A stretch of 64,000 bases of DNA from a virus, in the IMG/VR virus record IMGVR_UViG_3300025603_000009, positions 18,586 through 82,585 of that record; one strand, given 5' to 3'. Every line of letters starts with the position of its first letter. Position 1 is the stretch's first letter. Below are positions 1 through 64,000 of this stretch, in pieces. The translations under genes and the position numbers were made by a program. Below the pieces are notes generated by a model. The model was not told the origin of the DNA, did not search any database, and worked only from the letters and a program-made list of their open reading frames with translations.

Positions 1-3000
1 CAACAGCTTCTGTAGTATTAGTTCCTAATTTTTCTACAGTTTTTTCCGCTTTTTGTCGTTTTTCTTCTGTAGTATTGATTTTATTATCTGTACTTGAATC
101 TTGTTCAAGTTCTTCTAATAATTCATTAGCTTCTTTTAATTCTTTTTCTTTTTGTGTTAAATTATCATTTAACGTTTTAAGTTTTTCTTTAGAATCAGCT
201 GCAATCTTTTCTTCTTCTTTCTCTTTCTTTTCTTCTTCTTTTCTCTTTTTTTCTTCTTCTTTTTCTACAGTTTCCTCTACAACTTCTTCTTCTACAACCA
301 CTTCTTTTACAGTTTCTTCTTCTACTACCTTTTCTACAACTTCTTCTACAGTTTTTTCTGCAGTTTCTTCTTCAAAATTTAATTCAGTTTGATTATCATC
401 TTTTTCTTTATTAGGTGGTTTAACAGGAGTTGTTTTTGCTTTTTCAACTTCTTTTGTAGTTTCTTGAACAGCTTCAACTACAACTTCTTCGGCAACTGGT
501 GTAGGTATTGTAGTTAAATCTAAAGTAATAGACATAGGATCAGCAACATCTTCTTGTTTTATTCCCGGTACACCTTTAACATCAAATTTAATTACAGGTT
601 GTAATGTATAAGCATAATTACCATTAGGTAATTTTATAGACATTAAATTAGTTACTGTATTAAGTTTAATGTGGTCTGTGTATGTATTTTGTACACTTGA
701 TACTTTACCGTCTGAACTAATATAAGGTACAACATATTTAGTTGTACCTAATTTAGCTATATCAAATCTTGTATAATGTTCTTTAATATGAGCTTTAAAA
801 ACAGCCATAGTTGTTTCTGCCGCTTTAGTAGTCATACCTTTATAAAAACCAAGTTTACCTCCAGCACCTTTACCACGTGTAAAATCAAGACTGTTTGTTT
901 TTGTATTAACATCTAAAAGATGAATAATACTATCAACTTTTTCTGCGATTTCATTAATATCAGAACCTACACTATGAACAAATAAACCAATATAAGATTT
1001 AAGTCCGTTTGTAGTAAGTATATTGTATCCATAATTATCTAATTCTTTAGTTAAATCAGAAGGAACACCATCTATCCACGCCTGAACTGCTTGAACTATA
1101 CTTTCAGATGCTTGTTCACTAATTTTTTCTTTCTGTAATGGAACAGGCAAGTACATAGTTTCTCCATCTTTTTTACCTACAGGTAAAAGAGCATAAGTAT
1201 AACCTTCTCTTCTATTAGATGCTTTACCAATTACTTTACCTTTAAATTTACGACCTTTTCCAGTCATTAAAAAACCTTGTTTAGATATAGCAAATCCAAG
1301 ATTTTCATCAGGAAATCTTTTAGCAACACTTTCAATTTTATTTTTTGATGCTTGTATTAATTGTCCGTAACTTTTTTGAGTAACTTCTGTTTCAAAAGAA
1401 CCTTTATCCATTACATGATTACGAATACGTTGTAAAATTTCTTTTTGTTTACTAACTTCACCTAATACATTTTCTGTTTTTATCCAAGCTACATCATGCA
1501 CATATGCTACAAGTTGTCCATCAGCCCAAATACCGATAGGTACTAAACTATTTTCTCGTAAATTTTCATCTTTTTCACGTTGACGCAAACTATCATAAGA
1601 TACAATATCTCCATTATCATACGTTTTAAGAAAACTTGTAGCAGGTCTTAATGTAATTTTAGTACCAGGTTGATATTTATTAATATCAAGTATAGTTGGA
1701 TCAATTAAACCATCATTAAGAAAATCATCAATATCTTGTTTTTTAACATATACACTATCTTGAACTGCACTTATAACTTTTTCATACGCCCGTGAAAGAT
1801 ACGCAAAGTTATTAAACCCTTGTCTAGTTCTTAATCCATCATATACAACACCACCATTATCTCCCATATCAAGTGCATGAACAATTGCATGAGTTAATAA
1901 ATCAGCAGCCATTTTAGTTTCTTCTCGCACTAATCGTTCGTCACCTTTAGAATAAAATTCATCACCAACAGGACGACGATTAATTTTAGCTTGTAATGAT
2001 GCTACTTTTTCTTGTTCGCCATCATTAAGAAACACATCTTCAAAAGTTAATTCAGTTTGTACTGTAGTATCAGCAAGAGCATTAAATAAATTTTTAAATC
2101 TTGGAAAGATATTAATCATTTTATCTGTACCTACAACACTTGAAATATATTTACTAATAGCTGCAAAATCATTTATATCATAACCAATCTTTTCAAGATT
2201 ATCTACCATTTCTGCCATTTTACTTAAAGCAGCAGCATTTTTAGTCCAGTTATTAGCTTTTGATTTTGCACTATTATCTCCACTAGAAATAGCAAGATCG
2301 ACTTTACTGCCATCATCTTCGCTTTCATCATCAGAAAGAATATTACCTAATTCTTCAGCAGCTTTTCTTGCAGTTTCTTCTGCTTGATTATTATTTTTAA
2401 GTATTTTATTTTTTTCTTTTTTAGCCCAATTAACAACTTGCTGTTCAGTTTTAGTTAATTTTTTACCAGACCTAGATTGAGTATTAATAATATGATTTAA
2501 AAATTGTAATTTTGTATCTAAATCTGTATACTTATTATACTCAGCTTTAATTTTTGCTAATACTTGACCTGTAACATCAGAAGCAGCTTGAGCCGCATCT
2601 TTTTCTTTTTTGGCTTTTTCACGTTTTTTACGATTAGTATCTTCTTGTGCTTTACGTTCTTCTTCTGCTTTCTTTATATCTTTATCAGAAGGGGGTTTAG
2701 CATTTGGGTCATTTGCTTCAGCAGCAGCTTTTTTAGCATTTTTATCAGCTTCTCTTTTTGCTGCTTCGTCTGCATTTTTATTTTTATTTGCAGCGTTTTT
2801 ACTTTTATTTTTAACTTTTTCTTCTGCTGCTTTTTTCTTTTTATCTGCGGCAACTTGTCTTTTATCTTTTTTAAGTTTCTTTTTAGCGTCTTTTAACTCT
2901 TGTTTAAGTTCATCTTGTTTTTCATCTGAAATAAGAGTAGCGTAATCTTTATCAATTTCGGTTACTTTTTCAGTTGATGATGTAACAAACGTATTAAGTG

Positions 3001-4960
3001 CTTTATAATCTTCTACAGCAGCCGCAGAAGTTTCAGTCATTTTATCTTGAAGTATTTTAATTCTAGTTTTTCCTTCTTCATTAACACCTGTTAAATCAGG
3101 ATTTAACAAAGATTGCAAACTTGTATCAATAGTTTCTCTACGAACAACTTCACCATCAGGACCAACAACATCATAAAAAGTTTTTAATTCTGGTTTACCC
3201 TGAAGAATAGCTTGAAATCTTTTATTAATTTTTGCTTCAACTTCTGTACGTTCTGTTGTAGCTTCATCTATATATTTTTCTGCTTGTGTAATTTTTGCAC
3301 GATTAAAATATACTTCTCTACTATTTACAAACTCTTGTGCATTTATATATGCAGACTCTAATTGTTCAATACGTTGAATTGCAGCATCTGCACGTTTTGT
3401 ATGTGAAAGTTTAGCAGGACCGTTTTCACCTTTAGTATAACCTTTTGCCGTAGCTTCTTCTTCAGTCATTGATTTAAATGCTGTATAAGCCTCAATAAGT
3501 TGCTCTGTTGTACCGTTTTCAAAGGCAGTTAAAGATTGAGCTTCAAGTAATTTTTCAGTTAACGCTTCAGCTTTAGAATCATCACCGTTTACTCTAGCTT
3601 CTTCTATTTGACTATATAACAACATTGCATCTCTTGTAGAAAGAAATGCGTCAGTAGCATTAGGAATATTTTCAGTTTCACTAAATTCTTTTAATTTTTT
3701 AAGTTCTTCTTGTTGTCTAGTATAACGTTCTTTATCTTTTTTAGCTAAAGAAACTCTTTGCCCATTTTCATCTTTTTTACCAGAAATTTTACTATTACGA
3801 TAAGCAGCAGACAACATAGTTTGTCCACCTCCACCCATAGCACCAAGTAAACCAGCTTCAAACCCTTCAAGAGAAGCCATATCATCAAAAGCATTACTTA
3901 ATCCATAATCTTCACCATATGAATCAGCAAGTGCAGCATTTTCTGCAATCATATTAATATCTTCTTCTAAATACTCTTGTGCTGATTCGTAACCTACTTT
4001 TTTAAGTGTATTTTTTTTAGTTATATCTTTTAGTACCTGACGTGTCATATGAGGTACTTTCATAAACATTCCTGCACTAGTCATATTAAGTGCAATGTTT
4101 AATCTGTTTATATTAACTGATTGTGATGCGTGTAAAGCAGCTTTTTGTTTAGCATATTCAACTTGCGGCATACCCATTTCAGGATTCCATTCTTCAAAAG
4201 CATTAGAATAAACTTGATTGTATACACCCGTTGCAACACCTATACTTTCTGCTTGATTTAATATAGCAGAATTTAAAAATCGGCTTGTAATTTGTTCTGC
4301 TTTTAAAGCGGCATTACTACTACCTCTTGCACCTTTTTCTAAACCTCTTATCCATTTAAGAGCATTAACGCCTTTACCAACTTCGGCAAGTGTTAAAGGT
4401 CCAGTTATAGCACCCGTAAGAACAAATGCACCTGCACTTTCTACAATAGAACTACCATTTTCTGCCCACCATGCAAAATCTCCTACATCTAAAGTTTTAC
4501 CAGGATTATCACGATAAATATTAAATGTTTTATCTAAACCACGTTTTTTATAATCAAGCCAATTTGTTAACGCATTTCCTACTTCATCATCTTGATTAAA
4601 ATAATCTTCTATATCTAACATAGAAGCTAAATTACCAACAGTTGTTAATCCAACTTTACTTACTATACGACCTAAAGCATTACCAGCTTGTTGCCAATTA
4701 CTTTGATTAGCTGCTCTTAAACTATTTAATTTAGTTTTGCCATGTTCAGGACGAAATGATACCATATAATCTTCATAGTTATCACGACCATGATTATAAT
4801 TAACAGGGTCAGGAATACTTGAATTTCTACTAGCATTATTAAATACGTCCATAATACTTCCACCACTTTTAAAAGGTGATGAATTTTTCATACCTCTATT
4901 GTTATTAACAACATCACTAGGTGAAACAGTACGATTAAATAAATCTATTGGATTAGCCAT
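1..4960 (-). CDS. Giant cargo/ejection-type virion protein (partial, C-terminus outside window)
   Basis: An open frame runs from the ATG at 4960 to the left edge with no stop, giving at least 1653 residues. It starts inside the stop of the upstream peptidase gene (TAATG overlap). The N-terminal third has glycine/alanine-rich hydrophobic stretches (around residues 160-190 and 330-380). Residues about 690-790 are a K/A/E-rich helical segment, and residues about 1490-1610 are a low-complexity Val-Glu/Lys-Glu segment followed by a coiled coil. In crAss-like phages the genes after the uptake protein encode giant capsid cargo proteins or the virion RNA polymerase. No DxDGD polymerase motif is seen here, so cargo/ejection is the better guess. 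The family is inferred from size and position. Confidence 0.6.
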   Translation of the reverse strand, partial: MANPIDLFNRTVSPSDVVNNNRGMKNSSPFKSGGSIMDVFNNASRNSSIPDPVNYNHGRDNYEDYMVSFRPEHGKTKLNSLRAANQSNWQQAGNALGRIVSKVGLTTVGNLASMLDIEDYFNQDDEVGNALTNWLDYKKRGLDKTFNIYRDNPGKTLDVGDFAWWAENGSSIVESAGAFVLTGAITGPLTLAEVGKGVNALKWIRGLEKGARGSSNAALKAEQITSRFLNSAILNQAESIGVATGVYNQVYSNAFEEWNPEMGMPQVEYAKQKAALHASQSVNINRLNIALNMTSAGMFMKVPHMTRQVLKDITKKNTLKKVGYESAQEYLEEDINMIAENAALADSYGEDYGLSNAFDDMASLEGFEAGLLGAMGGGGQTMLSAAYRNSKISGKKDENGQRVSLAKKDKERYTRQQEELKKLKEFSETENIPNATDAFLSTRDAMLLYSQIEEARVNGDDSKAEALTEKLLEAQSLTAFENGTTEQLIEAYTAFKSMTEEEATAKGYTKGENGPAKLSHTKRADAAIQRIEQLESAYINAQEFVNSREVYFNRAKITQAEKYIDEATTERTEVEAKINKRFQAILQGKPELKTFYDVVGPDGEVVRRETIDTSLQSLLNPDLTGVNEEGKTRIKILQDKMTETSAAAVEDYKALNTFVTSSTEKVTEIDKDYATLISDEKQDELKQELKDAKKKLKKDKRQVAADKKKKAAEEKVKNKSKNAANKNKNADEAAKREADKNAKKAAAEANDPNAKPPSDKDIKKAEEERKAQEDTNRKKREKAKKEKDAAQAASDVTGQVLAKIKAEYNKYTDLDTKLQFLNHIINTQSRSGKKLTKTEQQVVNWAKKEKNKILKNNNQAEETARKAAEELGNILSDDESEDDGSKVDLAISSGDNSAKSKANNWTKNAAALSKMAEMVDNLEKIGYDINDFAAISKYISSVVGTDKMINIFPRFKNLFNALADTTVQTELTFEDVFLNDGEQEKVASLQAKINRRPVGDEFYSKGDERLVREETKMAADLLTHAIVHALDMGDNGGVVYDGLRTRQGFNNFAYLSRAYEKVISAVQDSVYVKKQDIDDFLNDGLIDPTILDINKYQPGTKITLRPATSFLKTYDNGDIVSYDSLRQREKDENLRENSLVPIGIWADGQLVAYVHDVAWIKTENVLGEVSKQKEILQRIRNHVMDKGSFETEVTQKSYGQLIQASKNKIESVAKRFPDENLGFAISKQGFLMTGKGRKFKGKVIGKASNRREGYTYALLPVGKKDGETMYLPVPLQKEKISEQASESIVQAVQAWIDGVPSDLTKELDNYGYNILTTNGLKSYIGLFVHSVGSDINEIAEKVDSIIHLLDVNTKTNSLDFTRGKGAGGKLGFYKGMTTKAAETTMAVFKAHIKEHYTRFDIAKLGTTKYVVPYISSDGKVSSVQNTYTDHIKLNTVTNLMSIKLPNGNYAYTLQPVIKFDVKGVPGIKQEDVADPMSITLDLTTIPTPVAEEVVVEAVQETTKEVEKAKTTPVKPPNKEKDDNQTELNFEEETAEKTVEEVVEKVVEEETVKEVVVEEEVVEETVEKEEEKKRKEEEKKEKEEEKIAADSKEKLKTLNDNLTQKEKELKEANELLEELEQDSSTDNKINTTEEKRQKAEKTVEKLGTNTTEAV

Positions 4961-7767
4961 TATTTATTGTAATTTTCTACGTGTACGTGTTTATGAGGGG
5001 CATTAACACTATCATGTATTAAATAACGCAAGCCCATTAATTGTGTATTATCACCACCCACTGTTAAAATTCTCCATCCAGGTGCATTAACATCTTCTAT
5101 AGAATTAGCTTCTAAATTAGTTTGTAAATCAGGCGTTAATTTTAAATCCATAGCATTTCCTATACTATGTTCACCACCACTATAAGCAAGATTGCCCATA
5201 CTCCGTGATAAAGATACCGCTGATGTATTAACAGGAAGTATATTATTTAACACATATAATTTTCTAGCAAAATCGGCTTTAAATTTAAAACCAGTTAATA
5301 AACTTTCACTAATTTGAGTTTCATCTATATTTATATTACTAAACGTATCGTCAGTCATAGGTACAAATACCGCATCTCTAGCAAGAGCTTCTAAACCATT
5401 TTGAAAAGATAATAAACTGCTATTAGGCACAGATTTTTCTCCAGTTTGTTTATCAATTATACTATAAGATGTTTCACCACGTTCATTAGTTTCTCTATAT
5501 GCATCTACAGATGTAACACCACCAAAACCATCATCTCCAACTATAAATTCAGTTGTTAAATTAGTATTTGGTTTTTGTTTAGTGTAATAAAAAGGGGCTA
5601 ATTGTTGTTCTGTATTATCATCTACAATTTGATACGCATAATCAACAACATTACCATATTTTTCAATTGCAACATTTCCTTTATCTGTATAATAATTAGA
5701 AAGTAATTCATTAAAGATTTTTCCTGAAACACCAGAATTTACTGTACCAAATTTTGTAGGTACAACATAAACATTACCTTCTTTACCTTTATCATTACTG
5801 TTTGTTCTATCTTTTACATTAAATTTTCCTGCTAGTAAAAAACCTTTACCGCCAGGAACCCATGTAGTAGAACCGTGTACACTAAAACTTGCATTAGCTG
5901 CTTCAGGTGTAGTACCCGAAACTTTTAAAAATTCATCATATGTTAAACTGTTACCTTCGTAAATATATGTGTATTCTTGAGGTTTATTATTTACCCATGC
6001 ACTTAAAGTTTTACTAATAGTGCTTTCTTTACCTTCTTTATCTACACTAAAATCTATTACAGTTGGTTGATGTTCATATTGACTCCTAGTAGCAAAATAT
6101 TCATCACTGTATTCTTCATTATTAACTTTATGATATGCACTTACTATAGGTTTTAAATCTTCTAGTGTTTCTCTAAGTCGGGCTAATTTATCACCATCAA
6201 AATCTCCACTAAACGCTCCTTTAAGATAACTAGGTCCAAACACACCATGATTTTTTAAATGGTGATTAGTGCTAATTATTCTACCTAAAAAAACCTGATC
6301 ACGCGAGTCACGAAGTTTTCTTTTTGCTACTTCACTTAATACAGGTGCATAATTTAAATTATCAAGTGTTATTTGTGCGTTAGCGGGGTCAGAATTTGCT
6401 AAAGCAGGATTTGTATCAACATTAAGTAAATCATCAGCCATGTTTATACTAACATCGTCGTACCTGTTAAGAGTTTCATTAAATATATCTTTTTTATACA
6501 CAGAATCATCAGAACTCACAATTTCATGTTCTAAATTAGTCAATTGCATATCTTGTATTAGATATGGGTCTATAGGGTCACCATTTTTATCTGTAGGATT
6601 TCTTAAATAATCATAATAATCTTGACCACGAATTTTAGTCATATTATTTAATTTAGCTTGTTCAAGAAGTATACTAGAAGCATATTTTTGAGCTTCTATT
6701 TCTGCATCTGCTCTTTCACGATCTGTTGCATTTGGGTCTACAGAAGTTGTATATGCTTCATTATGTGACTTAGTATATGAACCTATTAAATCTTCTTGTG
6801 TAGAATACATTTCATCATATTCTACACTAGTAGGTGGAAGTCCAGCAGGATTAGTAATAGCTTCTCCAATTGTATAACCTAAATAAGCAGATTTTGTTGA
6901 TAGTTCTTGTTCAGACGTTTTTCGTGCTTTAGTAGCTTCCGCTCGATTTAAACGTTCTAAATCACTAATATATGCTGCATCTTCTACTTTAAAAACCTTC
7001 ATTAAACCAACATCCATTAAACTTTGTTTAATGTTAGCTTCAGCCCATACAATAGGTTCGCCTTTGGAAGTATACGTACCGTCTAATTCAACTATTTTTT
7101 TGCGCTCTTGTTGACCTTCAGGAGTTTGCATATAACGTTTATACGCATAATCATTTAAATTTTTAATTTTAGTTGCACTTATTTGAGTAATTTGATTGTT
7201 TTTAATTAAAGCAAATTCTTCTTCAGTAATTAAACCTTGTGCAACTGCATCTTCTTGAATAATTCCCCAAATATCTTGTTTACGTTTGTCGTAATCTAAT
7301 CTAGGTTGAACATCAGATTGGTAAGTTTGTATATTACCTTCATCATTATATGTAGCAAATTTATCAGGATCGTTAAATACTAAAGTATCTAAACCTTGAG
7401 ATTTCATTTCACGAATAAGTTCACGATCTTTATTAATAGCGGCTTTATTTTTTACTGCGGCATTTAATCCCTCATTTGTAGCTAAATTTTTACTAGCAAA
7501 TCTAATTTCTGGTGTTAAACTTTCGTAATCTCCAGTTTTAGACATTTTGTTAATTTGTTCATTTAGAACATGAATAGCCTCGTCTTTAAGATTTTGATCA
7601 TTTTCGCTTACATCTAAATTTGCAGCTAATACTTCTATAGTATCTATAGCTTGTAAATTATCGTCATAACGATTTTGAAGAACTCCCATTGTTTCATCAA
7701 TTTGTTCAGTAGGCATACCAGCGTATGTACTTTTAGGAGTTGCGTATGATAGTTTACTATAAGGCAT
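4960..7767 (-). CDS. Large virion-module protein with C-terminal M15-like peptidase
   Basis: This is a 935-residue protein. Most of it is unrecognised alpha/beta sequence with no signal peptide. The last 75 residues carry an M15 (VanY/D-Ala-D-Ala peptidase) type signature: an HxxGxAxD motif with His867 and Asp874, then an HxHxH cluster at 925-929 near the C-terminus, matching the zinc ligands of that family. The likely role is local peptidoglycan cleavage during DNA ejection, as part of the cargo or tail, rather than general lysis. Context supports this: it lies between the uptake protein and the giant cargo gene. The peptidase call is fairly firm; the virion location is inferred from gene order. 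Confidence 0.6.
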   Translation of the reverse strand: MPYSKLSYATPKSTYAGMPTEQIDETMGVLQNRYDDNLQAIDTIEVLAANLDVSENDQNLKDEAIHVLNEQINKMSKTGDYESLTPEIRFASKNLATNEGLNAAVKNKAAINKDRELIREMKSQGLDTLVFNDPDKFATYNDEGNIQTYQSDVQPRLDYDKRKQDIWGIIQEDAVAQGLITEEEFALIKNNQITQISATKIKNLNDYAYKRYMQTPEGQQERKKIVELDGTYTSKGEPIVWAEANIKQSLMDVGLMKVFKVEDAAYISDLERLNRAEATKARKTSEQELSTKSAYLGYTIGEAITNPAGLPPTSVEYDEMYSTQEDLIGSYTKSHNEAYTTSVDPNATDRERADAEIEAQKYASSILLEQAKLNNMTKIRGQDYYDYLRNPTDKNGDPIDPYLIQDMQLTNLEHEIVSSDDSVYKKDIFNETLNRYDDVSINMADDLLNVDTNPALANSDPANAQITLDNLNYAPVLSEVAKRKLRDSRDQVFLGRIISTNHHLKNHGVFGPSYLKGAFSGDFDGDKLARLRETLEDLKPIVSAYHKVNNEEYSDEYFATRSQYEHQPTVIDFSVDKEGKESTISKTLSAWVNNKPQEYTYIYEGNSLTYDEFLKVSGTTPEAANASFSVHGSTTWVPGGKGFLLAGKFNVKDRTNSNDKGKEGNVYVVPTKFGTVNSGVSGKIFNELLSNYYTDKGNVAIEKYGNVVDYAYQIVDDNTEQQLAPFYYTKQKPNTNLTTEFIVGDDGFGGVTSVDAYRETNERGETSYSIIDKQTGEKSVPNSSLLSFQNGLEALARDAVFVPMTDDTFSNINIDETQISESLLTGFKFKADFARKLYVLNNILPVNTSAVSLSRSMGNLAYSGGEHSIGNAMDLKLTPDLQTNLEANSIEDVNAPGWRILTVGGDNTQLMGLRYLIHDSVNAPHKHVHVENYNK

Positions 7768-7784
7768 ATTAATGTTTTTATAAC

Positions 7785-7815
7785 GAGAAAAGCCCTACAC
7801 TGTATAGTGTAGAGC
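7785..7815 (-). terminator. Hairpin terminator after the uptake gene
   Basis: On the minus strand a stem of CTACACT/AGTGTAG (extended by GC pairs) with a 4-nt loop is followed by TTTT. It lies between the 721-residue uptake gene and the 935-residue gene, so it probably attenuates transcription into the two large downstream genes. Confidence 0.55.
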
Positions 7816-7847
7816 ATTAATATTTTTTACGTAAATAGCAATAGTAT

Positions 7848-10013
7848 TTACGTAGATTGTTCTTGATTTTTTATAAATTCTTTTAACCACGGTGTAGCTT
7901 TTCTATCCCAAACACCGCTATCACGGTATTTAATCATTATCATTTCAATAGTTTGCCTATCAAGAATACGTTGATTATTATCAATACGCGCAGCAGTTAA
8001 ATCTTCTGACATATTAGCATAATTCTCCGATTTTCTTCCTTGTATAGCATCGGGTCTTACAACCAAACTATTAGTTCTAAAATCGTTTATTGTATCTGTA
8101 TTCTTATTTATAACAGTCTGAGCATTTATCATATTACGCTCTTTTTGTTGTTGTTCAGCTCTATTTACTTGACCTTCAAGATCAGTTTGTCCTTTTATTG
8201 TGGCAGCAAGGTTAGCGGCAATTCTATTAGATTGCGCACTAGAAGACCCACCTGCATTTCTAGTAGCTTTATTAGCCGACTTTTGTGCAGATAGCATATT
8301 ATTTCTAATATCTGATGTATTAATATCACCAGATGTAGGAACAACTTTTGCTAATTCAGGAGTAGGAAATTTTGGAGTATTATTTGTAAGCGTTCTATTA
8401 AGAATATTATCACTAAATCTACCAGCCATTTCAGAAATACGATCAAAATTTATATTTTTTGCTGCATTCTCTGTAGGTGTAGTAGTTTTAGTTGTAGGTA
8501 ATTTTAAGCTTTTATCTAAGTTATTATCTAAAATTGTAGGTCCAATTTTTTCCATCTTTTTCATGGATTCTTCAGGTTTTTTACCAGGAACTAATCCACT
8601 AGTTTTAGCAAAATCTTTTCGTAGTATCTCTAAAACTTCGTCTGAAATAATACCATCTTCAGACACTGCATACGGTACATTATCTTGTTTTGCTTTATAT
8701 GGAGCATTTGTAGAAGCATCAGTATTATACTCCTTTTTAAATCTACGCATAGATGGACTCATTGACAATCCACTAATTTTAGCAAGATCTTCACGAGTTC
8801 TTGTTAATGATTCTGCAGACATAATACTATTATCTTGTGTAGCAGTAGGACCAGCCGTAGATGTTTTATAAGGTGCAGGGTCTTTAGTTTTTGTTTTATT
8901 TGGTAATTTTCCTAAACCACTTATTTTATTATACGCCCTACTTATCTCTTTAAAATCAAAATCACTATATATACTATCATCAGAAGAAGCGGGCGCACCT
9001 CTTGCTACATCAATATTATCTTGTCTAAATGGTATTCCATTGTCATTAGGCGAATCAAAACCTTCTAATCCACGAAGTAAACCATAAACAATATCGTCTT
9101 TTCCATCTTTATTATTTCCGTAAGCATACTTAGGTACACGTGTACCATAAGCACCCATAGGTGTAGCCATTTGTCCTTGTTGCGGTTGTTGTTCATTAGC
9201 ACCCATAGGTGCTTGTTGAGGTGCTTGTGGACTTTGTTGACCTTGTTGTTCTCCAGGATTACTTACACCTTCTTGCTGTTTAACCATTTCTTGCATCTGA
9301 AAAAGTTCCTCCATAGGATTTTTCATATTCTCTGCAATATGCTTACCAGAATTTATTTTATGTACATCACCTGAAGTCATATATTCTTTAGACTCCTTTT
9401 CTTCTTTTTTAAACTTAATATAAGCTGGAGATTTAGCTACTTCTGCAGCTGCATCAGCAAATGTTACACCATTAGGTAAAGTAAGTCTTGTACTAAATAC
9501 TTTATCTTCAACTACTACTTCTTTATCTTCAACTTCTACAGCAGGATTACCACTAGGATCGGATAATGTAACACCTGATCTACCATCATTATTTGTATCT
9601 TGTTCATGAGTATCTCCCACAATACGTTGCGCACCATTACCTTCAGGCACCATTTTACCACCCATAGCACCACCCATCCCCATAGTAGGAATTTTAGCAC
9701 CGTATTTAGCATAATAAGACGCACCATTAAACCCTCTTGTAGGATAATTATTTATGATTTGCCTAGACATCATTTCTTCATTTTCTAAACGCATACGTTC
9801 AGCTTCAGCTTCAACACGCATACGTTCTTGTTCTTGAGCTTTCGCATCAAAAATACTACCAATACCACCCGCTAAAAAACCAATACCTGCACCAATAGCG
9901 GCACCTTTTTTTCCAGGGGCTATAGCATTACCAACTTCAGCACCTGTACCTACACCACCCATAGCACCACTAAAGAAACTACCACCATAACTACGTTTAG
10001 GAACTGCATACAT
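7848..10013 (-). CDS. Uptake/ejection protein (crAss uptake-like)
   Basis: The protein has 721 residues. Residues 10-55 form a Gly/Ala-rich hydrophobic segment, followed by a charged helix rich in E/R/M (57-85). This layout is typical of the crAss-like uptake proteins found next to the tail stabilisation gene. A Gln/Pro-rich linker covers about 245-285. Residues about 327-490 contain three degenerate repeats, each ending in a K(I/T)SGL motif (SGL at 365, 414 and 472). The C-terminal part is Ala/Asn/Gln-rich and helical. It probably leaves the particle with the DNA and helps it cross the envelope. The assignment comes from composition and gene order and is not catalytic. Confidence 0.55.
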   Translation of the reverse strand: MYAVPKRSYGGSFFSGAMGGVGTGAEVGNAIAPGKKGAAIGAGIGFLAGGIGSIFDAKAQEQERMRVEAEAERMRLENEEMMSRQIINNYPTRGFNGASYYAKYGAKIPTMGMGGAMGGKMVPEGNGAQRIVGDTHEQDTNNDGRSGVTLSDPSGNPAVEVEDKEVVVEDKVFSTRLTLPNGVTFADAAAEVAKSPAYIKFKKEEKESKEYMTSGDVHKINSGKHIAENMKNPMEELFQMQEMVKQQEGVSNPGEQQGQQSPQAPQQAPMGANEQQPQQGQMATPMGAYGTRVPKYAYGNNKDGKDDIVYGLLRGLEGFDSPNDNGIPFRQDNIDVARGAPASSDDSIYSDFDFKEISRAYNKISGLGKLPNKTKTKDPAPYKTSTAGPTATQDNSIMSAESLTRTREDLAKISGLSMSPSMRRFKKEYNTDASTNAPYKAKQDNVPYAVSEDGIISDEVLEILRKDFAKTSGLVPGKKPEESMKKMEKIGPTILDNNLDKSLKLPTTKTTTPTENAAKNINFDRISEMAGRFSDNILNRTLTNNTPKFPTPELAKVVPTSGDINTSDIRNNMLSAQKSANKATRNAGGSSSAQSNRIAANLAATIKGQTDLEGQVNRAEQQQKERNMINAQTVINKNTDTINDFRTNSLVVRPDAIQGRKSENYANMSEDLTAARIDNNQRILDRQTIEMIMIKYRDSGVWDRKATPWLKEFIKNQEQST

Positions 10014-10016
10014 ATT

Positions 10017-13000
10017 TTAAAGAGTTTTTATTGCAATTGGTTTTACATCAAGTAAACGAAATGTTCTAGGAGTATTTGTTGTATACTCCAATCTAACTAT
10101 TATGAATTTACTAATAATTTCTGACAAATCAAACCAATTCTTCAACAAATTTATATTAGTAGTATTAACTTCACCATCATCATTAATTAAAAATACAGTA
10201 GGATCAATAACAAAATCACGTATTTCATTAAACCGCCACTCACCTTTATCAAAAGCAACGTTATTATCAAACCAAGGAACATAATCTCCATCTATAGGAA
10301 TACGTCCAGTACATTGCGTATCAGTATAAATAGTAATATGTGTAATAGTATCTTGTGGACTTGCACCTCTAGCACTATTATACACTTCTGAAATCCATTG
10401 AATAGCTTGTAATACAAATGTACCCGCATCAGGAGAATTAAACAACAAATCTATATAACTTCCAAATCTTTCGTCTTCATAAAATTGTCCTCGTTTTAAT
10501 TCAGTTTTTGAATTATGACCATAAATTTTATATTCATTACCATTAATATTATTTCTAACAGAATATAAACGTTGAGATGTTCTAAAATATAGATTAGGAA
10601 TATAGTCATGTTCACACACCCACATTTTTCTTCCAAAGTCATATGAAACAGTAAATTCACGTTCTGGTTCAGATGTTTTATTTTTAGTAACAAGAAGTCT
10701 ATTATAAACTGTATCAAAACCTACAGTAAACCCACCAACACCCATAGGATTATCAGAAGTTGAATTAGCTTTAGGTAGATTATCTTTAAAAAATACTCTA
10801 CGTCCTTCATTACTAAGAATTTTAACAGCACCATCATATTGTACTATAAAACCTTCATTAGATGATACAAACAAATAACCATGTCTACACAATACAAAAC
10901 CAAACTTATCAGCTAGTCCTAATTCCCCAATAGCATCGTTAAGAACTTCTTTTGGTTCATATTCAAAAATTTCACCGTAACCAATATTAGCATTTTCTGC
11001 ACCAACATTAATAGTAGCTCTTGCAGCAGTTACATACAACCCGTGTTCAAGATGTATCATTAACCTATCTCCAAAGGCGCATACGGCAACAATGTTACCA
11101 CGTTTTTTAGGCATTTCATAATAATCATTAATAAGAAACACACGCCATGTTAATTCATATTCTTCTCTAGTGCTAGGTATAGATAATGCAATTTTACTTG
11201 GAAATATATCTTGAATTGCTACACAATCTGTAGAAGGATTATATGGAAAAGCACTTTTTAAATAATTTAATTGTGAATAATCTTCATTATATAAATAAAG
11301 ACTATCATCAACTAATGCTAAATCATCTTCTTTAGGGTAAGATTGAATATTATTATTAACGTCATCAAATCTTAAACCAATATTTGCTGCACTTTCTACA
11401 GGTATATATGTAAAATACGTATTTCCTGCAGACCTACGTTCAAATCCATGACCGTTTATAAAAATATCACCACCATTTTCATTTTTAACTTCGTATGTAT
11501 CATTATCGTTAATAAAATAAATTTTTCCTGTACGAACTAATTGTTGATTATAAAAATCTTTATAAATATCATTTTTGTAATACATAAGATTACCAATAGT
11601 ACCATAAGGATTTAATATTACATTTACTAACAAATTATTATCTCCTCTAGACCAAGCAAATCTATGTGAATATACGGGTTTAAATCGCATATTTTCATTA
11701 AATTTTCCCCATAATATTTCTTCACTATTAGCATTATTAATATAACCTGTAGTATTTCTAGGTACATATAAAAGTTCATCAAGAATACGCAATTGAAAAG
11801 CCCCTTTATAGCCATTTCCAAAAGTTTCATTAGATGTTAAAAAATTATAATTGTTATTTACTAACAAATCAGTTTCATCTAATGCAAAACCATATAGTTG
11901 TTGCTTAAAATATGCAGGAAAATTTCCAGGTTTAGTTTTAAGAGAATCAAAACCGTGAAATCTAAAATCATCTTCTCCTGTATTTATAATACTATTACTA
12001 TCAATTCTATTATCAGTAAATGTAGTAAGAATAGATTGATCAAAAATTAATCTATTGTTAGCATCTCTTTTAGCATACAGTATTTCAAATCCTTGTATTT
12101 CTGCTTTAATTTCAGGGGGGAAATATATATCTTCTAATGCAATACCTAATACAGTTGTATCTATTTCACTCTGACTAAAATCATATGTGTTAGTAACAGC
12201 ACTAGGTACAATTTTAATAACAGGGTTCGCCCTTGAAGATGATGGTGGAACTAATTCTCCATCAGTACCATTATGATCACTTGTAAATTCGACTGTAGGT
12301 GCAGTGTGAGCAAATCTAATTTTAAAATAATCATATACACTTACGTCAATATCATTAATTCCTACACTAACATTTAAAGCAGAAGGTACTACACCACCAA
12401 CATTTTCTGCTGCGTGTGTAGCTAATAAAACACCATCTTGACTATACTGCTCTAACCGAAATACACTAATAACATTAATTGCACCACTAATAATATTAAA
12501 ATCAAAATCTATAATTAAATCTACAGTCTGTGTTGCCATACTACGACAATAAAATACTAATTCATCATCATCAAAAGACAATACCCAATTAGCATTATGA
12601 CCGTTAAGAGCTTTATCTGTAATAAGAGATGGAACACAATATGCAGTATCAAAATATCTAAATTTAATATTACGACAACTATCTACTTCAGAAGGTTGTG
12701 AAACATGATCGTCTACAAGAATATGAAATTCTCTACTTAAATTAGTACTTACAGTATTTCTTGTAACGTGCGGTATACCCCAATCACTAAGTTTTTTTAA
12801 GCTAGGCATTTTATGATGTCTAACTTTTGCACTACGAATATTACCAATTACACCACCTGAATCTACAACATCAAAATCGTCTGTATCAGGATAAATTTCA
12901 GTTTGATTTTCCCAATATCCCATACGTCTATCAATACGTGCAGTATCATAAATTTCATGTGCTTTTGCAGTATCACTTAATTCTTGTGCATATAGTCTAT

Positions 13001-14255
13001 TAATATAATTATAATTATCTGGACCAAGTTCAGTTAATAAAGCATTTTCTAAATAATTATTATCTGTATATGGTAATGCTATTGCAGACCTACCAGGGAT
13101 ATGATAAGCTTTAGTACGTTCACCATTTTTTAAAACTAGTGCAATATACAATGCGTATACTTCGTCACCTTGAAATCCTTTTTTATTATAAACTACTGTA
13201 CCTTCTTTAAATGTCTTATTTATAGTATTTAAACTTACAACAGTTTGTTTTCGCCATTTTACTTTAATATTATTGGCGTATTTTTGATAGTCTAAATCTC
13301 TTATTTCTTTAACGTGCGCTAAAACTAATCTGTCATTTATAACGTCTATAGCTTCCGCACCGTCGTATATTGCATTTGAAACTAATACACTACCTAAATC
13401 AATTAATTCAGCGTCTAAAAGCGTAGTTAAGACGTATTCAACGCTATCAGCTTGCTGTATAGCGATTTTAGTGACCCTATAGGTTTGAATTTCTTGCGCT
13501 ATAGACGTACTAATACCAATAATGATAAATTCATAGGAATTGTCGAGGTTTGAAAAATCAATTACAATAGATTTTGTACTAAATTGATCGGCAGGATCAC
13601 CATCATATTCAACAAAAGTATCACCATCATTACTTAAAACAATAGGTACAGGATTAGATAATGCAGACCAGCTTGTAATACTACCATCAGATAATTCATA
13701 TGCTGTAAATATAGAATATGAACCTGTAGCTAAGTTACCACCCGTATCTCTAATTTCTCTTACATTAATTACAGGAACAGTATAATTAGGAAAAATGTTT
13801 AATAAATTAATATCATCAGCATTAACAAAATCATTATTAATATCTAATTCAAAAGGTAAACAATCTACATTTAAAATTCTAGGTTTATTATGTCCAGTTT
13901 GAACACCATCTACCCACGCTATAACTAAATTACCATTAAACATATAACGAAAAGACCCTCGAATAGGGTTATCTGTGTTTAAAGACAATAATTGACTATT
14001 AATTATAACAGTATAAACACCACCTCTTACAACAGCAATTTCGTTATCTGTATTATTAGTAGAATAAATAATGTATTCTTTAGGCGTACCAAGAACCCCG
14101 CAAATAGGATAAGGGGCGTCTTCTAAACCGTCAAAACCAGGTTCATTTTCTACATCATTACTTTCTCCACTAAGAACAATATTCTTAGCTTTTCTCCAAC
14201 TAAGTGTTTCAGAACTTAAAGGAGAAAAATCGTCTTTATTACCTTTTAACTGCAT
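10017..14255 (-). CDS. Tail stabilisation / muzzle protein
   Basis: This 1412-residue protein is rich in beta-strand, Asn, Asp and aromatic residues, with no signal peptide or membrane segment. Its size and its position between the ring/tubular genes and the uptake gene match the crAss-like tail stabilisation protein (P22 gp10-like; muzzle in the phicrAss001 structure). It starts at an ATG overlapping the previous stop (TAATG). The protein would form the distal end of the short tail and close the DNA channel. The C-terminal half contains repeated Tyr/Asp-rich beta segments suggesting a propeller-like body, which is inference only. Confidence 0.6.
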   Translation of the reverse strand: MQLKGNKDDFSPLSSETLSWRKAKNIVLSGESNDVENEPGFDGLEDAPYPICGVLGTPKEYIIYSTNNTDNEIAVVRGGVYTVIINSQLLSLNTDNPIRGSFRYMFNGNLVIAWVDGVQTGHNKPRILNVDCLPFELDINNDFVNADDINLLNIFPNYTVPVINVREIRDTGGNLATGSYSIFTAYELSDGSITSWSALSNPVPIVLSNDGDTFVEYDGDPADQFSTKSIVIDFSNLDNSYEFIIIGISTSIAQEIQTYRVTKIAIQQADSVEYVLTTLLDAELIDLGSVLVSNAIYDGAEAIDVINDRLVLAHVKEIRDLDYQKYANNIKVKWRKQTVVSLNTINKTFKEGTVVYNKKGFQGDEVYALYIALVLKNGERTKAYHIPGRSAIALPYTDNNYLENALLTELGPDNYNYINRLYAQELSDTAKAHEIYDTARIDRRMGYWENQTEIYPDTDDFDVVDSGGVIGNIRSAKVRHHKMPSLKKLSDWGIPHVTRNTVSTNLSREFHILVDDHVSQPSEVDSCRNIKFRYFDTAYCVPSLITDKALNGHNANWVLSFDDDELVFYCRSMATQTVDLIIDFDFNIISGAINVISVFRLEQYSQDGVLLATHAAENVGGVVPSALNVSVGINDIDVSVYDYFKIRFAHTAPTVEFTSDHNGTDGELVPPSSSRANPVIKIVPSAVTNTYDFSQSEIDTTVLGIALEDIYFPPEIKAEIQGFEILYAKRDANNRLIFDQSILTTFTDNRIDSNSIINTGEDDFRFHGFDSLKTKPGNFPAYFKQQLYGFALDETDLLVNNNYNFLTSNETFGNGYKGAFQLRILDELLYVPRNTTGYINNANSEEILWGKFNENMRFKPVYSHRFAWSRGDNNLLVNVILNPYGTIGNLMYYKNDIYKDFYNQQLVRTGKIYFINDNDTYEVKNENGGDIFINGHGFERRSAGNTYFTYIPVESAANIGLRFDDVNNNIQSYPKEDDLALVDDSLYLYNEDYSQLNYLKSAFPYNPSTDCVAIQDIFPSKIALSIPSTREEYELTWRVFLINDYYEMPKKRGNIVAVCAFGDRLMIHLEHGLYVTAARATINVGAENANIGYGEIFEYEPKEVLNDAIGELGLADKFGFVLCRHGYLFVSSNEGFIVQYDGAVKILSNEGRRVFFKDNLPKANSTSDNPMGVGGFTVGFDTVYNRLLVTKNKTSEPEREFTVSYDFGRKMWVCEHDYIPNLYFRTSQRLYSVRNNINGNEYKIYGHNSKTELKRGQFYEDERFGSYIDLLFNSPDAGTFVLQAIQWISEVYNSARGASPQDTITHITIYTDTQCTGRIPIDGDYVPWFDNNVAFDKGEWRFNEIRDFVIDPTVFLINDDGEVNTTNINLLKNWFDLSEIISKFIIVRLEYTTNTPRTFRLLDVKPIAIKTL

Positions 14256-14647
14256 TATCGTTCTTTATATGGTAAATTTACAAGTAATATAGCATTTTTT
14301 GGAAATTGTTTTACTATATCACTATTTGATGTATTTTTAGACATTGTAATATTTAATTCTTCTGCTAAATTTACAACGTCTACAGGGTCTACAATAAAAG
14401 ATAATAAACTTACAAGTGTTTGAGAATTTACTAAATCAACATATTTATAAGTTACTTCTGGCATATTACCATCTTTTATTAAAAAATTATTATCAATTTC
14501 TTTTTCAACTCTATATTTTTTAGTGTCAGGATACGAAAAAATAGGTAGTTTAAAAGCTATACTGGCTTTGTTAATTTCAACAACAAGCCACCCTTTTGAT
14601 AACCTATTTTGGTTATTATTAATTGTACCTATATATAAACTAACCAT
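14255..14647 (-). CDS. Small tail-module protein, unrecognised
   Basis: This is a 130-residue protein. The ATG at 14647 overlaps the stop of the LRR gene by one base, a better start than an upstream in-frame ATG that would run into that gene. The sequence is mixed alpha/beta with no cysteines, signal peptide or membrane segment. It is followed by the muzzle gene with a TAATG overlap, so it is translationally coupled to both neighbours. Its position suggests a small tail accessory such as a chaperone or muzzle-bound peptide. I do not recognise a family. Confidence 0.6.
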   Translation of the reverse strand: MVSLYIGTINNNQNRLSKGWLVVEINKASIAFKLPIFSYPDTKKYRVEKEIDNNFLIKDGNMPEVTYKYVDLVNSQTLVSLLSFIVDPVDVVNLAEELNITMSKNTSNSDIVKQFPKNAILLVNLPYKER

Positions 14648-16227
14648 TATGAATGTGTTATTGAACAACCATTATTATTTAAATAGGTAGCATCTGCAAT
14701 ACCTGTAGAAGAGGGTGCAGAATTTCCTGCTAAATCAATATCAATAGCTCTATTAACGGCATCATAACTAGTACGTGCTTGAGCAATAATTTGATCAACT
14801 TCTGATTCAGGTAAATTACAATTTAATATTTTAAATGTAACAAATGTATTTTCAACTGTATTTGTCCATGTTACTAAAGTAGCATTTGAACTAAAATATA
14901 ACGTAATTGCATTAGAAAAATCTGCACTACTGGATACATCTTCAATTTTATTGTTATCAAGTCTTATATTAGTTGCGTTTTCATAATTTAATACAGGTAC
15001 ACTTACTAATTCATTAGCACTTAATAATATGTCAGTCCAAGATGTAGATGTTGATAATGGAAAAGATATTAAATCGTTAAATTCAGCACTAACTCTTTGA
15101 ATATTGGCAAGTGTTACTGAAGGTAATGAAACAATACTATTGTTTCTAAAATATAAATCTTCAATACTATCTGTTAACCAATTAGCAGGTATAGAAGTTA
15201 ATGCACAATATTGTATATATAAATCTTTAACAGTATCTAAATCCCATGTTGAATTAAGTACAATATTATTATTATAATCTAATCTTACACGACCTATTCC
15301 ACAGTTAACATTATCAGGACAAGTTTGTAAATCACAATTCCAAAAATCATAATCTACACAAGAAGGCATTGAAGCATCAGGTGGGGCAGTAAGTAAAGAT
15401 GAAGATGTAACTCTAAATTGTAAAACACTAGCACCATTAAATGCACCTATACTAGTTATAGATTGTGTAAACATTCTTACTTGCCTTATTAAAACACCAT
15501 CAACAATATATATTTTAATAGTTTTACTAGTTGAGTCAGAATATGATTTTGTTAATGCAGGTGTTGATACACCCATACTTGAAACTTGAGATGTATCATC
15601 ACCCCACAAAACTATAACAAAATCTGTACTTGTTGTATTTATGGTATTAGTATGTGTACCAGATTTAGTTGTAGTATATTCAAATAAATTATAATTATAC
15701 TCGAAAGTATCATTCACCTCTGAAGAAAGACTTGAAGCCCCATTAGACGCTTGAATAACCATTTCTAAATTACGAGAAGGATGTGTCTCAATAGTACCAC
15801 TAGCAATAAGCCAATCAGTCATAGCAAAATTAAGTACCATACCGTTCGTTATTGTCAAAGGCGTAGTTATATTAGACTCAACATCATCTACCCAGTTAGA
15901 TTCAGCAGATGGTGCATTAGTACCTATTACATCACCTATAGCATATTCAGCAGAAGCTATTATAGTTGAATCATCTGCATCTCTAATACTAATTAAAAAT
16001 CTAGAACCATTACTTAAAGGAGCACCTTCAGCATTTTCTAAAGTAATTGTAAAATCTTGTTGATTTGTAATTCCTCCAGTAATACTAGCTACAATATTTA
16101 TTGTACCAGTAAAATCAGCTGCTCCCGTATCTGGTAATATAATATGTTTAATAGACGTAAATATACTATTTGCACTAATTTTTAGTCCATTAATAAAATT
16201 AATACTTCGAGTAATTAAATTATCCAA
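14647..16227 (-). CDS. Leucine-rich-repeat virion protein, probable receptor-binding/tail accessory
   Basis: The protein has 526 residues. Residues 1-300 are beta-rich and Ser/Thr-rich, with a DUF-like first domain. From about residue 315 to 480 there are short repeats of the form L..L.I..(N/C).L..(I/L)P, including an LRR-like run around LYIQYCALTSIPANW and later VSVPVLNYENATNIRLDNNKI. A Bacteroidota-type LRR cap follows with SAPSSTGIADATYL. The only in-frame start near the upstream gene is a TTG at 16227, overlapping it by 8 bases; no early ATG exists. An LRR surface between the fibre-like and muzzle genes suggests receptor or glycan contact. The repeat call is good; the function is inferred. 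Confidence 0.6.
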   Translation of the reverse strand: MDNLITRSINFINGLKISANSIFTSIKHIILPDTGAADFTGTINIVASITGGITNQQDFTITLENAEGAPLSNGSRFLISIRDADDSTIIASAEYAIGDVIGTNAPSAESNWVDDVESNITTPLTITNGMVLNFAMTDWLIASGTIETHPSRNLEMVIQASNGASSLSSEVNDTFEYNYNLFEYTTTKSGTHTNTINTTSTDFVIVLWGDDTSQVSSMGVSTPALTKSYSDSTSKTIKIYIVDGVLIRQVRMFTQSITSIGAFNGASVLQFRVTSSSLLTAPPDASMPSCVDYDFWNCDLQTCPDNVNCGIGRVRLDYNNNIVLNSTWDLDTVKDLYIQYCALTSIPANWLTDSIEDLYFRNNSIVSLPSVTLANIQRVSAEFNDLISFPLSTSTSWTDILLSANELVSVPVLNYENATNIRLDNNKIEDVSSSADFSNAITLYFSSNATLVTWTNTVENTFVTFKILNCNLPESEVDQIIAQARTSYDAVNRAIDIDLAGNSAPSSTGIADATYLNNNGCSITHS

Positions 16228-17122
16228 TTGATTTAATTCTATGTACTAGTGATACTTCAATATAACAAGTACCAGTTGCTACAATTTGAAAATTACTAAG
16301 TTCAGCAACATCTCCACCAGGTCTATCAGGATGATCTCCTAAAATAATTATTGTTGCATCTCCGACAGTTTTAAAACCTAAACCCGTTGTAGTATTTGGA
16401 GTTGACCCGTCTATAGTCCATCTAACAACTTCTGAACCATTATATACAACAATCATAGCACCTGTTGCATTATTTTCTGTTAACAAATCAACAACTGTAG
16501 TAACAGTTTCAGCTACTTGACAAGTATTAAGTTTACTTGCAGTTGTAGTTAATCTTTTAGATGCTCTACTTTTTGCAGCTCTTATATATTCGTGATCTAA
16601 TATTTTAACTCTTGACATTACTAAAGTCATAGTATTAGTAGTAAATTGTTTACTAGTTATACTATAAACAAACGCTAGTGTAGTAGCATCTTGAGCAGGT
16701 GTTTCTGATAACCCTGTTTTAATACCATATACAATAACATATTCATCAGCATTAATACTACCTAAAGTACCAGTTACTTGAAACCACCCTATTTTAAACG
16801 TAGTAAACCCTTTTTTACTATATACTTGTTGCTGAAGATTAGTTATAGCAGTTATTAAACCCGTTGTATTTGTATTAATACTTTCTACAGCAGCAACAAC
16901 ATCATCTAAAAGCCCCATAGAGGTACTAGTATTTGATTCTATTCCTGTAGTATTTGTTTCTATTAGTGTATTAATATCTTCTAAATTAGAAAGACTTGCA
17001 AGTAAAGTAGTTAAATCTGCTTCAATAGCGGTGGTATCACAAGAACCACCTCCAGCTGACATATTATTAATAGCAATTTCAATTCTTTTTAATTCAAGAA
17101 ATATAGTTTTTAAATCAGACAT
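16220..17122 (-). CDS. Fibre-like virion protein, 300 residues
   Basis: The ATG at 17122 lies two bases after the stop of the tubular gene; the longer in-frame extension would overlap that gene by about 80 bases, so this start is preferred. Residues 1-110 are heptad-like and rich in Ile, Leu, Thr and Asn (N-T-T-G-I repeats), suggesting a trimeric coiled stalk. The C-terminal 180 residues are beta-rich and Thr/Val-rich, like a fibre tip or virion decoration domain. It sits immediately before the LRR gene, with which it may form one appendage. There is no enzymatic motif. Confidence 0.55.
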   Translation of the reverse strand: MSDLKTIFLELKRIEIAINNMSAGGGSCDTTAIEADLTTLLASLSNLEDINTLIETNTTGIESNTSTSMGLLDDVVAAVESINTNTTGLITAITNLQQQVYSKKGFTTFKIGWFQVTGTLGSINADEYVIVYGIKTGLSETPAQDATTLAFVYSITSKQFTTNTMTLVMSRVKILDHEYIRAAKSRASKRLTTTASKLNTCQVAETVTTVVDLLTENNATGAMIVVYNGSEVVRWTIDGSTPNTTTGLGFKTVGDATIIILGDHPDRPGGDVAELSNFQIVATGTCYIEVSLVHRIKSIG

Positions 17123-17123
17123 T

Positions 17124-17873
17124 TTATGTAGATATTGTAAAAGGATTAGTAATACGAGTTCCAGGAGTAATGCCAGTAGAACCTGCACCAGCTTCTCCAT
17201 AAAATTGTCTAAACATATCTCCGCTATATGTAGGATCTAACCACCTATCCATAAAAGCATTCATATCATCAAGACTATTCCAATCTATTTCATTTCTTGC
17301 TCTTGTAGCAAAATTTTCATAAATAGAATTAACTTTTTCCCAATTTCTATTAAAAACAGGGTGATTATAACCACCTAATATCATACGACCTATAACATAA
17401 AAACCTAACGCATCAGCATAAGATTTGTTATCAGGTATCATAGGCATATTACACTTATCTAAAGGTATCCCTTGATAAAACAATTCTAATTCTCCAGTTT
17501 CAAATGTAACAGTAAACCAAGGGTCTTTAAAATTGTAATAATGATTAGGATGGTGAGAAAGTGTTTGATTATCAGGAAAACTATTCCAGTTTGTAATATC
17601 TTCTAAAGAACTAATATTAGGATTTTTATCAAGTTTCATTCCTTGATACCGCAATCCAATAAAATTATCAACTGCACAAGGCAATACAAATTTATAATTT
17701 TCTACAGTTATTTTAACACTACAAATTTCTCTTGAATAATATGCACCTATATCTTGAATAGCTTCACCTATCCATTCATAAGCATCACCTATCCACTCTG
17801 TACTTTTAGGTTTAAAATCACGTTCTATTTTAGCAATAACAGAACTAATTGAACGTTTAGTAACTTGAAACAT
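17124..17873 (-). CDS. Tail tubular / ring protein (P22 gp4-like)
   Basis: This is a 249-residue protein. The N-terminus (residues 9-43) has the helix-rich pattern SVIAKIERDF...WIGDAYEWIGEAIQDIG, typical of the crAss-like tail tubular proteins related to P22 gp4. A beta-rich middle with LP and RYQGM motifs follows, then a helical C-terminus. These proteins form a dodecameric ring under the portal that extends the DNA channel. It starts 17 bases inside the upstream gene. The family fit is judged by eye from pattern and operon position. Confidence 0.6.
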   Translation of the reverse strand: MFQVTKRSISSVIAKIERDFKPKSTEWIGDAYEWIGEAIQDIGAYYSREICSVKITVENYKFVLPCAVDNFIGLRYQGMKLDKNPNISSLEDITNWNSFPDNQTLSHHPNHYYNFKDPWFTVTFETGELELFYQGIPLDKCNMPMIPDNKSYADALGFYVIGRMILGGYNHPVFNRNWEKVNSIYENFATRARNEIDWNSLDDMNAFMDRWLDPTYSGDMFRQFYGEAGAGSTGITPGTRITNPFTIST

Positions 17874-18654
17874 AATCTAACATTTTATAACGCAAATCAA
17901 CATTATTTTTTGATTTACGTTCAACATTTAATTCAGTAATAAATGGGGCAGACGGTTTAAATGAAAAAAAAGCTTTATTTGCAACAAACGACGTTTTTTT
18001 AACCCAAGAAATCCAACAGTTAATATTGTCAGCATATACAAACCATTTTTCTCCACCATTATCTTTAATAGGATTTCCTAATTCACATCTTTCAGTAACT
18101 TTATACGGAAGTCTATCTTGTTTAATTAGTTGACGTTTAAGAATATTTGAAGCGTTCCAATCAATTCTTTGTTTATCAGATTTTTTTCTAATAATTTCTA
18201 AACACCCTAATCTAGCGGTTAAAGCAATACGTTGTCCGTCTATTAAATTTCTACGTATAATATAATTATTAGTAAAAATAATAGTTTTAAAAACTTCAAG
18301 TGTAGGTAATACACTATTTAATTTATCAATTTCAAATTTAATAGCATTAACAGCTTTAATTTCTTTAATAAGTTTACTAAGTTTTTTTGTTACATCAGTA
18401 ATAAATGCAACATTTGTATCTAAAGAATACACTATCTTAATTTCTTTTTCAAGTTTAATAGATTTTTTTATAAACGCAAAATCAAGATTTGCTTTTTTAT
18501 TAAAGTAAATCTTGTTAGGTTCAAGTTTATTCCACATAATATCAAGAGATGTATTAATGCGTATATAATAAGATTTTAAAGATTTTAATTTCTTTATATC
18601 TTCATTATATATACGGTCATACAACATTCTTGTATTAATCATTTGTCGTTTCAT
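17857..18654 (-). CDS. Conserved crAss-type structural-module protein
   Basis: This is a 265-residue, lysine-rich protein. The first 130 residues are helical with Lys/Ile heptads. Residues about 165-225 contain a DWxAS...PYxVTER...NGGxKWFVY...CWxSW pattern that I associate with a conserved crAss-like protein in the head-tail region, without a known reaction. It overlaps both neighbours (20 and 17 bases), which implies translational coupling with the two ring-type proteins. It is likely a connector or assembly factor. There is no signal peptide or membrane segment. Confidence 0.5.
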   Translation of the reverse strand: MKRQMINTRMLYDRIYNEDIKKLKSLKSYYIRINTSLDIMWNKLEPNKIYFNKKANLDFAFIKKSIKLEKEIKIVYSLDTNVAFITDVTKKLSKLIKEIKAVNAIKFEIDKLNSVLPTLEVFKTIIFTNNYIIRRNLIDGQRIALTARLGCLEIIRKKSDKQRIDWNASNILKRQLIKQDRLPYKVTERCELGNPIKDNGGEKWFVYADNINCWISWVKKTSFVANKAFFSFKPSAPFITELNVERKSKNNVDLRYKMLDYVSSY

Positions 18655-19261
18655 CTACTTCTATTTCTGTATTTTGTGTACTAGTACTAAACTTTTTAAG
18701 AAGCATATCTTTAATTAAAAAAACCATATCTGCGGGTATACCAACAAAAGCGTGTTGATCTAAACAATCGTTAGCTTTACATACATCTTCTACATCTATA
18801 AAAGGAGCTTTTATATGTGCATATCTTATTTTACAATTATTATATACATATAAATAACCATTTACATAATCATAACGTATAAAGTTTTGTGTATATTTAT
18901 TGTGTTTAGTGTGGCATAAAACCTCAACGGGTGTATGTATAAATGCACCCTTGCGATTTCTAGTGCTTACACTTATAAAAGGAGCGCGACCATGCAACCT
19001 TACAGGTTCAGGCAACTGTTCAATACTTCTTAACCCATCAAGTCCTGCAATATTACATAGATCGTTAGCTTGAATAGGTGCTAATTCAACAGTAATAGTA
19101 GTCATATAAATATCAGAACCGTTATTACGTTCTGAATCACGACGTAATAACAAAGCAAAAGCCTCTTTTATTTCAACAATTAAAGTTTGTTTAAGAGTAT
19201 AATTTCCTATTTGATTAAGAGCTACTAAAGTAGTATCTGCTATGTCGCTGTAAGTAGTCAT
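18635..19261 (-). CDS. Probable ring/connector protein
   Basis: This is a 208-residue protein. An N-terminal helical part (TLVALNQIGNYTLKQ) is followed by a beta-rich centre with several Cys and His residues, then a C-terminal IPADMVFLIKDMLLKKF helix, which resembles the closing helix of phage ring/head-completion proteins. An acidic Thr-rich tail ends the protein. It lies upstream of the 265-residue conserved protein and the tubular protein, where crAss-like genomes carry several ring proteins. The call rests on order and secondary-structure pattern. Confidence 0.45.
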   Translation of the reverse strand: MTTYSDIADTTLVALNQIGNYTLKQTLIVEIKEAFALLLRRDSERNNGSDIYMTTITVELAPIQANDLCNIAGLDGLRSIEQLPEPVRLHGRAPFISVSTRNRKGAFIHTPVEVLCHTKHNKYTQNFIRYDYVNGYLYVYNNCKIRYAHIKAPFIDVEDVCKANDCLDQHAFVGIPADMVFLIKDMLLKKFSTSTQNTEIEVDETTND

Positions 19262-19264
19262 ATT

Positions 19265-19729
19265 TTAATTATCTTTATTGTTACCTAAAATATGTATTTT
19301 CTTTGTTGTAGGTAATGTAAGGAATTTTTTTTCAGTAGCAAAGTCAATGTAAAAAGAACTGTTTTTTATATTTACAAGAATATGGTGCGTTACATATGGA
19401 GGAATTAATAAATATTCATTTTCATGAATTTTTATATCTCTAACATTTTCAACAATTGTACCTTTAATAACATATATTAATTCCCAATGATTGTGTTTAC
19501 ACAACTCTAATTCGCCTTTGGAAGTAAAAAGTAAAAGATAACGTTTAAAATTACCATTAACTTTTATATATGTAGACTTAATAAAATCTTTGCTAAGATT
19601 AGAAAAATGTTTTACGTTATTAATAATGTCTATTATAGGTATATCTATATCAACATATCTTAGCCTATTACGTGTTATTCGTAATGATTCTCTAGCTTCA
19701 ATTATCGGTTTAATTATTTTTGTTTGCAT
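19265..19729 (-). CDS. Cupin-fold protein
   Basis: This is a 154-residue protein. It carries both cupin motifs: motif 1 with His79, His81, Glu83 and Gly90 (KHNHWELIYVIKG), and motif 2 with a PP turn and His115/His116 (LIPPYVTHH). These would bind a single metal ion. The N-terminal 60 residues are basic and helical. Cupins range from enzymes to pure binding proteins, and no substrate can be inferred. It is embedded between the holin-like gene (20-base overlap) and a ring-type protein, so it is co-expressed with late genes. Confidence 0.6.
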   Translation of the reverse strand: MQTKIIKPIIEARESLRITRNRLRYVDIDIPIIDIINNVKHFSNLSKDFIKSTYIKVNGNFKRYLLLFTSKGELELCKHNHWELIYVIKGTIVENVRDIKIHENEYLLIPPYVTHHILVNIKNSSFYIDFATEKKFLTLPTTKKIHILGNNKDN

Positions 19730-20033
19730 TAATAGTAGCTTTTACTTCTGTTAAAACGGTATTTATATCAATAAGTGTAAGATTAATATCTTTACTAATT
19801 GAAGATTGAGCTTCCATTTTTGTTACAATTGTACTAGTAACTAATGTAACTTCAGCAGTTAAACTAATAAGTTGTTGTACAAGTTCAGACTTTTCAGTTT
19901 CATATTTATTACGTAAAATTATACCTTCTGTTTTTTCTTGTCTATACATACGTACTGTATATATAAGTATTAAACCCAGTACAACTATAATAGGAGCTTG
20001 TTCTATTAACCAGTCTAATATTAATGATTCCAT
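19710..20033 (-). CDS. Small membrane protein with coiled coil, holin-like
   Basis: This is a 107-residue protein. One hydrophobic segment at about residues 13-28 (APIIVVLGLILIYTV) is followed by basic residues and then a heptad-patterned helical tail. This single-span plus coiled-coil layout occurs in small phage holins and in inner-membrane spanin subunits. The gene follows a hairpin terminator and overlaps the cupin gene. The lytic enzymes of this phage (amidase, M15 protein) lie elsewhere on the same strand. The holin role is inferred. Confidence 0.4.
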   Translation of the reverse strand: MESLILDWLIEQAPIIVVLGLILIYTVRMYRQEKTEGIILRNKYETEKSELVQQLISLTAEVTLVTSTIVTKMEAQSSISKDINLTLIDINTVLTEVKATINANKNN

Positions 20034-20060
20034 TTCTTAAATTAGTATTATTAGATATGT

Positions 20061-20092
20061 AAAAACATCTACAATATAAAATTGTAGATGTT
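20061..20092 (-). terminator. Hairpin terminator
   Basis: A perfect stem CATCTACAAT/ATTGTAGATG with a 5-nt loop (extended by AA/TT) is followed on the minus strand by TTTTT. It lies in the 88-bp gap between the 148-residue gene and the holin-like gene and probably ends or attenuates the upstream virion transcript. Confidence 0.6.
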
Positions 20093-20121
20093 AGTATTTT
20101 CTTTATGTTTATAGTAAAAAA

Positions 20122-20568
20122 CTATACTGGACAATCAAGAGGTTCGTAAATAGCTTCATCTTCATTAGGTGTAGTGTTTGTAAAACAAGTAACAATACCA
20201 CTATTTTCATACAAACTAGAAATATCTTCAGTTATTACAGCAGCAGGTAAATTATATGCAACATCCATGATAGGTTGTATATTAAATTTACAATTAGTAA
20301 AAAGACACTTTATTACATCATAACTTAAAATTGTATTTAATTCTACGTCCGAAGTAATATAACCATCTTTAACAGAACGATAGACATTTAATCCATACAT
20401 AACAGCAAGAAGTCTAATTAAAGCCCCTTTATTTATGCACGAACTTCCATTATATCCTTCATCAATATGGTGTTCTTTTAAATAATTTGCAACATCATTA
20501 CGAACAATAGAAAATAATTCAATCGCTTTGTTATCAATAGGTGTTAATAAACCGTAGTCAAAAAACAT
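20122..20568 (-). CDS. Unrecognised virion-module protein, 148 residues
   Basis: The ATG at 20568 is chosen over a TTG three codons upstream because it falls two bases after the preceding stop. The protein is mixed and mostly helical with five cysteines and an acidic C-terminus ending ...EPLDCPV. It follows the cysteine-rich 527-residue gene directly and is closed by a hairpin terminator, so the two are probably co-expressed. A role as a chaperone or partner of that protein is possible. I do not recognise a family. Confidence 0.55.
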   Translation of the reverse strand: MFFDYGLLTPIDNKAIELFSIVRNDVANYLKEHHIDEGYNGSSCINKGALIRLLAVMYGLNVYRSVKDGYITSDVELNTILSYDVIKCLFTNCKFNIQPIMDVAYNLPAAVITEDISSLYENSGIVTCFTNTTPNEDEAIYEPLDCPV

Positions 20569-20570
20569 AA

Positions 20571-22154
20571 TTAACAATCTTTACATGGGTCAGTACAACA
20601 ATAATTTTGTAATCCACTAATTATACAAGCTAAATCTAAAATTTTGTTTAGAGTTACTGAATCAATATTTTGAAGTGCTTGTGAAAATATTTCATTGTCG
20701 TGCATAGTTAACAGAAAATAACCAGCACCACTTATAGCTAATGAACCTATATCATACATAGAATCACAACCAGAACAACCATCAGAACAGCCACAATCTC
20801 CTTGACCTATTGTTATAGTTTTAGCTAAAAGACATTTTTGAAAATTACAATCTGCAACAAAATAATAATATTTAATAACTTCACCATTTGTCCATTTAAT
20901 ACGGTATACACCATCAGTTGGAGCAGTAAAAATAACAGTATCGTTAATATCATTAACAGTGTCAACAAGAACTTCAGCTATATTATTACTACTTAAATGT
21001 TGTTCTACTTTCCATGTTGCACCATCTAAAGCATAATTTGTAATATTAAATGTATTACATTCACTACGTGTAATATTAAAGTTAGGGCAGATAACAATTG
21101 TTTTTGATGTTTGACATTTCATCATTGTTTGACCACTAAGTTTAAAATAAATTTCAGCTAAAACAACTACAGTACCATATTCAGTAGGCTCATAATTAAA
21201 CAGTGTATTAGCATCATTCCAAGCCCCAGGAGTACACGCTATATCTTCCATATCTTGAACTAATAACACTTCTCCAAAAGGCGAATAGATAGTATATACT
21301 ACTTGAATAGCAGTAAACAAATATGCAGGAAGTGAAATACCTTCACCAGCATTAGTAATACGAACTTTCATTACTTTATCAAAATCCATAACCATACGGA
21401 TTTTTAAATTTTCTCCAACTATTGCCCCACAATTTTCACTACAATTTGCACAAATTGAAAGAATACTTAATTCAGGAACTTGTGTTTCTTCAGGTACAGC
21501 AATATCAAGAATACAAGGTGTAGTTACTAAAGCGTTATTATCTTGTACGCTAAATTCGTAATTAGACTCACCTTTATCACATATAAGAAATTGATCACCA
21601 TTTGTTTCAACAGCGTCAACATCAATTAATTTTTTATTCGCAGCTCCAGTAGAAGACGAGTTACAAATACGTAAATTATTTGTAAATGGTATACGGTATT
21701 TAACTACAGAAGCATACGCTTCAACAGAACTATTACCTTCAATATAAGGTGATTCAACTAATACAAGTTCAAATACAGGATGTTCTGCATGATTGTTAGC
21801 ATCTTTACCTAAGTCATAACCAGATATAGTAAATGTTTTTTCATAACTTACAACACCTAATTGTATCATTTCAATTTTAAATGTATGTTCATTTTGTAGT
21901 ACCCAATTAGGTAAAACAACCTGACAATAACCATTAACAAAACTGTGTACAAAAGCAGCAACAGTTGATATAGGGTCTGTTACAGCGGCAGTAGGAAAAG
22001 TGTCAGTATCGACATCATCATTATTATAGATGACAGTATTATTTAATGTCATTCTACAAAAAAGATCCTGTATTGATACAGCATTAATAGTGCCTCCGCA
22101 TAAATCGGAGGCACTATCTTCAGCTGTTCTTTTAATACTAATATTTAAAACCAT
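20571..22154 (-). CDS. Cysteine-rich beta-structured virion protein, head fibre/decoration candidate
   Basis: This is a 527-residue beta-rich protein with many cysteines, including a CGCSDGCSGC cluster at about residues 455-465 and a CCTDPCKDC tail, plus ICANCSENC near residue 235. There is no signal peptide, so it is cytoplasmic until assembly. The architecture of tandem immunoglobulin-like beta domains suggests a fibre or decoration protein, and the CxC clusters could bind metal or form cross-links after release. It lies between ring-type genes and the holin-like gene. The function is inferred from composition and position. Confidence 0.5.
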   Translation of the reverse strand: MVLNISIKRTAEDSASDLCGGTINAVSIQDLFCRMTLNNTVIYNNDDVDTDTFPTAAVTDPISTVAAFVHSFVNGYCQVVLPNWVLQNEHTFKIEMIQLGVVSYEKTFTISGYDLGKDANNHAEHPVFELVLVESPYIEGNSSVEAYASVVKYRIPFTNNLRICNSSSTGAANKKLIDVDAVETNGDQFLICDKGESNYEFSVQDNNALVTTPCILDIAVPEETQVPELSILSICANCSENCGAIVGENLKIRMVMDFDKVMKVRITNAGEGISLPAYLFTAIQVVYTIYSPFGEVLLVQDMEDIACTPGAWNDANTLFNYEPTEYGTVVVLAEIYFKLSGQTMMKCQTSKTIVICPNFNITRSECNTFNITNYALDGATWKVEQHLSSNNIAEVLVDTVNDINDTVIFTAPTDGVYRIKWTNGEVIKYYYFVADCNFQKCLLAKTITIGQGDCGCSDGCSGCDSMYDIGSLAISGAGYFLLTMHDNEIFSQALQNIDSVTLNKILDLACIISGLQNYCCTDPCKDC

Positions 22155-22163
22155 GACGGTAGA

Positions 22164-23156
22164 TTATGCAGCAGTTTCACTACCAGATTCCGGCTGTGCA
22201 GCAGAATCAGTTGCGAAAACAACAGCCATTAATGATTCAAAATTGGCTTGCGAAATAGTTGAAGCACCATTTGGCATAGCTACAACATATTCATTAAGAG
22301 CACCTGGTTGGTTATTAATACCATTAAAATTAACAGTATTCCAACGAATCATATACAAATCATAAGTTCCAGTTAAACTTAAATTAGTCTCACGACTAAA
22401 ATAAAATTCAGCTAGATGTGTACGATTTCCTTGACCAAATTCAGGATTTGCGTAATTAATAAAATCTTTTACTTGTGCAACAGTACCAACACCAACAGTT
22501 CCTGCAACAGAGTTGCCTGCACCATCTTTAACAATATCTGCACTTTCAAGAATACCACCAAATCCAACATCAAAAGCAACACCTACGGCATTACCTGTAA
22601 ATGAAATACCATCAGCAGCTACAACAGCCGCAGTTACAGTAATGTCAATGAGTGCATTAATCTTTGCTACCAAAGCAGCAAGAATAACAGCAGCATCATC
22701 GCCAGTTTTTACAGTGTAACTTGCGTTCCATTTACGTCTACCACCTTGACCAGGAGATAAAAGACCCGTACTACGATCAATAACTCTAATATATGCTTCA
22801 TCACCTGCTACAAGAGTAGGTAAATTTAATGAAGGTGTTCCTGTACCATCGTCACCAAGAAAATCTACTTGAGCAAGCCCAGCAACATAAGTCTTAGCAT
22901 TATAATTAGCACCAATACGTACAATTGGATCAGAAAGAGAGGCACCACCACCAGGTTTACCTACAGCAAACTGAATCGCTTTTACGTCATTAAGACTTGT
23001 AGAGGGTGTTTCCAACGCTGGAACAACCACACCTTTATCATTAATGATAGCTAATGCACCAGGTGCTAAAAGATCAATTTCATTAATACCTGAAATTACA
23101 CCTCCACCTGTTTTAGCTAAATACGCCACATTGTTTAAAACGTGAATTTTGTTCAT
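22164..23156 (-). CDS. Abundant virion protein, auxiliary capsid/tail candidate
   Basis: This 330-residue protein is rich in Gly, Ala, Val and Asp, with low Lys and few Cys: a composition typical of high-copy virion shell or tube proteins. Its coding sequence is visibly more GC-rich than its neighbours, as the capsid gene also is, which fits strong expression. The N-terminus (MNKIHVLNNVAYLA) has no signal. It lies three genes after the major capsid gene. It could be an auxiliary capsid protein or a head fibre; the choice cannot be made from sequence alone. Confidence 0.5.
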   Translation of the reverse strand: MNKIHVLNNVAYLAKTGGGVISGINEIDLLAPGALAIINDKGVVVPALETPSTSLNDVKAIQFAVGKPGGGASLSDPIVRIGANYNAKTYVAGLAQVDFLGDDGTGTPSLNLPTLVAGDEAYIRVIDRSTGLLSPGQGGRRKWNASYTVKTGDDAAVILAALVAKINALIDITVTAAVVAADGISFTGNAVGVAFDVGFGGILESADIVKDGAGNSVAGTVGVGTVAQVKDFINYANPEFGQGNRTHLAEFYFSRETNLSLTGTYDLYMIRWNTVNFNGINNQPGALNEYVVAMPNGASTISQANFESLMAVVFATDSAAQPESGSETAA

Positions 23157-23176
23157 AATAAAATAATTTTATACTG

Positions 23177-24259
23177 TTAAGAGTTAAATACATTTTCTTG
23201 AACAAACGCTTCATAACCACTACCTTTTTTTAAAGCAATGATTTTTTGAGCGACATTTTCAACTATCTTTCTAGATACATTTGTAGATAACTCAGGGTTC
23301 AAACCTAAAGATAACGAAATAGGCATCGGTTTCCTAATATAATCTATCGTAGCTTCTCTAACTACGAAATCAGGTGTGTGATGAACACTAAGTTGATTAA
23401 TATTTAAATTAGACACGGGTGAAGACCAAATTGTTTTTGTAAGACTAAATTTAAGTGTACCTCTTATATCATTTATTTCAGTTAATCTATTAAGAGATTC
23501 TAATTTTTTTTCAGTAATAGTATCTTTATATTGAGACAATATAAGCGATCTACTAGCTGTAGTAACTATTTCTTGATCATCACCAGTACCAGAAGTAGCA
23601 CTAAATGAACCTTGATCGGGACCAATTATAATAAAAGTATTAGGATAATGTGTACCCCTCCAATATTCCCAATGCGCTTCATAACCATCTAATAAATTTA
23701 TATCGTTAAGAATTAAATCTATTAATACAAATTTTTGTTTATTATCTCCAAAGCCTCCACTTAAATTAGTATAATTATCAATTGAAAATAAAATATCTTG
23801 TGATTCACCTTGTGGAGTATATGCGAGGGTATAACCATCAAATTTAGCAACATTATCTTCAAACACTAAAGAAGAATAATGTAGTTCAACATTATTTCTA
23901 TTAGTGGCAACGTTTAATGTACTACCACATTTATACTGAAGATCACTAGATATATCTTCTAACAAGTGTAAATAATTAGAGGGTAGCTGACCAGCCACCC
24001 TCTTATCATTTATATAGTATAAACTAATTGGATAATCTAATACGTACAAAGTCTGTAAATCATCTAATCTTTTTTGAGAACTATCTATAGTAGTTTTATC
24101 AGGCGTATTAGCAGGTGCAAGACGTTGACGAATAAAATCTAATTGACCTTGTGTAAAAAACCAATCTTTTTCTTCAGGTCTTATATTACCTACAGATTTA
24201 GACATTACCTCTTGAATTTTAAGGTCTAAATCAACGTGCATTTCAAAAACAGTATACAT
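23177..24259 (-). CDS. Probable ring/connector protein (crAss conserved)
   Basis: This is a 360-residue protein. The N-terminal segment (FEMHVDLDLKIQEV...IRPEEKDWFFTQGQLDFI) is a helical pattern shared by crAss-like ring/connector proteins, in which a long helix precedes an EE.D..L..A-type motif. The remainder is beta-rich with a helical C-terminus. It lies two genes after the major capsid protein, between the 367-residue protein and the GC-rich virion protein. No enzyme motif is seen. The call rests on position and the N-terminal pattern. Confidence 0.5.
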   Translation of the reverse strand: MYTVFEMHVDLDLKIQEVMSKSVGNIRPEEKDWFFTQGQLDFIRQRLAPANTPDKTTIDSSQKRLDDLQTLYVLDYPISLYYINDKRVAGQLPSNYLHLLEDISSDLQYKCGSTLNVATNRNNVELHYSSLVFEDNVAKFDGYTLAYTPQGESQDILFSIDNYTNLSGGFGDNKQKFVLIDLILNDINLLDGYEAHWEYWRGTHYPNTFIIIGPDQGSFSATSGTGDDQEIVTTASRSLILSQYKDTITEKKLESLNRLTEINDIRGTLKFSLTKTIWSSPVSNLNINQLSVHHTPDFVVREATIDYIRKPMPISLSLGLNPELSTNVSRKIVENVAQKIIALKKGSGYEAFVQENVFNS

Positions 24260-24269
24260 AGTATTTTAA

Positions 24270-25373
24270 TTACTCAGGATTAAAAGATTTTTTAGCAGTT
24301 TTATTAGAGTGTTTAGTAGTATCAGTGCCGTCAAAAATTATTTCTTTAACAACGGGTAAATCATTAACTACATCCTCTTTTATTTTATCAAGTACTTCAT
24401 TACCTGTAGTAGATTTAACCTTTACTGCTTTAATATTTCCATCATCTGTTAAAGATAATTGTGCAGGAACTGTAGGTGGATTACTAGATAATTCATCATT
24501 AAGTTTTAATCTAGTTAAAACAATAGATATAATTGGATCGTCTGCTTGTGTTTTAAACTTAGCAATTAACTCAGCAATAGAAGTTGATATAGTTTCAGTA
24601 CCATACTGTATAATTTCAGTATTCGGAACTTGAGTAATAATTTTAGCGTCTACAGCATTTTGAATTGCAGCTTTATAAATCAAATCTTTGTCATTAGCAA
24701 TAATAACAAAGTTTTTTGATTTTGTAATAGCTAAATCTTGACACAAAACAGTTAGATTTTCTTCTAATACATTCTTATATTTAGCATTATCAGGTGCAAG
24801 TAATCGCATACCGATAACAATATTTCTAAGCATTTTATTATCATTTGCTATTTCAAGATACTTTGCCATCGCCTGTGAACGGAGTTCAGTAATCTTTCTA
24901 GCGGCAGCATTTTTGGCGTCAATAGAATCCATATAAAAACGAATTTTTTCAGACTTGTGCTGTTCTTGTGGTGTGTTAGCTACACGACCATACACTAAAC
25001 AATATCTCCAAAGTACATAATCTGCAATATTTAAAGGTTTGCCAAATTCATGCTTATTTTCTTCATTTGCACTTTCTCCTAGAGAAGCATTTTTAGTGTC
25101 TGTATAACTGAACCCAGTTTCAAGAAGTAATCCTTCAACTGGTACAATTTTACCAATATTTGCCCAATAATCAGAAACAGCTTTTTCCCACCTATCACTA
25201 GAAGGGCGTGTATCAATTATCTTTACAAGATATTTATTCTCTTCTTCGTATGTAAGAGGACGTGTTTTTGTAAAAGATGCACCTATTTTTTGAACAGGTT
25301 CAATATGTTCTTGTCCAGGAAGAAAAGAACGACGACGTAAAAGTATATTAACTTTTTTAGACTTATTAATCAT
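24270..25373 (-). CDS. Conserved structural-module protein, 367 residues
   Basis: The protein is charged and mainly helical with a basic N-terminus (NKSKKVNILLRRR) and a Lys-rich C-terminus. It contains no cysteine-rich or membrane segments. It is the first gene after the capsid terminator, so its expression depends on read-through or an unseen promoter. In crAss-like phages one or two proteins of this size follow the capsid gene and belong to the head or neck. I cannot name it more precisely. Confidence 0.5.
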   Translation of the reverse strand: MINKSKKVNILLRRRSFLPGQEHIEPVQKIGASFTKTRPLTYEEENKYLVKIIDTRPSSDRWEKAVSDYWANIGKIVPVEGLLLETGFSYTDTKNASLGESANEENKHEFGKPLNIADYVLWRYCLVYGRVANTPQEQHKSEKIRFYMDSIDAKNAAARKITELRSQAMAKYLEIANDNKMLRNIVIGMRLLAPDNAKYKNVLEENLTVLCQDLAITKSKNFVIIANDKDLIYKAAIQNAVDAKIITQVPNTEIIQYGTETISTSIAELIAKFKTQADDPIISIVLTRLKLNDELSSNPPTVPAQLSLTDDGNIKAVKVKSTTGNEVLDKIKEDVVNDLPVVKEIIFDGTDTTKHSNKTAKKSFNPE

Positions 25374-25390
25374 TGTCTTTATATTAAAAG

Positions 25391-25422
25391 TAAAAAATAG
25401 AGGCGTATTTCTACGCCTCTAT
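25391..25422 (-). terminator. Strong hairpin terminator after the capsid gene
   Basis: On the minus strand an 11-bp perfect stem ATAGAGGCGTA/TACGCCTCTAT closed by a GAAA tetraloop is followed by TTTTTT. It lies 22 bases after the major capsid stop codon. The layout would allow capsid mRNA to accumulate above the downstream tail genes. Confidence 0.8.
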
Positions 25423-25443
25423 AATGAATAATTAAACTATAAA

Positions 25444-26916
25444 TTAGAATGTTTCAATGTCACACTCTAAGTTGAAACAGTGAGTTGCACGATTAATGCA
25501 AATACCCTTAGAACTTAAAAAGTGTACACTTGACATATCTTGATCGGTTGCTATGTTATTAACAGCATTACCACCAAAATCATATGGCGTATCAGCCATA
25601 CCGTGAAGAACACCAGTCTTCATTGAACGTCCACGTTCTGTAGCCATTTGAACATTACGAACACCGTCGTAATTACTCATATCTAAGAACACCATACGAT
25701 AAGACTCAAGAGGCTTACCCGATTCAGGGTGTAAATTAGATTTTTGAGCACGTCCACCTTGATCAAAAAGAGGAATTTTCTTAACAGTAATGGTATGACC
25801 ATCTACGTGACGGTACGTACTAAAGTAAGCACCATACACCATATCATAGCCTTGTCCTGTAACAAACTTATCACCGACATTAGACTGCTTAACCATTTCA
25901 AATCCACTACCATCTTCTTTAATAGCACGATCAAATTCTTCAGCACCACCTTCTCCAGTAAACAAAACAACATTCATTTGACCTGTATCAGTCGCTCCGT
26001 ACATAACGTCTGTAACAGTATTTTTCAGCTTACGTAAAGTAAGACGAGAATATGTATCGTTATTAGGAATTTGATCTAGTACACCTGCACCAATTGGAAT
26101 AGGCTTACCAGTCTTTTTATCTCTTTGCGGAATAGTACCATCTGCAAGTCTGTTATAACGAGAATACCAATAATGTTCTTCACACGCTTGTTTCCAGTTT
26201 AACATATGTTGCCACCGTTCAAAATCAATCCACTTACTAGTCTTTTTACCGTTAATATTAAATTCAACAGTTACATACTTGTTGTTAATATTACCAGCAA
26301 TACCATAAGACTTACGTAGAATTGATATTTGGTTCTTCATTTTTCCAGGAGTAACTACATTACTCTCATTTCCAAACGATAGAGATTGTGCTACAGGAGC
26401 ACCACCAACCATACCCCAAGTATTCCCAGAAGCAAGTTCAGAAGGATTACAATAAGCACTAGCATCACCATTGGCAAGAATCAGTGTGTATTGCCACCCA
26501 CCAGGAACTTGTTCACGATTACGAATAAGTGCTTGAGTATTTTCAGGAGACTCAATCATATGTTGATCACGAAGCCAATTTGTCTTAAACACAACAAAAA
26601 ATTCTGTGTGATTAAGTCCAGGTTTATCACTAGCACCATATGAATTAGAAACTACAATATCTGTAGTTTTAAGACGGTTAAAAGTATCCCATTCGTACTC
26701 AATATCATTAAGTTCAACGGGTTTTATACCACCTTTTTGACCTTCTGTTAGGAAAGACAATGGAAATCTTTTATCTTCACGACCTGCAAGGTGTGTGATT
26801 ACAGGATTTATCTTATCGGGCTTTGTTAACAATGCACGTGTAAGTGTATCCTGATCTGTAAAAGACGAACCATCATAACCATCGCTATAAAGGACACGAG
26901 CTGTATTACTAGACAT
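25444..26916 (-). CDS. Major capsid protein
   Basis: This is a 490-residue protein, the usual size of crAss-like HK97-fold capsid proteins. It follows a scaffold-like gene and the portal, and a strong terminator ends it. The codons are richer in G/C-ending forms than in surrounding hypothetical genes, consistent with high expression. The N-terminal region (DGYDGSSFTDQDTLTRALLTKPDKINPVITHLAG) and later GGxP and FxxFF-like beta segments fit the family. It would form the icosahedral shell. Identification is by size, order and pattern; no alignment was run. Confidence 0.75.
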   Translation of the reverse strand: MSSNTARVLYSDGYDGSSFTDQDTLTRALLTKPDKINPVITHLAGREDKRFPLSFLTEGQKGGIKPVELNDIEYEWDTFNRLKTTDIVVSNSYGASDKPGLNHTEFFVVFKTNWLRDQHMIESPENTQALIRNREQVPGGWQYTLILANGDASAYCNPSELASGNTWGMVGGAPVAQSLSFGNESNVVTPGKMKNQISILRKSYGIAGNINNKYVTVEFNINGKKTSKWIDFERWQHMLNWKQACEEHYWYSRYNRLADGTIPQRDKKTGKPIPIGAGVLDQIPNNDTYSRLTLRKLKNTVTDVMYGATDTGQMNVVLFTGEGGAEEFDRAIKEDGSGFEMVKQSNVGDKFVTGQGYDMVYGAYFSTYRHVDGHTITVKKIPLFDQGGRAQKSNLHPESGKPLESYRMVFLDMSNYDGVRNVQMATERGRSMKTGVLHGMADTPYDFGGNAVNNIATDQDMSSVHFLSSKGICINRATHCFNLECDIETF

Positions 26917-26943
26917 TTTTTAAGTTTTAAAATTAATATTCAA

Positions 26944-28176
26944 TTATAAAAATTTGCCAAGATCGACATCATCTAGGCTTAACAAGCCTTCAGGATTTTG
27001 ACGTGATTGACTTTGAGTAGAAGTAGATTTACTTAGAAGTTCTCTAAGAGATTTTACTTTTTCTTTTTGAGCTAAATCTTTTGCTAAATCTGCAACACTC
27101 AATTTTTTAAACAATAGATAATCCATCATAATAGCATCTTCATCACTAAGATTTTGATAGTCAAGTCTAGCTTGACTATTACCGTTAGCATCAACAGAAG
27201 AAGCACGATACTTATGAAACGTATCAGCAGTAGTTTTATCTAATTTTATAGTACCCGCAGTAGTAACAATTTGACCACTTTTAACTTTAGCTTCTTGAGC
27301 TAACCAGTAATCTTTAATTTGTTTTGTTTCTGCTTGTTGACTTAATGCAATCTGACTTTCTTGAGCAGCCATCTTTTGTGCATCTATACCAACTAATTCT
27401 TTTTTAGCATTTGTAGCTTCAATAAAGGAATCTTTAGTTTCTACAATATTTGTAGCTACTGTACTAGCAAGTTCTTTAGGAATACCTCTAGCAACTAAAG
27501 AATCAACAATAATAGATTTATGTTGAGCAGTATCTTCTTTTGCAATATTTACACTATTCCAATCTTTACTTCCTGATAAATCTTCAAGTTTTCCACCTGT
27601 AGCAAGTGTAGTATAAATTCTACGAAATTGCGGATGTGAATCTAAAAGAGAATCTATACCACTTTGTCTTTGTGATATAGAATAATCTGATAAGTAATCT
27701 TTTACACTAGTGTATTTTTTAGGTGCATTATTTTCATCTAAAGGACTAAAACCAAGATTGCTGCTAAGAGCTTTAAGTGTTTTATCAAGACCAGTACTAT
27801 CGCTAGTATCAACATCCTTACCAAACTCTTTTTCCAGTGTGTCAATGTCTGCCAAAACAGTACCATTTGCATCAACAGCGTTTCCTTTATCATCAAATTT
27901 AATAGCTTTGTATTTCTTTAAAATACTATCACGAAATTTATCTTCTGCAGATTTATTATCGTCACTATCATCATCGTTGTTACTGTCACCATCATCGTTA
28001 GACGCTGTATATTCAGTACCATCAATGTTTACGCGTTGACCTTCTACATTTTTATATGTACCATCATCGTTTTTACTAACACCTTCACCAAGTGAAGAAT
28101 CATCTTCATTACCTGTATCAAGTGTATCTATAAGACCGTCAAGGTCTAAACCATCCAAATCTATTTCTTCTGACAT
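26944..28176 (-). CDS. Scaffold-like acidic protein upstream of the capsid gene
   Basis: The protein has 410 residues with the ATG at 28176; an in-frame TTG two codons upstream is less likely. It is very acidic at the N-terminus (DLDGLDLDGLIDTLD) with an Asp/Asn/Ser-rich stretch at about residues 60-75, then long helices rich in Lys, Glu, Gln and Ala, and a short hydrophobic C-terminus (LSLDDVDLGKFL). Scaffolding proteins of tailed phages have this helical, acidic make-up and sit just before the capsid gene. A candidate promoter lies immediately upstream. Confidence 0.6.
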   Translation of the reverse strand: MSEEIDLDGLDLDGLIDTLDTGNEDDSSLGEGVSKNDDGTYKNVEGQRVNIDGTEYTASNDDGDSNNDDDSDDNKSAEDKFRDSILKKYKAIKFDDKGNAVDANGTVLADIDTLEKEFGKDVDTSDSTGLDKTLKALSSNLGFSPLDENNAPKKYTSVKDYLSDYSISQRQSGIDSLLDSHPQFRRIYTTLATGGKLEDLSGSKDWNSVNIAKEDTAQHKSIIVDSLVARGIPKELASTVATNIVETKDSFIEATNAKKELVGIDAQKMAAQESQIALSQQAETKQIKDYWLAQEAKVKSGQIVTTAGTIKLDKTTADTFHKYRASSVDANGNSQARLDYQNLSDEDAIMMDYLLFKKLSVADLAKDLAQKEKVKSLRELLSKSTSTQSQSRQNPEGLLSLDDVDLGKFL

Positions 28177-28179
28177 AAT

Positions 28180-28210
28180 CAAATATATTACTTTATGTTT
28201 TTATATGAAA
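28180..28210 (-). promoter_or_regulatory. Candidate host-type promoter for scaffold and capsid genes
   Basis: On the minus strand TTTC, 19 nt, TATATTTG matches the Bacteroidota pattern TTTG/TAnnTTTG with one mismatch in the upstream box. The downstream box ends only 3 bases before the scaffold ATG, so any transcript would be nearly leaderless. The short element could occur by chance in AT-rich DNA. Confidence 0.3.
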
Positions 28211-28247
28211 CTTATAGTGTATTAAACTCCTAGTATATAAATCATGC

Positions 28248-30533
28248 TTACTTATTAGTAGCCTGATTAGCTTTATTTCTTTCAATTGCCATTTTATCAT
28301 TATGTTGTTGACGTTTAAAGGCTAATTCTTCATCTTTTGTAGCATTTTCATTTGCAATACCATCGTTATCTGCATCATTATCTGCGCCTTGTAAGGAACG
28401 AATATTTGCAACTTCAATTGCTTCTCTGTATTGACTATCAGCAACATATTGACTAGTTTCAGATTGTTTATCAATTTTATATTTATCGCTTTCAGATTTA
28501 ATTTTTGCTGTATTTTCGTCCATTTTCTTAAGACTCATATTATACTGACGCTCAATTTTATCTGCTTTATCAACAATAACTTTTATTTTAGCAAAATTAT
28601 CTTCATCAATTAATTCAACTAATGTATTAGCTTTTAACCCATTTTGTAATAGTGGGTGTAATGCTGCTTTCAGCATCTCAATTTTTTCTTTTTCTTTTTT
28701 ACTTACTTTATGAAATACATCATAATTATTTAAAGCATATACTTCAGGTTCAATATTTAAATAAACAGTATCTTGTAAGCTATTAACATATTTAGCTTTT
28801 TTACCATCTATCCAAGCAACACGAGAAGCATCTATTAAACCGGTTTTATCTTCTTCTTGAAATACAGTAAATTTACGAGATAATTCAGCAGTAATCATAC
28901 CACTACGATGAAGAGCTTCTTGAGTAACAGCTTTACCATCTGAAGCTTTAGCTTCACCTAAACGTTGACGATTAAATCCTACAGTATCCCACCACTCATT
29001 TTTAATGTACTCTAATAGCTTAGTAATATCGGCTATATATTGACCTGTACTTAAATCAACGTCTTTTATAGCTTGTATAATTTGTTGAAATCTATCATGT
29101 GTTTCATCCCACCATAGCATACGAGTTGAATCAGCAGTATATAACCACTTATCATAACTCCAACCTTTAGGTTTAAGTCCTTTAGGCATTAACAATAGCT
29201 TACCTTTATTAGCAGCCATCATTAACTCTAAACGATAATGATAAATATTAAACAATACTTGAAACGGTAAACCCATTTTACCGTATGACACAATTTCAGA
29301 TGAATATGTACTTTCAACAATACCTGAATAAGGCAATCTACATTTACTTGTATTATTAATATCTTGACGCTGTAAAGGAATAAGTTTCCAACAATTAGGA
29401 CGTTTTACTTTACCTTTATCTGTTTCTTCTTGAACGTCACTACCTATACCAGGATATATATTTTCATCTAAACGATAACCTTCAGCAACTGCATTAATAT
29501 ATTCTGTATCAAGTTTAATATCACCTCTTGTTTTATCTAATTTATATGTTTCATCAACTTCTTTTTCACTTTCTTCACCTAACGCTGTAGTATAAGTTAA
29601 AATTTTAATCTTTTTTTGAGTTTTCCAAACAATATGAAACTCATAAATATAACTATCAAAAGATAAAGGATCTTGAGCCGTACTTATAAAAGTACCTGTT
29701 AAATCTCCAGGAATAACACTTTCATACTTTTTATTAAGTGCCTCTAAATCTTTAGTACTTAAATGTTTTCTATGTTTGTCTATAGCTTCACTAAAAGTTA
29801 ATCTTTTTCTACGTACAGCAACATCTTTAAGTTCAACTGAACGTGTATTAGGGTCACCCGCAACCCACAATTCATCGGGTCTAACATATTCATAATGTAC
29901 ATCGTTAAAGCGTACATCTTTATATGAATAACAACGTCCTGTAATTATATAATCTTTCCAGCACTCTTGATGTTTATCATTTATACGGTTCGCATAAATT
30001 AAATACTCCAAAGCATTTTGACCTTGAATTGTAGCACTATCTTTAAAAGATTTTTTACGTTCATCCATAACTTGCGCTATAGGTGGAAGTTCTTCTTTTT
30101 CAGAACCTGTATCTATACCCAGTTCTTTTAATGTATTAGCAACACGAAGTTGAATTTCATTACGTAAGGTACTTGATAGAAATGTTAAATATTCATTTTC
30201 TGTTTCAGGATTGGTACTAATTACATTAGCACTACTAGGTTCAAATATCTTTTCTCCTGTCATTGCATCAATAACAGGTTTTAAAATATTTATACTTCGC
30301 ATTTTTGCAGGTAAATTTCTAGGTACATTTTCCTCACTGTTATAAGGATTTGTCACATACTTGTACATATCAGCATCAATCTCCCCTTCATACGCTCTAT
30401 AAATATCCGTTATTTGTGACAACGAATAATTAGAAAGTCCAGATTGTTCAACATAATAATCTATATTAGCTTTGCCCCATTCAAAACTTTTTTCTTTAAA
30501 CGGAACAGCTTGTTTTGGAAGTGTACTACCCAT
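28248..30533 (-). CDS. Portal protein
   Basis: The protein has 761 residues, the size expected for crAss-like portal proteins, and lies directly after the large terminase with a TAATG overlap. It has an N-terminal helical region, a central mixed region, and a long helical C-terminus rich in Lys, Asp and Glu that ends in a charged tail (QQHNDKMAIERNKANQATNK). The portal forms the dodecameric channel at one capsid vertex, docks the terminase during packaging and later binds the ring proteins. Assigned by order, length and helical pattern. Confidence 0.7.
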   Translation of the reverse strand: MGSTLPKQAVPFKEKSFEWGKANIDYYVEQSGLSNYSLSQITDIYRAYEGEIDADMYKYVTNPYNSEENVPRNLPAKMRSINILKPVIDAMTGEKIFEPSSANVISTNPETENEYLTFLSSTLRNEIQLRVANTLKELGIDTGSEKEELPPIAQVMDERKKSFKDSATIQGQNALEYLIYANRINDKHQECWKDYIITGRCYSYKDVRFNDVHYEYVRPDELWVAGDPNTRSVELKDVAVRRKRLTFSEAIDKHRKHLSTKDLEALNKKYESVIPGDLTGTFISTAQDPLSFDSYIYEFHIVWKTQKKIKILTYTTALGEESEKEVDETYKLDKTRGDIKLDTEYINAVAEGYRLDENIYPGIGSDVQEETDKGKVKRPNCWKLIPLQRQDINNTSKCRLPYSGIVESTYSSEIVSYGKMGLPFQVLFNIYHYRLELMMAANKGKLLLMPKGLKPKGWSYDKWLYTADSTRMLWWDETHDRFQQIIQAIKDVDLSTGQYIADITKLLEYIKNEWWDTVGFNRQRLGEAKASDGKAVTQEALHRSGMITAELSRKFTVFQEEDKTGLIDASRVAWIDGKKAKYVNSLQDTVYLNIEPEVYALNNYDVFHKVSKKEKEKIEMLKAALHPLLQNGLKANTLVELIDEDNFAKIKVIVDKADKIERQYNMSLKKMDENTAKIKSESDKYKIDKQSETSQYVADSQYREAIEVANIRSLQGADNDADNDGIANENATKDEELAFKRQQHNDKMAIERNKANQATNK

Positions 30534-32695
30534 TATATATATATTTCACGTTCAAAAAATTCATCATCATTATTATATTCACTTGCTTCAGCTTTATACA
30601 TAATGTTATACATTTGTTCTTTTAAATCAAACATACCAACTAATAAAGCTGAAACCCTATCAAAGTTACCTTTTAAATTCCATGATAGCAATTCTTCTAA
30701 GGTAGGAATGTCCGTAAAATAATGATAGTTATATACGTCATTACCATAAGCATCTTTACTTCTAACAGTGTACAACCATTCTTTTAATGCTTTTGCCGCA
30801 ACAGGTTTACGTTGAGCATTTTTACCAATAGACACACCAAATTTTCTACCTGTTTTTCCAGCTATTTCTTGATTCCATGCAATTTCTGGTTCAAGAGCTA
30901 ACCTATCAGTATGTTTAAATCGTTTTGCATAAGGATATACTTCACCACGATCATTTTCATACTGAATTTTTCCATTTACATAGTTTGCAAGACTAAATAA
31001 ATTTTCATTATAATCATCAACTTTAAATGGACGACCAACATATGCACCAACAATTACATCTCCTTTTGTTTTAGTAAATGTATTAGGTAGTTCATAAACA
31101 AAAGTAGCACCTAATGAATCTTTTAAACTACGATTATCTTCATCTTTGTCTGTAGCATATGGATCATGCCATAATCTATACAAGTCTTTAGGCGGTTTTC
31201 CATCTGCGCCTTTGAACATAGGATGGTATTCTACATAACAACCCTCTAAATCTTCACCAGTACGTGTAGGAAAATTAACAATAGGCTTATGCCTATCTGT
31301 TTCAACAAAGTTATAACCTTTATCTGTAGATATAATTTCACCATAACGGTTAGCATTTTTAAGAGTATCGTTATGCTTTATATTATCAAGATGTTCTTTA
31401 AGACCTGGGCTATAAAAGTAATTTTCTTCACTCTTAGTAAATGCTTCACTTGGACTGTTAGCACGTTGACCACACCAAATTAAATAATCTCCAGGAGTTT
31501 TAGATAGTTCTTTTTGTCGTTCTTTTGTTTTATTAAATACCTCATCAGCTTTATTAATTAAGCTGTTACCGTGTGCATCCATATAAGGAATCATATTCCT
31601 ACGTTGTGGATGAAAAAATCCACAACCTGTATTACTTGCATTTTTATCCCATACGTTAGAAAAAATTAACATATTAAACAACTCGGGAGCATAAAACACT
31701 TTTTCAAAATCAACCCAGTTAGCACCTTTAGTACCACCCGTACCAAATATTGTAATAAGACCAGTAATTAAATCTCCATCTTCCAGTGTAGGTAACGTAA
31801 CATCTAATGCTTCAATAAGATTTGGAAACTTACCAGCCTCCTCAAAGAAAATTTCTTCAGCATCTTTACCAATAGCTGCATCAGGATTATCTTGAAATGA
31901 TACACCAATAATAGAACTTTTAAAACCATGTTCTTCTTGTGTACCTTTATATTTAAACCCTGAACGATAGAAATCTTTACTATCATTTAAACGATGTTTT
32001 TTCCAAGCAGTGTGAGTATTAATCCAATCAAGATATTTACGTACCATTGTCATAGTACCATCACCTTGTGTTAAATACTTCATATCAAAGGCGCCAATAA
32101 CCGTTGTTCTATTAGGGAACATATCATACGTATTAGCAGCAACCCAAGCATTTTTATAACTATAACCCTTACGACGGGCTTTAGCTACAGTCATATGTTT
32201 ACCTAATTCTTTACTCTTTTGTCTAGCATGAAAATAATAATAATCGCCATCCCAAAAATCAGGAAACGATAAATCTTTTTTACCAACTTTACGTGCATGA
32301 ACTATATCTTTCAATGCTTCTTTAAGAACAGCTTCATCTGTACTAACTGTACGAATAATAGGCGCGTAATTTAAATAACCGTAATGTTCTCCAGTAATAT
32401 GAACTTGTTGAAGATAATAACCTTCTTTATTATTGTGCATTAACTTACCAGGAAGAGTAACACCGTACATACGTTTACGTTCTTCCCTATCCCAAAATTC
32501 TTTATAATCTCTTTTATTATACACAGAATCAGCCTTTGTATATACTCCGTACTTTTTATAATAGTTACCTGCGGCACTAAGTTCGGAAGTATTTACAAAG
32601 GCTATTTCATCAAAAGTACAATGTCCTCTATCGTTAATTTTAACAGGACTTTTGTAAATTGTATTATCTATGTGACTTATTGCTATAGTTGACAA
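30533..32695 (-). CDS. terL: Terminase large subunit (ATPase-nuclease)
   Basis: The protein has about 720 residues, usual for crAss-like TerL. The ATPase has a degenerate Walker A (KARRKGYSYKNA, residues 172-183) and a Walker B EIFFEEAG (281-288). The C-terminal nuclease half contains an RLWHDPYATD acidic motif. The enzyme translocates DNA into the prohead and cuts the concatemer. There is no early ATG: the frame opens with a TTG at 32695, 32 bases inside the amidase gene, and the first ATG is codon 76, which would remove conserved N-terminal sequence. The TTG start is therefore favoured. Confidence 0.8.
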   Translation of the reverse strand: MSTIAISHIDNTIYKSPVKINDRGHCTFDEIAFVNTSELSAAGNYYKKYGVYTKADSVYNKRDYKEFWDREERKRMYGVTLPGKLMHNNKEGYYLQQVHITGEHYGYLNYAPIIRTVSTDEAVLKEALKDIVHARKVGKKDLSFPDFWDGDYYYFHARQKSKELGKHMTVAKARRKGYSYKNAWVAANTYDMFPNRTTVIGAFDMKYLTQGDGTMTMVRKYLDWINTHTAWKKHRLNDSKDFYRSGFKYKGTQEEHGFKSSIIGVSFQDNPDAAIGKDAEEIFFEEAGKFPNLIEALDVTLPTLEDGDLITGLITIFGTGGTKGANWVDFEKVFYAPELFNMLIFSNVWDKNASNTGCGFFHPQRRNMIPYMDAHGNSLINKADEVFNKTKERQKELSKTPGDYLIWCGQRANSPSEAFTKSEENYFYSPGLKEHLDNIKHNDTLKNANRYGEIISTDKGYNFVETDRHKPIVNFPTRTGEDLEGCYVEYHPMFKGADGKPPKDLYRLWHDPYATDKDEDNRSLKDSLGATFVYELPNTFTKTKGDVIVGAYVGRPFKVDDYNENLFSLANYVNGKIQYENDRGEVYPYAKRFKHTDRLALEPEIAWNQEIAGKTGRKFGVSIGKNAQRKPVAAKALKEWLYTVRSKDAYGNDVYNYHYFTDIPTLEELLSWNLKGNFDRVSALLVGMFDLKEQMYNIMYKAEASEYNNDDEFFEREIYI

Positions 32696-33269
32696 ATCCT
32701 TCTACAATTGATAATGCTAATTCATTTCTATACGAATCTCGTAATAGATAATTTAAATCTCTTACGTTAGTCATAAAACCACTTTCTAAAAGAATCCAAA
32801 TACCTTTTGTTCTTTTAAGCATAGCAAAATTTTGCTGACGTACACCCCTATTTTTTACAATGGTTTTATTTTCAATATTACGGTGCATAATTTTATCATG
32901 AATTGAAATACCCAATTCTTTACCAGACTTACTATAATAAAAAGTAGTAATACCATGTGCAGTAGGTTCTGTAAACGCGTCTGCATGAATACTAATACCT
33001 AATACAGTTTTTCCAGTTTCAGAAAATATACGATGTTCTTCATTAACTCGATCATTAAGATTTTCATCTTTCCAACCATTTGCTAACATAGTATAACTTA
33101 CACCAGACACACCTAACATAAAACCTACTTTGTCTTGAACAGCACTATTAAATTCATTTTCTCTTAATGAATCATCAGTGCTACGTTTTCCAGCAGTATC
33201 CCAACCATGTCCAGCATCAACAATAATATGATAATTATGTAATGCTTCTCTTATAGCTAATTTATCCAT
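32664..33269 (-). CDS. N-acetylmuramoyl-L-alanine amidase (Amidase_3)
   Basis: The protein has 201 residues with the full zinc-amidase signature: His21 in DAGHG, Glu37, His95 in SIHADAF, and catalytic Glu162 in LLESGFMTN. It cleaves the bond between muramic acid and the stem peptide, and is the probable endolysin. No signal peptide or cell-wall-binding domain is present, so it would need a holin to reach the periplasm. It lies between an exported protein gene and terL, an unusual but late-expressed position. Family assignment is secure. Confidence 0.88.
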   Translation of the reverse strand: MDKLAIREALHNYHIIVDAGHGWDTAGKRSTDDSLRENEFNSAVQDKVGFMLGVSGVSYTMLANGWKDENLNDRVNEEHRIFSETGKTVLGISIHADAFTEPTAHGITTFYYSKSGKELGISIHDKIMHRNIENKTIVKNRGVRQQNFAMLKRTKGIWILLESGFMTNVRDLNYLLRDSYRNELALSIVEGFVNYSNKSHR

Positions 33270-33281
33270 ATTCTAAGGTAT

Positions 33282-33312
33282 AAAAAAAGGCTAGAATAAA
33301 CTAGCCTTTTTA
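33282..33312. terminator. Bidirectional-looking hairpin terminator
   Basis: A stem of AAAAAGGCTAG/CTAGCCTTTTT with a 6-nt loop lies between the 298-residue gene and the amidase gene. Both flanks are A/T tracts, so it can act on either strand; on the minus strand it would end transcription before the amidase and terminase genes or attenuate it. Confidence 0.65.
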
Positions 33313-33340
33313 AAATTATTATGTAAATATTATTTAAATA

Positions 33341-34237
33341 CTATTCGCGAATAATATTCATTAAAGATGTAGTGCTAAACACAGCTTTGTTATAAACAAA
33401 AGACAACTCTAATTTACCAACATTGGTTCCAACATTTAATGGAATATTATATGAAACAGCCCCAGGATACCCAAAAGTAACATAGTTTACATTTTTCTGA
33501 ACTAAGCTACCATTCCATTTCCACTCAATTCTTGACATATGTTCACGTGGGATGATTTGCCCATTTATTGTGCTCATATTCTTAACATTGCTGGTTTTAT
33601 AATCTTTAGCAATTAACGTTTGAGAAGGCTTAAACTTTACATCAACTTTTCCGGCAACAGGTTCTAAATCAACCGCTATAGGTAAAATAGTATACACAAT
33701 AACTAAATTGTATGCTGGTAATACAATAAACATTTCTCTTTTATTGGTATCAAGATAAACATCAGCAGCAGGTAAATGGTTTAAACCAAAAGTAACGTAA
33801 TTTTTAGTTGAACCTTCATTAACAAATACGTTTGCAATTCTGCTTAAATAATTTACAGGTAAATCAAATGAGCTTACAATAGTACCAACTTGTAAAACTT
33901 CATTTACTATACCCCCGTTATATCTAGTCATTTTACTAATGAAGTATTCATTAGGGTCTAAATAATCAAGTAAAGTTAAATTAGTTTTAGGTTCTATATT
34001 AATATTTATATTATTACGTGAAGGTATAGCACTTCTAGCTGCACCAGCAGGTATAGGGAGTTCATTTACAGAGATCATATTATCTGTATCTTTGCTACCC
34101 CCTAAACTTAAAAATACAGTATTAAATACGTCTTCAAGAGGGTCATTATAATCAACATTATTTTTTGTAAGTAATTGTTTAATTTCCTCTGCAAAAAATA
34201 AAATAGTTGCAACAACAAGTAAAATAAGAATTTTCAT
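33341..34237 (-). CDS. Membrane-anchored or exported protein, unrecognised
   Basis: This is a 298-residue protein. A hydrophobic N-terminal segment (MKILILLVVATILFFAEEI) acts as a signal anchor or uncleaved signal. The rest is beta-rich with Val/Tyr/Asn repeats resembling two tandem immunoglobulin-like or virion beta domains (around residues 100-190 and 200-290). It lies next to a second exported protein with a similar first five residues (MKIL). It may modify the envelope of the infected cell. I do not recognise a family. Confidence 0.5.
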   Translation of the reverse strand: MKILILLVVATILFFAEEIKQLLTKNNVDYNDPLEDVFNTVFLSLGGSKDTDNMISVNELPIPAGAARSAIPSRNNININIEPKTNLTLLDYLDPNEYFISKMTRYNGGIVNEVLQVGTIVSSFDLPVNYLSRIANVFVNEGSTKNYVTFGLNHLPAADVYLDTNKREMFIVLPAYNLVIVYTILPIAVDLEPVAGKVDVKFKPSQTLIAKDYKTSNVKNMSTINGQIIPREHMSRIEWKWNGSLVQKNVNYVTFGYPGAVSYNIPLNVGTNVGKLELSFVYNKAVFSTTSLMNIIRE

Positions 34238-34249
34238 AGTAGTTTTTAA

Positions 34250-35068
34250 TTAAATATTAGATTTAGAATAAAAATAAATTTTGTAAAATTGACCTTCTTT
34301 ATAACCTTCAAAGAAAAATGTATTAATAGGACTAGGAACATTTGAATTATCTATTTCATCAATAGGTGTAACCTTAATAAAACTTGCTTCCCAATCATCC
34401 ATGTCAAGAAACCATCCAGAACTAAATTTACCTAATACACAAGCATTTTCTAAATTAGGTAATTGGTATTCAGGTGGTGCAGTATCTCCAAAAGAATTTA
34501 TTGCAATTAATAAATCAGCCGTGTTAACAATTGTGTCATCATTATAACTATATACAGGACCTTGATTTATTTCGCCATATGAAGCCATAAAATCCATGAA
34601 CGCTGCTACATCAGGTACATATACATCTTCAAATACAACATTATTATCTACATCTGTAACTTTTACGCGACCTATATAATAATTATCTAAACTATTACCT
34701 ACAAGGTCTTCTGCAACAATTGAACAATTTTCATTAAATTTAATATCAAGACCATTAATTTGTAAAGCCCCATTTATATTTCTAATGGTTTCAGAAGGTG
34801 CTTGACGTATTTTTTTTTCTTTATTAGTAGTTACTTTTGAAGAGTTTATCGACATATTGTCAAAATCACCTGACATAGCTTTATTATTATCTGACATAGC
34901 TTTATTATTATCAAGGAGGGCGTGTAAAGAATTAGCCGCCATAGTTATATTGATGTTATTAAATGTACTTTCTATATACGGTTTACCGTCTATATCTACT
35001 TTTTTATAAATCATAGCATTAGAATTAAAAAGAAAAAAAGTAATAACAGTAATCAATAAAATTTTCAT
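34250..35068 (-). CDS. Exported protein with dockerin-like calcium-binding segment
   Basis: This is a 272-residue protein. Residues 1-18 form a classical signal peptide ending in NSNA. A 7-residue tandem repeat (NNKAMSD/NNKAMSG) occurs at about 54-67. Residues 173-196 (YSYNDDTIVNTADLLIAINSFGD) read like one dockerin/EF-hand type repeat with its DxNxDxxVNxxDLL pattern, a motif common in secreted Bacteroidota proteins. A cytosolic phage structural role is unlikely; a periplasmic or surface function is expected. It may derive from a host gene. Confidence 0.5.
   Translation of the reverse strand: MKILLITVITFFLFNSNAMIYKKVDIDGKPYIESTFNNINITMAANSLHALLDNNKAMSDNNKAMSGDFDNMSINSSKVTTNKEKKIRQAPSETIRNINGALQINGLDIKFNENCSIVAEDLVGNSLDNYYIGRVKVTDVDNNVVFEDVYVPDVAAFMDFMASYGEINQGPVYSYNDDTIVNTADLLIAINSFGDTAPPEYQLPNLENACVLGKFSSGWFLDMDDWEASFIKVTPIDEIDNSNVPSPINTFFFEGYKEGQFYKIYFYSKSNI
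34871..34912. repeat. 21-bp tandem repeat, two copies, inside a coding region
   Basis: Two adjacent near-identical 21-bp units with the core TGACATAGCTTTATTATTATC encode the NNKAMS(D/G) repeat of the exported 272-residue protein. It preserves the frame and probably arose by slippage. Confidence 0.7.
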
Positions 35069-35139
35069 AACTTTAGTATTTAGAGTGAAAGTTTCAGCAC
35101 TATTAAAAAGTTAGTCCGTCTTATTAATTACTGTATTTT

Positions 35140-35604
35140 TTACAGGTAAATAGTTGATTTTGTGTCTTTAATTGCTCTTAATGCAAAACCAAGCATAAAT
35201 CTAGCTTCAACTAAATTAGAATAAATATTATTAAAACAAACTTTTTGTAAAGGTGTAACTTTAACAGCCGTATATTGATCAGTAAATTCTGCAATTAATT
35301 CAGCTATTCCTTGTTTAGTATCATCAATAAACTTAACACCATCTCCTACTTCAACACCTAAAGGATAAGTTTTAGCATCTGCATCTTCAATATCTTTTAC
35401 AGTTTGACGTTTACCGTCATTTGCATACGGGGATGTACCACCGTAATAACTACACATATTACCAGTCCATGCTTTTGCTACAAACATACAACGTATAGCA
35501 GAAGTAAGTTCTTGCGTACATGATGGTAATGATTCTCTTGCAGAAACAAGTATTCTACCTTGCGCATCTAAACTTTTACGATAGTTTTCTAAAAACTCTT
35601 TCAT
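35140..35604 (-). CDS. Small helical protein with two ARxWLG-like motifs, possible Acb2/Tad1-type sponge
   Basis: This is a 154-residue protein, mainly helical. It has two similar helix motifs, VAKAWTGNM at 42-50 and EARFMLGFAL at 133-142, joined by a loop with a TSPYANDGKRxTVKDIEDAD segment. Short proteins with an ExAxMWLGxAL helix are typical of the Acb2/Tad1 family, which bind cyclic nucleotide signals and block CBASS or Thoeris defence. The match here is only by eye and the size is larger than typical. It lies between the nuclease and exported protein genes. Confidence 0.35.
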   Translation of the reverse strand: MKEFLENYRKSLDAQGRILVSARESLPSCTQELTSAIRCMFVAKAWTGNMCSYYGGTSPYANDGKRQTVKDIEDADAKTYPLGVEVGDGVKFIDDTKQGIAELIAEFTDQYTAVKVTPLQKVCFNNIYSNLVEARFMLGFALRAIKDTKSTIYL

Positions 35605-35610
35605 AGTAAT

Positions 35611-36642
35611 TTATTTTATTGTGTTTAAATATTTAACTCCTTCAGTATTACAATTTTTTTCACAAAAGTCAACTAACATATTTTTAACCTCTTCTTTTAA
35701 ATATGGTATTTGATAAAACAAAGGAGAAAATTCTACATCTTCATTTCTTCTAATATGACATAGTTGTAAATCTAACTGTACCATACCCCAACATTCACAT
35801 AGAAAAGCATACAAACTTAATTGCATACTATAAACTGAACCTTTACATTCATCTAAATGACCAATAGGATATAACAATCTATTCTCATTTTTAATCCAAT
35901 GTTCAGTACGTACCTTACGACGAACACCATTAACATCTTTCCACGCTTTTTTATAGTACCCAGATTCAAAACGAAGTAAATCTTTATTAGTTTTCCAATC
36001 AAGTATTATAAAGTGTTTTCCTTTAGCCAAGAATACATCAATCATACCCGCAAGTCCTAAAATAGGGTTGTATACACGTTTTTCAGCGTATAGGGTGAAG
36101 CCTTGCATAATAGCGTTATATATATACTCGTATACAGTAGGGTACTTTAATTGCATAGGAGAATTTTCAAGTTCTTCTATATTAGTGATTTTAAGAGCAT
36201 ACCCGTCAGTATTTATACCGGGTTTTGACACATTCAAATCTTTTATATCTGCAATATTATAAGACCCACTATTACTAAACATATTTATACTATCTTCAAG
36301 ATAGTCATGAGTTTCATTTCCACGGGCGCAAGCATCGGCAGTAATTTTAGCCCACTCTGCTTTTAATTCTTCAACAGTATATTTAAAAGATAATACGCTA
36401 GATGTTATAACTTCTTCTAGTGTATAATGCTTATTATTAATTATAATTTCACGGGTTTCAGGAGAAGGCTTACATGGTAAACCACTATCTCTAACCATAC
36501 TCCATGCAGCCCAATATTCACTGTCAAAAGCTTTTTTATAAAAACCTATTACAGTTGTTACTGAAGTATATACAGTATTTTTTTCGTCTGAATATTTATG
36601 TTCTTTTGCATTAAAAGAAATTGTCCGTTTTTCTAATTGCAT
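35611..36642 (-). CDS. PD-(D/E)XK nuclease, RecB/Cas4-like
   Basis: This is a 343-residue protein. Core motifs appear in order: a helix His in ARGNETHDYLED, the GLAGMIDVFL acidic strand, the IILDWKTNK catalytic D-x-K motif, and the QLSLYAFLCE helix glutamine. This is the RecB-type nuclease signature found in the conserved crAss-like gene set. The likely roles are DNA processing during replication, recombination or packaging. It overlaps the upstream gene by TAATG and sits at the head of the late module near terL. Confidence 0.8.
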   Translation of the reverse strand: MQLEKRTISFNAKEHKYSDEKNTVYTSVTTVIGFYKKAFDSEYWAAWSMVRDSGLPCKPSPETREIIINNKHYTLEEVITSSVLSFKYTVEELKAEWAKITADACARGNETHDYLEDSINMFSNSGSYNIADIKDLNVSKPGINTDGYALKITNIEELENSPMQLKYPTVYEYIYNAIMQGFTLYAEKRVYNPILGLAGMIDVFLAKGKHFIILDWKTNKDLLRFESGYYKKAWKDVNGVRRKVRTEHWIKNENRLLYPIGHLDECKGSVYSMQLSLYAFLCECWGMVQLDLQLCHIRRNEDVEFSPLFYQIPYLKEEVKNMLVDFCEKNCNTEGVKYLNTIK

Positions 36643-37379
36643 TAATCCATTTTTATTACTATTTTTTGATCTAGTTTTTCTAGTCCAATATCTACTATTC
36701 CTTCATTTTCTTTTAATCTTTTTCTATATCCTGGAAGTTCTCTATCACTTATAGCACCACCTCCAGCTTTTTCACGTTTTTCAGATGCTTCAAGTCTTAC
36801 TTTCTTTCTAACATTTTCTAAGCTATCAACTAACTTAGGGATGTCAGCACTAATAGATTGTATTTTTCCAATATTGCCCATCAATGTTCCCATTTTTGTA
36901 GCAATTAAATCTTTGTCTACTGCATTTTCAGTATTAGGATCAATTTGTCTAAGTTCATCTAAAGTTTTTTGCATAACTTCAGTAAGGTACTCAATAGTAT
37001 CATTACTTAAAGCTAATCCTTTTAGTGAACTTTTAAGTAGACGTAAAGAAGACACATTTTGTAATTCTGTATACTTTTCAATCGCCGTTTGAAGGGTGTC
37101 TGTAATCGAGAACTTATCCTTACTTTGAAAGCCAGCTTCTTTAGCACATTTTTGAATAAGTACGTTGTATGTAAAACCAGCTTCAAAATAAGGAGACTGG
37201 TAATCACACATAAAGTATATAAAACGTATAGCTTTTCTATTATACAATTTCTTTCTACCGTATGCATCGTCTTTACTCTTTTTTACAACGCGCCACAAAG
37301 CATCAAATTCTTTATGTAAAAGAACTTCATCTCTATTGAATGTAACTTCATCATCTTTAAGTACAAAAAGCTTAACCAT
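36642..37379 (-). CDS. Helical DNA-packaging-region protein, small terminase candidate
   Basis: This is a 245-residue, charged, mainly helical protein. Residues 120-200 are predicted coiled coil, and the C-terminus is basic (RKRLKENEG...LEKLDQKIVIKMD). It lies between an HU-like protein and a nuclease, a few genes before terL. Small terminase subunits are helical and often sit here, but no clear helix-turn-helix is seen, so this is a candidate only. It overlaps the HU-like gene by 8 bases. Confidence 0.4.
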   Translation of the reverse strand: MVKLFVLKDDEVTFNRDEVLLHKEFDALWRVVKKSKDDAYGRKKLYNRKAIRFIYFMCDYQSPYFEAGFTYNVLIQKCAKEAGFQSKDKFSITDTLQTAIEKYTELQNVSSLRLLKSSLKGLALSNDTIEYLTEVMQKTLDELRQIDPNTENAVDKDLIATKMGTLMGNIGKIQSISADIPKLVDSLENVRKKVRLEASEKREKAGGGAISDRELPGYRKRLKENEGIVDIGLEKLDQKIVIKMD

Positions 37380-37698
37380 AGTATTCTCTAAATATATTTA
37401 AATGATGCTTTCTTAAATATGTAATGTGAGTATTATGTTTAATATTATAATCAATTTCATCAGGAGTTAATTTATTCTCCATTAATTCCTTATACTTATA
37501 AATTAAATAACCATCACTATTAAATTGGAATCTTCCCAACTTAGCTAAATCAACAGACTCTTTACATTTTAAACATTTAGCAACTTCATTATAATATTTA
37601 ATTAAAGTAGCTTTAATTACAACAGTAGATACGTCAACATCATGTTCACGTTTCACATCTCTATTTATTGCATTAAGTATATCTACTTCATTATTCAT
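37372..37698 (-). CDS. HU/IHF-like DNA-binding protein
   Basis: This is a 108-residue protein. Its first 60 residues follow the HU pattern: a helix (VIKATLIKYYNEVAKCLK), then an ESVDLAKLGRFQF segment corresponding to the G-x-V-x-L-x-G-F-G-x-F strand. The C-terminus is basic and helical rather than the classic arm. crAss-like genomes carry IHF-type subunits near the head-module start. It is the first gene of the leftward module, just behind the divergent promoters. Its role would be DNA bending in packaging or transcription. Confidence 0.5.
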   Translation of the reverse strand: MNNEVDILNAINRDVKREHDVDVSTVVIKATLIKYYNEVAKCLKCKESVDLAKLGRFQFNSDGYLIYKYKELMENKLTPDEIDYNIKHNTHITYLRKHHLNIFREYYG

Positions 37699-37702
37699 AC
37701 TA

Positions 37703-37734
37703 TAAATATACGATTTATATTTGCTAATTACAAA
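37703..37734 (-). promoter_or_regulatory. Host-type promoter for the leftward virion module
   Basis: On the minus strand TTTG, 20 nt, TATATTTA closely matches the Bacteroidota consensus. The downstream box ends five bases before the ATG at 37698, so initiation would be at or next to the start codon. It interleaves with the rightward promoter. Confidence 0.45.
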
Positions 37735-37751
37735 TATTATATGTATCTTAA
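37720..37751 (+). promoter_or_regulatory. Host-type promoter for the rightward early module
   Basis: On the plus strand TTTG at 37720-37723, 20 nt, then TATCTTAA at 37744-37751 resembles the Bacteroidota consensus. The first rightward gene starts 21 bases after the downstream box. The element overlaps the leftward promoter. Confidence 0.4.
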
Positions 37752-37772
37752 AGTAGATAAAATCTCAATGTT

Positions 37773-38072
37773 ATGGAGAATTTTGATCATATTGTAGAAC
37801 AAATTAGTTATAATACTAATTGGATAAAAACACTTATAGTTCCTAAAGATGAACTAATAAACTTTCATGCTGTATTTTATAATTTTAATATAAATATAGT
37901 AGCATCTAGTAGACTTACTAATATGAATCAATTTGCACCTATTATAATGTCTGCTAAAACTATAATTAAAGAAGATGTTGATTTTGCCGCTACTCGCGCT
38001 TTATTAACTACTGCATATCATAGTCAAATGTCTGAAGGTAATCTTTTATATAAACAAGTTTTATTTAATTAA
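37773..38072 (+). CDS. First rightward gene, unrecognised small protein
   Basis: This is a 99-residue mixed alpha/beta protein without signal peptide or membrane segment. It is the first gene of the plus-strand module and stands alone between a promoter and a terminator region starting about 160 bases downstream. Genes in this position are often early host-takeover proteins, but nothing in the sequence shows a mechanism. Confidence 0.55.
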   Translation: MENFDHIVEQISYNTNWIKTLIVPKDELINFHAVFYNFNINIVASSRLTNMNQFAPIIMSAKTIIKEDVDFAATRALLTTAYHSQMSEGNLLYKQVLFN

Positions 38073-38183
38073 AAATACTAGTTTCATAGCTGGTGATTTG
38101 TGTTTTAAGTTGTCTAAGTTAGAGGGGGAAGTAGTGACTCCCCCTTATACTTAACTCACTACTATGAATTATGAGTATCTCAT

Positions 38184-38211
38184 ATATGAGGGTATATGAG
38201 GGTATATGAGT
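38184..38211. repeat. Short tandem repeat in the gene-free region
   Basis: Three near-copies of a TATATGAGGG-type 10-bp unit lie end to end, between the first plus-strand gene and the terminator. They could be a protein-binding array or simple slippage. Confidence 0.5.
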
Positions 38212-38227
38212 GGTTTTGGTTAACAAG

Positions 38228-38258
38228 AAAAGATGGTGGAAACGTTCACCATCTTTTT
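38228..38258 (+). terminator. Intrinsic terminator
   Basis: An AAAAGATGGTG/CACCATCTTTTT stem (G+C-rich core) with an 8-nt loop is followed by T-rich sequence. It ends the transcript of the small gene at 37773. Confidence 0.75.
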
Positions 38259-38265
38259 CTTTTAC

Positions 38266-38501
38266 ATACTTATTCAAAGGCGCAACTAAATAATAATGTA
38301 ATATAAATTAGGTATTTTAATAAATATAACTTAACTTGTATATCTAGTTTAAAGAGTATGTCCGTACTCTATAAGTGCTGTCTAACACGAATACTATTAA
38401 ACGTAGTAGTATTTTGTTTACTATTTATTATGTGGTTTTGTCATGATTTTTCCACATACATGAAAAAGGTTATAAAGTTTAATACTTTGTAGCCTTTTTT
38501 T
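38266..38501 (+). ncRNA. Candidate small non-coding RNA between two terminators
   Basis: No convincing ORF is present in this stretch. It contains the hairpins AGAGTA/TACTCT (38353-38370) and TATGTGG/CCACATA (about 38430-38460), and ends in a GU-rich terminator stem with a T7 tract. The layout (terminator, structured body, terminator) is that of an independently made small RNA. No promoter was convincingly found, so this is tentative. Confidence 0.35.
38463..38501 (+). terminator. Intrinsic terminator with GU pairs
   Basis: A 10-bp core stem GGTTATAAAG pairs with CTTTGTAGCC (two G-U pairs) around a 7-nt loop, extended by A/T pairs and followed by seven Ts. Confidence 0.65.
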
Positions 38502-38753
38502 GTGTCTTATATATTTATATAAATACTAATATGGATGGGACTTAAAAAAATTATATAAATTATATTATAAATGTTGTTAGTTCGCTTTATGTTTGTAGTC
38601 GCATTGTTTGTATACCCCCGTATGTACATATGATTACTAAGTGTACTACCCACCTTGATTCAACCCCCCTTACTTATTTTTGACATGAAAGTACCCGTGG
38701 GTATTCGAGCGTCATCACTATTTATTCACATTATCTTAATACACACAAATCTT
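38502..38753. other. Gene-free leader region upstream of the 201-residue gene
   Basis: No coding signal with reasonable composition is seen. Pyrimidine-rich CCCCC tracts occur near 38635 and 38665. The region ends in the leader of the next gene, and a promoter-like element is at 38655-38682. An in-frame extension of the next ORF into this region has atypical composition and is not supported. Confidence 0.5.
38655..38682 (+). promoter_or_regulatory. Promoter-like element
   Basis: TTG at 38655-38657, 17 nt, TATTTTTG at 38675-38682. The downstream box fits TAnnTTTG exactly, and the spacing is shorter than the usual 19-21. It would drive the 201-residue gene with a leader of about 65 nt. Confidence 0.35.
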
Positions 38754-39359
38754 ATGAATACTTTTACCATTACTAACGTGCGTCTGTTACCTCAGATTGG
38801 AACTAACGCGCCTGCTATGATTATTGATGTTGCTAACCATACTACTGGTATTTACCGTAGTGAGAAGGTGGCACTGATTGACCTTCGTGATGCAGGCATC
38901 ACTGCTACTAGATTAGCTGACGTTGAACTCGTTGAACTACGTGAACGCTTCATTGGCGGTAGAGTTAGTGGAGACATTATCTTCCACAATGCTGGTAGCA
39001 CATACATTGCTGATGCAAACTCTACTGCTGTCGTTAGCGGTGCTGTCGAAGTTGGTGCTACACTCAAACGTAAGGCTGACCAATTTCGTGTTGAACGCTT
39101 TCTTACCATCTCCCGTAGTGATAACGCGATGCTGCGTTCTGCTATTGCAAAGGAAGCTGGTCAGGCAATGGCACAGCTATGCGGAGGGTTTGTTCCTTCT
39201 GCTAACGTTGGTGCTAGTGCGCAACCAGCATTAGAGGTTGGCGGTAATCATCCTGATGAAGATGATACTGTTGATGGTGACGCTGAAGAAGCTACTGAAG
39301 AAGCTACTGAAGAAGCTACTGCTCCTGTTGGACGTAGAAGCCGTCGCAAGACAGCATAA
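38754..39359 (+). CDS. Acidic-repeat protein with GC-rich coding, unrecognised
   Basis: The protein has 201 residues starting at the ATG at 38754. The coding sequence is visibly more GC-rich than its neighbours and uses C- and G-ending codons, suggesting strong expression or foreign origin. Residues 1-150 form a compact alpha/beta domain. The tail is acidic (DEDD) followed by three EEAT repeats (AEEATEEATEEAT) and a basic end (GRRSRRK). The acidic/basic tail suggests nucleic-acid or protein binding. An unusually structured 3' region follows. No family recognised. Confidence 0.6.
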   Translation: MNTFTITNVRLLPQIGTNAPAMIIDVANHTTGIYRSEKVALIDLRDAGITATRLADVELVELRERFIGGRVSGDIIFHNAGSTYIADANSTAVVSGAVEVGATLKRKADQFRVERFLTISRSDNAMLRSAIAKEAGQAMAQLCGGFVPSANVGASAQPALEVGGNHPDEDDTVDGDAEEATEEATEEATAPVGRRSRRKTA

Positions 39360-39367
39360 TATGCGAA

Positions 39368-39395
39368 ACGACGATAGTAGCGATACTATCGTCGT
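39368..39395. other. Perfect 12-bp hairpin with GCGA tetraloop
   Basis: ACGACGATAGTA and TACTATCGTCGT pair perfectly around a GCGA (GNRA-type) tetraloop, 9 bases after the stop of the acidic-repeat gene. No T tract follows, so it is not a standard terminator. It may protect the mRNA 3' end, serve as a binding site, or be a processing signal. Confidence 0.65.
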
Positions 39396-39399
39396 CTAT

Positions 39400-39509
39400 C
39401 ACACGTGATGGTGTGGTACTGATGAGCAGTCACTAATGTACGCATACGTAGTTATTACGTGTGTGTACGTAAGCATAGTCTAATCATACTTACAGCGCGA
39501 ACACTGTAA
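39400..39509. other. Further hairpins in the same 3' region
   Basis: CACAC/GTGTG (39400-39415) and TTACAG/CTGTAA (39490-39509) are short perfect stems in the 214-bp gap before the next gene. With the 12-bp hairpin they make an array of three stems, which may be a structured untranslated RNA. Confidence 0.4.
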
Positions 39510-39573
39510 TGTCTCAGACTTGTCTCTTTATTAATGTCTTAGAATTAACAACACAAATAATACCACAGAAATT

Positions 39574-39945
39574 ATGATTAAGTTTTCTAAAGTGATTAGA
39601 ACTATACTACTATCAATAGTATTAATAATATTATTCATACAATTGTATGGTGATGTATTCAGTACTACTATGCCAGTATTACTTATGGCTCAATTGATGG
39701 CTTGTATTGGTATTGCATTCATATTCTTTACAGATCATAACGAATATGATGATTGGACTCAAGTAAAACCTAAAGACTGTGATGAATCTCGTAGATATTG
39801 CAATGATATAAAATGTATTAGTGGCAATACTACATTTCTTGGTAGTAGATATGATTCCAGTGATGCAGTTGTATACAAGTATAGGTGTTATGATTGCAAT
39901 ACTACATATGAAATTGCAGAAGTACGTTTAAGAAAGAGGTTGTAG
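39574..39945 (+). CDS. Membrane protein with cytosolic Cys-rich domain
   Basis: This is a 123-residue protein. Two membrane helices at about residues 9-25 and 32-53 are followed by a soluble C-terminus with CDESRRYC...C and CYDC pairs, consistent with a zinc-ribbon-like fold. The N-terminus is basic (MIKFSKVIR), favouring N-in. It has no close partners and is flanked by gene-free DNA. A small early membrane protein affecting the host envelope or superinfection is possible. The family is unrecognised. Confidence 0.5.
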   Translation: MIKFSKVIRTILLSIVLIILFIQLYGDVFSTTMPVLLMAQLMACIGIAFIFFTDHNEYDDWTQVKPKDCDESRRYCNDIKCISGNTTFLGSRYDSSDAVVYKYRCYDCNTTYEIAEVRLRKRL

Positions 39946-40554
39946 ATTAACAATGATAGTAGTATTTGCATGATTAATGATATTGTGCAGATACTACTTG
40001 ATTTAATACTTATAATAATACTAGTATCTTAGCATTGACATTGATCGAAAGAAAACGAATGTGTTAGTGTATATTCATACCATACTAATTAGTATATGTC
40101 AATATTTAGTGTATATTATATATAAGGTATAGATACATTGACAAGTCTACGTACACATACAATACTATATTCAATAGTATTTGCATACACACAATCCCTA
40201 ATTATAAGTTTATACTATACTTGTACACATAATATAGTGACATATACTCACTGTATTTATGCAATTACTCAAGATAAGCGTATAACTAACAGTATTAGAG
40301 TAGCTATTTGCATTAATAATAATAATGTATTAATACTATTCACACTATTTATTACTACTTCAGATACTTGAACTAATGATAGTATCAGAGTTTATTATGT
40401 ATTAACTTTCACAAGCGTTTCCTTATAACTTTGGAATGTTAGTCTTACTCTTATGCTTTAGTCGGCAATAACATTTATTACAATTAGAAGAAATACCTAG
40501 TGTATAGAACAGCACACTAATTGTAGTATTTGTATCATCATAAAAATTAGCATT
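39946..40554. other. Gene-poor stretch with repeated AGTATTTGCAT-type motif
   Basis: Only a 77-residue ORF with biased composition is open here, and it is rejected. The region is very AT-rich and carries AGTATTTGCAT at 39961-39971 and 40176-40186, a one-base variant at 40525-40535, and a near-copy at about 40302. A TAACTTTG box at 40426-40433 matches the -7 consensus but lacks a clear upstream box. Regulatory or spacer function is possible; I see no ORF with coding character. Confidence 0.4.
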
Positions 40555-40761
40555 ATGAAACTTAGTATGAAAAGATATACTGTAACTATTAATTTCATTT
40601 TTAATAAGACAGGTAATGTAAAGAGTATTGTTGAGAATGTAAAAACATTAAAAGAAGCATTGTCTTATAAAGATATACTTGATGAAACTGTATCTACAGC
40701 ACGTATTAAAAATAATGTTACAGGTAGAATTAAATGGTTAATACCTCACACAATTAAATAA
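40555..40761 (+). CDS. Small protein, unrecognised
   Basis: This is a 68-residue protein starting with a Met-rich, basic N-terminus (MKLSMKRYTVTINF); an ATG at codon 5 is an alternative start. It is soluble and mixed alpha/beta with a Lys/Val-rich centre. It is followed closely by a 55-residue gene. Probably an early accessory protein. Confidence 0.45.
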   Translation: MKLSMKRYTVTINFIFNKTGNVKSIVENVKTLKEALSYKDILDETVSTARIKNNVTGRIKWLIPHTIK

Positions 40762-40773
40762 ATAATAAGAATT

Positions 40774-40941
40774 ATGAGCAAGCGAGTAACAGCAAAGTTT
40801 TTACCTGAAGAAAAGAAAATGAAATTCTTAACAGTATCTAAAGAATACATAGTATTGCGAACAGATGCAGGTGATAATGTATTTATTACAGCCGACGATG
40901 GTACTGTTCGTCCTTATGCACGTAGTATGTTCGAGAATTAG
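40774..40941 (+). CDS. 55-residue protein, short and unrecognised
   Basis: A short frame starts with an ATG at 40774 preceded by an A-rich leader and ends in TAG. It has 55 residues, beginning MSKRVTAKFLPEEKKMKFL and ending FITADDGTVRPYARSMFEN. The composition is balanced, unlike the spurious frame nearby. It could be a small beta-barrel protein. It is close behind the 68-residue gene, so the two may form a unit. Confidence 0.45.
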   Translation: MSKRVTAKFLPEEKKMKFLTVSKEYIVLRTDAGDNVFITADDGTVRPYARSMFEN

Positions 40942-40980
40942 TATCATCATTTCAATTCATTGTTTTAATACCTACAACAG

Positions 40981-41145
40981 ATGAAAAAAATATTAGTATT
41001 AGTAGTAGTATCTATGATGGTAACATCATGTGTAACTAAACACACAACACAGGGATACAAAAATGTGTGGGAAACTAAAGATGGTAAGATGCGCAAAATG
41101 CGTACAACTGAACGTCCGTTATGTATTGATTCTTGGAAGCCATGA
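40981..41145 (+). CDS. Small lipoprotein
   Basis: This is a 54-residue protein. It starts MKKILVLVVVSMMVTSC, a positively charged start plus hydrophobic core plus lipobox-like VTSC, so the cysteine at residue 17 would be lipidated. The mature part is Lys/Thr-rich and 37 residues long. Short phage lipoproteins often act in superinfection exclusion at the outer membrane; that function is known for other phages, not shown here. Its TGA overlaps the next gene's ATG. Confidence 0.55.
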   Translation: MKKILVLVVVSMMVTSCVTKHTTQGYKNVWETKDGKMRKMRTTERPLCIDSWKP

Positions 41146-41354
41146 GTGACAACACGAGACATATATGGGAGGGTTGGACAGTCCAAAACTTCATTGATGA
41201 ACTGGAAATAACTTTCGGTTATCAAAAGCTAAAAGATCTTAATGCACTAAAAAAATGGTGTATGAGTGAGCAACCATACTACAAAAAGCATATACCAGAA
41301 GTGTACAATCACTTCAAACAAAAGTTTGTGCCTGCGGTTGATATGTGGGACTAA
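41142..41354 (+). CDS. W-x-GWTV motif protein, paralogue of the 131-residue gene at 51.3 kb
   Basis: The protein has 70 residues with the ATG at 41142 overlapping the lipoprotein stop (ATGA); an in-frame TTG nine bases upstream is less likely. It contains an IWEGWTVQNFIDEL motif followed by Tyr-rich helices (YYKKHIPEVYNHF). The W-x-GWTV-x-x-F segment recurs in the 131-residue gene at 51340. I recognise similar short proteins in Bacteroidota phages but do not know the function. Confidence 0.55.
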   Translation: MSDNTRHIWEGWTVQNFIDELEITFGYQKLKDLNALKKWCMSEQPYYKKHIPEVYNHFKQKFVPAVDMWD

Positions 41355-41367
41355 TCATTAAACATTT

Positions 41368-41449
41368 AAAATGTCTCTTTTATGGGCGAGGTTAATAATC
41401 CACTTTTAAATAAGCATTATTAATAGTGGTTCAAGTCCACTGCATTTTT
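41368..41449 (+). tRNA. tRNA-like element with expanded anticodon arm
   Basis: An acceptor stem AAAATGT/GCATTTT (41368-41374 and 41442-41448), a D-arm-like CTC/GAG with GGG in the loop, and a canonical T arm (AGTGG, TTCAAGT, CCACT) are present. Between the D and T arms, TTAATAAT pairs with ATTATTAA (8 bp) around a 16-nt loop, which is too long for a normal anticodon arm plus variable loop. The two bases that normally separate the acceptor and D stems are also missing. It may be a degenerate tRNA or a mimic; amino-acid identity cannot be read. Confidence 0.45.
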
Positions 41450-41450
41450 T

Positions 41451-41567
41451 ATAGTAACTTTCATCCAATTGCGGGTGATTAACCATATCAGATAAACATT
41501 GTTATTGCTCAATCTAGTTATAGAGCCTTTGTTTCTTGTCAAGGTGCAACCTTGTGAGAGTTATTAT
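41451..41567 (+). ncRNA. Candidate multi-helix structured RNA
   Basis: A 12-bp outer helix (41451-41462 with 41556-41567; two G-U pairs) encloses three short hairpins: ATCC/GGGT (41463-41476), GCTC/GAGC (41507-41526) and CAAGG/CCTTG (41540-41554). The element is gene-free, directly follows the tRNA-like element and precedes a run of small genes. The shape is reminiscent of a cloverleaf or riboswitch-like junction, but no known class is recognised. Compensatory changes in relatives would be needed to confirm it. Confidence 0.4.
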
Positions 41568-41602
41568 TTATTTAAGTATTTATAATCATTAAAGAAAAAG
41601 AA

Positions 41603-41833
41603 ATGGAAAAAATGCACGTTCAAATAAACGAAGAACAACCTCTTGCAGCAATAGAAGAAGTATTAAAAGCAGCAGATGTTGCAAAAATAGACCCTTCTTA
41701 TCCAAACGAAAAACAAGTTTTATTAGTTATTTATTCAGATGCTTTTTACTGCACTTATAGACATGATGTAAGACTATTTGACGAGGAATTAACTACATTA
41801 CCACAACTACTAAACATTTTAAAAGATGCTTAA
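41603..41833 (+). CDS. Small acidic protein, unrecognised
   Basis: This is a 76-residue protein with a helix-rich acidic N-terminal half and a C-terminal segment (LLVIYSDAFYCTYRHDVRLF) with aromatic residues. It starts at the ATG at 41603; the fourth codon is an alternative ATG. It overlaps the next gene by 8 bases, so it is translationally coupled. An early accessory protein with no visible motif. Confidence 0.5.
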   Translation: MEKMHVQINEEQPLAAIEEVLKAADVAKIDPSYPNEKQVLLVIYSDAFYCTYRHDVRLFDEELTTLPQLLNILKDA

Positions 41834-42140
41834 TTTAGGAATAGAACAAATACTAGCATTTTTATTGGGTGTTTTATTTATGTTTACTTGCATATTTGTA
41901 TCAAGTGTAATTAACTACAGACGCAAAAAAGATTCAAGTGAATCTACAAGTACATCAATGGTAGACAGTGTAAATGCAGTTAAAGTACAACAACAGAAAG
42001 TTAATTCATTACTAATTTCGCCTTTGAATGATGAATTAGTGGGAATACATAAAGATGTAAACTCAACTACATTTGTACAAGACCAAATAATAGAATCTGC
42101 AATAGAAGATGTGTTATCAAACTACTTACAAAAACTATAA
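41826..42140 (+). CDS. Small membrane protein with soluble tail
   Basis: This is a 104-residue protein. One membrane helix at about residues 7-27 (ILAFLLGVLFMFTCIFVSSVI) is followed by a basic stop and a Ser-rich, then helical, cytosolic tail. It is part of a tight run of accessory genes. It may bind the host inner membrane; no family recognised. Confidence 0.45.
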   Translation: MLNLGIEQILAFLLGVLFMFTCIFVSSVINYRRKKDSSESTSTSMVDSVNAVKVQQQKVNSLLISPLNDELVGIHKDVNSTTFVQDQIIESAIEDVLSNYLQKL

Positions 42141-42145
42141 ACAAA

Positions 42146-42352
42146 ATGGAACAATCAGAAGAATTAAAAAGATTGTTAGTAGATGCAAGTTATATAGGTG
42201 ACGGTGCATATGTAACTTTAGGAGCATCTGCAATTGAAATAATTGTATTTACTTCAAATGGTATTGATGTACAAAATCAAATACATTTAGATTTAGTAAA
42301 TCTAACATTAATATCAGATTTTTATCACTTGCATAATAACGATGTCTTATGA
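42146..42352 (+). CDS. Small soluble protein, unrecognised
   Basis: This is a 68-residue protein starting MEQSEELKRLLVDASYIGDG with a beta-rich centre. Its TGA overlaps the next gene's ATG. It could be a partner of the 170-residue gene downstream. No motif recognised. Confidence 0.45.
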   Translation: MEQSEELKRLLVDASYIGDGAYVTLGASAIEIIVFTSNGIDVQNQIHLDLVNLTLISDFYHLHNNDVL

Positions 42353-42861
42353 AACCAAGAACAGAACTTTCAATAAACGTATTTTTAAAAGCATTAGAAA
42401 CAGACACTATTGTAAAAGGTACGTGTTCAGCTTGTGCAGTAGGTAATATGATAGCAGCAGCAAATTCTGTACGTGTACGTAAACATCCAACACAACAATT
42501 TGGTAAGGATATGTTAAATTACGTAACAGACAACTTTATACCAAACTGGGTACGAGTGTTTGTAACAACACACAAGGGTGTACAACGATATTATCCAGAA
42601 AAATTAACAGGTGCAATAGAAAAAATGTTACTTAAAACAAATTTTACTATTGACGAATTAAGAATAATTGAACACACATTTGAAACAACTGCTAAACATC
42701 ATTATCTATCTTATCCTACATTACATCCAAACATTGTACGTCAAGATATACTCAATGGTTTAATTGCTGTAGTAGAAGAAATGTTATTATTTGACAAATC
42801 TACAAAAGATGTTAAAGATGTATTTACATCTAAAGCTCTATTAATTCCAGTTAATTCTTAA
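42349..42861 (+). CDS. CSACAVG-motif protein, unrecognised phage family
   Basis: This is a 170-residue protein. It has a CSACAVGNMIAA motif near residue 24 and a helical C-terminal half. This C-x-x-C-A-x-G pattern recurs in short proteins of Bacteroidota phages that I cannot name. It might bind a metal or nucleotide through the cysteines. Its ATG overlaps the preceding stop, and it is part of the accessory run. A related C-x-x-G motif occurs in two nearby genes. Confidence 0.5.
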   Translation: MKPRTELSINVFLKALETDTIVKGTCSACAVGNMIAAANSVRVRKHPTQQFGKDMLNYVTDNFIPNWVRVFVTTHKGVQRYYPEKLTGAIEKMLLKTNFTIDELRIIEHTFETTAKHHYLSYPTLHPNIVRQDILNGLIAVVEEMLLFDKSTKDVKDVFTSKALLIPVNS

Positions 42862-42863
42862 TT

Positions 42864-43160
42864 ATGAAAAAGCAAGATATAGTAGCCTTAATAAGTAGGC
42901 ATTGTTTAAAAACTACTAATACAAAGAAACACGGATTAGTAGGTTCAGAAATATCTATAAACACTTTTGCTGATGCATTACTTGAAGAATTAGACTTTTC
43001 TTCTACACCCATGCAAAAACTTCACAAGCTGATGGCAGAACATGACGGTGTAGCACTACATCTACGTCATTTATTTGAGAACAAACAGTACGACAGAATA
43101 TGCTATATTACAGGCATTGATGTTGCATATATTCATAAACCAATAGTACCAAAAACATAG
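42864..43160 (+). CDS. Small helical protein, unrecognised
   Basis: This is a 98-residue, mostly helical protein beginning MKKQDIVALISRHCLKTTN, with no signal or membrane segment. It ends in TAG, which helps to show that TAG remains a stop in this genome. It starts three bases after its neighbour's stop. Confidence 0.45.
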   Translation: MKKQDIVALISRHCLKTTNTKKHGLVGSEISINTFADALLEELDFSSTPMQKLHKLMAEHDGVALHLRHLFENKQYDRICYITGIDVAYIHKPIVPKT

Positions 43161-43164
43161 TATT

Positions 43165-43359
43165 ATGCAATGGACACCAACAACAGCATGGATAGATGAA
43201 TGTGTATTTATGTTAGTATTTGTTCCAATAGGTATTATTCGCTCTATATGGTATAATGTATCAATATGTTATACTAATATGTATCCACTTAAACATACTC
43301 ATGTATGTTTATTAACACTGCTATTAATTTTTATTCTCGTTTTAACTTTAACCATTTAA
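43165..43359 (+). CDS. Small membrane protein
   Basis: This is a 64-residue protein with two hydrophobic stretches (about 11-27 and 46-64) and several aromatic and cysteine residues between them. A candidate holin-like or envelope-modifying early protein; its position in the accessory run does not support a lysis role. Confidence 0.4.
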   Translation: MQWTPTTAWIDECVFMLVFVPIGIIRSIWYNVSICYTNMYPLKHTHVCLLTLLLIFILVLTLTI

Positions 43360-43369
43360 ATTTTTAATT

Positions 43370-43828
43370 ATGAGTAAGTCGTTAGAAAATGCAGTTCAAT
43401 TAGAAGCGCACGAAATATTACTTTTAACTCCATTTCAAAAAGCAACTAATGCTATAATATGGATAAAAGAATTGTTAGCAACAAAAGCTAAACAAGGAAA
43501 TAGTAAACTTGGAAATGCAAAAGTAGGTTTTTGTTGTTTAGGTGTAGGGTGTACAATTTTAAACATAAAAGATTATAGCTTTGTTGCAGGTACAGATGCA
43601 AGATTTACAGCAAGCGTAGGATTAATAACTCACGTTGGTTATCCACACTATCCTGATCATAAAGACCCATTTTTACGGTCATTAACAGAGTTAAATGATA
43701 ATGAAAAGTACACGTTTAAACAAATTGCTGTACATCTTTGTAAGCATCATTTATACTATTTTCATAAAGATGTATCTGATCAAATAGGTATATTATTAAA
43801 AGAAGAAAATTTAATACAAACCTCTTAA
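43370..43828 (+). CDS. CCLGV-motif protein, conserved phage family of unknown function
   Basis: This is a 152-residue protein. It has the FCCLGVGCTI motif at about residues 54-63, preceded by WIKELL...GNSKLG, a pattern seen in a widespread short phage family with a CCLG core. The C-terminal half is helical with several His residues. It is soluble and ends before a membrane gene. The mechanism is unknown. The motif is a reliable family marker but gives no reaction. Confidence 0.5.
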   Translation: MSKSLENAVQLEAHEILLLTPFQKATNAIIWIKELLATKAKQGNSKLGNAKVGFCCLGVGCTILNIKDYSFVAGTDARFTASVGLITHVGYPHYPDHKDPFLRSLTELNDNEKYTFKQIAVHLCKHHLYYFHKDVSDQIGILLKEENLIQTS

Positions 43829-43838
43829 TTCTATTCTC

Positions 43839-44027
43839 ATGTTTACATTATTTGTTATTTGTTTAATAATTGGAGTAGTTGCATCGGTTGTATTACTTAT
43901 AGCTGCAGGAAATTCTTCTGATTCTATACCATCAAGTAAGCATCTTAAAATGTTATTATTTATTGTTGTACTTATGTATGTTATTGGATGCATCGCGTAT
44001 TCAAATGTATATCCACCACTTGATTAA
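43839..44027 (+). CDS. Small two-helix membrane protein
   Basis: This is a 62-residue protein with two membrane helices (about 3-23 and 38-53) separated by a short Ser-rich loop, a hairpin topology common in small phage holins and toxins. It sits between two CxxG-type soluble proteins. Whether it is lytic cannot be told from the sequence. Confidence 0.4.
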   Translation: MFTLFVICLIIGVVASVVLLIAAGNSSDSIPSSKHLKMLLFIVVLMYVIGCIAYSNVYPPLD

Positions 44028-44038
44028 TATTTACAATT

Positions 44039-44521
44039 ATGAATATCCAAAACTTAAAAAGAATACGTAATTACATTCAATCAATACCAGAAGATCGTAT
44101 TGATATGAGAACATTTGGAAGTTCTTCTAATATACTTTTAGATTTCAGAACAAAAGAAATTGACCCAGAAGCAGTAAAAGAACTTACAGACTGTAATACA
44201 GTAGCCTGTATAATAGGTCATTCTATAATATTAGATTTAGATTTGTATGCAGAAATAGCAAAAGAAAACGCATACAAATCTACAAATTGTACAGAATGGG
44301 CTACAAAATTTTGTGAACTTGATAATACGTATCAATTTTCATGGTTATTTGGACCAACATGGCACGCCAGTTTTAAAACTGTTGCTGATATAACTGTACG
44401 ATTGAATTATGCAATAGAACATAATTCAATACCAATAAATGCGTTAAAGCAAATAAAAAGCGGAGTTTTTTATAATGTAATGTACATTTTATTTAAGCAC
44501 AATTTAAAATATATACCATAA
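44039..44521 (+). CDS. C-x-x-x-C-I-x-G motif protein
   Basis: This is a 160-residue protein with DCNTVACIIGHSI at about residues 60-72, another cysteine-containing motif of the same general kind as in the 170- and 152-residue genes. The C-terminal half has WLFGPTWHA and helical segments. The three may be distant relatives. It is soluble and overlaps the next gene by one base (TAATG). Confidence 0.45.
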   Translation: MNIQNLKRIRNYIQSIPEDRIDMRTFGSSSNILLDFRTKEIDPEAVKELTDCNTVACIIGHSIILDLDLYAEIAKENAYKSTNCTEWATKFCELDNTYQFSWLFGPTWHASFKTVADITVRLNYAIEHNSIPINALKQIKSGVFYNVMYILFKHNLKYIP

Positions 44522-44844
44522 TGGAAATTCAATCTTCTATACAAGCAGTGTTAACATTTTTTTTAATACTATTAACAGGTGCTTTTATTTACACATCGGA
44601 CAAAAGTGTTGAAAATGTTACAACAAAACCTGTTATTACTTCTCATGTAATAGTAGCTACAGTGGTTTTAAAAAAAGATACTGTAAAAATACCATTTAAA
44701 TTACAAGGGAAGCCTTATTATGATATAAACGATGCTATAACTGTACGTTTTATCAATGATACAGCTATAATTATTAACAATAGACTTACAACTTTAGATG
44801 GTATTGCCACTTATAAAGGAGTAGTCGTAAAAATCGTAGAATAA
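44521..44844 (+). CDS. Signal-anchored small protein
   Basis: This is a 107-residue protein. Residues 8-25 form a hydrophobic segment (AVLTFFLILLTGAFIYTS) acting as a signal anchor, followed by a beta-rich domain. It is probably membrane-tethered with the C-terminus outside the cytoplasm. It overlaps the next start by one base. Confidence 0.4.
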   Translation: MEIQSSIQAVLTFFLILLTGAFIYTSDKSVENVTTKPVITSHVIVATVVLKKDTVKIPFKLQGKPYYDINDAITVRFINDTAIIINNRLTTLDGIATYKGVVVKIVE

Positions 44845-45071
44845 TGGCTATTATATTGTTACCTACAACACACGAAAAAATGATGTGTTTGATAAAGGAT
44901 TTTAAGCACACAAAAAAACTTCTTATTATAAATGTAAGTGCAGCTAATTATTTTAGAAAAGCATTTATAAATGCAATGGTAGATGGTGATTCACAAACTG
45001 TTAAATTGTTATATATTGAATATTGTGATCGCAAACACAATGTTAATTATATTAAAACATTGTTAAATTAA
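44844..45071 (+). CDS. Small basic protein, unrecognised
   Basis: This is a 75-residue protein with high Lys content and a helix-rich profile. Its start overlaps the preceding stop (TAATG). It ends a tight run of accessory genes before a 30-bp gap. No family recognised. Confidence 0.4.
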   Translation: MAIILLPTTHEKMMCLIKDFKHTKKLLIINVSAANYFRKAFINAMVDGDSQTVKLLYIEYCDRKHNVNYIKTLLN

Positions 45072-45102
45072 CAATAAAATAAATACTGAATTACTATAAA
45101 TT

Positions 45103-45354
45103 ATGGCTTACGATATAGAAATAAAAAAAGAAACACCCAACTTAAAAGATGTTAAAGTAGCTGATTTACCTTGTTTAGGTAAAAATAAGATTACTGGGAA
45201 TATTTCCCAATTAATAGGTGTAAATGGTAATCAATTTATTACACATAGCCGTAGATCTAGTGCAGTGTGTGGTGATAGTAGTAAGGGTGTTAGATTGTTA
45301 TCAAACTACACTTTAGCACCTCCTAACACCTCAATAACAATCACCCAACCCTAA
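45103..45354 (+). CDS. Small soluble protein, unrecognised
   Basis: This is an 83-residue protein beginning MAYDIEIKKETPNLKDVKV, with a beta-rich pattern and a Thr/Pro-rich end. It stands alone before a good promoter. No motif recognised. Confidence 0.4.
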   Translation: MAYDIEIKKETPNLKDVKVADLPCLGKNKITGNISQLIGVNGNQFITHSRRSSAVCGDSSKGVRLLSNYTLAPPNTSITITQP

Positions 45355-45402
45355 TACCAATAATAATCTATATACTTACTATAAACAACACAAATAAAAT
45401 AG

Positions 45403-45433
45403 TTGGTATTGTAAAATTAATTTAGTATCTTTG
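45403..45433 (+). promoter_or_regulatory. Host-type promoter, best match in the window
   Basis: TTG (45403-45405) is followed by a 20-nt spacer and TATCTTTG (45426-45433), an exact TAnnTTTG box. It lies 20 bases before the 97-residue gene. Confidence 0.6.
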
Positions 45434-45453
45434 ATACTGTAACATTAAAAAAA

Positions 45454-45747
45454 ATGGCTAAGATTAAAAGCAAACCGAACAAGAATGTTGTATTAAATAC
45501 TAACATTCGTCGTAGTAAAATTGCATTACGTAATTTTAAATCTAAATTTGACAAAGTTGAACACGCATTACGTGTTGTTGGTAACAATGGGGGTAAACTT
45601 CCTGGTCAAGTAATGGGTAATGAAAGACTAGGTGCTACGGAATTTTCTATATCTGATGGTGTAGGTATTTACGTACTTGGTAAAGTAGATTACCTTCAAA
45701 AAGTAGGTATGCGAAAAGTACCTTTTGTAGTAAAAAAGAAATACTAA
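45454..45747 (+). CDS. Small basic protein under its own promoter
   Basis: This is a 97-residue, strongly basic protein (Lys/Arg-rich N-terminus KIKSKPNKN...RRSKIALRNFKSKF) with a compact Gly/Val-rich C-terminus. It has its own promoter and a hairpin end, and therefore is probably a separately regulated, abundant product. It could bind nucleic acid, which is inferred from charge only. Confidence 0.55.
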   Translation: MAKIKSKPNKNVVLNTNIRRSKIALRNFKSKFDKVEHALRVVGNNGGKLPGQVMGNERLGATEFSISDGVGIYVLGKVDYLQKVGMRKVPFVVKKKY

Positions 45748-45750
45748 ATA

Positions 45751-45785
45751 ATATAGGCTAGTAATTATTAATTGCTAGCCTATAT
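45751..45785 (+). terminator. Hairpin at the end of the basic-protein gene
   Basis: ATATAGGCTAG/CTAGCCTATAT is an 11-bp perfect stem with a 13-nt AT-rich loop, followed by a weak T-rich tail (TTAATTTT). Probably a terminator or attenuator. Confidence 0.5.
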
Positions 45786-45800
45786 TTAATTTTAAATGTT

Positions 45801-46157
45801 ATGTTTCAACCTAAAGGTACGTTAAATCAACAAAGTAATAGTAAGTCTAATCCTACTGTTAAACGTGTAACTACATCTAATACACATAATAAAAAATTAG
45901 ATGCTGCTTTAAAACAAAGTCTTATAAGTGAAAAAGAAGCTGTAATGGTTAAAGCTGAATATAGTAAACTTGACGATATGGTTAAAAACATTGTTAAGAA
46001 AGGAAAAGAAATTAGCTTTACTGTATTACAAGAAAACCCTACTTTTAATTATTCAATTAATGTAGATAGATATGTTATTGAAGTAAAAGAAACTATTAAA
46101 GTTTTATTATATAACGAATGTTTTTTAGAGTATAATAGAGAATCTATTGTAAAATAA
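45801..46157 (+). CDS. MF-x-P-x-GTL protein, unrecognised
   Basis: This is a 118-residue, Lys/Ser/Thr-rich protein. It starts MFQPKGTLNQQSN, matching the start of the 166-residue gene at 57632 (MFNPTGTLTNQ). The remainder is helical with many Lys residues. The shared start suggests a common targeting or assembly peptide. Function unknown. Confidence 0.5.
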   Translation: MFQPKGTLNQQSNSKSNPTVKRVTTSNTHNKKLDAALKQSLISEKEAVMVKAEYSKLDDMVKNIVKKGKEISFTVLQENPTFNYSINVDRYVIEVKETIKVLLYNECFLEYNRESIVK

Positions 46158-46175
46158 CATTATAATATTTAAATT

Positions 46176-46361
46176 ATGACTAGTAAAATAGATCAATTAC
46201 TTAACGATGCAAAATTGCACGTAAAACAAGCTGAAGAAAAAGTACAACATTGGAAGGCAATACACAATGAAAGAAAAAGATATTTAAGTACAATAGAGAT
46301 TATAAAGGACGTTAAGAAACCTACAAGTACAAGTGTAAATACTGATAAAGATACTTTTTAA
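46176..46361 (+). CDS. Small coiled-coil protein
   Basis: This is a 61-residue protein with strong heptads (DAKLHVKQAEEKVQHWKAIHNERKR) in the first 40 residues and a Thr-rich end. It is soluble. Probably an accessory protein or adaptor; no family recognised. Confidence 0.45.
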   Translation: MTSKIDQLLNDAKLHVKQAEEKVQHWKAIHNERKRYLSTIEIIKDVKKPTSTSVNTDKDTF

Positions 46362-46413
46362 CCCTTTGTATACTGCTCTGTAGCATACTAACCTTACCAT
46401 TTACCCGTAATAC

Positions 46414-47088
46414 ATGATTTATTCAGTACATACCGAACACGGAAAAGACGTATTGACGCATAAATTAGACGTTAAACTGCACGAATGTATAGATTTAGAA
46501 GACTTTTGCTGCCTTGTGTACGGTTATAACGATAAAATGTCACCAACAATACGGTTAACGTGTGATTCAGATTATGAGAAAGCCTATAGTCAATTTTATA
46601 ACACTGTAAAAGCGATTATTAAGATTTGGCGTAATCCAAATAATTTAACAGAATTGTCTTTAAATGCTATTATGGAACTAGCTGAAGCATTGATGTATAA
46701 TAACTCTTATTTATGTAGATTAAGAGTTGGTAATATTGAAGCTAATATATTAGGCAATAAATTTTTATTTACAAACATTGTAAAATATGTTGTAGATAAA
46801 GATGATAAAATTATAGCAAATTTTGATAAAGAAATTGCTAAAGAAATTAAGCAAATATTTCCTCTAACTTTAGATAAAGTATCAGATGTAAAGAATGCTG
46901 CTAAATATTATACAAAATGGATGAGTATACTTCCATTCACAGGCGCAAATACTATAATAGCAAATGTGTGTATAATGTTAATCTACTATTATAGATACAA
47001 TAAAATAATTTGTTTCACGGACAACTACTCAAAAAACTATTCCTATGTCTATAACATTAACAAGCGGGCAAACACTAGCGGTAAATAA
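46414..47088 (+). CDS. Unrecognised protein upstream of the Dda-like helicase
   Basis: This is a 224-residue, mostly helical protein, rich in Asn, Tyr and Lys, with several Cys. It overlaps the helicase gene by 44 bases. Its position suggests a replication-linked role. No motif is visible. Confidence 0.5.
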   Translation: MIYSVHTEHGKDVLTHKLDVKLHECIDLEDFCCLVYGYNDKMSPTIRLTCDSDYEKAYSQFYNTVKAIIKIWRNPNNLTELSLNAIMELAEALMYNNSYLCRLRVGNIEANILGNKFLFTNIVKYVVDKDDKIIANFDKEIAKEIKQIFPLTLDKVSDVKNAAKYYTKWMSILPFTGANTIIANVCIMLIYYYRYNKIICFTDNYSKNYSYVYNINKRANTSGK

Positions 47089-48436
47089 ATTGTTAGAATT
47101 TGAAAAATCAGATCATTTGTCTGCTTCACTGATAGGTTTTGCTGGTACTGGCAAAACTACTATTATTGACGACTATTTAAGACGTACTGCTAAAATGCAA
47201 AAACTTATTTTTGTAAGTGCTCCTACACATAAAGCTAAATCAGTTATACAAGCAATAACTTCTCGTAAAGGATTGACTATTCAATCTTTACTTGGACTTA
47301 GACCTACTGTTGATTTAGAAAATTTTGACTATAATAATCCAAAATTTAAAAGAACAGAAGATGCTAAAATAGGTGAATTTAGTAATGGTGTTGGTATTAT
47401 TGATGAAAGCTCAATGTTATCTAAACAACTTACTTTATATCTTAAAGAAGAAGCTGCTAAATGTAGAGTTAAACTTATTTTTGTAGGTGATGATTATCAA
47501 TTGCCGCCCGTGAAAGAAAGTTATTCTACTGCACTTCGTGATTCAGATATTATTATAAAACTTACTGAAATAGTACGTCAATCTGAATTAAATCCTACTG
47601 TAAATCTTATCAAAAGAATTATTAATGATATTGATACTGGTGGGTCTACTATGATAGATTATCTTAAAGAGAACAGAAATGGGATAGTTGAAGATGAAGG
47701 TTATAGTGTATTAGACGATTTATCTTTTGCTACAGAAGCAAAAAAGTTATTTAAATCCGATCATTTTGATTTAAATAAACAATATGCTAAATATATTGCT
47801 TGGACTAATGTAGATGTATCTGGTTTTAATGAGAAGATTAGAAAACTAATGTTTGATGAACCTGAATATATTGAAAATGGAGAACTGTTATTTGGTTATA
47901 AGCATATACTATTAAATGACAATAGTGCATTAATTGTAAATTCCGAAGAATACTTAGTTACTAGTTGTAAACTAATGGAATATGATAGTAGACTGGAAGA
48001 AGAAGGTTACTCAAAAATAGATATGTATAGAGTAAGTATTAAACCTTTAACAGGTACAGAAGCTAATACTAAAATAATAACTATTGTTGCGCCTGAAGGT
48101 GTTCAAGAATTTAAACGTGTATTCAATTTAAATTTAAAAGAAGCTCTTGTTGATAGAACTGGTTGGAAACAGTTTTATAACTATAAACAATATAAAATAG
48201 TTTTAGGGCAACTTAATAATACTGCTGGAGAAAAGTATCATAAAAAACCTTCTTACATCGGTAAAGATATTGATTACGGTTATGGTATAACTGTACATAA
48301 ATCGCAAGGTAGTACATATACCAATTGTATTGTTAATTTACGTAATATTATGCGTCAAAGAGACCCTATTGAAAGAAATAAATTAATTTATGTTGCAATT
48401 ACTAGAGCTAGTAATAAAACATTGTTATATATTTAA
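47045..48436 (+). CDS. SF1 DNA helicase, Dda/RecD-like
   Basis: This is a 463-residue protein. Walker A GFAGTGKTT is at 31-39, motif II IIDESS at 118-123, and motif III GDDYQLPP at 148-155. The C-terminus has the Dda/RecD2-type YGITVHKSQGSTY motif and VAITRASNK (motif VI). This is a 5'-3' translocating SF1B helicase acting at replication forks or recombination intermediates. It is a known part of the crAss-like replication set. The family is secure; the exact role is inferred. Confidence 0.85.
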   Translation: MSITLTSGQTLAVNKLLEFEKSDHLSASLIGFAGTGKTTIIDDYLRRTAKMQKLIFVSAPTHKAKSVIQAITSRKGLTIQSLLGLRPTVDLENFDYNNPKFKRTEDAKIGEFSNGVGIIDESSMLSKQLTLYLKEEAAKCRVKLIFVGDDYQLPPVKESYSTALRDSDIIIKLTEIVRQSELNPTVNLIKRIINDIDTGGSTMIDYLKENRNGIVEDEGYSVLDDLSFATEAKKLFKSDHFDLNKQYAKYIAWTNVDVSGFNEKIRKLMFDEPEYIENGELLFGYKHILLNDNSALIVNSEEYLVTSCKLMEYDSRLEEEGYSKIDMYRVSIKPLTGTEANTKIITIVAPEGVQEFKRVFNLNLKEALVDRTGWKQFYNYKQYKIVLGQLNNTAGEKYHKKPSYIGKDIDYGYGITVHKSQGSTYTNCIVNLRNIMRQRDPIERNKLIYVAITRASNKTLLYI

Positions 48437-48565
48437 GCTAGCAAAAAAATTCATTGAGAAATTATAGTCACCTATAAAACAAATGTTATAAAGGGTGTTA
48501 ATGTGGTAAACCACGATGAATAGCTAGTTTATGCTAATTTTTATTAATCTACAAAAACTGTTGTT

Positions 48566-48865
48566 ATGAAAGAATCTAAGAATTTTGATAAACCTGAAAA
48601 GTATTGGAAATTTAATAGCCATTTGGTTAGTAAAGGTGTTCCTACAGGTACTAGACGAAAATTACCAGGCGCAGCGTATTTTGTACTAGTAAATACTCAA
48701 GTACAACCAGGTGGTTATAGAGCCAGAGATTCAGGTAATCTTATGCTAAATAATAGCCAAAATAACCGAAAAAAAACATTGCGTAGTTCTTCAAAAAGAG
48801 TAACTACATTTCGTAAACGTGCATTTAGCTGGTCTACACGTAAATCTTTTCGGAATGAAAAATAA
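48566..48865 (+). CDS. Small very basic protein, unrecognised
   Basis: This is a 99-residue, Arg/Lys/Ser-rich protein with a Tyr/Trp-bearing N-terminus (KPEKYWKF) and a C-terminal basic cluster (KRVTTFRKRAFSWSTRK). It is likely nucleic-acid binding by charge. It overlaps the polymerase start by 11 bases. Upstream is a 129-bp gap with a small GTGG/CCAC hairpin. Confidence 0.45.
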   Translation: MKESKNFDKPEKYWKFNSHLVSKGVPTGTRRKLPGAAYFVLVNTQVQPGGYRARDSGNLMLNNSQNNRKKTLRSSSKRVTTFRKRAFSWSTRKSFRNEK

Positions 48866-51152
48866 ACTATATTTTGTTACAGACGGTGAATATACTGATA
48901 CGTCTATTGTAACAAATTATAGTAATACAGATCAAGAATTATCTGAAGTTATTATAATATCAGGTGATGCAGGACTTACTATGTTAAGCTATGAATTTAG
49001 TAAAATAGTAGGTTCTGCAGAGCCTGTGTTTGCAATGGATTTTGAAACTACTGGACTTGATAGTTATGTAAATGATGTATTAGCAGCTGGAATATGTACT
49101 AGAAATAGTCCTCTTTTTGCTGTTGATATGCAAACTGTAAATTTACTTCCTTTATTAGAAAAGTGTTTTAAAGACGGACTAGTGTGGTTAAATCATAATG
49201 TTAAGTTTGATTATAAGTTTTTACAAAACAAAGGTATTGTATGTAAAAACTTTTATGATACTATGATAGCTGATCAAAGAACTACACAAAATACAGGGTA
49301 TTCTCGTAGTCTTGTAGGGTTACTTCAACGTAAATTGGGTATTGTACCTTATGAAATGGACAAACGTATAAGAATAGAATTTGTTGGAAAAACACTTGGT
49401 AAATTTGTTTTTAAAGATAAACACATCCATTATATTGGTGGAGATGTAAAATTACTATTTCTTCTTAAAGATAAACTTGATGAAAGTATTAAGAAGTATA
49501 ATATGAATTTTCTACTTCATGGTATTGAATTTCCATTAATTCACGTACTTGCAAAAGGTGAAAATGATGGTGTTAATATTAATGAAGAAAAGTGGTTAGC
49601 AAAATATAAGAAAAATTCTGATTTAGTTTTTGAATTAGAAAGTAATATGGATAAATTGCTAATAACTTATCGAGATGAATATTTAAAAGATGAAAATAAA
49701 TTGTATTTACTTGGAGGTAAATTTGATAGAGAACGTGTAAGACAAGAACCTCTTGATCAAGTTGACTTATTTGGTAATACAGTATCTTTTGAAAAATCTT
49801 TACAGGGTAATAAAAAACACCCACCTAAAGTAAAGTTTAATGCTGGTAATGTTAATTGGGGAAGTTCTACTCAAGTTGTTGAAATAATGGCTAAATTAGG
49901 ATTTCCTTTACCTAATAAATTAGATGAAATATCTACACCACGACTAAATAAAAAAGGTAAAGTAACTAATGATAGTTATACAACAGGTAAAGATGCACTT
50001 AATTTATATGTAACTGCAAGTCCTGATATACCACATCGTGAATTTATTGACTTGTTAATTACATACAACTCTACTAAAACTAGAATGAATACATTTGGTA
50101 AAGTTTTTCTTGATAATAAGAACCCTGTTAGTAAAAAGTTTCATACAATATATCGTCAAGCAAATGCTGCAAATAGTAGATTTCAAAGTGGTGGAGGTTT
50201 ATCACAACCCGATAAATTTAATAGTCAAAATATACCTAGAGATTCTGAGTATCGTACTTGTATATATGGTAGAAAAGGTTATAAAGTAGTTACTGCTGAT
50301 TTATCAGGAGCAGAAGTAACTATTATGGGAGATAAAGCTAAAGATAAACGATTGTTAGCTTTAACTAATAAAGATATTCATAGTCACATGGCAACACAAG
50401 GTTGGAAAAATATATTTCTATATCGTGCTGGAAAGTCTATGAATTTGTGGAGAACAGTTGAAACGTATAGAGTAAAACGTAAAGACCCAGAAACACTTTA
50501 TAAAATTGAAAATTCAACTAATGCAAATGCTTTAGAATTTATTAGAAAGTATTTTACTTACAATGTTAGCAAAACTGAAAACAGTAGTAAACGTCAATCT
50601 GGTAAAAATTTAACATTTGGTAGTGTATACGGCTGTAAAAGAACTAAAGCCGCTAAAACTATAAATGTAAATGAAGATGAAGGTCAAATTTATATTGACA
50701 GTATTAGAAATGAAATTTTTCCCACTTTTAAGTATGTTGAAAATAATGTAAGATTAGCTCTTAAACAAGGGTTTCTTGTAATTAACGAACGTACTAATTC
50801 TCGTGTATGGTTTATTGATGTAATTTACGCTTTACAAAATAATGCACAATTAGATTGGAAAGCTAAAAAAGATATTGATGGAGCTGCACGTAATATTCCT
50901 ATTTCTGGTACACAAGCTGACATGATTAAAGAAGTTATGGTAGTAATGGACAGAAAAATTGATGAAGAACATTGGGATGCTAATTTTATGATGCAAGTTC
51001 ATGATGAACTTGTTTATGATATACATCCTTCTCAAGCTATTGAATTTGGCAAAATATTAGCTGATGTAATGGTATCTGTTCCAAATAAATATTTAAGTTT
51101 CACAAAAATGGGTGTTGATTATAGTATTAACGACACTTGGATAAAAGACTAA
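48855..51152 (+). CDS. Family A DNA polymerase with 3'-5' exonuclease
   Basis: The protein has 765 residues from the ATG at 48855; a GTG 36 bases upstream is not preferred. The exonuclease domain has Asp62 and Glu64 (DFE), Asp119 (NVKFD) and Asp197. The polymerase has motif A DLSGAE near residue 480, motif B with Lys and YG (about 575-592), and motif C VHDE near 714. It is the replicative enzyme of a branch of crAss-like phages that carry PolA rather than PolB. Motif A has the Gly-Ala form, like T7-type phage enzymes. Confidence 0.87.
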   Translation: MKNKLYFVTDGEYTDTSIVTNYSNTDQELSEVIIISGDAGLTMLSYEFSKIVGSAEPVFAMDFETTGLDSYVNDVLAAGICTRNSPLFAVDMQTVNLLPLLEKCFKDGLVWLNHNVKFDYKFLQNKGIVCKNFYDTMIADQRTTQNTGYSRSLVGLLQRKLGIVPYEMDKRIRIEFVGKTLGKFVFKDKHIHYIGGDVKLLFLLKDKLDESIKKYNMNFLLHGIEFPLIHVLAKGENDGVNINEEKWLAKYKKNSDLVFELESNMDKLLITYRDEYLKDENKLYLLGGKFDRERVRQEPLDQVDLFGNTVSFEKSLQGNKKHPPKVKFNAGNVNWGSSTQVVEIMAKLGFPLPNKLDEISTPRLNKKGKVTNDSYTTGKDALNLYVTASPDIPHREFIDLLITYNSTKTRMNTFGKVFLDNKNPVSKKFHTIYRQANAANSRFQSGGGLSQPDKFNSQNIPRDSEYRTCIYGRKGYKVVTADLSGAEVTIMGDKAKDKRLLALTNKDIHSHMATQGWKNIFLYRAGKSMNLWRTVETYRVKRKDPETLYKIENSTNANALEFIRKYFTYNVSKTENSSKRQSGKNLTFGSVYGCKRTKAAKTINVNEDEGQIYIDSIRNEIFPTFKYVENNVRLALKQGFLVINERTNSRVWFIDVIYALQNNAQLDWKAKKDIDGAARNIPISGTQADMIKEVMVVMDRKIDEEHWDANFMMQVHDELVYDIHPSQAIEFGKILADVMVSVPNKYLSFTKMGVDYSINDTWIKD

Positions 51153-51154
51153 TT

Positions 51155-51343
51155 ATGGCTCATTCAAAATTAACACACTATGCGTATTCAGCATTTGAAT
51201 ACGATCAATATGAACTAGCAAAAATACTTAATGACTATAGAGATAATTCTAATGTAGCAGCTGCTGATATTATTACAAGTTCATTTAAACCTAACGCTGG
51301 TACTTTTGTAGGTGTTATAAAAATAACATATTATTACAAGTGA
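51155..51343 (+). CDS. Small Tyr-rich protein, unrecognised
   Basis: This is a 62-residue protein whose ATG lies three bases after the polymerase stop; an in-frame TTG upstream would overlap the polymerase and is rejected. It is Tyr/Ala-rich (HYAYSAFEYDQYELAK). It overlaps the next gene (GTG start). Confidence 0.45.
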   Translation: MAHSKLTHYAYSAFEYDQYELAKILNDYRDNSNVAAADIITSSFKPNAGTFVGVIKITYYYK

Positions 51344-51735
51344 GTAATTTTCAATCTATATTTAATAAACGTGTTGATGGGGAGTATAAAAGGCTTAATA
51401 AAGCCCTCCCTTTCAGTACGTCTAATGACTTTTCTGCATCTTATTGGAAAGGTTGGACTGTAGCTATATTTAGATACGCTGAAGAATGTAATATGCCTGA
51501 CGATGTATTTAAACGACAACTCTTGTTAATTGAAAATGAAATTACAAGTACACCTAAAGATAACCCTTTAAAGTTTTATTGGGGTGGTTATAAATCTGCA
51601 TTTGCGTTTTCACGTAGATTGTATATTGAGTATGTTGAAGATTGTATTAAAAATGATACTTATGTTAAAACTGAATATATCCCTAGAAAGAGGAATCCTA
51701 ATCCTGTTATTGGTGGCGATGATTGTCCTTATTAA
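51340..51735 (+). CDS. GWTV-motif protein, paralogue of the 70-residue gene at 41.1 kb
   Basis: The protein has 131 residues with a GTG start overlapping the preceding TGA. It contains YWKGWTVAIF at about residues 31-40, the same W-x-GWTV-x-x-F segment as at 41142, followed by a helical region and FYWGGYKSAFAFSRRLY. The C-terminus is basic. Function unknown. The shared motif shows duplication of a small module within this genome. Confidence 0.5.
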   Translation: MSNFQSIFNKRVDGEYKRLNKALPFSTSNDFSASYWKGWTVAIFRYAEECNMPDDVFKRQLLLIENEITSTPKDNPLKFYWGGYKSAFAFSRRLYIEYVEDCIKNDTYVKTEYIPRKRNPNPVIGGDDCPY

Positions 51736-52387
51736 AAAAGGCTGTAACGATAAAGGTAAACTTGATAACATGATTGCAAACAATCATATTTTAAGTGATA
51801 CTTTAATTACGTACAAAAACAAACTTGGACAAGAAGTAGCTAAAACTGGTGTACTTGTTGTTGAAAATGCAAGTTTAGTAGATAATCTTGCTGAAGTAGA
51901 TAGTAGTGTTATAGCATTAAAAACATTAGTTAAAAAAAATTCTAAACTATTTAAAAGTGGAGGAATAGCTTCTGTTATTGCAACTACTACATATTTACAA
52001 GGTAGTAATGATACAGTATATGTTGATAAATATGGTTCTTATCACGCTAATATAACACAATTTAGTAAATGGGTTACTGGTCGTCATATGCTTTCATTTG
52101 ATAGTTCATATATAGATATAACTATAGAAAATGAGTTTACACTCGCCTTTGGATATGAACGTGAAAGTGGCTTAAAAAATATCTTTAAACCTAAAAAACC
52201 TATTGCATATCTTACTAATAAAAACCCTTATACTAATACTGAAAATTTTCGTATTGTTAATATTAAACAAAATGATAAATTGCTTGGATTAAATGTAGGC
52301 TTTGGTATTATGTATGGATTAACTCCACAACTTACTCCTAATCTTGTAGTAGGTTTATCTTTAACTAAATCATTAATTAAGTTATGA
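51662..52387 (+). CDS. Membrane-anchored coiled-coil protein, spanin-like candidate
   Basis: The start is ambiguous: the ATG at 51662 gives 241 residues and the ATG at 51719 gives 222. Both lie inside the upstream gene. A short hydrophobic segment (GILILLLVAMIVLI) is followed by a coiled-coil stretch and a beta-rich end, matching a family common in Bacteroidota phages of unknown function (DUF6808-like by eye). The one-span plus coiled-coil plus envelope domain layout fits a spanin or envelope linker. It is coupled to two membrane genes downstream. Confidence 0.4.
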   Translation: MLKLNISLERGILILLLVAMIVLIKKGCNDKGKLDNMIANNHILSDTLITYKNKLGQEVAKTGVLVVENASLVDNLAEVDSSVIALKTLVKKNSKLFKSGGIASVIATTTYLQGSNDTVYVDKYGSYHANITQFSKWVTGRHMLSFDSSYIDITIENEFTLAFGYERESGLKNIFKPKKPIAYLTNKNPYTNTENFRIVNIKQNDKLLGLNVGFGIMYGLTPQLTPNLVVGLSLTKSLIKL

Positions 52388-52617
52388 CATTTTTTAAATA
52401 CTATCTCAGAAATTTTAGTATAGCTACTATTTTTATAGTTGCTATTGCTATTGCGTGTTATTATACACGTGAAGAATTTACTACACCTGCTGTAGTTACA
52501 TCAAGCATATTGTTAATATTCTGTATTTTACTTCCATTATTACTCCTTATAAAAGGGTATATAAGTTATTTAAAATATAAAAAAAATATAAAAAAACTGA
52601 ACATAAATGACATCTGA
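52384..52617 (+). CDS. Small two-helix membrane protein
   Basis: This is a 77-residue protein with hydrophobic helices at about 10-26 and 37-58 and a basic Lys-rich tail. It overlaps both neighbours by a few bases. A holin-like layout, but no clear family. It may work with the spanin-like protein next door. Confidence 0.45.
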   Translation: MTFFKYYLRNFSIATIFIVAIAIACYYTREEFTTPAVVTSSILLIFCILLPLLLLIKGYISYLKYKKNIKKLNINDI

Positions 52618-53098
52618 AATAATAACTCTAATAATATGTACATTAGCGTATTTAGTGTATATTAATGGAACTGTATATTTTGAAGCATATGCGTTCCATT
52701 TAAAAAACCACGATAAAATACAACCATATAATCCACATTATTTTTTAATAAAACAAAGAATAGTGGTTATACTTGCACTTTCTTTTATAATGACTGGTCT
52801 ATCTTTTTTTACACTTGCAAATATTGTAGGGTTAAGTATGATTTATCCGTATTTTCATGATGGTCAGTATTATAAACTTCGTAATAAACTACATAAAAAA
52901 CACAATATTATCGAAGAAAAATATATGTTTAATGAAATAAAAGACATATATCCTGACAATGATATTGAAGAAGTGTTACCTAATGGTGACCCATACAAAG
53001 CTAAATTTTCTTATAATGCAAATCAGCGGTTTGATTTAGCTATAGTAGGTTTAGGAATACTAGTTTGTGTTGTTCTAGTAAAACTATTATTAGCATAA
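52607..53098 (+). CDS. Membrane protein with HDGxYYxxRN motif
   Basis: This is a 163-residue protein with membrane helices at about residues 5-19, 49-80 and 144-162. Between them is PYFHDGQYYKLRNKL, a pattern I recall from short phage membrane proteins in Bacteroidota phages, of unknown function. It ends just before the tRNA. Envelope modification is a possible role. Confidence 0.45.
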   Translation: MTSEIITLIICTLAYLVYINGTVYFEAYAFHLKNHDKIQPYNPHYFLIKQRIVVILALSFIMTGLSFFTLANIVGLSMIYPYFHDGQYYKLRNKLHKKHNIIEEKYMFNEIKDIYPDNDIEEVLPNGDPYKAKFSYNANQRFDLAIVGLGILVCVVLVKLLLA

Positions 53099-53109
53099 TT
53101 GTGCTAATA

Positions 53110-53193
53110 GGTCAGATGGCGAAATTGGTAAATGAGCAATGCGTTTGTGTTGTGATACAATGTATCTTGTAGGTTCGAATCCTACTCTGACCA
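53110..53193 (+). tRNA. Class II tRNA (Leu/Ser-type architecture), anticodon not assignable
   Basis: GGTCAGA/TCTGACC forms the acceptor. The D arm carries the AATTGGTAAAT pattern typical of tRNA-Leu. A long variable arm (GATAC, AAT, GTATC) and the T arm GTAGG-TTCGAAT-CCTAC are perfect. The anticodon stem (CAAT/GTTG plus flanking G-U pairs) leaves an 8-nt loop GCGTTTGT, or a 6-nt loop if G pairs with U, so no standard 7-nt anticodon loop can be drawn and U33 is not evident. It may be a nonstandard or degenerate tRNA. Confidence 0.7.
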
Positions 53194-53207
53194 CAAAAAA
53201 TAATGTT

Positions 53208-53348
53208 ATGAGAGACATAAAAACTTTTTATTTGATAGCAGCTACATTAAGTATGGATTCTGCTTGTTGTGTAGCTCATTCAAAATGTAATGATAATTTT
53301 AAAAGAATAAAATTAACCAAAAAACAAAAGACTGCAAAAATGGTTTAA
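53208..53348 (+). CDS. 46-residue protein, possible secreted or lipoprotein peptide
   Basis: An ATG at 53208 lies just after the tRNA (the longer open frame would run through the tRNA and is rejected). The N-terminus (MRDIKTFYLIAATLSMDSAC) looks like a short signal with a cysteine-containing cleavage region. The tail is Lys-rich. Weakly supported as a real gene. Confidence 0.3.
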   Translation: MRDIKTFYLIAATLSMDSACCVAHSKCNDNFKRIKLTKKQKTAKMV

Positions 53349-53447
53349 AAAGTCATATAATACCTATAAAGTTTAATAGTGAACCTATAAAAAATATTAT
53401 TGACGGAAAATCTAAACCACAGGAAAAATATTTAAAATAACTTAAAT

Positions 53448-54917
53448 ATGAATATTGACGCTAAAAAATCTGCTCGACAAGCTGAAGGTGCGCAAAAATG
53501 GCGTACTTCAAAAAAGCATGGAGCTATTAAAAATGGTAGTGGTGTTCTTAATTATGTTTATGGATTTGGTAAAACATATGGCACAATTAATTATATTATT
53601 AAACCTGTTTTACTTCAAGATTTACTTAATCAGAATGTAATAATTGTTGTTCCTTCTGATGCTATTAAAAAACAATGGCGTATAGAGATTTCTAAATTTA
53701 TAACATACGAATGTAATATTCAAATATTTAGTGCTGATGAACTTATTAACGCTAAAGAAATTCATGTATGTACATTATTAGTTGTAGATGAATTACATTT
53801 ATTTTATTCTGAAGAACGAGAAAAACTTATCAATAAAACTCTTATTAAATTCAAATATAATGTTGGTTTAACTGCCACTTATGAAGATAGTACGGGTAGA
53901 CACAAAAAACATAATAAATTGTGGCATGTTATTGATAAAATAGATGAAGCTGAAGGTATTAAAGAAGGTTATATTTCTAAATTTATAGAATATAATATTA
54001 GTGTTGATTTTACGCAACTTGAAAAACTTGAATACGATCAACATACTGTAGCTATTGGTTTACATCTTCCTAAATTTAATAACAATCTTAAGTTTGTTAT
54101 ATTGTGTCTCACAGGTGGCGAAGATAAAAATGGCAATTTTCATAAAGCTATTCAATGGGCTACTTCATTAGCTGTAAGTAATGGTTGGAAAAGTTCACTT
54201 GATTTATCAATTGATAATAATATACAAATAAATAATTTATGGAATCCAAGTAAAATTATTGGATATGCTAAGTTGTTAATGGACGCTATTAGATTAAGAA
54301 AAGATATTGTTTATAATGCACATAATAAAATTAGCATTACTACAGATATTATTGAAAAATTTAAAGAGTTAAAAACTATTTGTTTTAGCCAATCTACTGC
54401 ATTTGCAGACAAAGTTGCATTATCTATTAATGAACGTATGGGTTCTGATTATTGTGTAGTATATCACTCTAATGTCAGTTCTCGCCCTTTGAAAGGAGAT
54501 GATGGACATTGGATTACTTACAAAAGTGGTAATAAAGAAGGTCAGATTAAACTGTTTGGTAAAACCACATTAAAAAATATTGCTATTGATGCAATTAAAA
54601 ATGGAAAAGCAGGTGCTATATCTAGTTCTTCTGCGTTAGATGCAGGATTTAATGTAGAAAGTATTAGAATGTCTATTACTACTAGTGGTACTGCTAATGT
54701 TATTCAACAAAAACAACGTCGTGGACGTGTTGTTAGAATAGAAAAAGGGTACAATGACAATGTACTAATTATTAATGTTTATATAAAAGATAGCGTAGAT
54801 GAAAACTGGTTAAGAAAACGACAACAAAAAAGCTCTACTATACCGTATTCAATACATAGTATCGAGCAAATACGAATTAAAAACACTAAAAAAATTAATC
54901 CATTTACTATACAATGA
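53448..54917 (+). CDS. SF2 helicase, UvsW/SNF2-like
   Basis: This is a 489-residue protein. Walker A-like GFGKT is at 39-43, motif II VVDELH at 112-117, and motif III TAT at 142-144. Motif VI QQKQRRGRVVR is at about residues 422-432. The two-domain layout fits the SNF2/UvsW-type SF2 helicases of the crAss-like replication set, used for branch migration or restart. ATGA overlaps it with the next gene. The family call is strong; the substrate is inferred. Confidence 0.8.
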   Translation: MNIDAKKSARQAEGAQKWRTSKKHGAIKNGSGVLNYVYGFGKTYGTINYIIKPVLLQDLLNQNVIIVVPSDAIKKQWRIEISKFITYECNIQIFSADELINAKEIHVCTLLVVDELHLFYSEEREKLINKTLIKFKYNVGLTATYEDSTGRHKKHNKLWHVIDKIDEAEGIKEGYISKFIEYNISVDFTQLEKLEYDQHTVAIGLHLPKFNNNLKFVILCLTGGEDKNGNFHKAIQWATSLAVSNGWKSSLDLSIDNNIQINNLWNPSKIIGYAKLLMDAIRLRKDIVYNAHNKISITTDIIEKFKELKTICFSQSTAFADKVALSINERMGSDYCVVYHSNVSSRPLKGDDGHWITYKSGNKEGQIKLFGKTTLKNIAIDAIKNGKAGAISSSSALDAGFNVESIRMSITTSGTANVIQQKQRRGRVVRIEKGYNDNVLIINVYIKDSVDENWLRKRQQKSSTIPYSIHSIEQIRIKNTKKINPFTIQ

Positions 54918-55492
54918 TTATTTTATCTGAATATATTGATTTTTTAGTTCATCATAATTTAACTCAACGTCAATTTCTATTGTTACTTTGTATTAAAAAT
55001 GCTGATCAAATTACTCTTAATAAGTATGCTAAATTATATGGAATTAATGATGGGGTAACGCCTATTATTGGTGAAATAGAACTTGATGAACTTATAGATA
55101 GAAAATATTTGGTACAAATGAACGATAACGGATTCTTACAAGATTACGTTGTTGGTAGCGCATTTGTAAGTGCATTTGCTAATGAAGAAATAGCTAATGA
55201 GTTTTTAGATGAATATCCTCTTTATGTTGTAATAAATAAGAGAAGAACATCACTTTCTTTATGGGATTTAAATGAATTTCGTAAAGTGTATTTAGAACGT
55301 ATTAAGTATAGTCGCAAAGAGCATAATAAAATTATGCTTGATTTACAGTATGCAAAAGCGCACAATTTAATTAATTGCAAACTTGAAAAATTTGTTTGTA
55401 GTGAACAATGGAGAGTAATTCGTAAAGAACGTTTAAATGAAGATGCAATAACCACAATAACTCCAAGTAATGAAGCAACCTTTGAACTCTAA
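54914..55492 (+). CDS. Helicase-loader/replication initiator candidate
   Basis: This is a 192-residue protein placed between an SF2 helicase and the DnaB-like helicase with overlaps on both sides. The first 60 residues contain a helical LTQRQFLLLLCIKN...LNKYAKLYGI segment, compatible with a winged-helix or DnaD-like fold. Replication initiators or loaders often lie directly before DnaB. This is position-based inference only. Confidence 0.35.
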   Translation: MIILSEYIDFLVHHNLTQRQFLLLLCIKNADQITLNKYAKLYGINDGVTPIIGEIELDELIDRKYLVQMNDNGFLQDYVVGSAFVSAFANEEIANEFLDEYPLYVVINKRRTSLSLWDLNEFRKVYLERIKYSRKEHNKIMLDLQYAKAHNLINCKLEKFVCSEQWRVIRKERLNEDAITTITPSNEATFEL

Positions 55493-56522
55493 TAATGATA
55501 AAGTTTATTTAGCTTTAAAAACTAGTGAACAAGCTGTTAATGAAGCCTTAGAACAAATTGAAGCAGAACGTAGTGGTATACAACGTGGTTTGTTTTCTAG
55601 ATTTCCTTTACTAAATTTAGGTTTACTTAAATATTGGAGATTTGATACAGTTACCTTAATTGCTGCTATGTCAGGAGCTGGAAAATCTTATTTTTTGGGT
55701 ATGTTAAAACAAGATTTTACTAACCCGAGAATAAATGGTAGATTTGATAGTAAAGTTATTATTTTACACGCTTGTTATGAAATGTCTGCTTCTAATGAGA
55801 TAGTAAGGATTCTTGCTTCTGATGTAGAAGTTAGTTATGCGCACGTATTAACTGCTGAATATGACAAAGATACAAAAGGTTACAAAGGATTAAATGATGA
55901 AGAATATGTACGATTAAAAGATGAAGCTGAAAAGATGAAGAAGTTGCCAATATATTATATTGAAACTGCTGGAAGTCTTGAAGCTTTAGGTAATACTCTT
56001 GATTCTGTTATAGAAAAATTTCCAAAACATAAAGTTGTATTAATGATCGATCATACATTATTATCTAGAAAAACACGTGAAATGCGTGATGATTTAGCTC
56101 TTGTTGCTGCTACTGCACAATTTTGTATTGATAAGAAAAAAAAGTATAATAAGAATCTTATGATTATTATGCTTGGACAACTTAATGGAAATATTGAAAG
56201 AGATGAACGTATACAAACACCTGCTTTACATTTTCCAAAGAAAACTGATATTCATGCTCAAGCACAGTTGTATTGGGCTTGTGATAATGTTATGGTTTTA
56301 CATAGACCTGAGTTATTAGGTATTAGACTTTATAGTAGTAAAAAATACCACACTGCAAAACTAGTTCATTTGTATTTACTTAAATCTAGGTTTGGTAATA
56401 TTGGTAGTATTTATTTATATGAACAGTTACATAAAGGTGTATTTCAAAATATACCTAGTAATTTAATTAATGGTGAAAATCCACCACTTCAACAAAAATC
56501 GTTATTTGAACTAATGTCATAA
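55470..56522 (+). CDS. DnaB-like replicative helicase (RecA core)
   Basis: This is a 350-residue protein with Walker A MSGAGKS (67-73) and a Walker B hydrophobic strand VVLMID at about 189-194. A GQLNG segment near residue 250 fits the DnaB sensor region. It lacks the usual N-terminal primase-interaction domain of bacterial DnaB, so it is shorter. It unwinds DNA at the fork ahead of the polymerase. It overlaps the upstream gene by 23 bases. Confidence 0.75.
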   Translation: MKQPLNSNNDKVYLALKTSEQAVNEALEQIEAERSGIQRGLFSRFPLLNLGLLKYWRFDTVTLIAAMSGAGKSYFLGMLKQDFTNPRINGRFDSKVIILHACYEMSASNEIVRILASDVEVSYAHVLTAEYDKDTKGYKGLNDEEYVRLKDEAEKMKKLPIYYIETAGSLEALGNTLDSVIEKFPKHKVVLMIDHTLLSRKTREMRDDLALVAATAQFCIDKKKKYNKNLMIIMLGQLNGNIERDERIQTPALHFPKKTDIHAQAQLYWACDNVMVLHRPELLGIRLYSSKKYHTAKLVHLYLLKSRFGNIGSIYLYEQLHKGVFQNIPSNLINGENPPLQQKSLFELMS

Positions 56523-56539
56523 TTTTTTAATATTAATCA

Positions 56540-56569
56540 TTGTGATTGTGAATAATTGTTGTATCTTTA
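56540..56569 (+). promoter_or_regulatory. Host-type promoter upstream of the RecT-like gene
   Basis: TTG at 56540-56542, 19 nt, TATCTTTA at 56562-56569, one mismatch from TAnnTTTG. A leader of about 70 nt precedes the ATG at 56645. Confidence 0.5.
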
Positions 56570-56644
56570 CCCTATGGAATGATACGGCAAAGAAGCATCA
56601 AGTTTTCTTCTCATTCATAATCATATATCAAATAGTATAGCGGA

Positions 56645-57568
56645 ATGGATAACCCTAAGAATACTAAAACTTCTAAAGAGGTCGTTAAGAAAGAAACAGA
56701 AACAAATCCTGTTACTAATTTACTTTCTTTTCGATCTCTTGACGAAGCTATGGTGATGTGTGATAAATTAGCAAAGTCTAATTTTAATCCCCTAAAAAAA
56801 GCTGAAGATGTACTAGCTGCAATCCTTATGGGAAAGGAGCTTGGAATTGGTCAAATGATGGCATTAAACAATATTTATATAGTTGATGGTAAAGGTTCAA
56901 TTGGCTATCATGTTGCAAATGCACTTATACTTAAAGCTGGTATACATTACGAAATTGAAAAAGATTCTTTACCTGTTTATGAATACTATGATGTTTTAAA
57001 TAAAGGTGCAAAATACACTTTTGATGAACTTATAGAAATTAAAAATGTTACGGGTCAAGAATATCGTATAGTAGCTTTTGCAGGTTCTAAAGAACAACAA
57101 TCTACACAGCTTAATAAATATATCAAAGAAACACCTGATAAAATTCTTATCATCAAACATAAAACTGATGATTTAGAATGTATAATTAACTTTACTCGTA
57201 CATATAAAGACGGTAGAACACCTATGAAACTTAGACAAGTTTATAGATTGAGTGATTTACCTGTAACGTATATGGAAAAACGAGATAATTGGAAAGGTCA
57301 TACTCGTGTAATGCTTACTAATAGAACTACTCTTGTTGGTAGTAGACGTATTGGTGGAGATATACTGCATGGTATGTTAGAAACTACTGAATTATTAGAT
57401 TTTAAAGAAATACCGTATACAATTGATGATGAAGGTGCAGTTACTATTCAAGATAAAAATGGTAACCAAGTTCACAAAGTTGAAACAAGAATTGATATTG
57501 ACAAATCTGACGTTGATAGGGAAGTTATAGTTGATGAAACTGAAACAGAAACTACTACAAAAGATTAA
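56645..57568 (+). CDS. RecT/Erf-type single-strand annealing protein
   Basis: This is a 307-residue protein. The core at about residues 60-100 reads AILMGKELGIGQMMALNNIYIVDGKGSIGYHVANALI, which fits the RecT-type annealing proteins (ELGIxPMxALxxIYVIxGK). Basic and helical regions follow. These proteins anneal complementary strands during phage recombination and replication. It has its own promoter and is followed by a weak hairpin. The family match is by eye. Confidence 0.6.
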   Translation: MDNPKNTKTSKEVVKKETETNPVTNLLSFRSLDEAMVMCDKLAKSNFNPLKKAEDVLAAILMGKELGIGQMMALNNIYIVDGKGSIGYHVANALILKAGIHYEIEKDSLPVYEYYDVLNKGAKYTFDELIEIKNVTGQEYRIVAFAGSKEQQSTQLNKYIKETPDKILIIKHKTDDLECIINFTRTYKDGRTPMKLRQVYRLSDLPVTYMEKRDNWKGHTRVMLTNRTTLVGSRRIGGDILHGMLETTELLDFKEIPYTIDDEGAVTIQDKNGNQVHKVETRIDIDKSDVDREVIVDETETETTTKD

Positions 57569-57631
57569 CCCCCGCCTATTCTAGGCAATTATTTAATTAT
57601 TTTTTATTAATCATTTAACACTTTTATTATT

Positions 57632-58132
57632 ATGTTTAATCCTACTGGAACTCTAACCAATCAAAAGCCTGCTAAGGATAGCAAGCCTGTGATTACATTG
57701 ACACCAACTAAAGGAATCATCCGTGTGAATACTCACGTGGCAAAATTAATGAACGTTACTGCTGAACAGTATCTTGCTGTTGAAGGTGGTACTGATGCAG
57801 AAGGTAAAGTTGTGTTTGCTTTGTATCTTGGTCATAAGTCTGATGAAGAGCAAGGTTTGTCACAAGTTGGTTCTAAACTAGCTTTTCCTTCTAGTCGTAA
57901 CGCTGGAAATCTTCAAATGTCTTCTTCTAATGCTTGGATTTCTATGGGCGGTGTAGAGAAAGAAAAATCTTCTTTCGTCGTAAGTGACGAAACTGTTGAA
58001 TTTGAAGGTGTAGTTTATTTTCCACTTATTCCCCGTTCTAAAGAAGAAGATCTTGCAGAAGATCTTGATGATCTTGAACAAGGTGTAACTGAAGAAGGTG
58101 GTGCTGAAGTTGATTACGAAGAAGAAGATTAA
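57632..58132 (+). CDS. MF-x-P-x-GTL protein with acidic tail
   Basis: This is a 166-residue protein starting MFNPTGTLTNQK, like the 118-residue gene at 45801. The middle is beta-rich and the C-terminal 45 residues are highly acidic (EEDLAEDLDDLEQG...EVDYEEED). An acidic tail after a beta domain is reminiscent of single-strand DNA-binding proteins, but no clear OB fold can be read. It sits between the RecT-like and SSB-like genes. Confidence 0.5.
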   Translation: MFNPTGTLTNQKPAKDSKPVITLTPTKGIIRVNTHVAKLMNVTAEQYLAVEGGTDAEGKVVFALYLGHKSDEEQGLSQVGSKLAFPSSRNAGNLQMSSSNAWISMGGVEKEKSSFVVSDETVEFEGVVYFPLIPRSKEEDLAEDLDDLEQGVTEEGGAEVDYEEED

Positions 58133-58167
58133 GTTTTTTTAAGTATTGTTTATTATCCATTTTTATT

Positions 58168-58203
58168 AGAAGTGGTAGTGTTAAAACTACCACTTCTTTT
58201 TCT
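58168..58203 (+). terminator. Intrinsic terminator
   Basis: AGAAGTGGTAG/CTACCACTTCT forms an 11-bp perfect stem with an 8-nt loop and a following T tract. Confidence 0.75.
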
Positions 58204-58230
58204 CTAATTTTTTCTAATTGATATAAGATT

Positions 58231-58929
58231 ATGTTTGGTATTACTAAAGAAACCAAAGCTAATAATAGAATACAATGGATGCCAAATCCTGATTCTCCTA
58301 TTCAGCTTGGATACCTTAAAAAAGTAAGTATTGATGAAATAGAAGTTGATTCTGAAAAGAAGAAGGTTCTTAATTTTACTTTTGAAGATAAAGCAGGTGA
58401 AAGAGAACACGTTCATACTGAATGGGTTATTGATTACGATGATCAAAAACTTGAAAAGAAGTTAAAAGCGTGTCAACAACGTATTAAACATATGTATGTA
58501 TGTTATACAGGTGATGTTAATGCTGCTCTTGCAACTAAAATTAAGTATGCGGAAATTGATGATTCAGCTTCAAAAGAAATAATTGATAAAACGCACACTA
58601 CAAATTTTGTCAAGTTCTTTGAAGGTATTGTTAAGCATTTTAATGAAGATGGTGACAAAAAAGATGCTATTTTCACTGCTGATAGTAAATCAATCCCAGT
58701 ATGGGTGTTACTTACTATTAATACATATAATGATAAACCAGGATTGCCGTATTCCCCTAATTTTTTAGAGGTGTATCGTGCAAATAAACCTCCTGTTATG
58801 CAAGTTGATAAACGTTATCATACACTTGTTCAAGAAGGTAAATCGAGTAAAAGTGGTGGCGGTAATGTTGCTACTGATAATAACATTGGAAGCGGTGGCG
58901 CACCAATGATTCCTGATTTACCTATGTAA
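58231..58929 (+). CDS. Single-stranded DNA-binding protein candidate
   Basis: This is a 232-residue protein. A soluble, charged N-terminal core is followed by a Gly/Ser-rich flexible linker and a short hydrophobic-acidic end (MIPDLPM), a layout known from SSB proteins that recruit partners by their C-terminal tip. The gene is between terminators, so it is a separate transcription unit next to the primase. It is in the replication module. The function is inferred from architecture and context. Confidence 0.4.
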   Translation: MFGITKETKANNRIQWMPNPDSPIQLGYLKKVSIDEIEVDSEKKKVLNFTFEDKAGEREHVHTEWVIDYDDQKLEKKLKACQQRIKHMYVCYTGDVNAALATKIKYAEIDDSASKEIIDKTHTTNFVKFFEGIVKHFNEDGDKKDAIFTADSKSIPVWVLLTINTYNDKPGLPYSPNFLEVYRANKPPVMQVDKRYHTLVQEGKSSKSGGGNVATDNNIGSGGAPMIPDLPM

Positions 58930-58949
58930 ATTAATATGTCAAATATATA

Positions 58950-58979
58950 AAAGGGTACAGAAATGTACCCTTTTTTTTA
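58950..58979 (+). terminator. Intrinsic terminator with GNRA loop
   Basis: GGGTACA/TGTACCC around a GAAA loop, followed by eight Ts. Confidence 0.85.
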
Positions 58980-58993
58980 CTCTTTTATTAACT

Positions 58994-60115
58994 ATGAGTT
59001 TTGAAATACTACCCGATTTAACAAAAGAGTATGTACTAAAATTTGTATCACAAGAAGATATATTTGAACACTTTTCTGGTATTCCTGTAACTGTAGGAGA
59101 ACGCATATGTTCTCCGTTTAGAGATGATCCTAATCCTACGTGTGAGTTTTATTATAATAGTCATGGTAAAATAAAATTTAGAGATTTTAATGGTGATTTT
59201 TGGGGTGATTGTTTTGATGCAGTTGTTAGAATGACACCTACTATAACAGACTTAAAAGGTAGAAACTTTAAACTTGTTTTAGAAGAAATTGCAAAAGCTT
59301 TTTCTTTACATAAATTTAAGTACAATTCTAATGTTATTCCAAGAACGTTTATAAATAAACGTAATCTTGACACTACGATTAAAGATGTAAATCAGATTCA
59401 AATAAAAATTCGTCATTGGGATGAATCTGATATGAAGTATTGGAGAAAAATTGGTAAAAATATTACTCCTGAAATACTTAAATACTTTAATATTTATCCT
59501 GTACAAACAGTATGGGTAAATGGTTTATTAAAGTATGGTTATAAACGTAACGATCCTGCGTACAGTTATTATACTGGTGAATATCCCGATGGTAATCCTA
59601 AATGGCGTGTTTATTTTCCTAAAAGGGATTTTACTAGATTTTATACTAATAATACTTCAGTGCAAGGACTTAAACAAGTTTTTCCTGCTAAGTTTGGATT
59701 AGTTACAAAATCACTTAAAGATATTGTCTGTGCTTTTTCTTTTGGTATTACTGCTATTGCACCTGCGGGAGAATCTATACCACTTTCTAAAAATAGTATT
59801 TTTACGCTTAAAAGTAATGCACATTATACAGCATCATTATATGATTATGATAATGCTGGAATCCGTGGTGCAATAAATTTAAAAAAACAACACGGAATAA
59901 TTCCTATACTTTTTACTGATTCTATACATAATAGAAATAAAGGATATAAAGGTTGTAAAGACCTTTCTGATTATTGTGTTAAATATGGTGTAAACTATAC
60001 AGAAACAATGATTAAAGAATATATAGAATCTTACGATGAAATAATTAATTTATATGACAGCTATGAACGAGAACTCTTTAGACCAAGTAACCACTATTAC
60101 TTCAATAGGCAATAA
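58994..60115 (+). CDS. DnaG-type primase (Toprim)
   Basis: This is a 373-residue protein. The first 75 residues have a CHC2-like region with SPFRDDPNPTCEFYY and KFRDF. The Toprim core has YDYDNAG (DxD near residue 283) and KDLSDYC near 340, the acidic residues that bind metal. It primes lagging-strand synthesis with DnaB. Shorter than bacterial DnaG, like other phage primases. It overlaps the next gene by 62 bases. Confidence 0.8.
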   Translation: MSFEILPDLTKEYVLKFVSQEDIFEHFSGIPVTVGERICSPFRDDPNPTCEFYYNSHGKIKFRDFNGDFWGDCFDAVVRMTPTITDLKGRNFKLVLEEIAKAFSLHKFKYNSNVIPRTFINKRNLDTTIKDVNQIQIKIRHWDESDMKYWRKIGKNITPEILKYFNIYPVQTVWVNGLLKYGYKRNDPAYSYYTGEYPDGNPKWRVYFPKRDFTRFYTNNTSVQGLKQVFPAKFGLVTKSLKDIVCAFSFGITAIAPAGESIPLSKNSIFTLKSNAHYTASLYDYDNAGIRGAINLKKQHGIIPILFTDSIHNRNKGYKGCKDLSDYCVKYGVNYTETMIKEYIESYDEIINLYDSYERELFRPSNHYYFNRQ

Positions 60116-60611
60116 ACTTTTACCTATATACGGTGAAAAACAACCTAAAACATACGGTTATTATTTTACACCATTAACAGAAGATGAGTATAAAAAAATC
60201 ATAAAAAATATAAATAAATATCTTAAATTACAAGGAGATGTTTATGTTGTTAACATTAAATATGATAACAAAGTTAATTGTATTAATATTAATGATATTC
60301 AACTTATCGGATTAATAAACAATGTTCGAGAATCTGACATTAAAAAATACTTTGGTGTAAGTTATGAAGATGCACAAAATGGTGTATTACGTAATAGTGG
60401 AATAACAAAACGTGAATACTATCAAAATTTTGCTAATGAACGAGCTGCTAATGGAGAAAATCCAAAAATGCAAGAAGTTGCTGAAAAAGATAATGTTTTA
60501 ATGCAATCTATATATTATCCTAACAATGTTAAATTATTGAAAGAATTTTGTATAGATAATTATAATAAAGTACCGTCACATGGTATAATTTATCGTAAAC
60601 ACCATGATTAA
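60054..60611 (+). CDS. Unrecognised replication-module protein
   Basis: This is a 185-residue protein with two possible starts (ATG 60054 or 60063), both inside the primase gene. It is mixed alpha/beta with many Asn/Lys. It is coupled by overlap to both neighbours and therefore probably part of the replication operon. No motif recognised. Confidence 0.5.
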   Translation: MTAMNENSLDQVTTITSIGNKLLPIYGEKQPKTYGYYFTPLTEDEYKKIIKNINKYLKLQGDVYVVNIKYDNKVNCININDIQLIGLINNVRESDIKKYFGVSYEDAQNGVLRNSGITKREYYQNFANERAANGENPKMQEVAEKDNVLMQSIYYPNNVKLLKEFCIDNYNKVPSHGIIYRKHHD

Positions 60612-61467
60612 AATAATTATACCTAACTACATCAGGCAAGTAAAACTTAGTGAAAAACAACGTGCTATTTATTATAAATATGATAAAGATACACATACGG
60701 TTTCTTGCTCTAAAAAAATACTTTTAAAGTATTTAAAATCATCAACTTTAAATCTTATTGACAATCGAAAACGTATTAATTTTGAATATTTTAATACAGG
60801 TTTAAGTATTGATAAAGTTGGTAAACATGATGTAGTGTTTGATATGGATGATAAACCTATTATTGCAAATACTACTAAAGTAGGTAAACCTCGATATGAA
60901 ATTATTAGTGGTCAATCAATCTATTCATCTAATACACAGCAGTTTCAACGATTAAAGGTTATGGAAGCTATAAAGTATAGTTTCCTACCTTATATCAAAG
61001 ATATAGCCGCGTTTGATGCTGAATTGTACCCTATTAGAGTCAAATTATATATTTATGACACTGTTAAAAATATGTTTGATAAAACTAAAGACCCTGATAA
61101 ACCTGGTATTAGATGGGATTTAAATAATCGTGCATATCCTTATTCAAAGGCAATATTAGATATACTGACTACAGGAATGATAGGTAGTGATTGTGTTATA
61201 CCTAATCCGCCTTTGATAGATGATGATAGACTTCATGTTACAGAAGATGGCGGTGCTATTTTTTGTCCTATTGATAATACTGAAGACAGAAAACTTGTAT
61301 TTATATTATTTAAAGATACATATAAAAGTTTAATTGCTGCTACTGAAAGTATTGAAAAAGAACGAGAAATTTTAATTCGTAATAACAAACATTATCGTTA
61401 TTTAATTAATGATATAAAAATTCATTTAAACATTGTAGATTATGACAACGACAGCGCACCATTCTAA
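60604..61467 (+). CDS. RusA-like Holliday junction resolvase candidate
   Basis: This is a 287-residue protein. Residues about 174-210 read GIRWDLNNRAYPYSKAILDIL...IDDDRLHV, close to the RusA pattern of DxxN, K, DxL and DD residues that form the metal-binding site. The preceding strand PIRVKLYIY is also RusA-like. RusA enzymes cut four-way DNA junctions made during recombination. The protein is longer than E. coli RusA (120 residues), so extra domains are present. This is a motif-level call. Confidence 0.45.
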   Translation: MIKIIIPNYIRQVKLSEKQRAIYYKYDKDTHTVSCSKKILLKYLKSSTLNLIDNRKRINFEYFNTGLSIDKVGKHDVVFDMDDKPIIANTTKVGKPRYEIISGQSIYSSNTQQFQRLKVMEAIKYSFLPYIKDIAAFDAELYPIRVKLYIYDTVKNMFDKTKDPDKPGIRWDLNNRAYPYSKAILDILTTGMIGSDCVIPNPPLIDDDRLHVTEDGGAIFCPIDNTEDRKLVFILFKDTYKSLIAATESIEKEREILIRNNKHYRYLINDIKIHLNIVDYDNDSAPF

Positions 61468-62569
61468 TATTGATCTTGAGTATCAAAAACTTATTAAACA
61501 TATACTTGATAATGGCGAAAATGTTGAACCTGCTCGTATTGGATTAGCCGGAACTAGAAAAATATTTGGGTATCAATATAAAGTAGATTTATTAGATAAT
61601 AATAATAATTTTATTTTACCTATGATTACTGTTAACGCTTTAAAATTTGCAGATTTAACTACTGAACTTGATTGGTTTATTAGTGGAGATACTAACATAA
61701 AGTTTTTAGTAGATAGAGGTTGTAATTTTTGGACTGATGATGCTTATGCTTATTATTGTAACAAATTTAAAAAGAACGATAAAACTCCTAAAGATTTTAA
61801 TGTTTGGAAAGCAAGTATTGGATTAAAAACTGACATAATAGAAGATGTTAATAAAATCACTCACACTTATGGCGATTGTGGTTCACAATATGGTAAAATT
61901 TGGCGTGGTATAAAAAGTGGTGATATTGACCAACTTTATACTTTAATAGATAATATTAATAAGAATCCTACAAGTCGAAGACATTTACTTGTTTCTGATT
62001 TACCTAATGAACGTGAAAATCTTGCTTTATATTGGTGTCATTCATTATTTCAAGTAAATTGTACAGAAATTGATCCTGTAACTAGGTTAAAATTGTGGTC
62101 TAAAAAAATGAAACATAGTGAAACTTTTGCTGATTCTTATTTAAGTAACCATAGTATTGAACAAGTGTCTGCATATTGTGAATTATTAGGCGCACCTAAA
62201 TATTATATTGATGGTCATTTATATCAACGTAGTGCTGATGTAATGCTTGGTGTTCCATATAATACTGCTAGTTATAGTTTACTTTTAAATTTTATAGCTA
62301 ACATTACTAATATGATTCCTCGTCGTTTTATACACAGTTTTGGTGATGTACATATTTATAATGATCATATATTAAAAGCTAAAATAATACTTGACAGAAA
62401 ACCCAAAATCCTGCCAAAATTAATAATAAAAAAAGATTTAAAAAATTACGATATTAAAGACAGTCTTACTTTAATTAAACAAGAAGGTTTAGTTAGTATA
62501 TTTAAACTTATTAATTATAATCCCGAATTAAGAATAAATTTTAAACTTCATACACAAGCAAAAAAATGA
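61442..62569 (+). CDS. thyA: Thymidylate synthase (ThyA type)
   Basis: This is a 375-residue protein with catalytic Cys199 (ALYWCHSLFQ), a double Arg at 179-180, and RSADVMLGVPYNTASY (263-278) with Asn274, the dUMP-selecting residue, rather than the Asp of dCMP hydroxymethylases. GDVHIYNDH is at 301-309. It methylates dUMP to dTMP using methylene-tetrahydrofolate. About 40 extra residues (210-257) lie between the active-site strand and the RSxDV motif. It overlaps the RusA-like gene. Confidence 0.9.
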   Translation: MTTTAHHSNIDLEYQKLIKHILDNGENVEPARIGLAGTRKIFGYQYKVDLLDNNNNFILPMITVNALKFADLTTELDWFISGDTNIKFLVDRGCNFWTDDAYAYYCNKFKKNDKTPKDFNVWKASIGLKTDIIEDVNKITHTYGDCGSQYGKIWRGIKSGDIDQLYTLIDNINKNPTSRRHLLVSDLPNERENLALYWCHSLFQVNCTEIDPVTRLKLWSKKMKHSETFADSYLSNHSIEQVSAYCELLGAPKYYIDGHLYQRSADVMLGVPYNTASYSLLLNFIANITNMIPRRFIHSFGDVHIYNDHILKAKIILDRKPKILPKLIIKKDLKNYDIKDSLTLIKQEGLVSIFKLINYNPELRINFKLHTQAKK

Positions 62570-63822
62570 GTCAAATTATATACAAATCTGGTACTATTTA
62601 CGCTGTAAATAAAGCTGGAAAACCTAAAATGTATTTTAGTGAAGCTACTTTAAATGACGATTTTAGTGTAACTATGGTACGTTATAGTGGTCAAGTAGGT
62701 GGAAAAATGCGTACACAAACTTCTACTATTAGTAAAGGAAAAAACATTGGAAAAGCTAATGAAACATCTGCGACACAACAAGCTGTTCTTGAATTAAAAT
62801 CGCACAATGCTAAAAAATATATAGAAGGATATAAAACAGCTTCTTATTATATTACCAGTTATAATCTTAAACATCCGAAACAAAATTTAGTAGATTCAGT
62901 ATATGATACAAATATACCTGATAAACTTGTTGGTGAGATTATTGTGGAACTTGGAGTAATTATGAATACTGATCACAATAATAGGTTAAAACCTATGCTT
63001 GCAGAAAAATATAAAGGTAGTAAAAAAGATAAATTTCAATTTCCTGCTTTTGCTCAACCTAAATACAATGGTATGCGTTGTATAGCAAGTGTTAGAGGTG
63101 GTAAAGTTGAACTTAGAAGTAGAGAAGGTGAGTCTATTAATTTACCACATATTCAAGAACAGCTTAGATTGTGTGTTACATTTATACACATGGCTAAGAT
63201 GTATAATCTTGAGTTAGATGGTGAACTATATGTACATGGTATGCCATTACAAGATATTATACATAATGTTAGAACAACTAATTTACAAACTGTAGAAGTA
63301 AAGTATATGGTATATGATATACTATCAGATGCTAAATTTCTTTCTAGAATAAATTGGTTAACAAATGCTTTTCATGCGCAAGATTTAGCTAATAACAATT
63401 TTAATATAGTAGTTTCTGAAACTGTTAATATTAAAGATGAAAAAGAGGCTTTAGAGTATTTTAGATTGTGTCGTCAAGAAGATTATGAAGGGGCTATGCT
63501 TAGAAATAGAAACAGTTTATATGAATTTGGTTTTAGAAGTAATGATCTTTTAAAACTTAAAGAAACTCTTTCTGCTGAATTTCCAATTGTGGGTGCAAGT
63601 TTAAAACATGGTTCAGATGATTCTGATTTTGTTTGGGAGTGTAAAACAAGTAGAGGTCTAGTGTTTCAGGTTAAACCTCATGGCACTGTTGAACAACGTG
63701 AAGAATATTATTCTAAACGTAATACATATATTGGTAAATTGTTACAACTAAGTTTTTACGAATATACTAAAGACAAAATACCTTTTCATATAACAGAAGT
63801 TACTGTAAGAGATTACGAATAA
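62566..63822 (+). CDS. ATP-dependent DNA ligase with WGR-like N-terminus
   Basis: This is a 418-residue protein. Motif I KYNGMR has nucleophile Lys166, motif III ELDGE is at 216-220, motif IV EGAMLR at 308-313, and motif V LLKLK at 328-332. Residues 1-90 (YSGQVGGKMRTQTS...GKNIGKANETSATQQA) read as a WGR-like domain, a nucleic-acid-binding module usually found with PARPs and some ligases. It seals nicks after replication. ATGA overlap with thyA. Confidence 0.85.
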   Translation: MSQIIYKSGTIYAVNKAGKPKMYFSEATLNDDFSVTMVRYSGQVGGKMRTQTSTISKGKNIGKANETSATQQAVLELKSHNAKKYIEGYKTASYYITSYNLKHPKQNLVDSVYDTNIPDKLVGEIIVELGVIMNTDHNNRLKPMLAEKYKGSKKDKFQFPAFAQPKYNGMRCIASVRGGKVELRSREGESINLPHIQEQLRLCVTFIHMAKMYNLELDGELYVHGMPLQDIIHNVRTTNLQTVEVKYMVYDILSDAKFLSRINWLTNAFHAQDLANNNFNIVVSETVNIKDEKEALEYFRLCRQEDYEGAMLRNRNSLYEFGFRSNDLLKLKETLSAEFPIVGASLKHGSDDSDFVWECKTSRGLVFQVKPHGTVEQREEYYSKRNTYIGKLLQLSFYEYTKDKIPFHITEVTVRDYE

Positions 63823-63827
63823 TCATT

Positions 63828-63870
63828 AAAATGTATCTATTTTATATTGTGTAAAATAGGTACATTTTTT
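63828..63870 (+). terminator. Long intrinsic terminator after the ligase gene
   Basis: A 16-bp stem AAATGTATCTATTTTA/TAAAATAGGTACATTT (one G-U pair) with a 7-nt loop is followed by a T tract. It ends the replication operon. Confidence 0.8.
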
Positions 63871-63908
63871 AATACTTATTAAGGCACACCCAACAAACAA
63901 CTAAGAAA

Positions 63909-64000
63909 ATGAACAGACAAGAGAAGTTGGATTTTTTAAATAAAACAGCAAAGCCTAGCCAATGGATTGAAGGTGCAAAGTATAGGCAAAAAAATTGCTG
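63909..64000 (+). CDS. Partial small protein at the right edge
   Basis: An ATG at 63909 opens a frame to the window end: MNRQEKLDFLNKTAKPSQWIEGAKYRQKNC, 30 residues. It looks like the start of a helical, possibly DNA-binding protein, but too little is visible to name it. Confidence 0.4.
   Translation, partial: MNRQEKLDFLNKTAKPSQWIEGAKYRQKNC

Follow-up and report, generated by a model that had tools for sequence, protein, structure and literature searches.

A leucine-type tRNA-like gene without an ordinary anticodon arm in a crAss-like phage, and a set of related elements in other phages

The stretch of DNA analysed here, hereafter the window, is 64,000 nucleotides long and comprises bases 18,586-82,585 of an 82,585-base virus record. 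Among named phages, 134 records match the major capsid protein of this phage, at a best identity of about 40%, and many of these records are crAss-like. At positions 53110..53193 on the plus strand lies an 84-nt tRNA-Leu-type class II tRNA-like RNA, recognised from the sequence itself, by ARAGORN and by Rfam family RF00005. Its neighbours are tightly spaced and co-directional: an upstream open reading frame (ORF) of 163 amino acids without a Pfam match (52607..53098, +) stops 11 nt before the element, and a possible ORF of 46 amino acids, read by eye (53208..53348, +), starts 14 nt past it. Over the stop codon of the upstream ORF, a predicted 9-bp hairpin (53088..53109, +) abuts the 5' end of the element. 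Further downstream, a profile match identified a helicase (PHROG 16; 53448..54917, +), the closest relative of which was found in the uncultured phage cr127_1 of the Crevaviridae (29% identity).

The RF00005 match spans exactly 53110-53193 and thereby bears out the tRNA-type cloverleaf proposed in the first-pass annotation; it scored 35.2 bits against a cut-off of 29 (E 0.0012 with the window searched), and against the whole 82,585-base record it had an E value of 3.6e-7 and was the only tRNA match. All features of the element lie on the plus strand. The acceptor stem, formed by GGTCAGA (53110..53116) and TCTGACC (53186..53192), pairs in all seven positions and is followed by the discriminator A73 (53193) and a CAA flank (53194..53196), the C74-N-A trailer seen in most phage tRNAs of related loci. 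The T arm GTAGG-TTCGAAT-CCTAC (53169..53185), supported by sequence and by the Rfam alignment, pairs in 5/5 positions, and as in a canonical tRNA the acceptor thus has 7 bp and the T arm 5 bp. The variable arm GATAC-AAT-GTATC (53154..53166; sequence and fold), which had been described as perfect, does pair in 5/5 positions, and U48, the Levitt-pair partner of A15, lies at 53168. The same description held all other arms to be intact, and here it has to be corrected: in the D arm (53119..53135), the loop carries A14, A15, G18 and G19, and the stem is broken, consisting of a G10xA26 mismatch, C11-G25 and G12.U24, with the Rfam alignment likewise flagging the D-stem pairs as non-standard, so that the paired D stem of a canonical tRNA is missing. 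The base at position -1 is A, not U. The leucine identity set is present (A73, A15-U48, G18G19, A20a and intact T/D loops), and, judged from its sequence, the element is a real leucine-type class II tRNA-like gene of a crAss-like phage.

The anticodon arm, GCAATGCGTTTGTGTTGT (53136..53153, +), is non-canonical, with a loop of 8, 6 or 4 nt according to stem enumeration, in which at most one mismatch was allowed, and folding. In the 8-nt-loop register, GCAAT-GCGTTTGT-GTTGT, the second loop position is not U, and the 6-nt-loop register, CAATG-[CGTTTG]-TGTTG, also lacks U33; the unconstrained fold lengthens the anticodon stem to 7 bp and leaves a loop of 4 nt. The loop of 8 or 6 nt noted in the first pass was hence recovered in both forms, but a weak-stemmed 7-nt register exists as well, ATGCG-[TTTGTGT]-TGTGA, with one Watson-Crick pair, three G.U pairs and one mismatch in its stem, and from this register ARAGORN derives the name tRNA-Thr(UGU). 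A 7-nt loop with U33 on a 5-bp stem, as found in canonical tRNAs, is absent, and the element probably does not decode. A stop-codon reader was considered and rejected, as the anticodon arm holds no CUA, UCA or UUA and long frames are open under the standard code.

The element could alternatively be a working, unusual tRNA, either a frameshift reader with an 8-nt loop or a leucine-type tRNA reading ACA (UGU) or CAA (UUG) and resistant to anticodon nucleases. In favour of such a tRNA are the ARAGORN call and two precedents from the excerpts cited, the natural 8-nt loop of yeast mitochondrial tRNA-Thr(UAG) (PMC7609411) and phage tRNAs with altered anticodon loops (PMC10264068). We nevertheless regard it as highly improbable: the 8- and 6-nt loops have no U33, the stem of the 7-nt register contains a single Watson-Crick pair, and insertion of leucine at ACA or CAA would harm the phage's own proteins, since both codons are frequent in its genes (374 and 400, respectively, among 14,393 codons in 33 ORFs). 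The altered-loop phage tRNAs (van den Berg et al. 2023, PMC10264068) resemble the window element in being phage-encoded and in having their changes concentrated in the anticodon arm, but in the excerpt cited they are proposed to decode still while escaping nucleases, whereas decoding by the window element is apparently lost; a nuclease-resistant phage tRNA decodes with a point-altered loop, and no decoding register was found here. The earlier suggestions of a frameshifting or a nuclease-resistant tRNA are consequently unsupported, as either would need a decoding anticodon, and U33 and a good stem do not occur together in any register.

The first pass named a sequencing error at the locus as a possible refutation. 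A second contig (L004) carries an identical copy of the gene and agrees with the window over 17,467 bases around it without a mismatch; misassembly of a single contig is thus unlikely, although the two contigs may share source reads. Searches for other versions of the site were less productive. A DNA search of named phages with 1 kb around the gene gave no match, tRNA-sized BLAST queries against named phages returned ordinary tRNA pieces or nothing, and searches of viral contigs with the helicase and the DNA polymerase recovered only the identical second contig. A capsid-based search, from which 80 crAss-like loci were kept, reached a best identity of 54% besides two 100% copies. In none of these searches did an independent homologue with a tRNA at the window site come up. 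Among 30 records from these loci, 12 have tRNA matches, 27 in total, of which ARAGORN names 16, labels 2 as tRNA-??? and misses 9. Odd tRNAs in crAss-like records, mostly not leucine-type as judged by eye, include a 65-nt and a 111-nt gene that are the sole two in one record and a gene with a 12-nt loop in another. Distant crAss-like phages do have ordinary tRNA-Leu(UAA) genes at other places in their genomes, namely cr127_1, cr271_1, two records of the 30 and MT835839.1.

The tRNA-Leu(UAA) of MT835839.1 resembles the window element in its near-identical acceptor (GCTCAGA, compared with GGTCAGA in the window), D loop, T arm, A73, A15-U48 and variable arm, and the start of the D arm, TGGCGAAATTGGTA, is common to both; the window element differs in lacking a 7-nt U33 loop and in its broken D stem. 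This similarity of acceptor and D arm makes a normal crAss-like tRNA-Leu the most likely ancestor of the window gene. For the window copy, the chief alternative to a functional RNA is decay, i.e., a recently disabled crAss-like tRNA-Leu(UAA) that is no longer selected. Such decay would account for the nearly identical acceptor and identical D-arm start of the ordinary gene in MT835839.1, for the damage to both the D stem and the anticodon arm, for the missing U-1 and for the single genotype known of the window gene. We consider it unlikely, though a serious contender, as the acceptor, T and variable arms are perfectly paired, the differences from the MT835839 gene in the acceptor and T stem are themselves paired, and genes of this kind recur in many unrelated phages, where the flanks and tertiary pairs have been maintained.

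These related genes were found by pattern searches. The D-arm 18-mer TGGCGAAATTGGTAAATG had 8 matches in viral contigs, the window copy included, and all 8 lie in tRNA-like genes in which acceptor and T arm match but an ordinary anticodon arm is lacking; at these loci ARAGORN names the window copy only. The same 18-mer had 8 matches in bacterial and archaeal contigs, 7 of them without a T arm behind, while the eighth, in a Flavobacterium sp. contig (L031), is tRNA-like, has no ordinary anticodon arm and adjoins a DUF3164 gene. A relaxed pattern with a longer middle yielded 11 matches, 11/11 tRNA-like, and a variant with the commoner C at the D-stem position concerned yielded at least 120, whereas a normal-length pattern matched 8 times (six ordinary tRNA-Leu(UAA) genes, the window copy and L013); the long pattern matches 3 of 395 Bacteroidota genomes. 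Altogether, more than 100 related elements of 97-127 nt were found beyond the 18-mer set, hardly any of them named by ARAGORN (one, L057 of 97 nt, is called tRNA-Leu(UAA)) and covered in Rfam by the general tRNA family alone. This abundance is a lower bound from a sample that is not random. The patterns imposed the leucine-type D arm, T20-A20a and the T loop, which are therefore not evidence, and length was also partly imposed.

Of the 151 pattern matches, 136 form six or all seven of the acceptor pairs, and the 15 with fewer than six were dropped. Among the 136 rows, the window gene occurs repeatedly, and six rows (L156-L161) are ordinary tRNA-Leu(UAA) genes, which are also contained in the 114 unique elements; the statistics were calculated on 95 independent clusters of at least 97 nt, a set that omits the window copy (84 nt) and L156-L161. 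In this set, several features that the patterns did not impose (U48, U-1, C74 and A73) are kept. U48 is present in 93/95 elements. U-1 occurs in 68/95, compared with a nearby background of 28.5% (p 5e-18), and in 75/101 named tRNAs of the same loci, while C74 is found in 82/95 elements against 98/101 named tRNAs. The outer three T-stem pairs, which were free to vary, are intact in 110/114 unique elements, and pair 10-26 is kept in 111/114, leaving three D-stem positions paired. The anticodon region, in contrast, has no constant helix, with a helix score of at least 5 in 26/95 elements (27%, against 20% in shuffles). A73 is present in 71/95 elements and, as it is missing in 24/95, leucylation cannot be the common role of the set. 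Genes common to most loci were absent among the neighbours; L080, L106 and L132 have two upstream genes in common, and the tRNA-like sequences there are unrelated.

Judged from these sequence patterns, the RNAs of the set appear to undergo maturation and to be under selection for a role other than decoding. With U48, U-1, C74 and the pairing of acceptor and T stem kept and the anticodon arm free, the related elements also support the first-pass view that the window gene is under selection, for something besides ordinary decoding. The window copy shares with the set an intact acceptor and T arm, A15-U48, C74 and the lack of an ordinary anticodon arm, and departs from its norm in the A at -1, the broken D stem, the length of 84 nt and its single copy, although many members of the set are also single within the stretch covered. 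It would belong or run parallel to this set, through either a recent common ancestor with the AGTCAGG-type elements or a parallel origin. An intron in the anticodon loop was rejected as a general account, as the inserts have neither a constant position nor a flanking anticodon. In a few elements (L063, L078, L139 and L100), the motif CTCAAAA is kept with extra bases ahead of it.

The middles of the 114 elements fall into 99 clusters, most of them without a relative, and nothing strong emerged as a common sequence motif among them. In two pairs, L051/L136 and L067/L092, the acceptors differ yet still pair while the middles are related, and this conservation despite changed acceptors suggests that the middle matters in some lineages. 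The same pairs, together with the constant frame and different middles seen within one phage, speak for a scaffolded regulatory RNA in which the tRNA frame stabilises an active middle. Such a role is nonetheless improbable for the set, given how few middles have relatives and given that the longest match of a middle elsewhere in its own locus is 9.80 nt, against 9.81 nt in shuffles. By the latter comparison, antisense action on the phage's own genes was also rejected.

When 117 loci were scanned for every combination of an acceptor with a T arm, 140 non-canonical elements were recovered, 101 of them seeds and 39 new, in addition to 102 ARAGORN-named tRNAs; dinucleotide-shuffled loci gave 0.6 elements per set, the shuffle count, unlike the real one, not having been de-duplicated. 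An acceptor within one base of that of the seed was found in 16/39 new elements, compared with 6/102 named tRNAs (p 2e-6). Of the 39, one at least (L139 420-540) has the look of a chance match. In a partial, hand-made list, all 26 neighbouring elements lie on the strand of the seed, at gaps of 4 nt to 4.2 kb. Tandem elements in one phage often have the acceptor in common and differ in the middle, and such copies point to a trans-acting RNA family rather than to broken tRNA genes or single processing sites.

Single processing sites are nevertheless the basis of the chief functional alternative, in which the tRNA-like structure is RNA-processing punctuation, cut by RNase P and 3' enzymes and thereby separating phage mRNAs. 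RNase P prefers U at -1, and the t-elements of plant mitochondria are tRNA-shaped processing signals without a decoding role. The phage elements are like these t-elements in shape and in not decoding, and a processing role is here only a candidate; they differ in forming tandem groups and in the organisms that carry them. Punctuation would agree with the tight co-directional spacing in the window, with a nearest neighbour on the same strand upstream of 80/106 and downstream of 85/101 elements, with U-1 and C74 as in real tRNAs and with an acceptor sequence that is free to vary. Yet it needs neither tandem copies at gaps of 4, 7 and 18 nt nor copies among ordinary tRNAs (L045), and in the window, U-1 is missing from the leader and the cut site is abutted by a strong hairpin, so that we consider this role doubtful.

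Our best explanation, which we hold tentatively and with somewhat less than even confidence, is that the window element is a non-decoding derivative of a phage tRNA-Leu that is matured as a tRNA and acts in trans as a mimic or decoy of the tRNA top half. It would be transcribed together with its neighbours, excised and supplied with a CCA end, as the conserved flanks of related elements suggest; it would probably be leucylated, with the identity set read by LeuRS kept (A73, A15-U48, G18G19, A20a and the T/D-loop contacts); in its sequence, no loop is suited to standard codon reading; and, outside the ribosome, it might engage, as a mimic or decoy, host proteins recognising the tRNA top half, for example tail- or acceptor-directed tRNA toxins or nucleases. 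Among these steps, there is good reason to expect maturation as a tRNA. With regard to charging, Escherichia coli tRNA-Leu is reported to accept leucine even when the anticodon and variable arms have been removed, the elements that matter being A73, A15-U48, G18G19 and A20a (PMC9976931); as the window element retains all of these, the parts for maturation and charging appear to have been kept and the part for the ribosome lost.

A decoy was one of the options put forward in the first pass and, for an element that does not decode and is matured as a tRNA, it is the mechanism that we prefer, as a possibility still short of an even chance. Anticodon nucleases are an unlikely target for such a decoy, since the element no longer has the loop that these enzymes read. 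A decoy based on the top half (acceptor and T arm) fits better, and a tail-directed tRNA nuclease is known in Cas12a3, a defence enzyme acting on the acceptor and tail (PMC12851939, as excerpted). Against the trans-acting mimic or decoy stand the atypical features of the window copy, the conservation of which is backed by no independent homologue, the elements without A73 and the conserved middles of L051/L136 and L067/L092. Extending the idea, many kinds of phages may carry a family of non-decoding, tRNA-matured RNAs in which a constant top half surrounds a free middle, frequently with several members per genome that have the acceptor in common. These RNAs would act in trans on tRNA-recognising proteins, and the window element would be the crAss-like version; for this generalisation we find the case nearly balanced, if slightly on the sceptical side.

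Among known systems, the allo-tRNAs and irregular tRNA-like genes (Mukai 2017, reviewed in PMC7609411) are likewise metagenomic and have odd arms, and some are unusable in E. coli translation; in the excerpt of that review, the allo-tRNA acceptor domain has 12 bp arranged as 8/4 or 9/3, while that of the window element is 7/5. Transfer-messenger RNA (tmRNA) similarly combines a tRNA top half with the lack of an anticodon, but the window element is far shorter and has no messenger part or tag, and neither ARAGORN nor Rfam found a tmRNA in the window. Searches of the literature outside subscription journals and most preprints listed no paper with a title or abstract opening that describes a set of anticodon-less phage tRNA-like RNAs, and the set is apparently undescribed so far. 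Phage tRNA counts rely on tools that demand an anticodon, and non-decoding tRNA-like genes would thus have been missed. If matured and charged, such RNAs would be relevant to the ways in which phages cope with tRNA-directed defence, to RNA processing within phage operons and to the purpose of phage tRNA genes, which are usually treated as codon supply. The class is testable, since the Bacteroides phage BS-TP2 is a cultured carrier.

In BS-TP2, which infects Bacteroides salyersiae BG8, the unannotated element of the set (L283 4103-4210, -) lies between a DUF2303 gene and ninG. A similar unannotated element, identified by eye in Leuconostoc phage phiLM33_01 (L279 about 300-410, +), has the acceptor TGACAGG/CCTGTCA and lies directly ahead of a tRNA-Trp, which is all that ARAGORN names there. 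Two Bacteroidota genomes (L276 and L277) contain tRNA-Leu-like genes, apparently homologous to each other, with an anticodon stem of about 12 bp and a long loop. Three different phage contigs from one metagenome (IMG 3300035698; L001, L009 and L033) all carry tRNA-like genes, and the element of L009 has 20 D-arm bases in common with the window copy. tmRNA genes occur in 5/38 loci with tRNA-like genes (L065, L041, L053, L056 and L063), in all of these except L063 on the same strand and at most about 350 nt from the tRNA-like gene; L063, a phage contig with several tRNA-like genes in addition to its tmRNA, also encodes a GOLLD RNA (6680-7086, -; 322 bits). Further, crAss-like records contain tRNAs with a UUA anticodon, by name ochre suppressors (L264 1501-1575 and L258 1501-1569), and, in one case, a tmRNA adjoining a tRNA-Arg (L256 1677-2041). 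Finally, the window itself encodes a type II hammerhead ribozyme (39361-39435, +; 53.3 bits, cut-off 37), and a few hundred bases ahead of it, near 38,819, the second contig and the window are offset by 12 bases.
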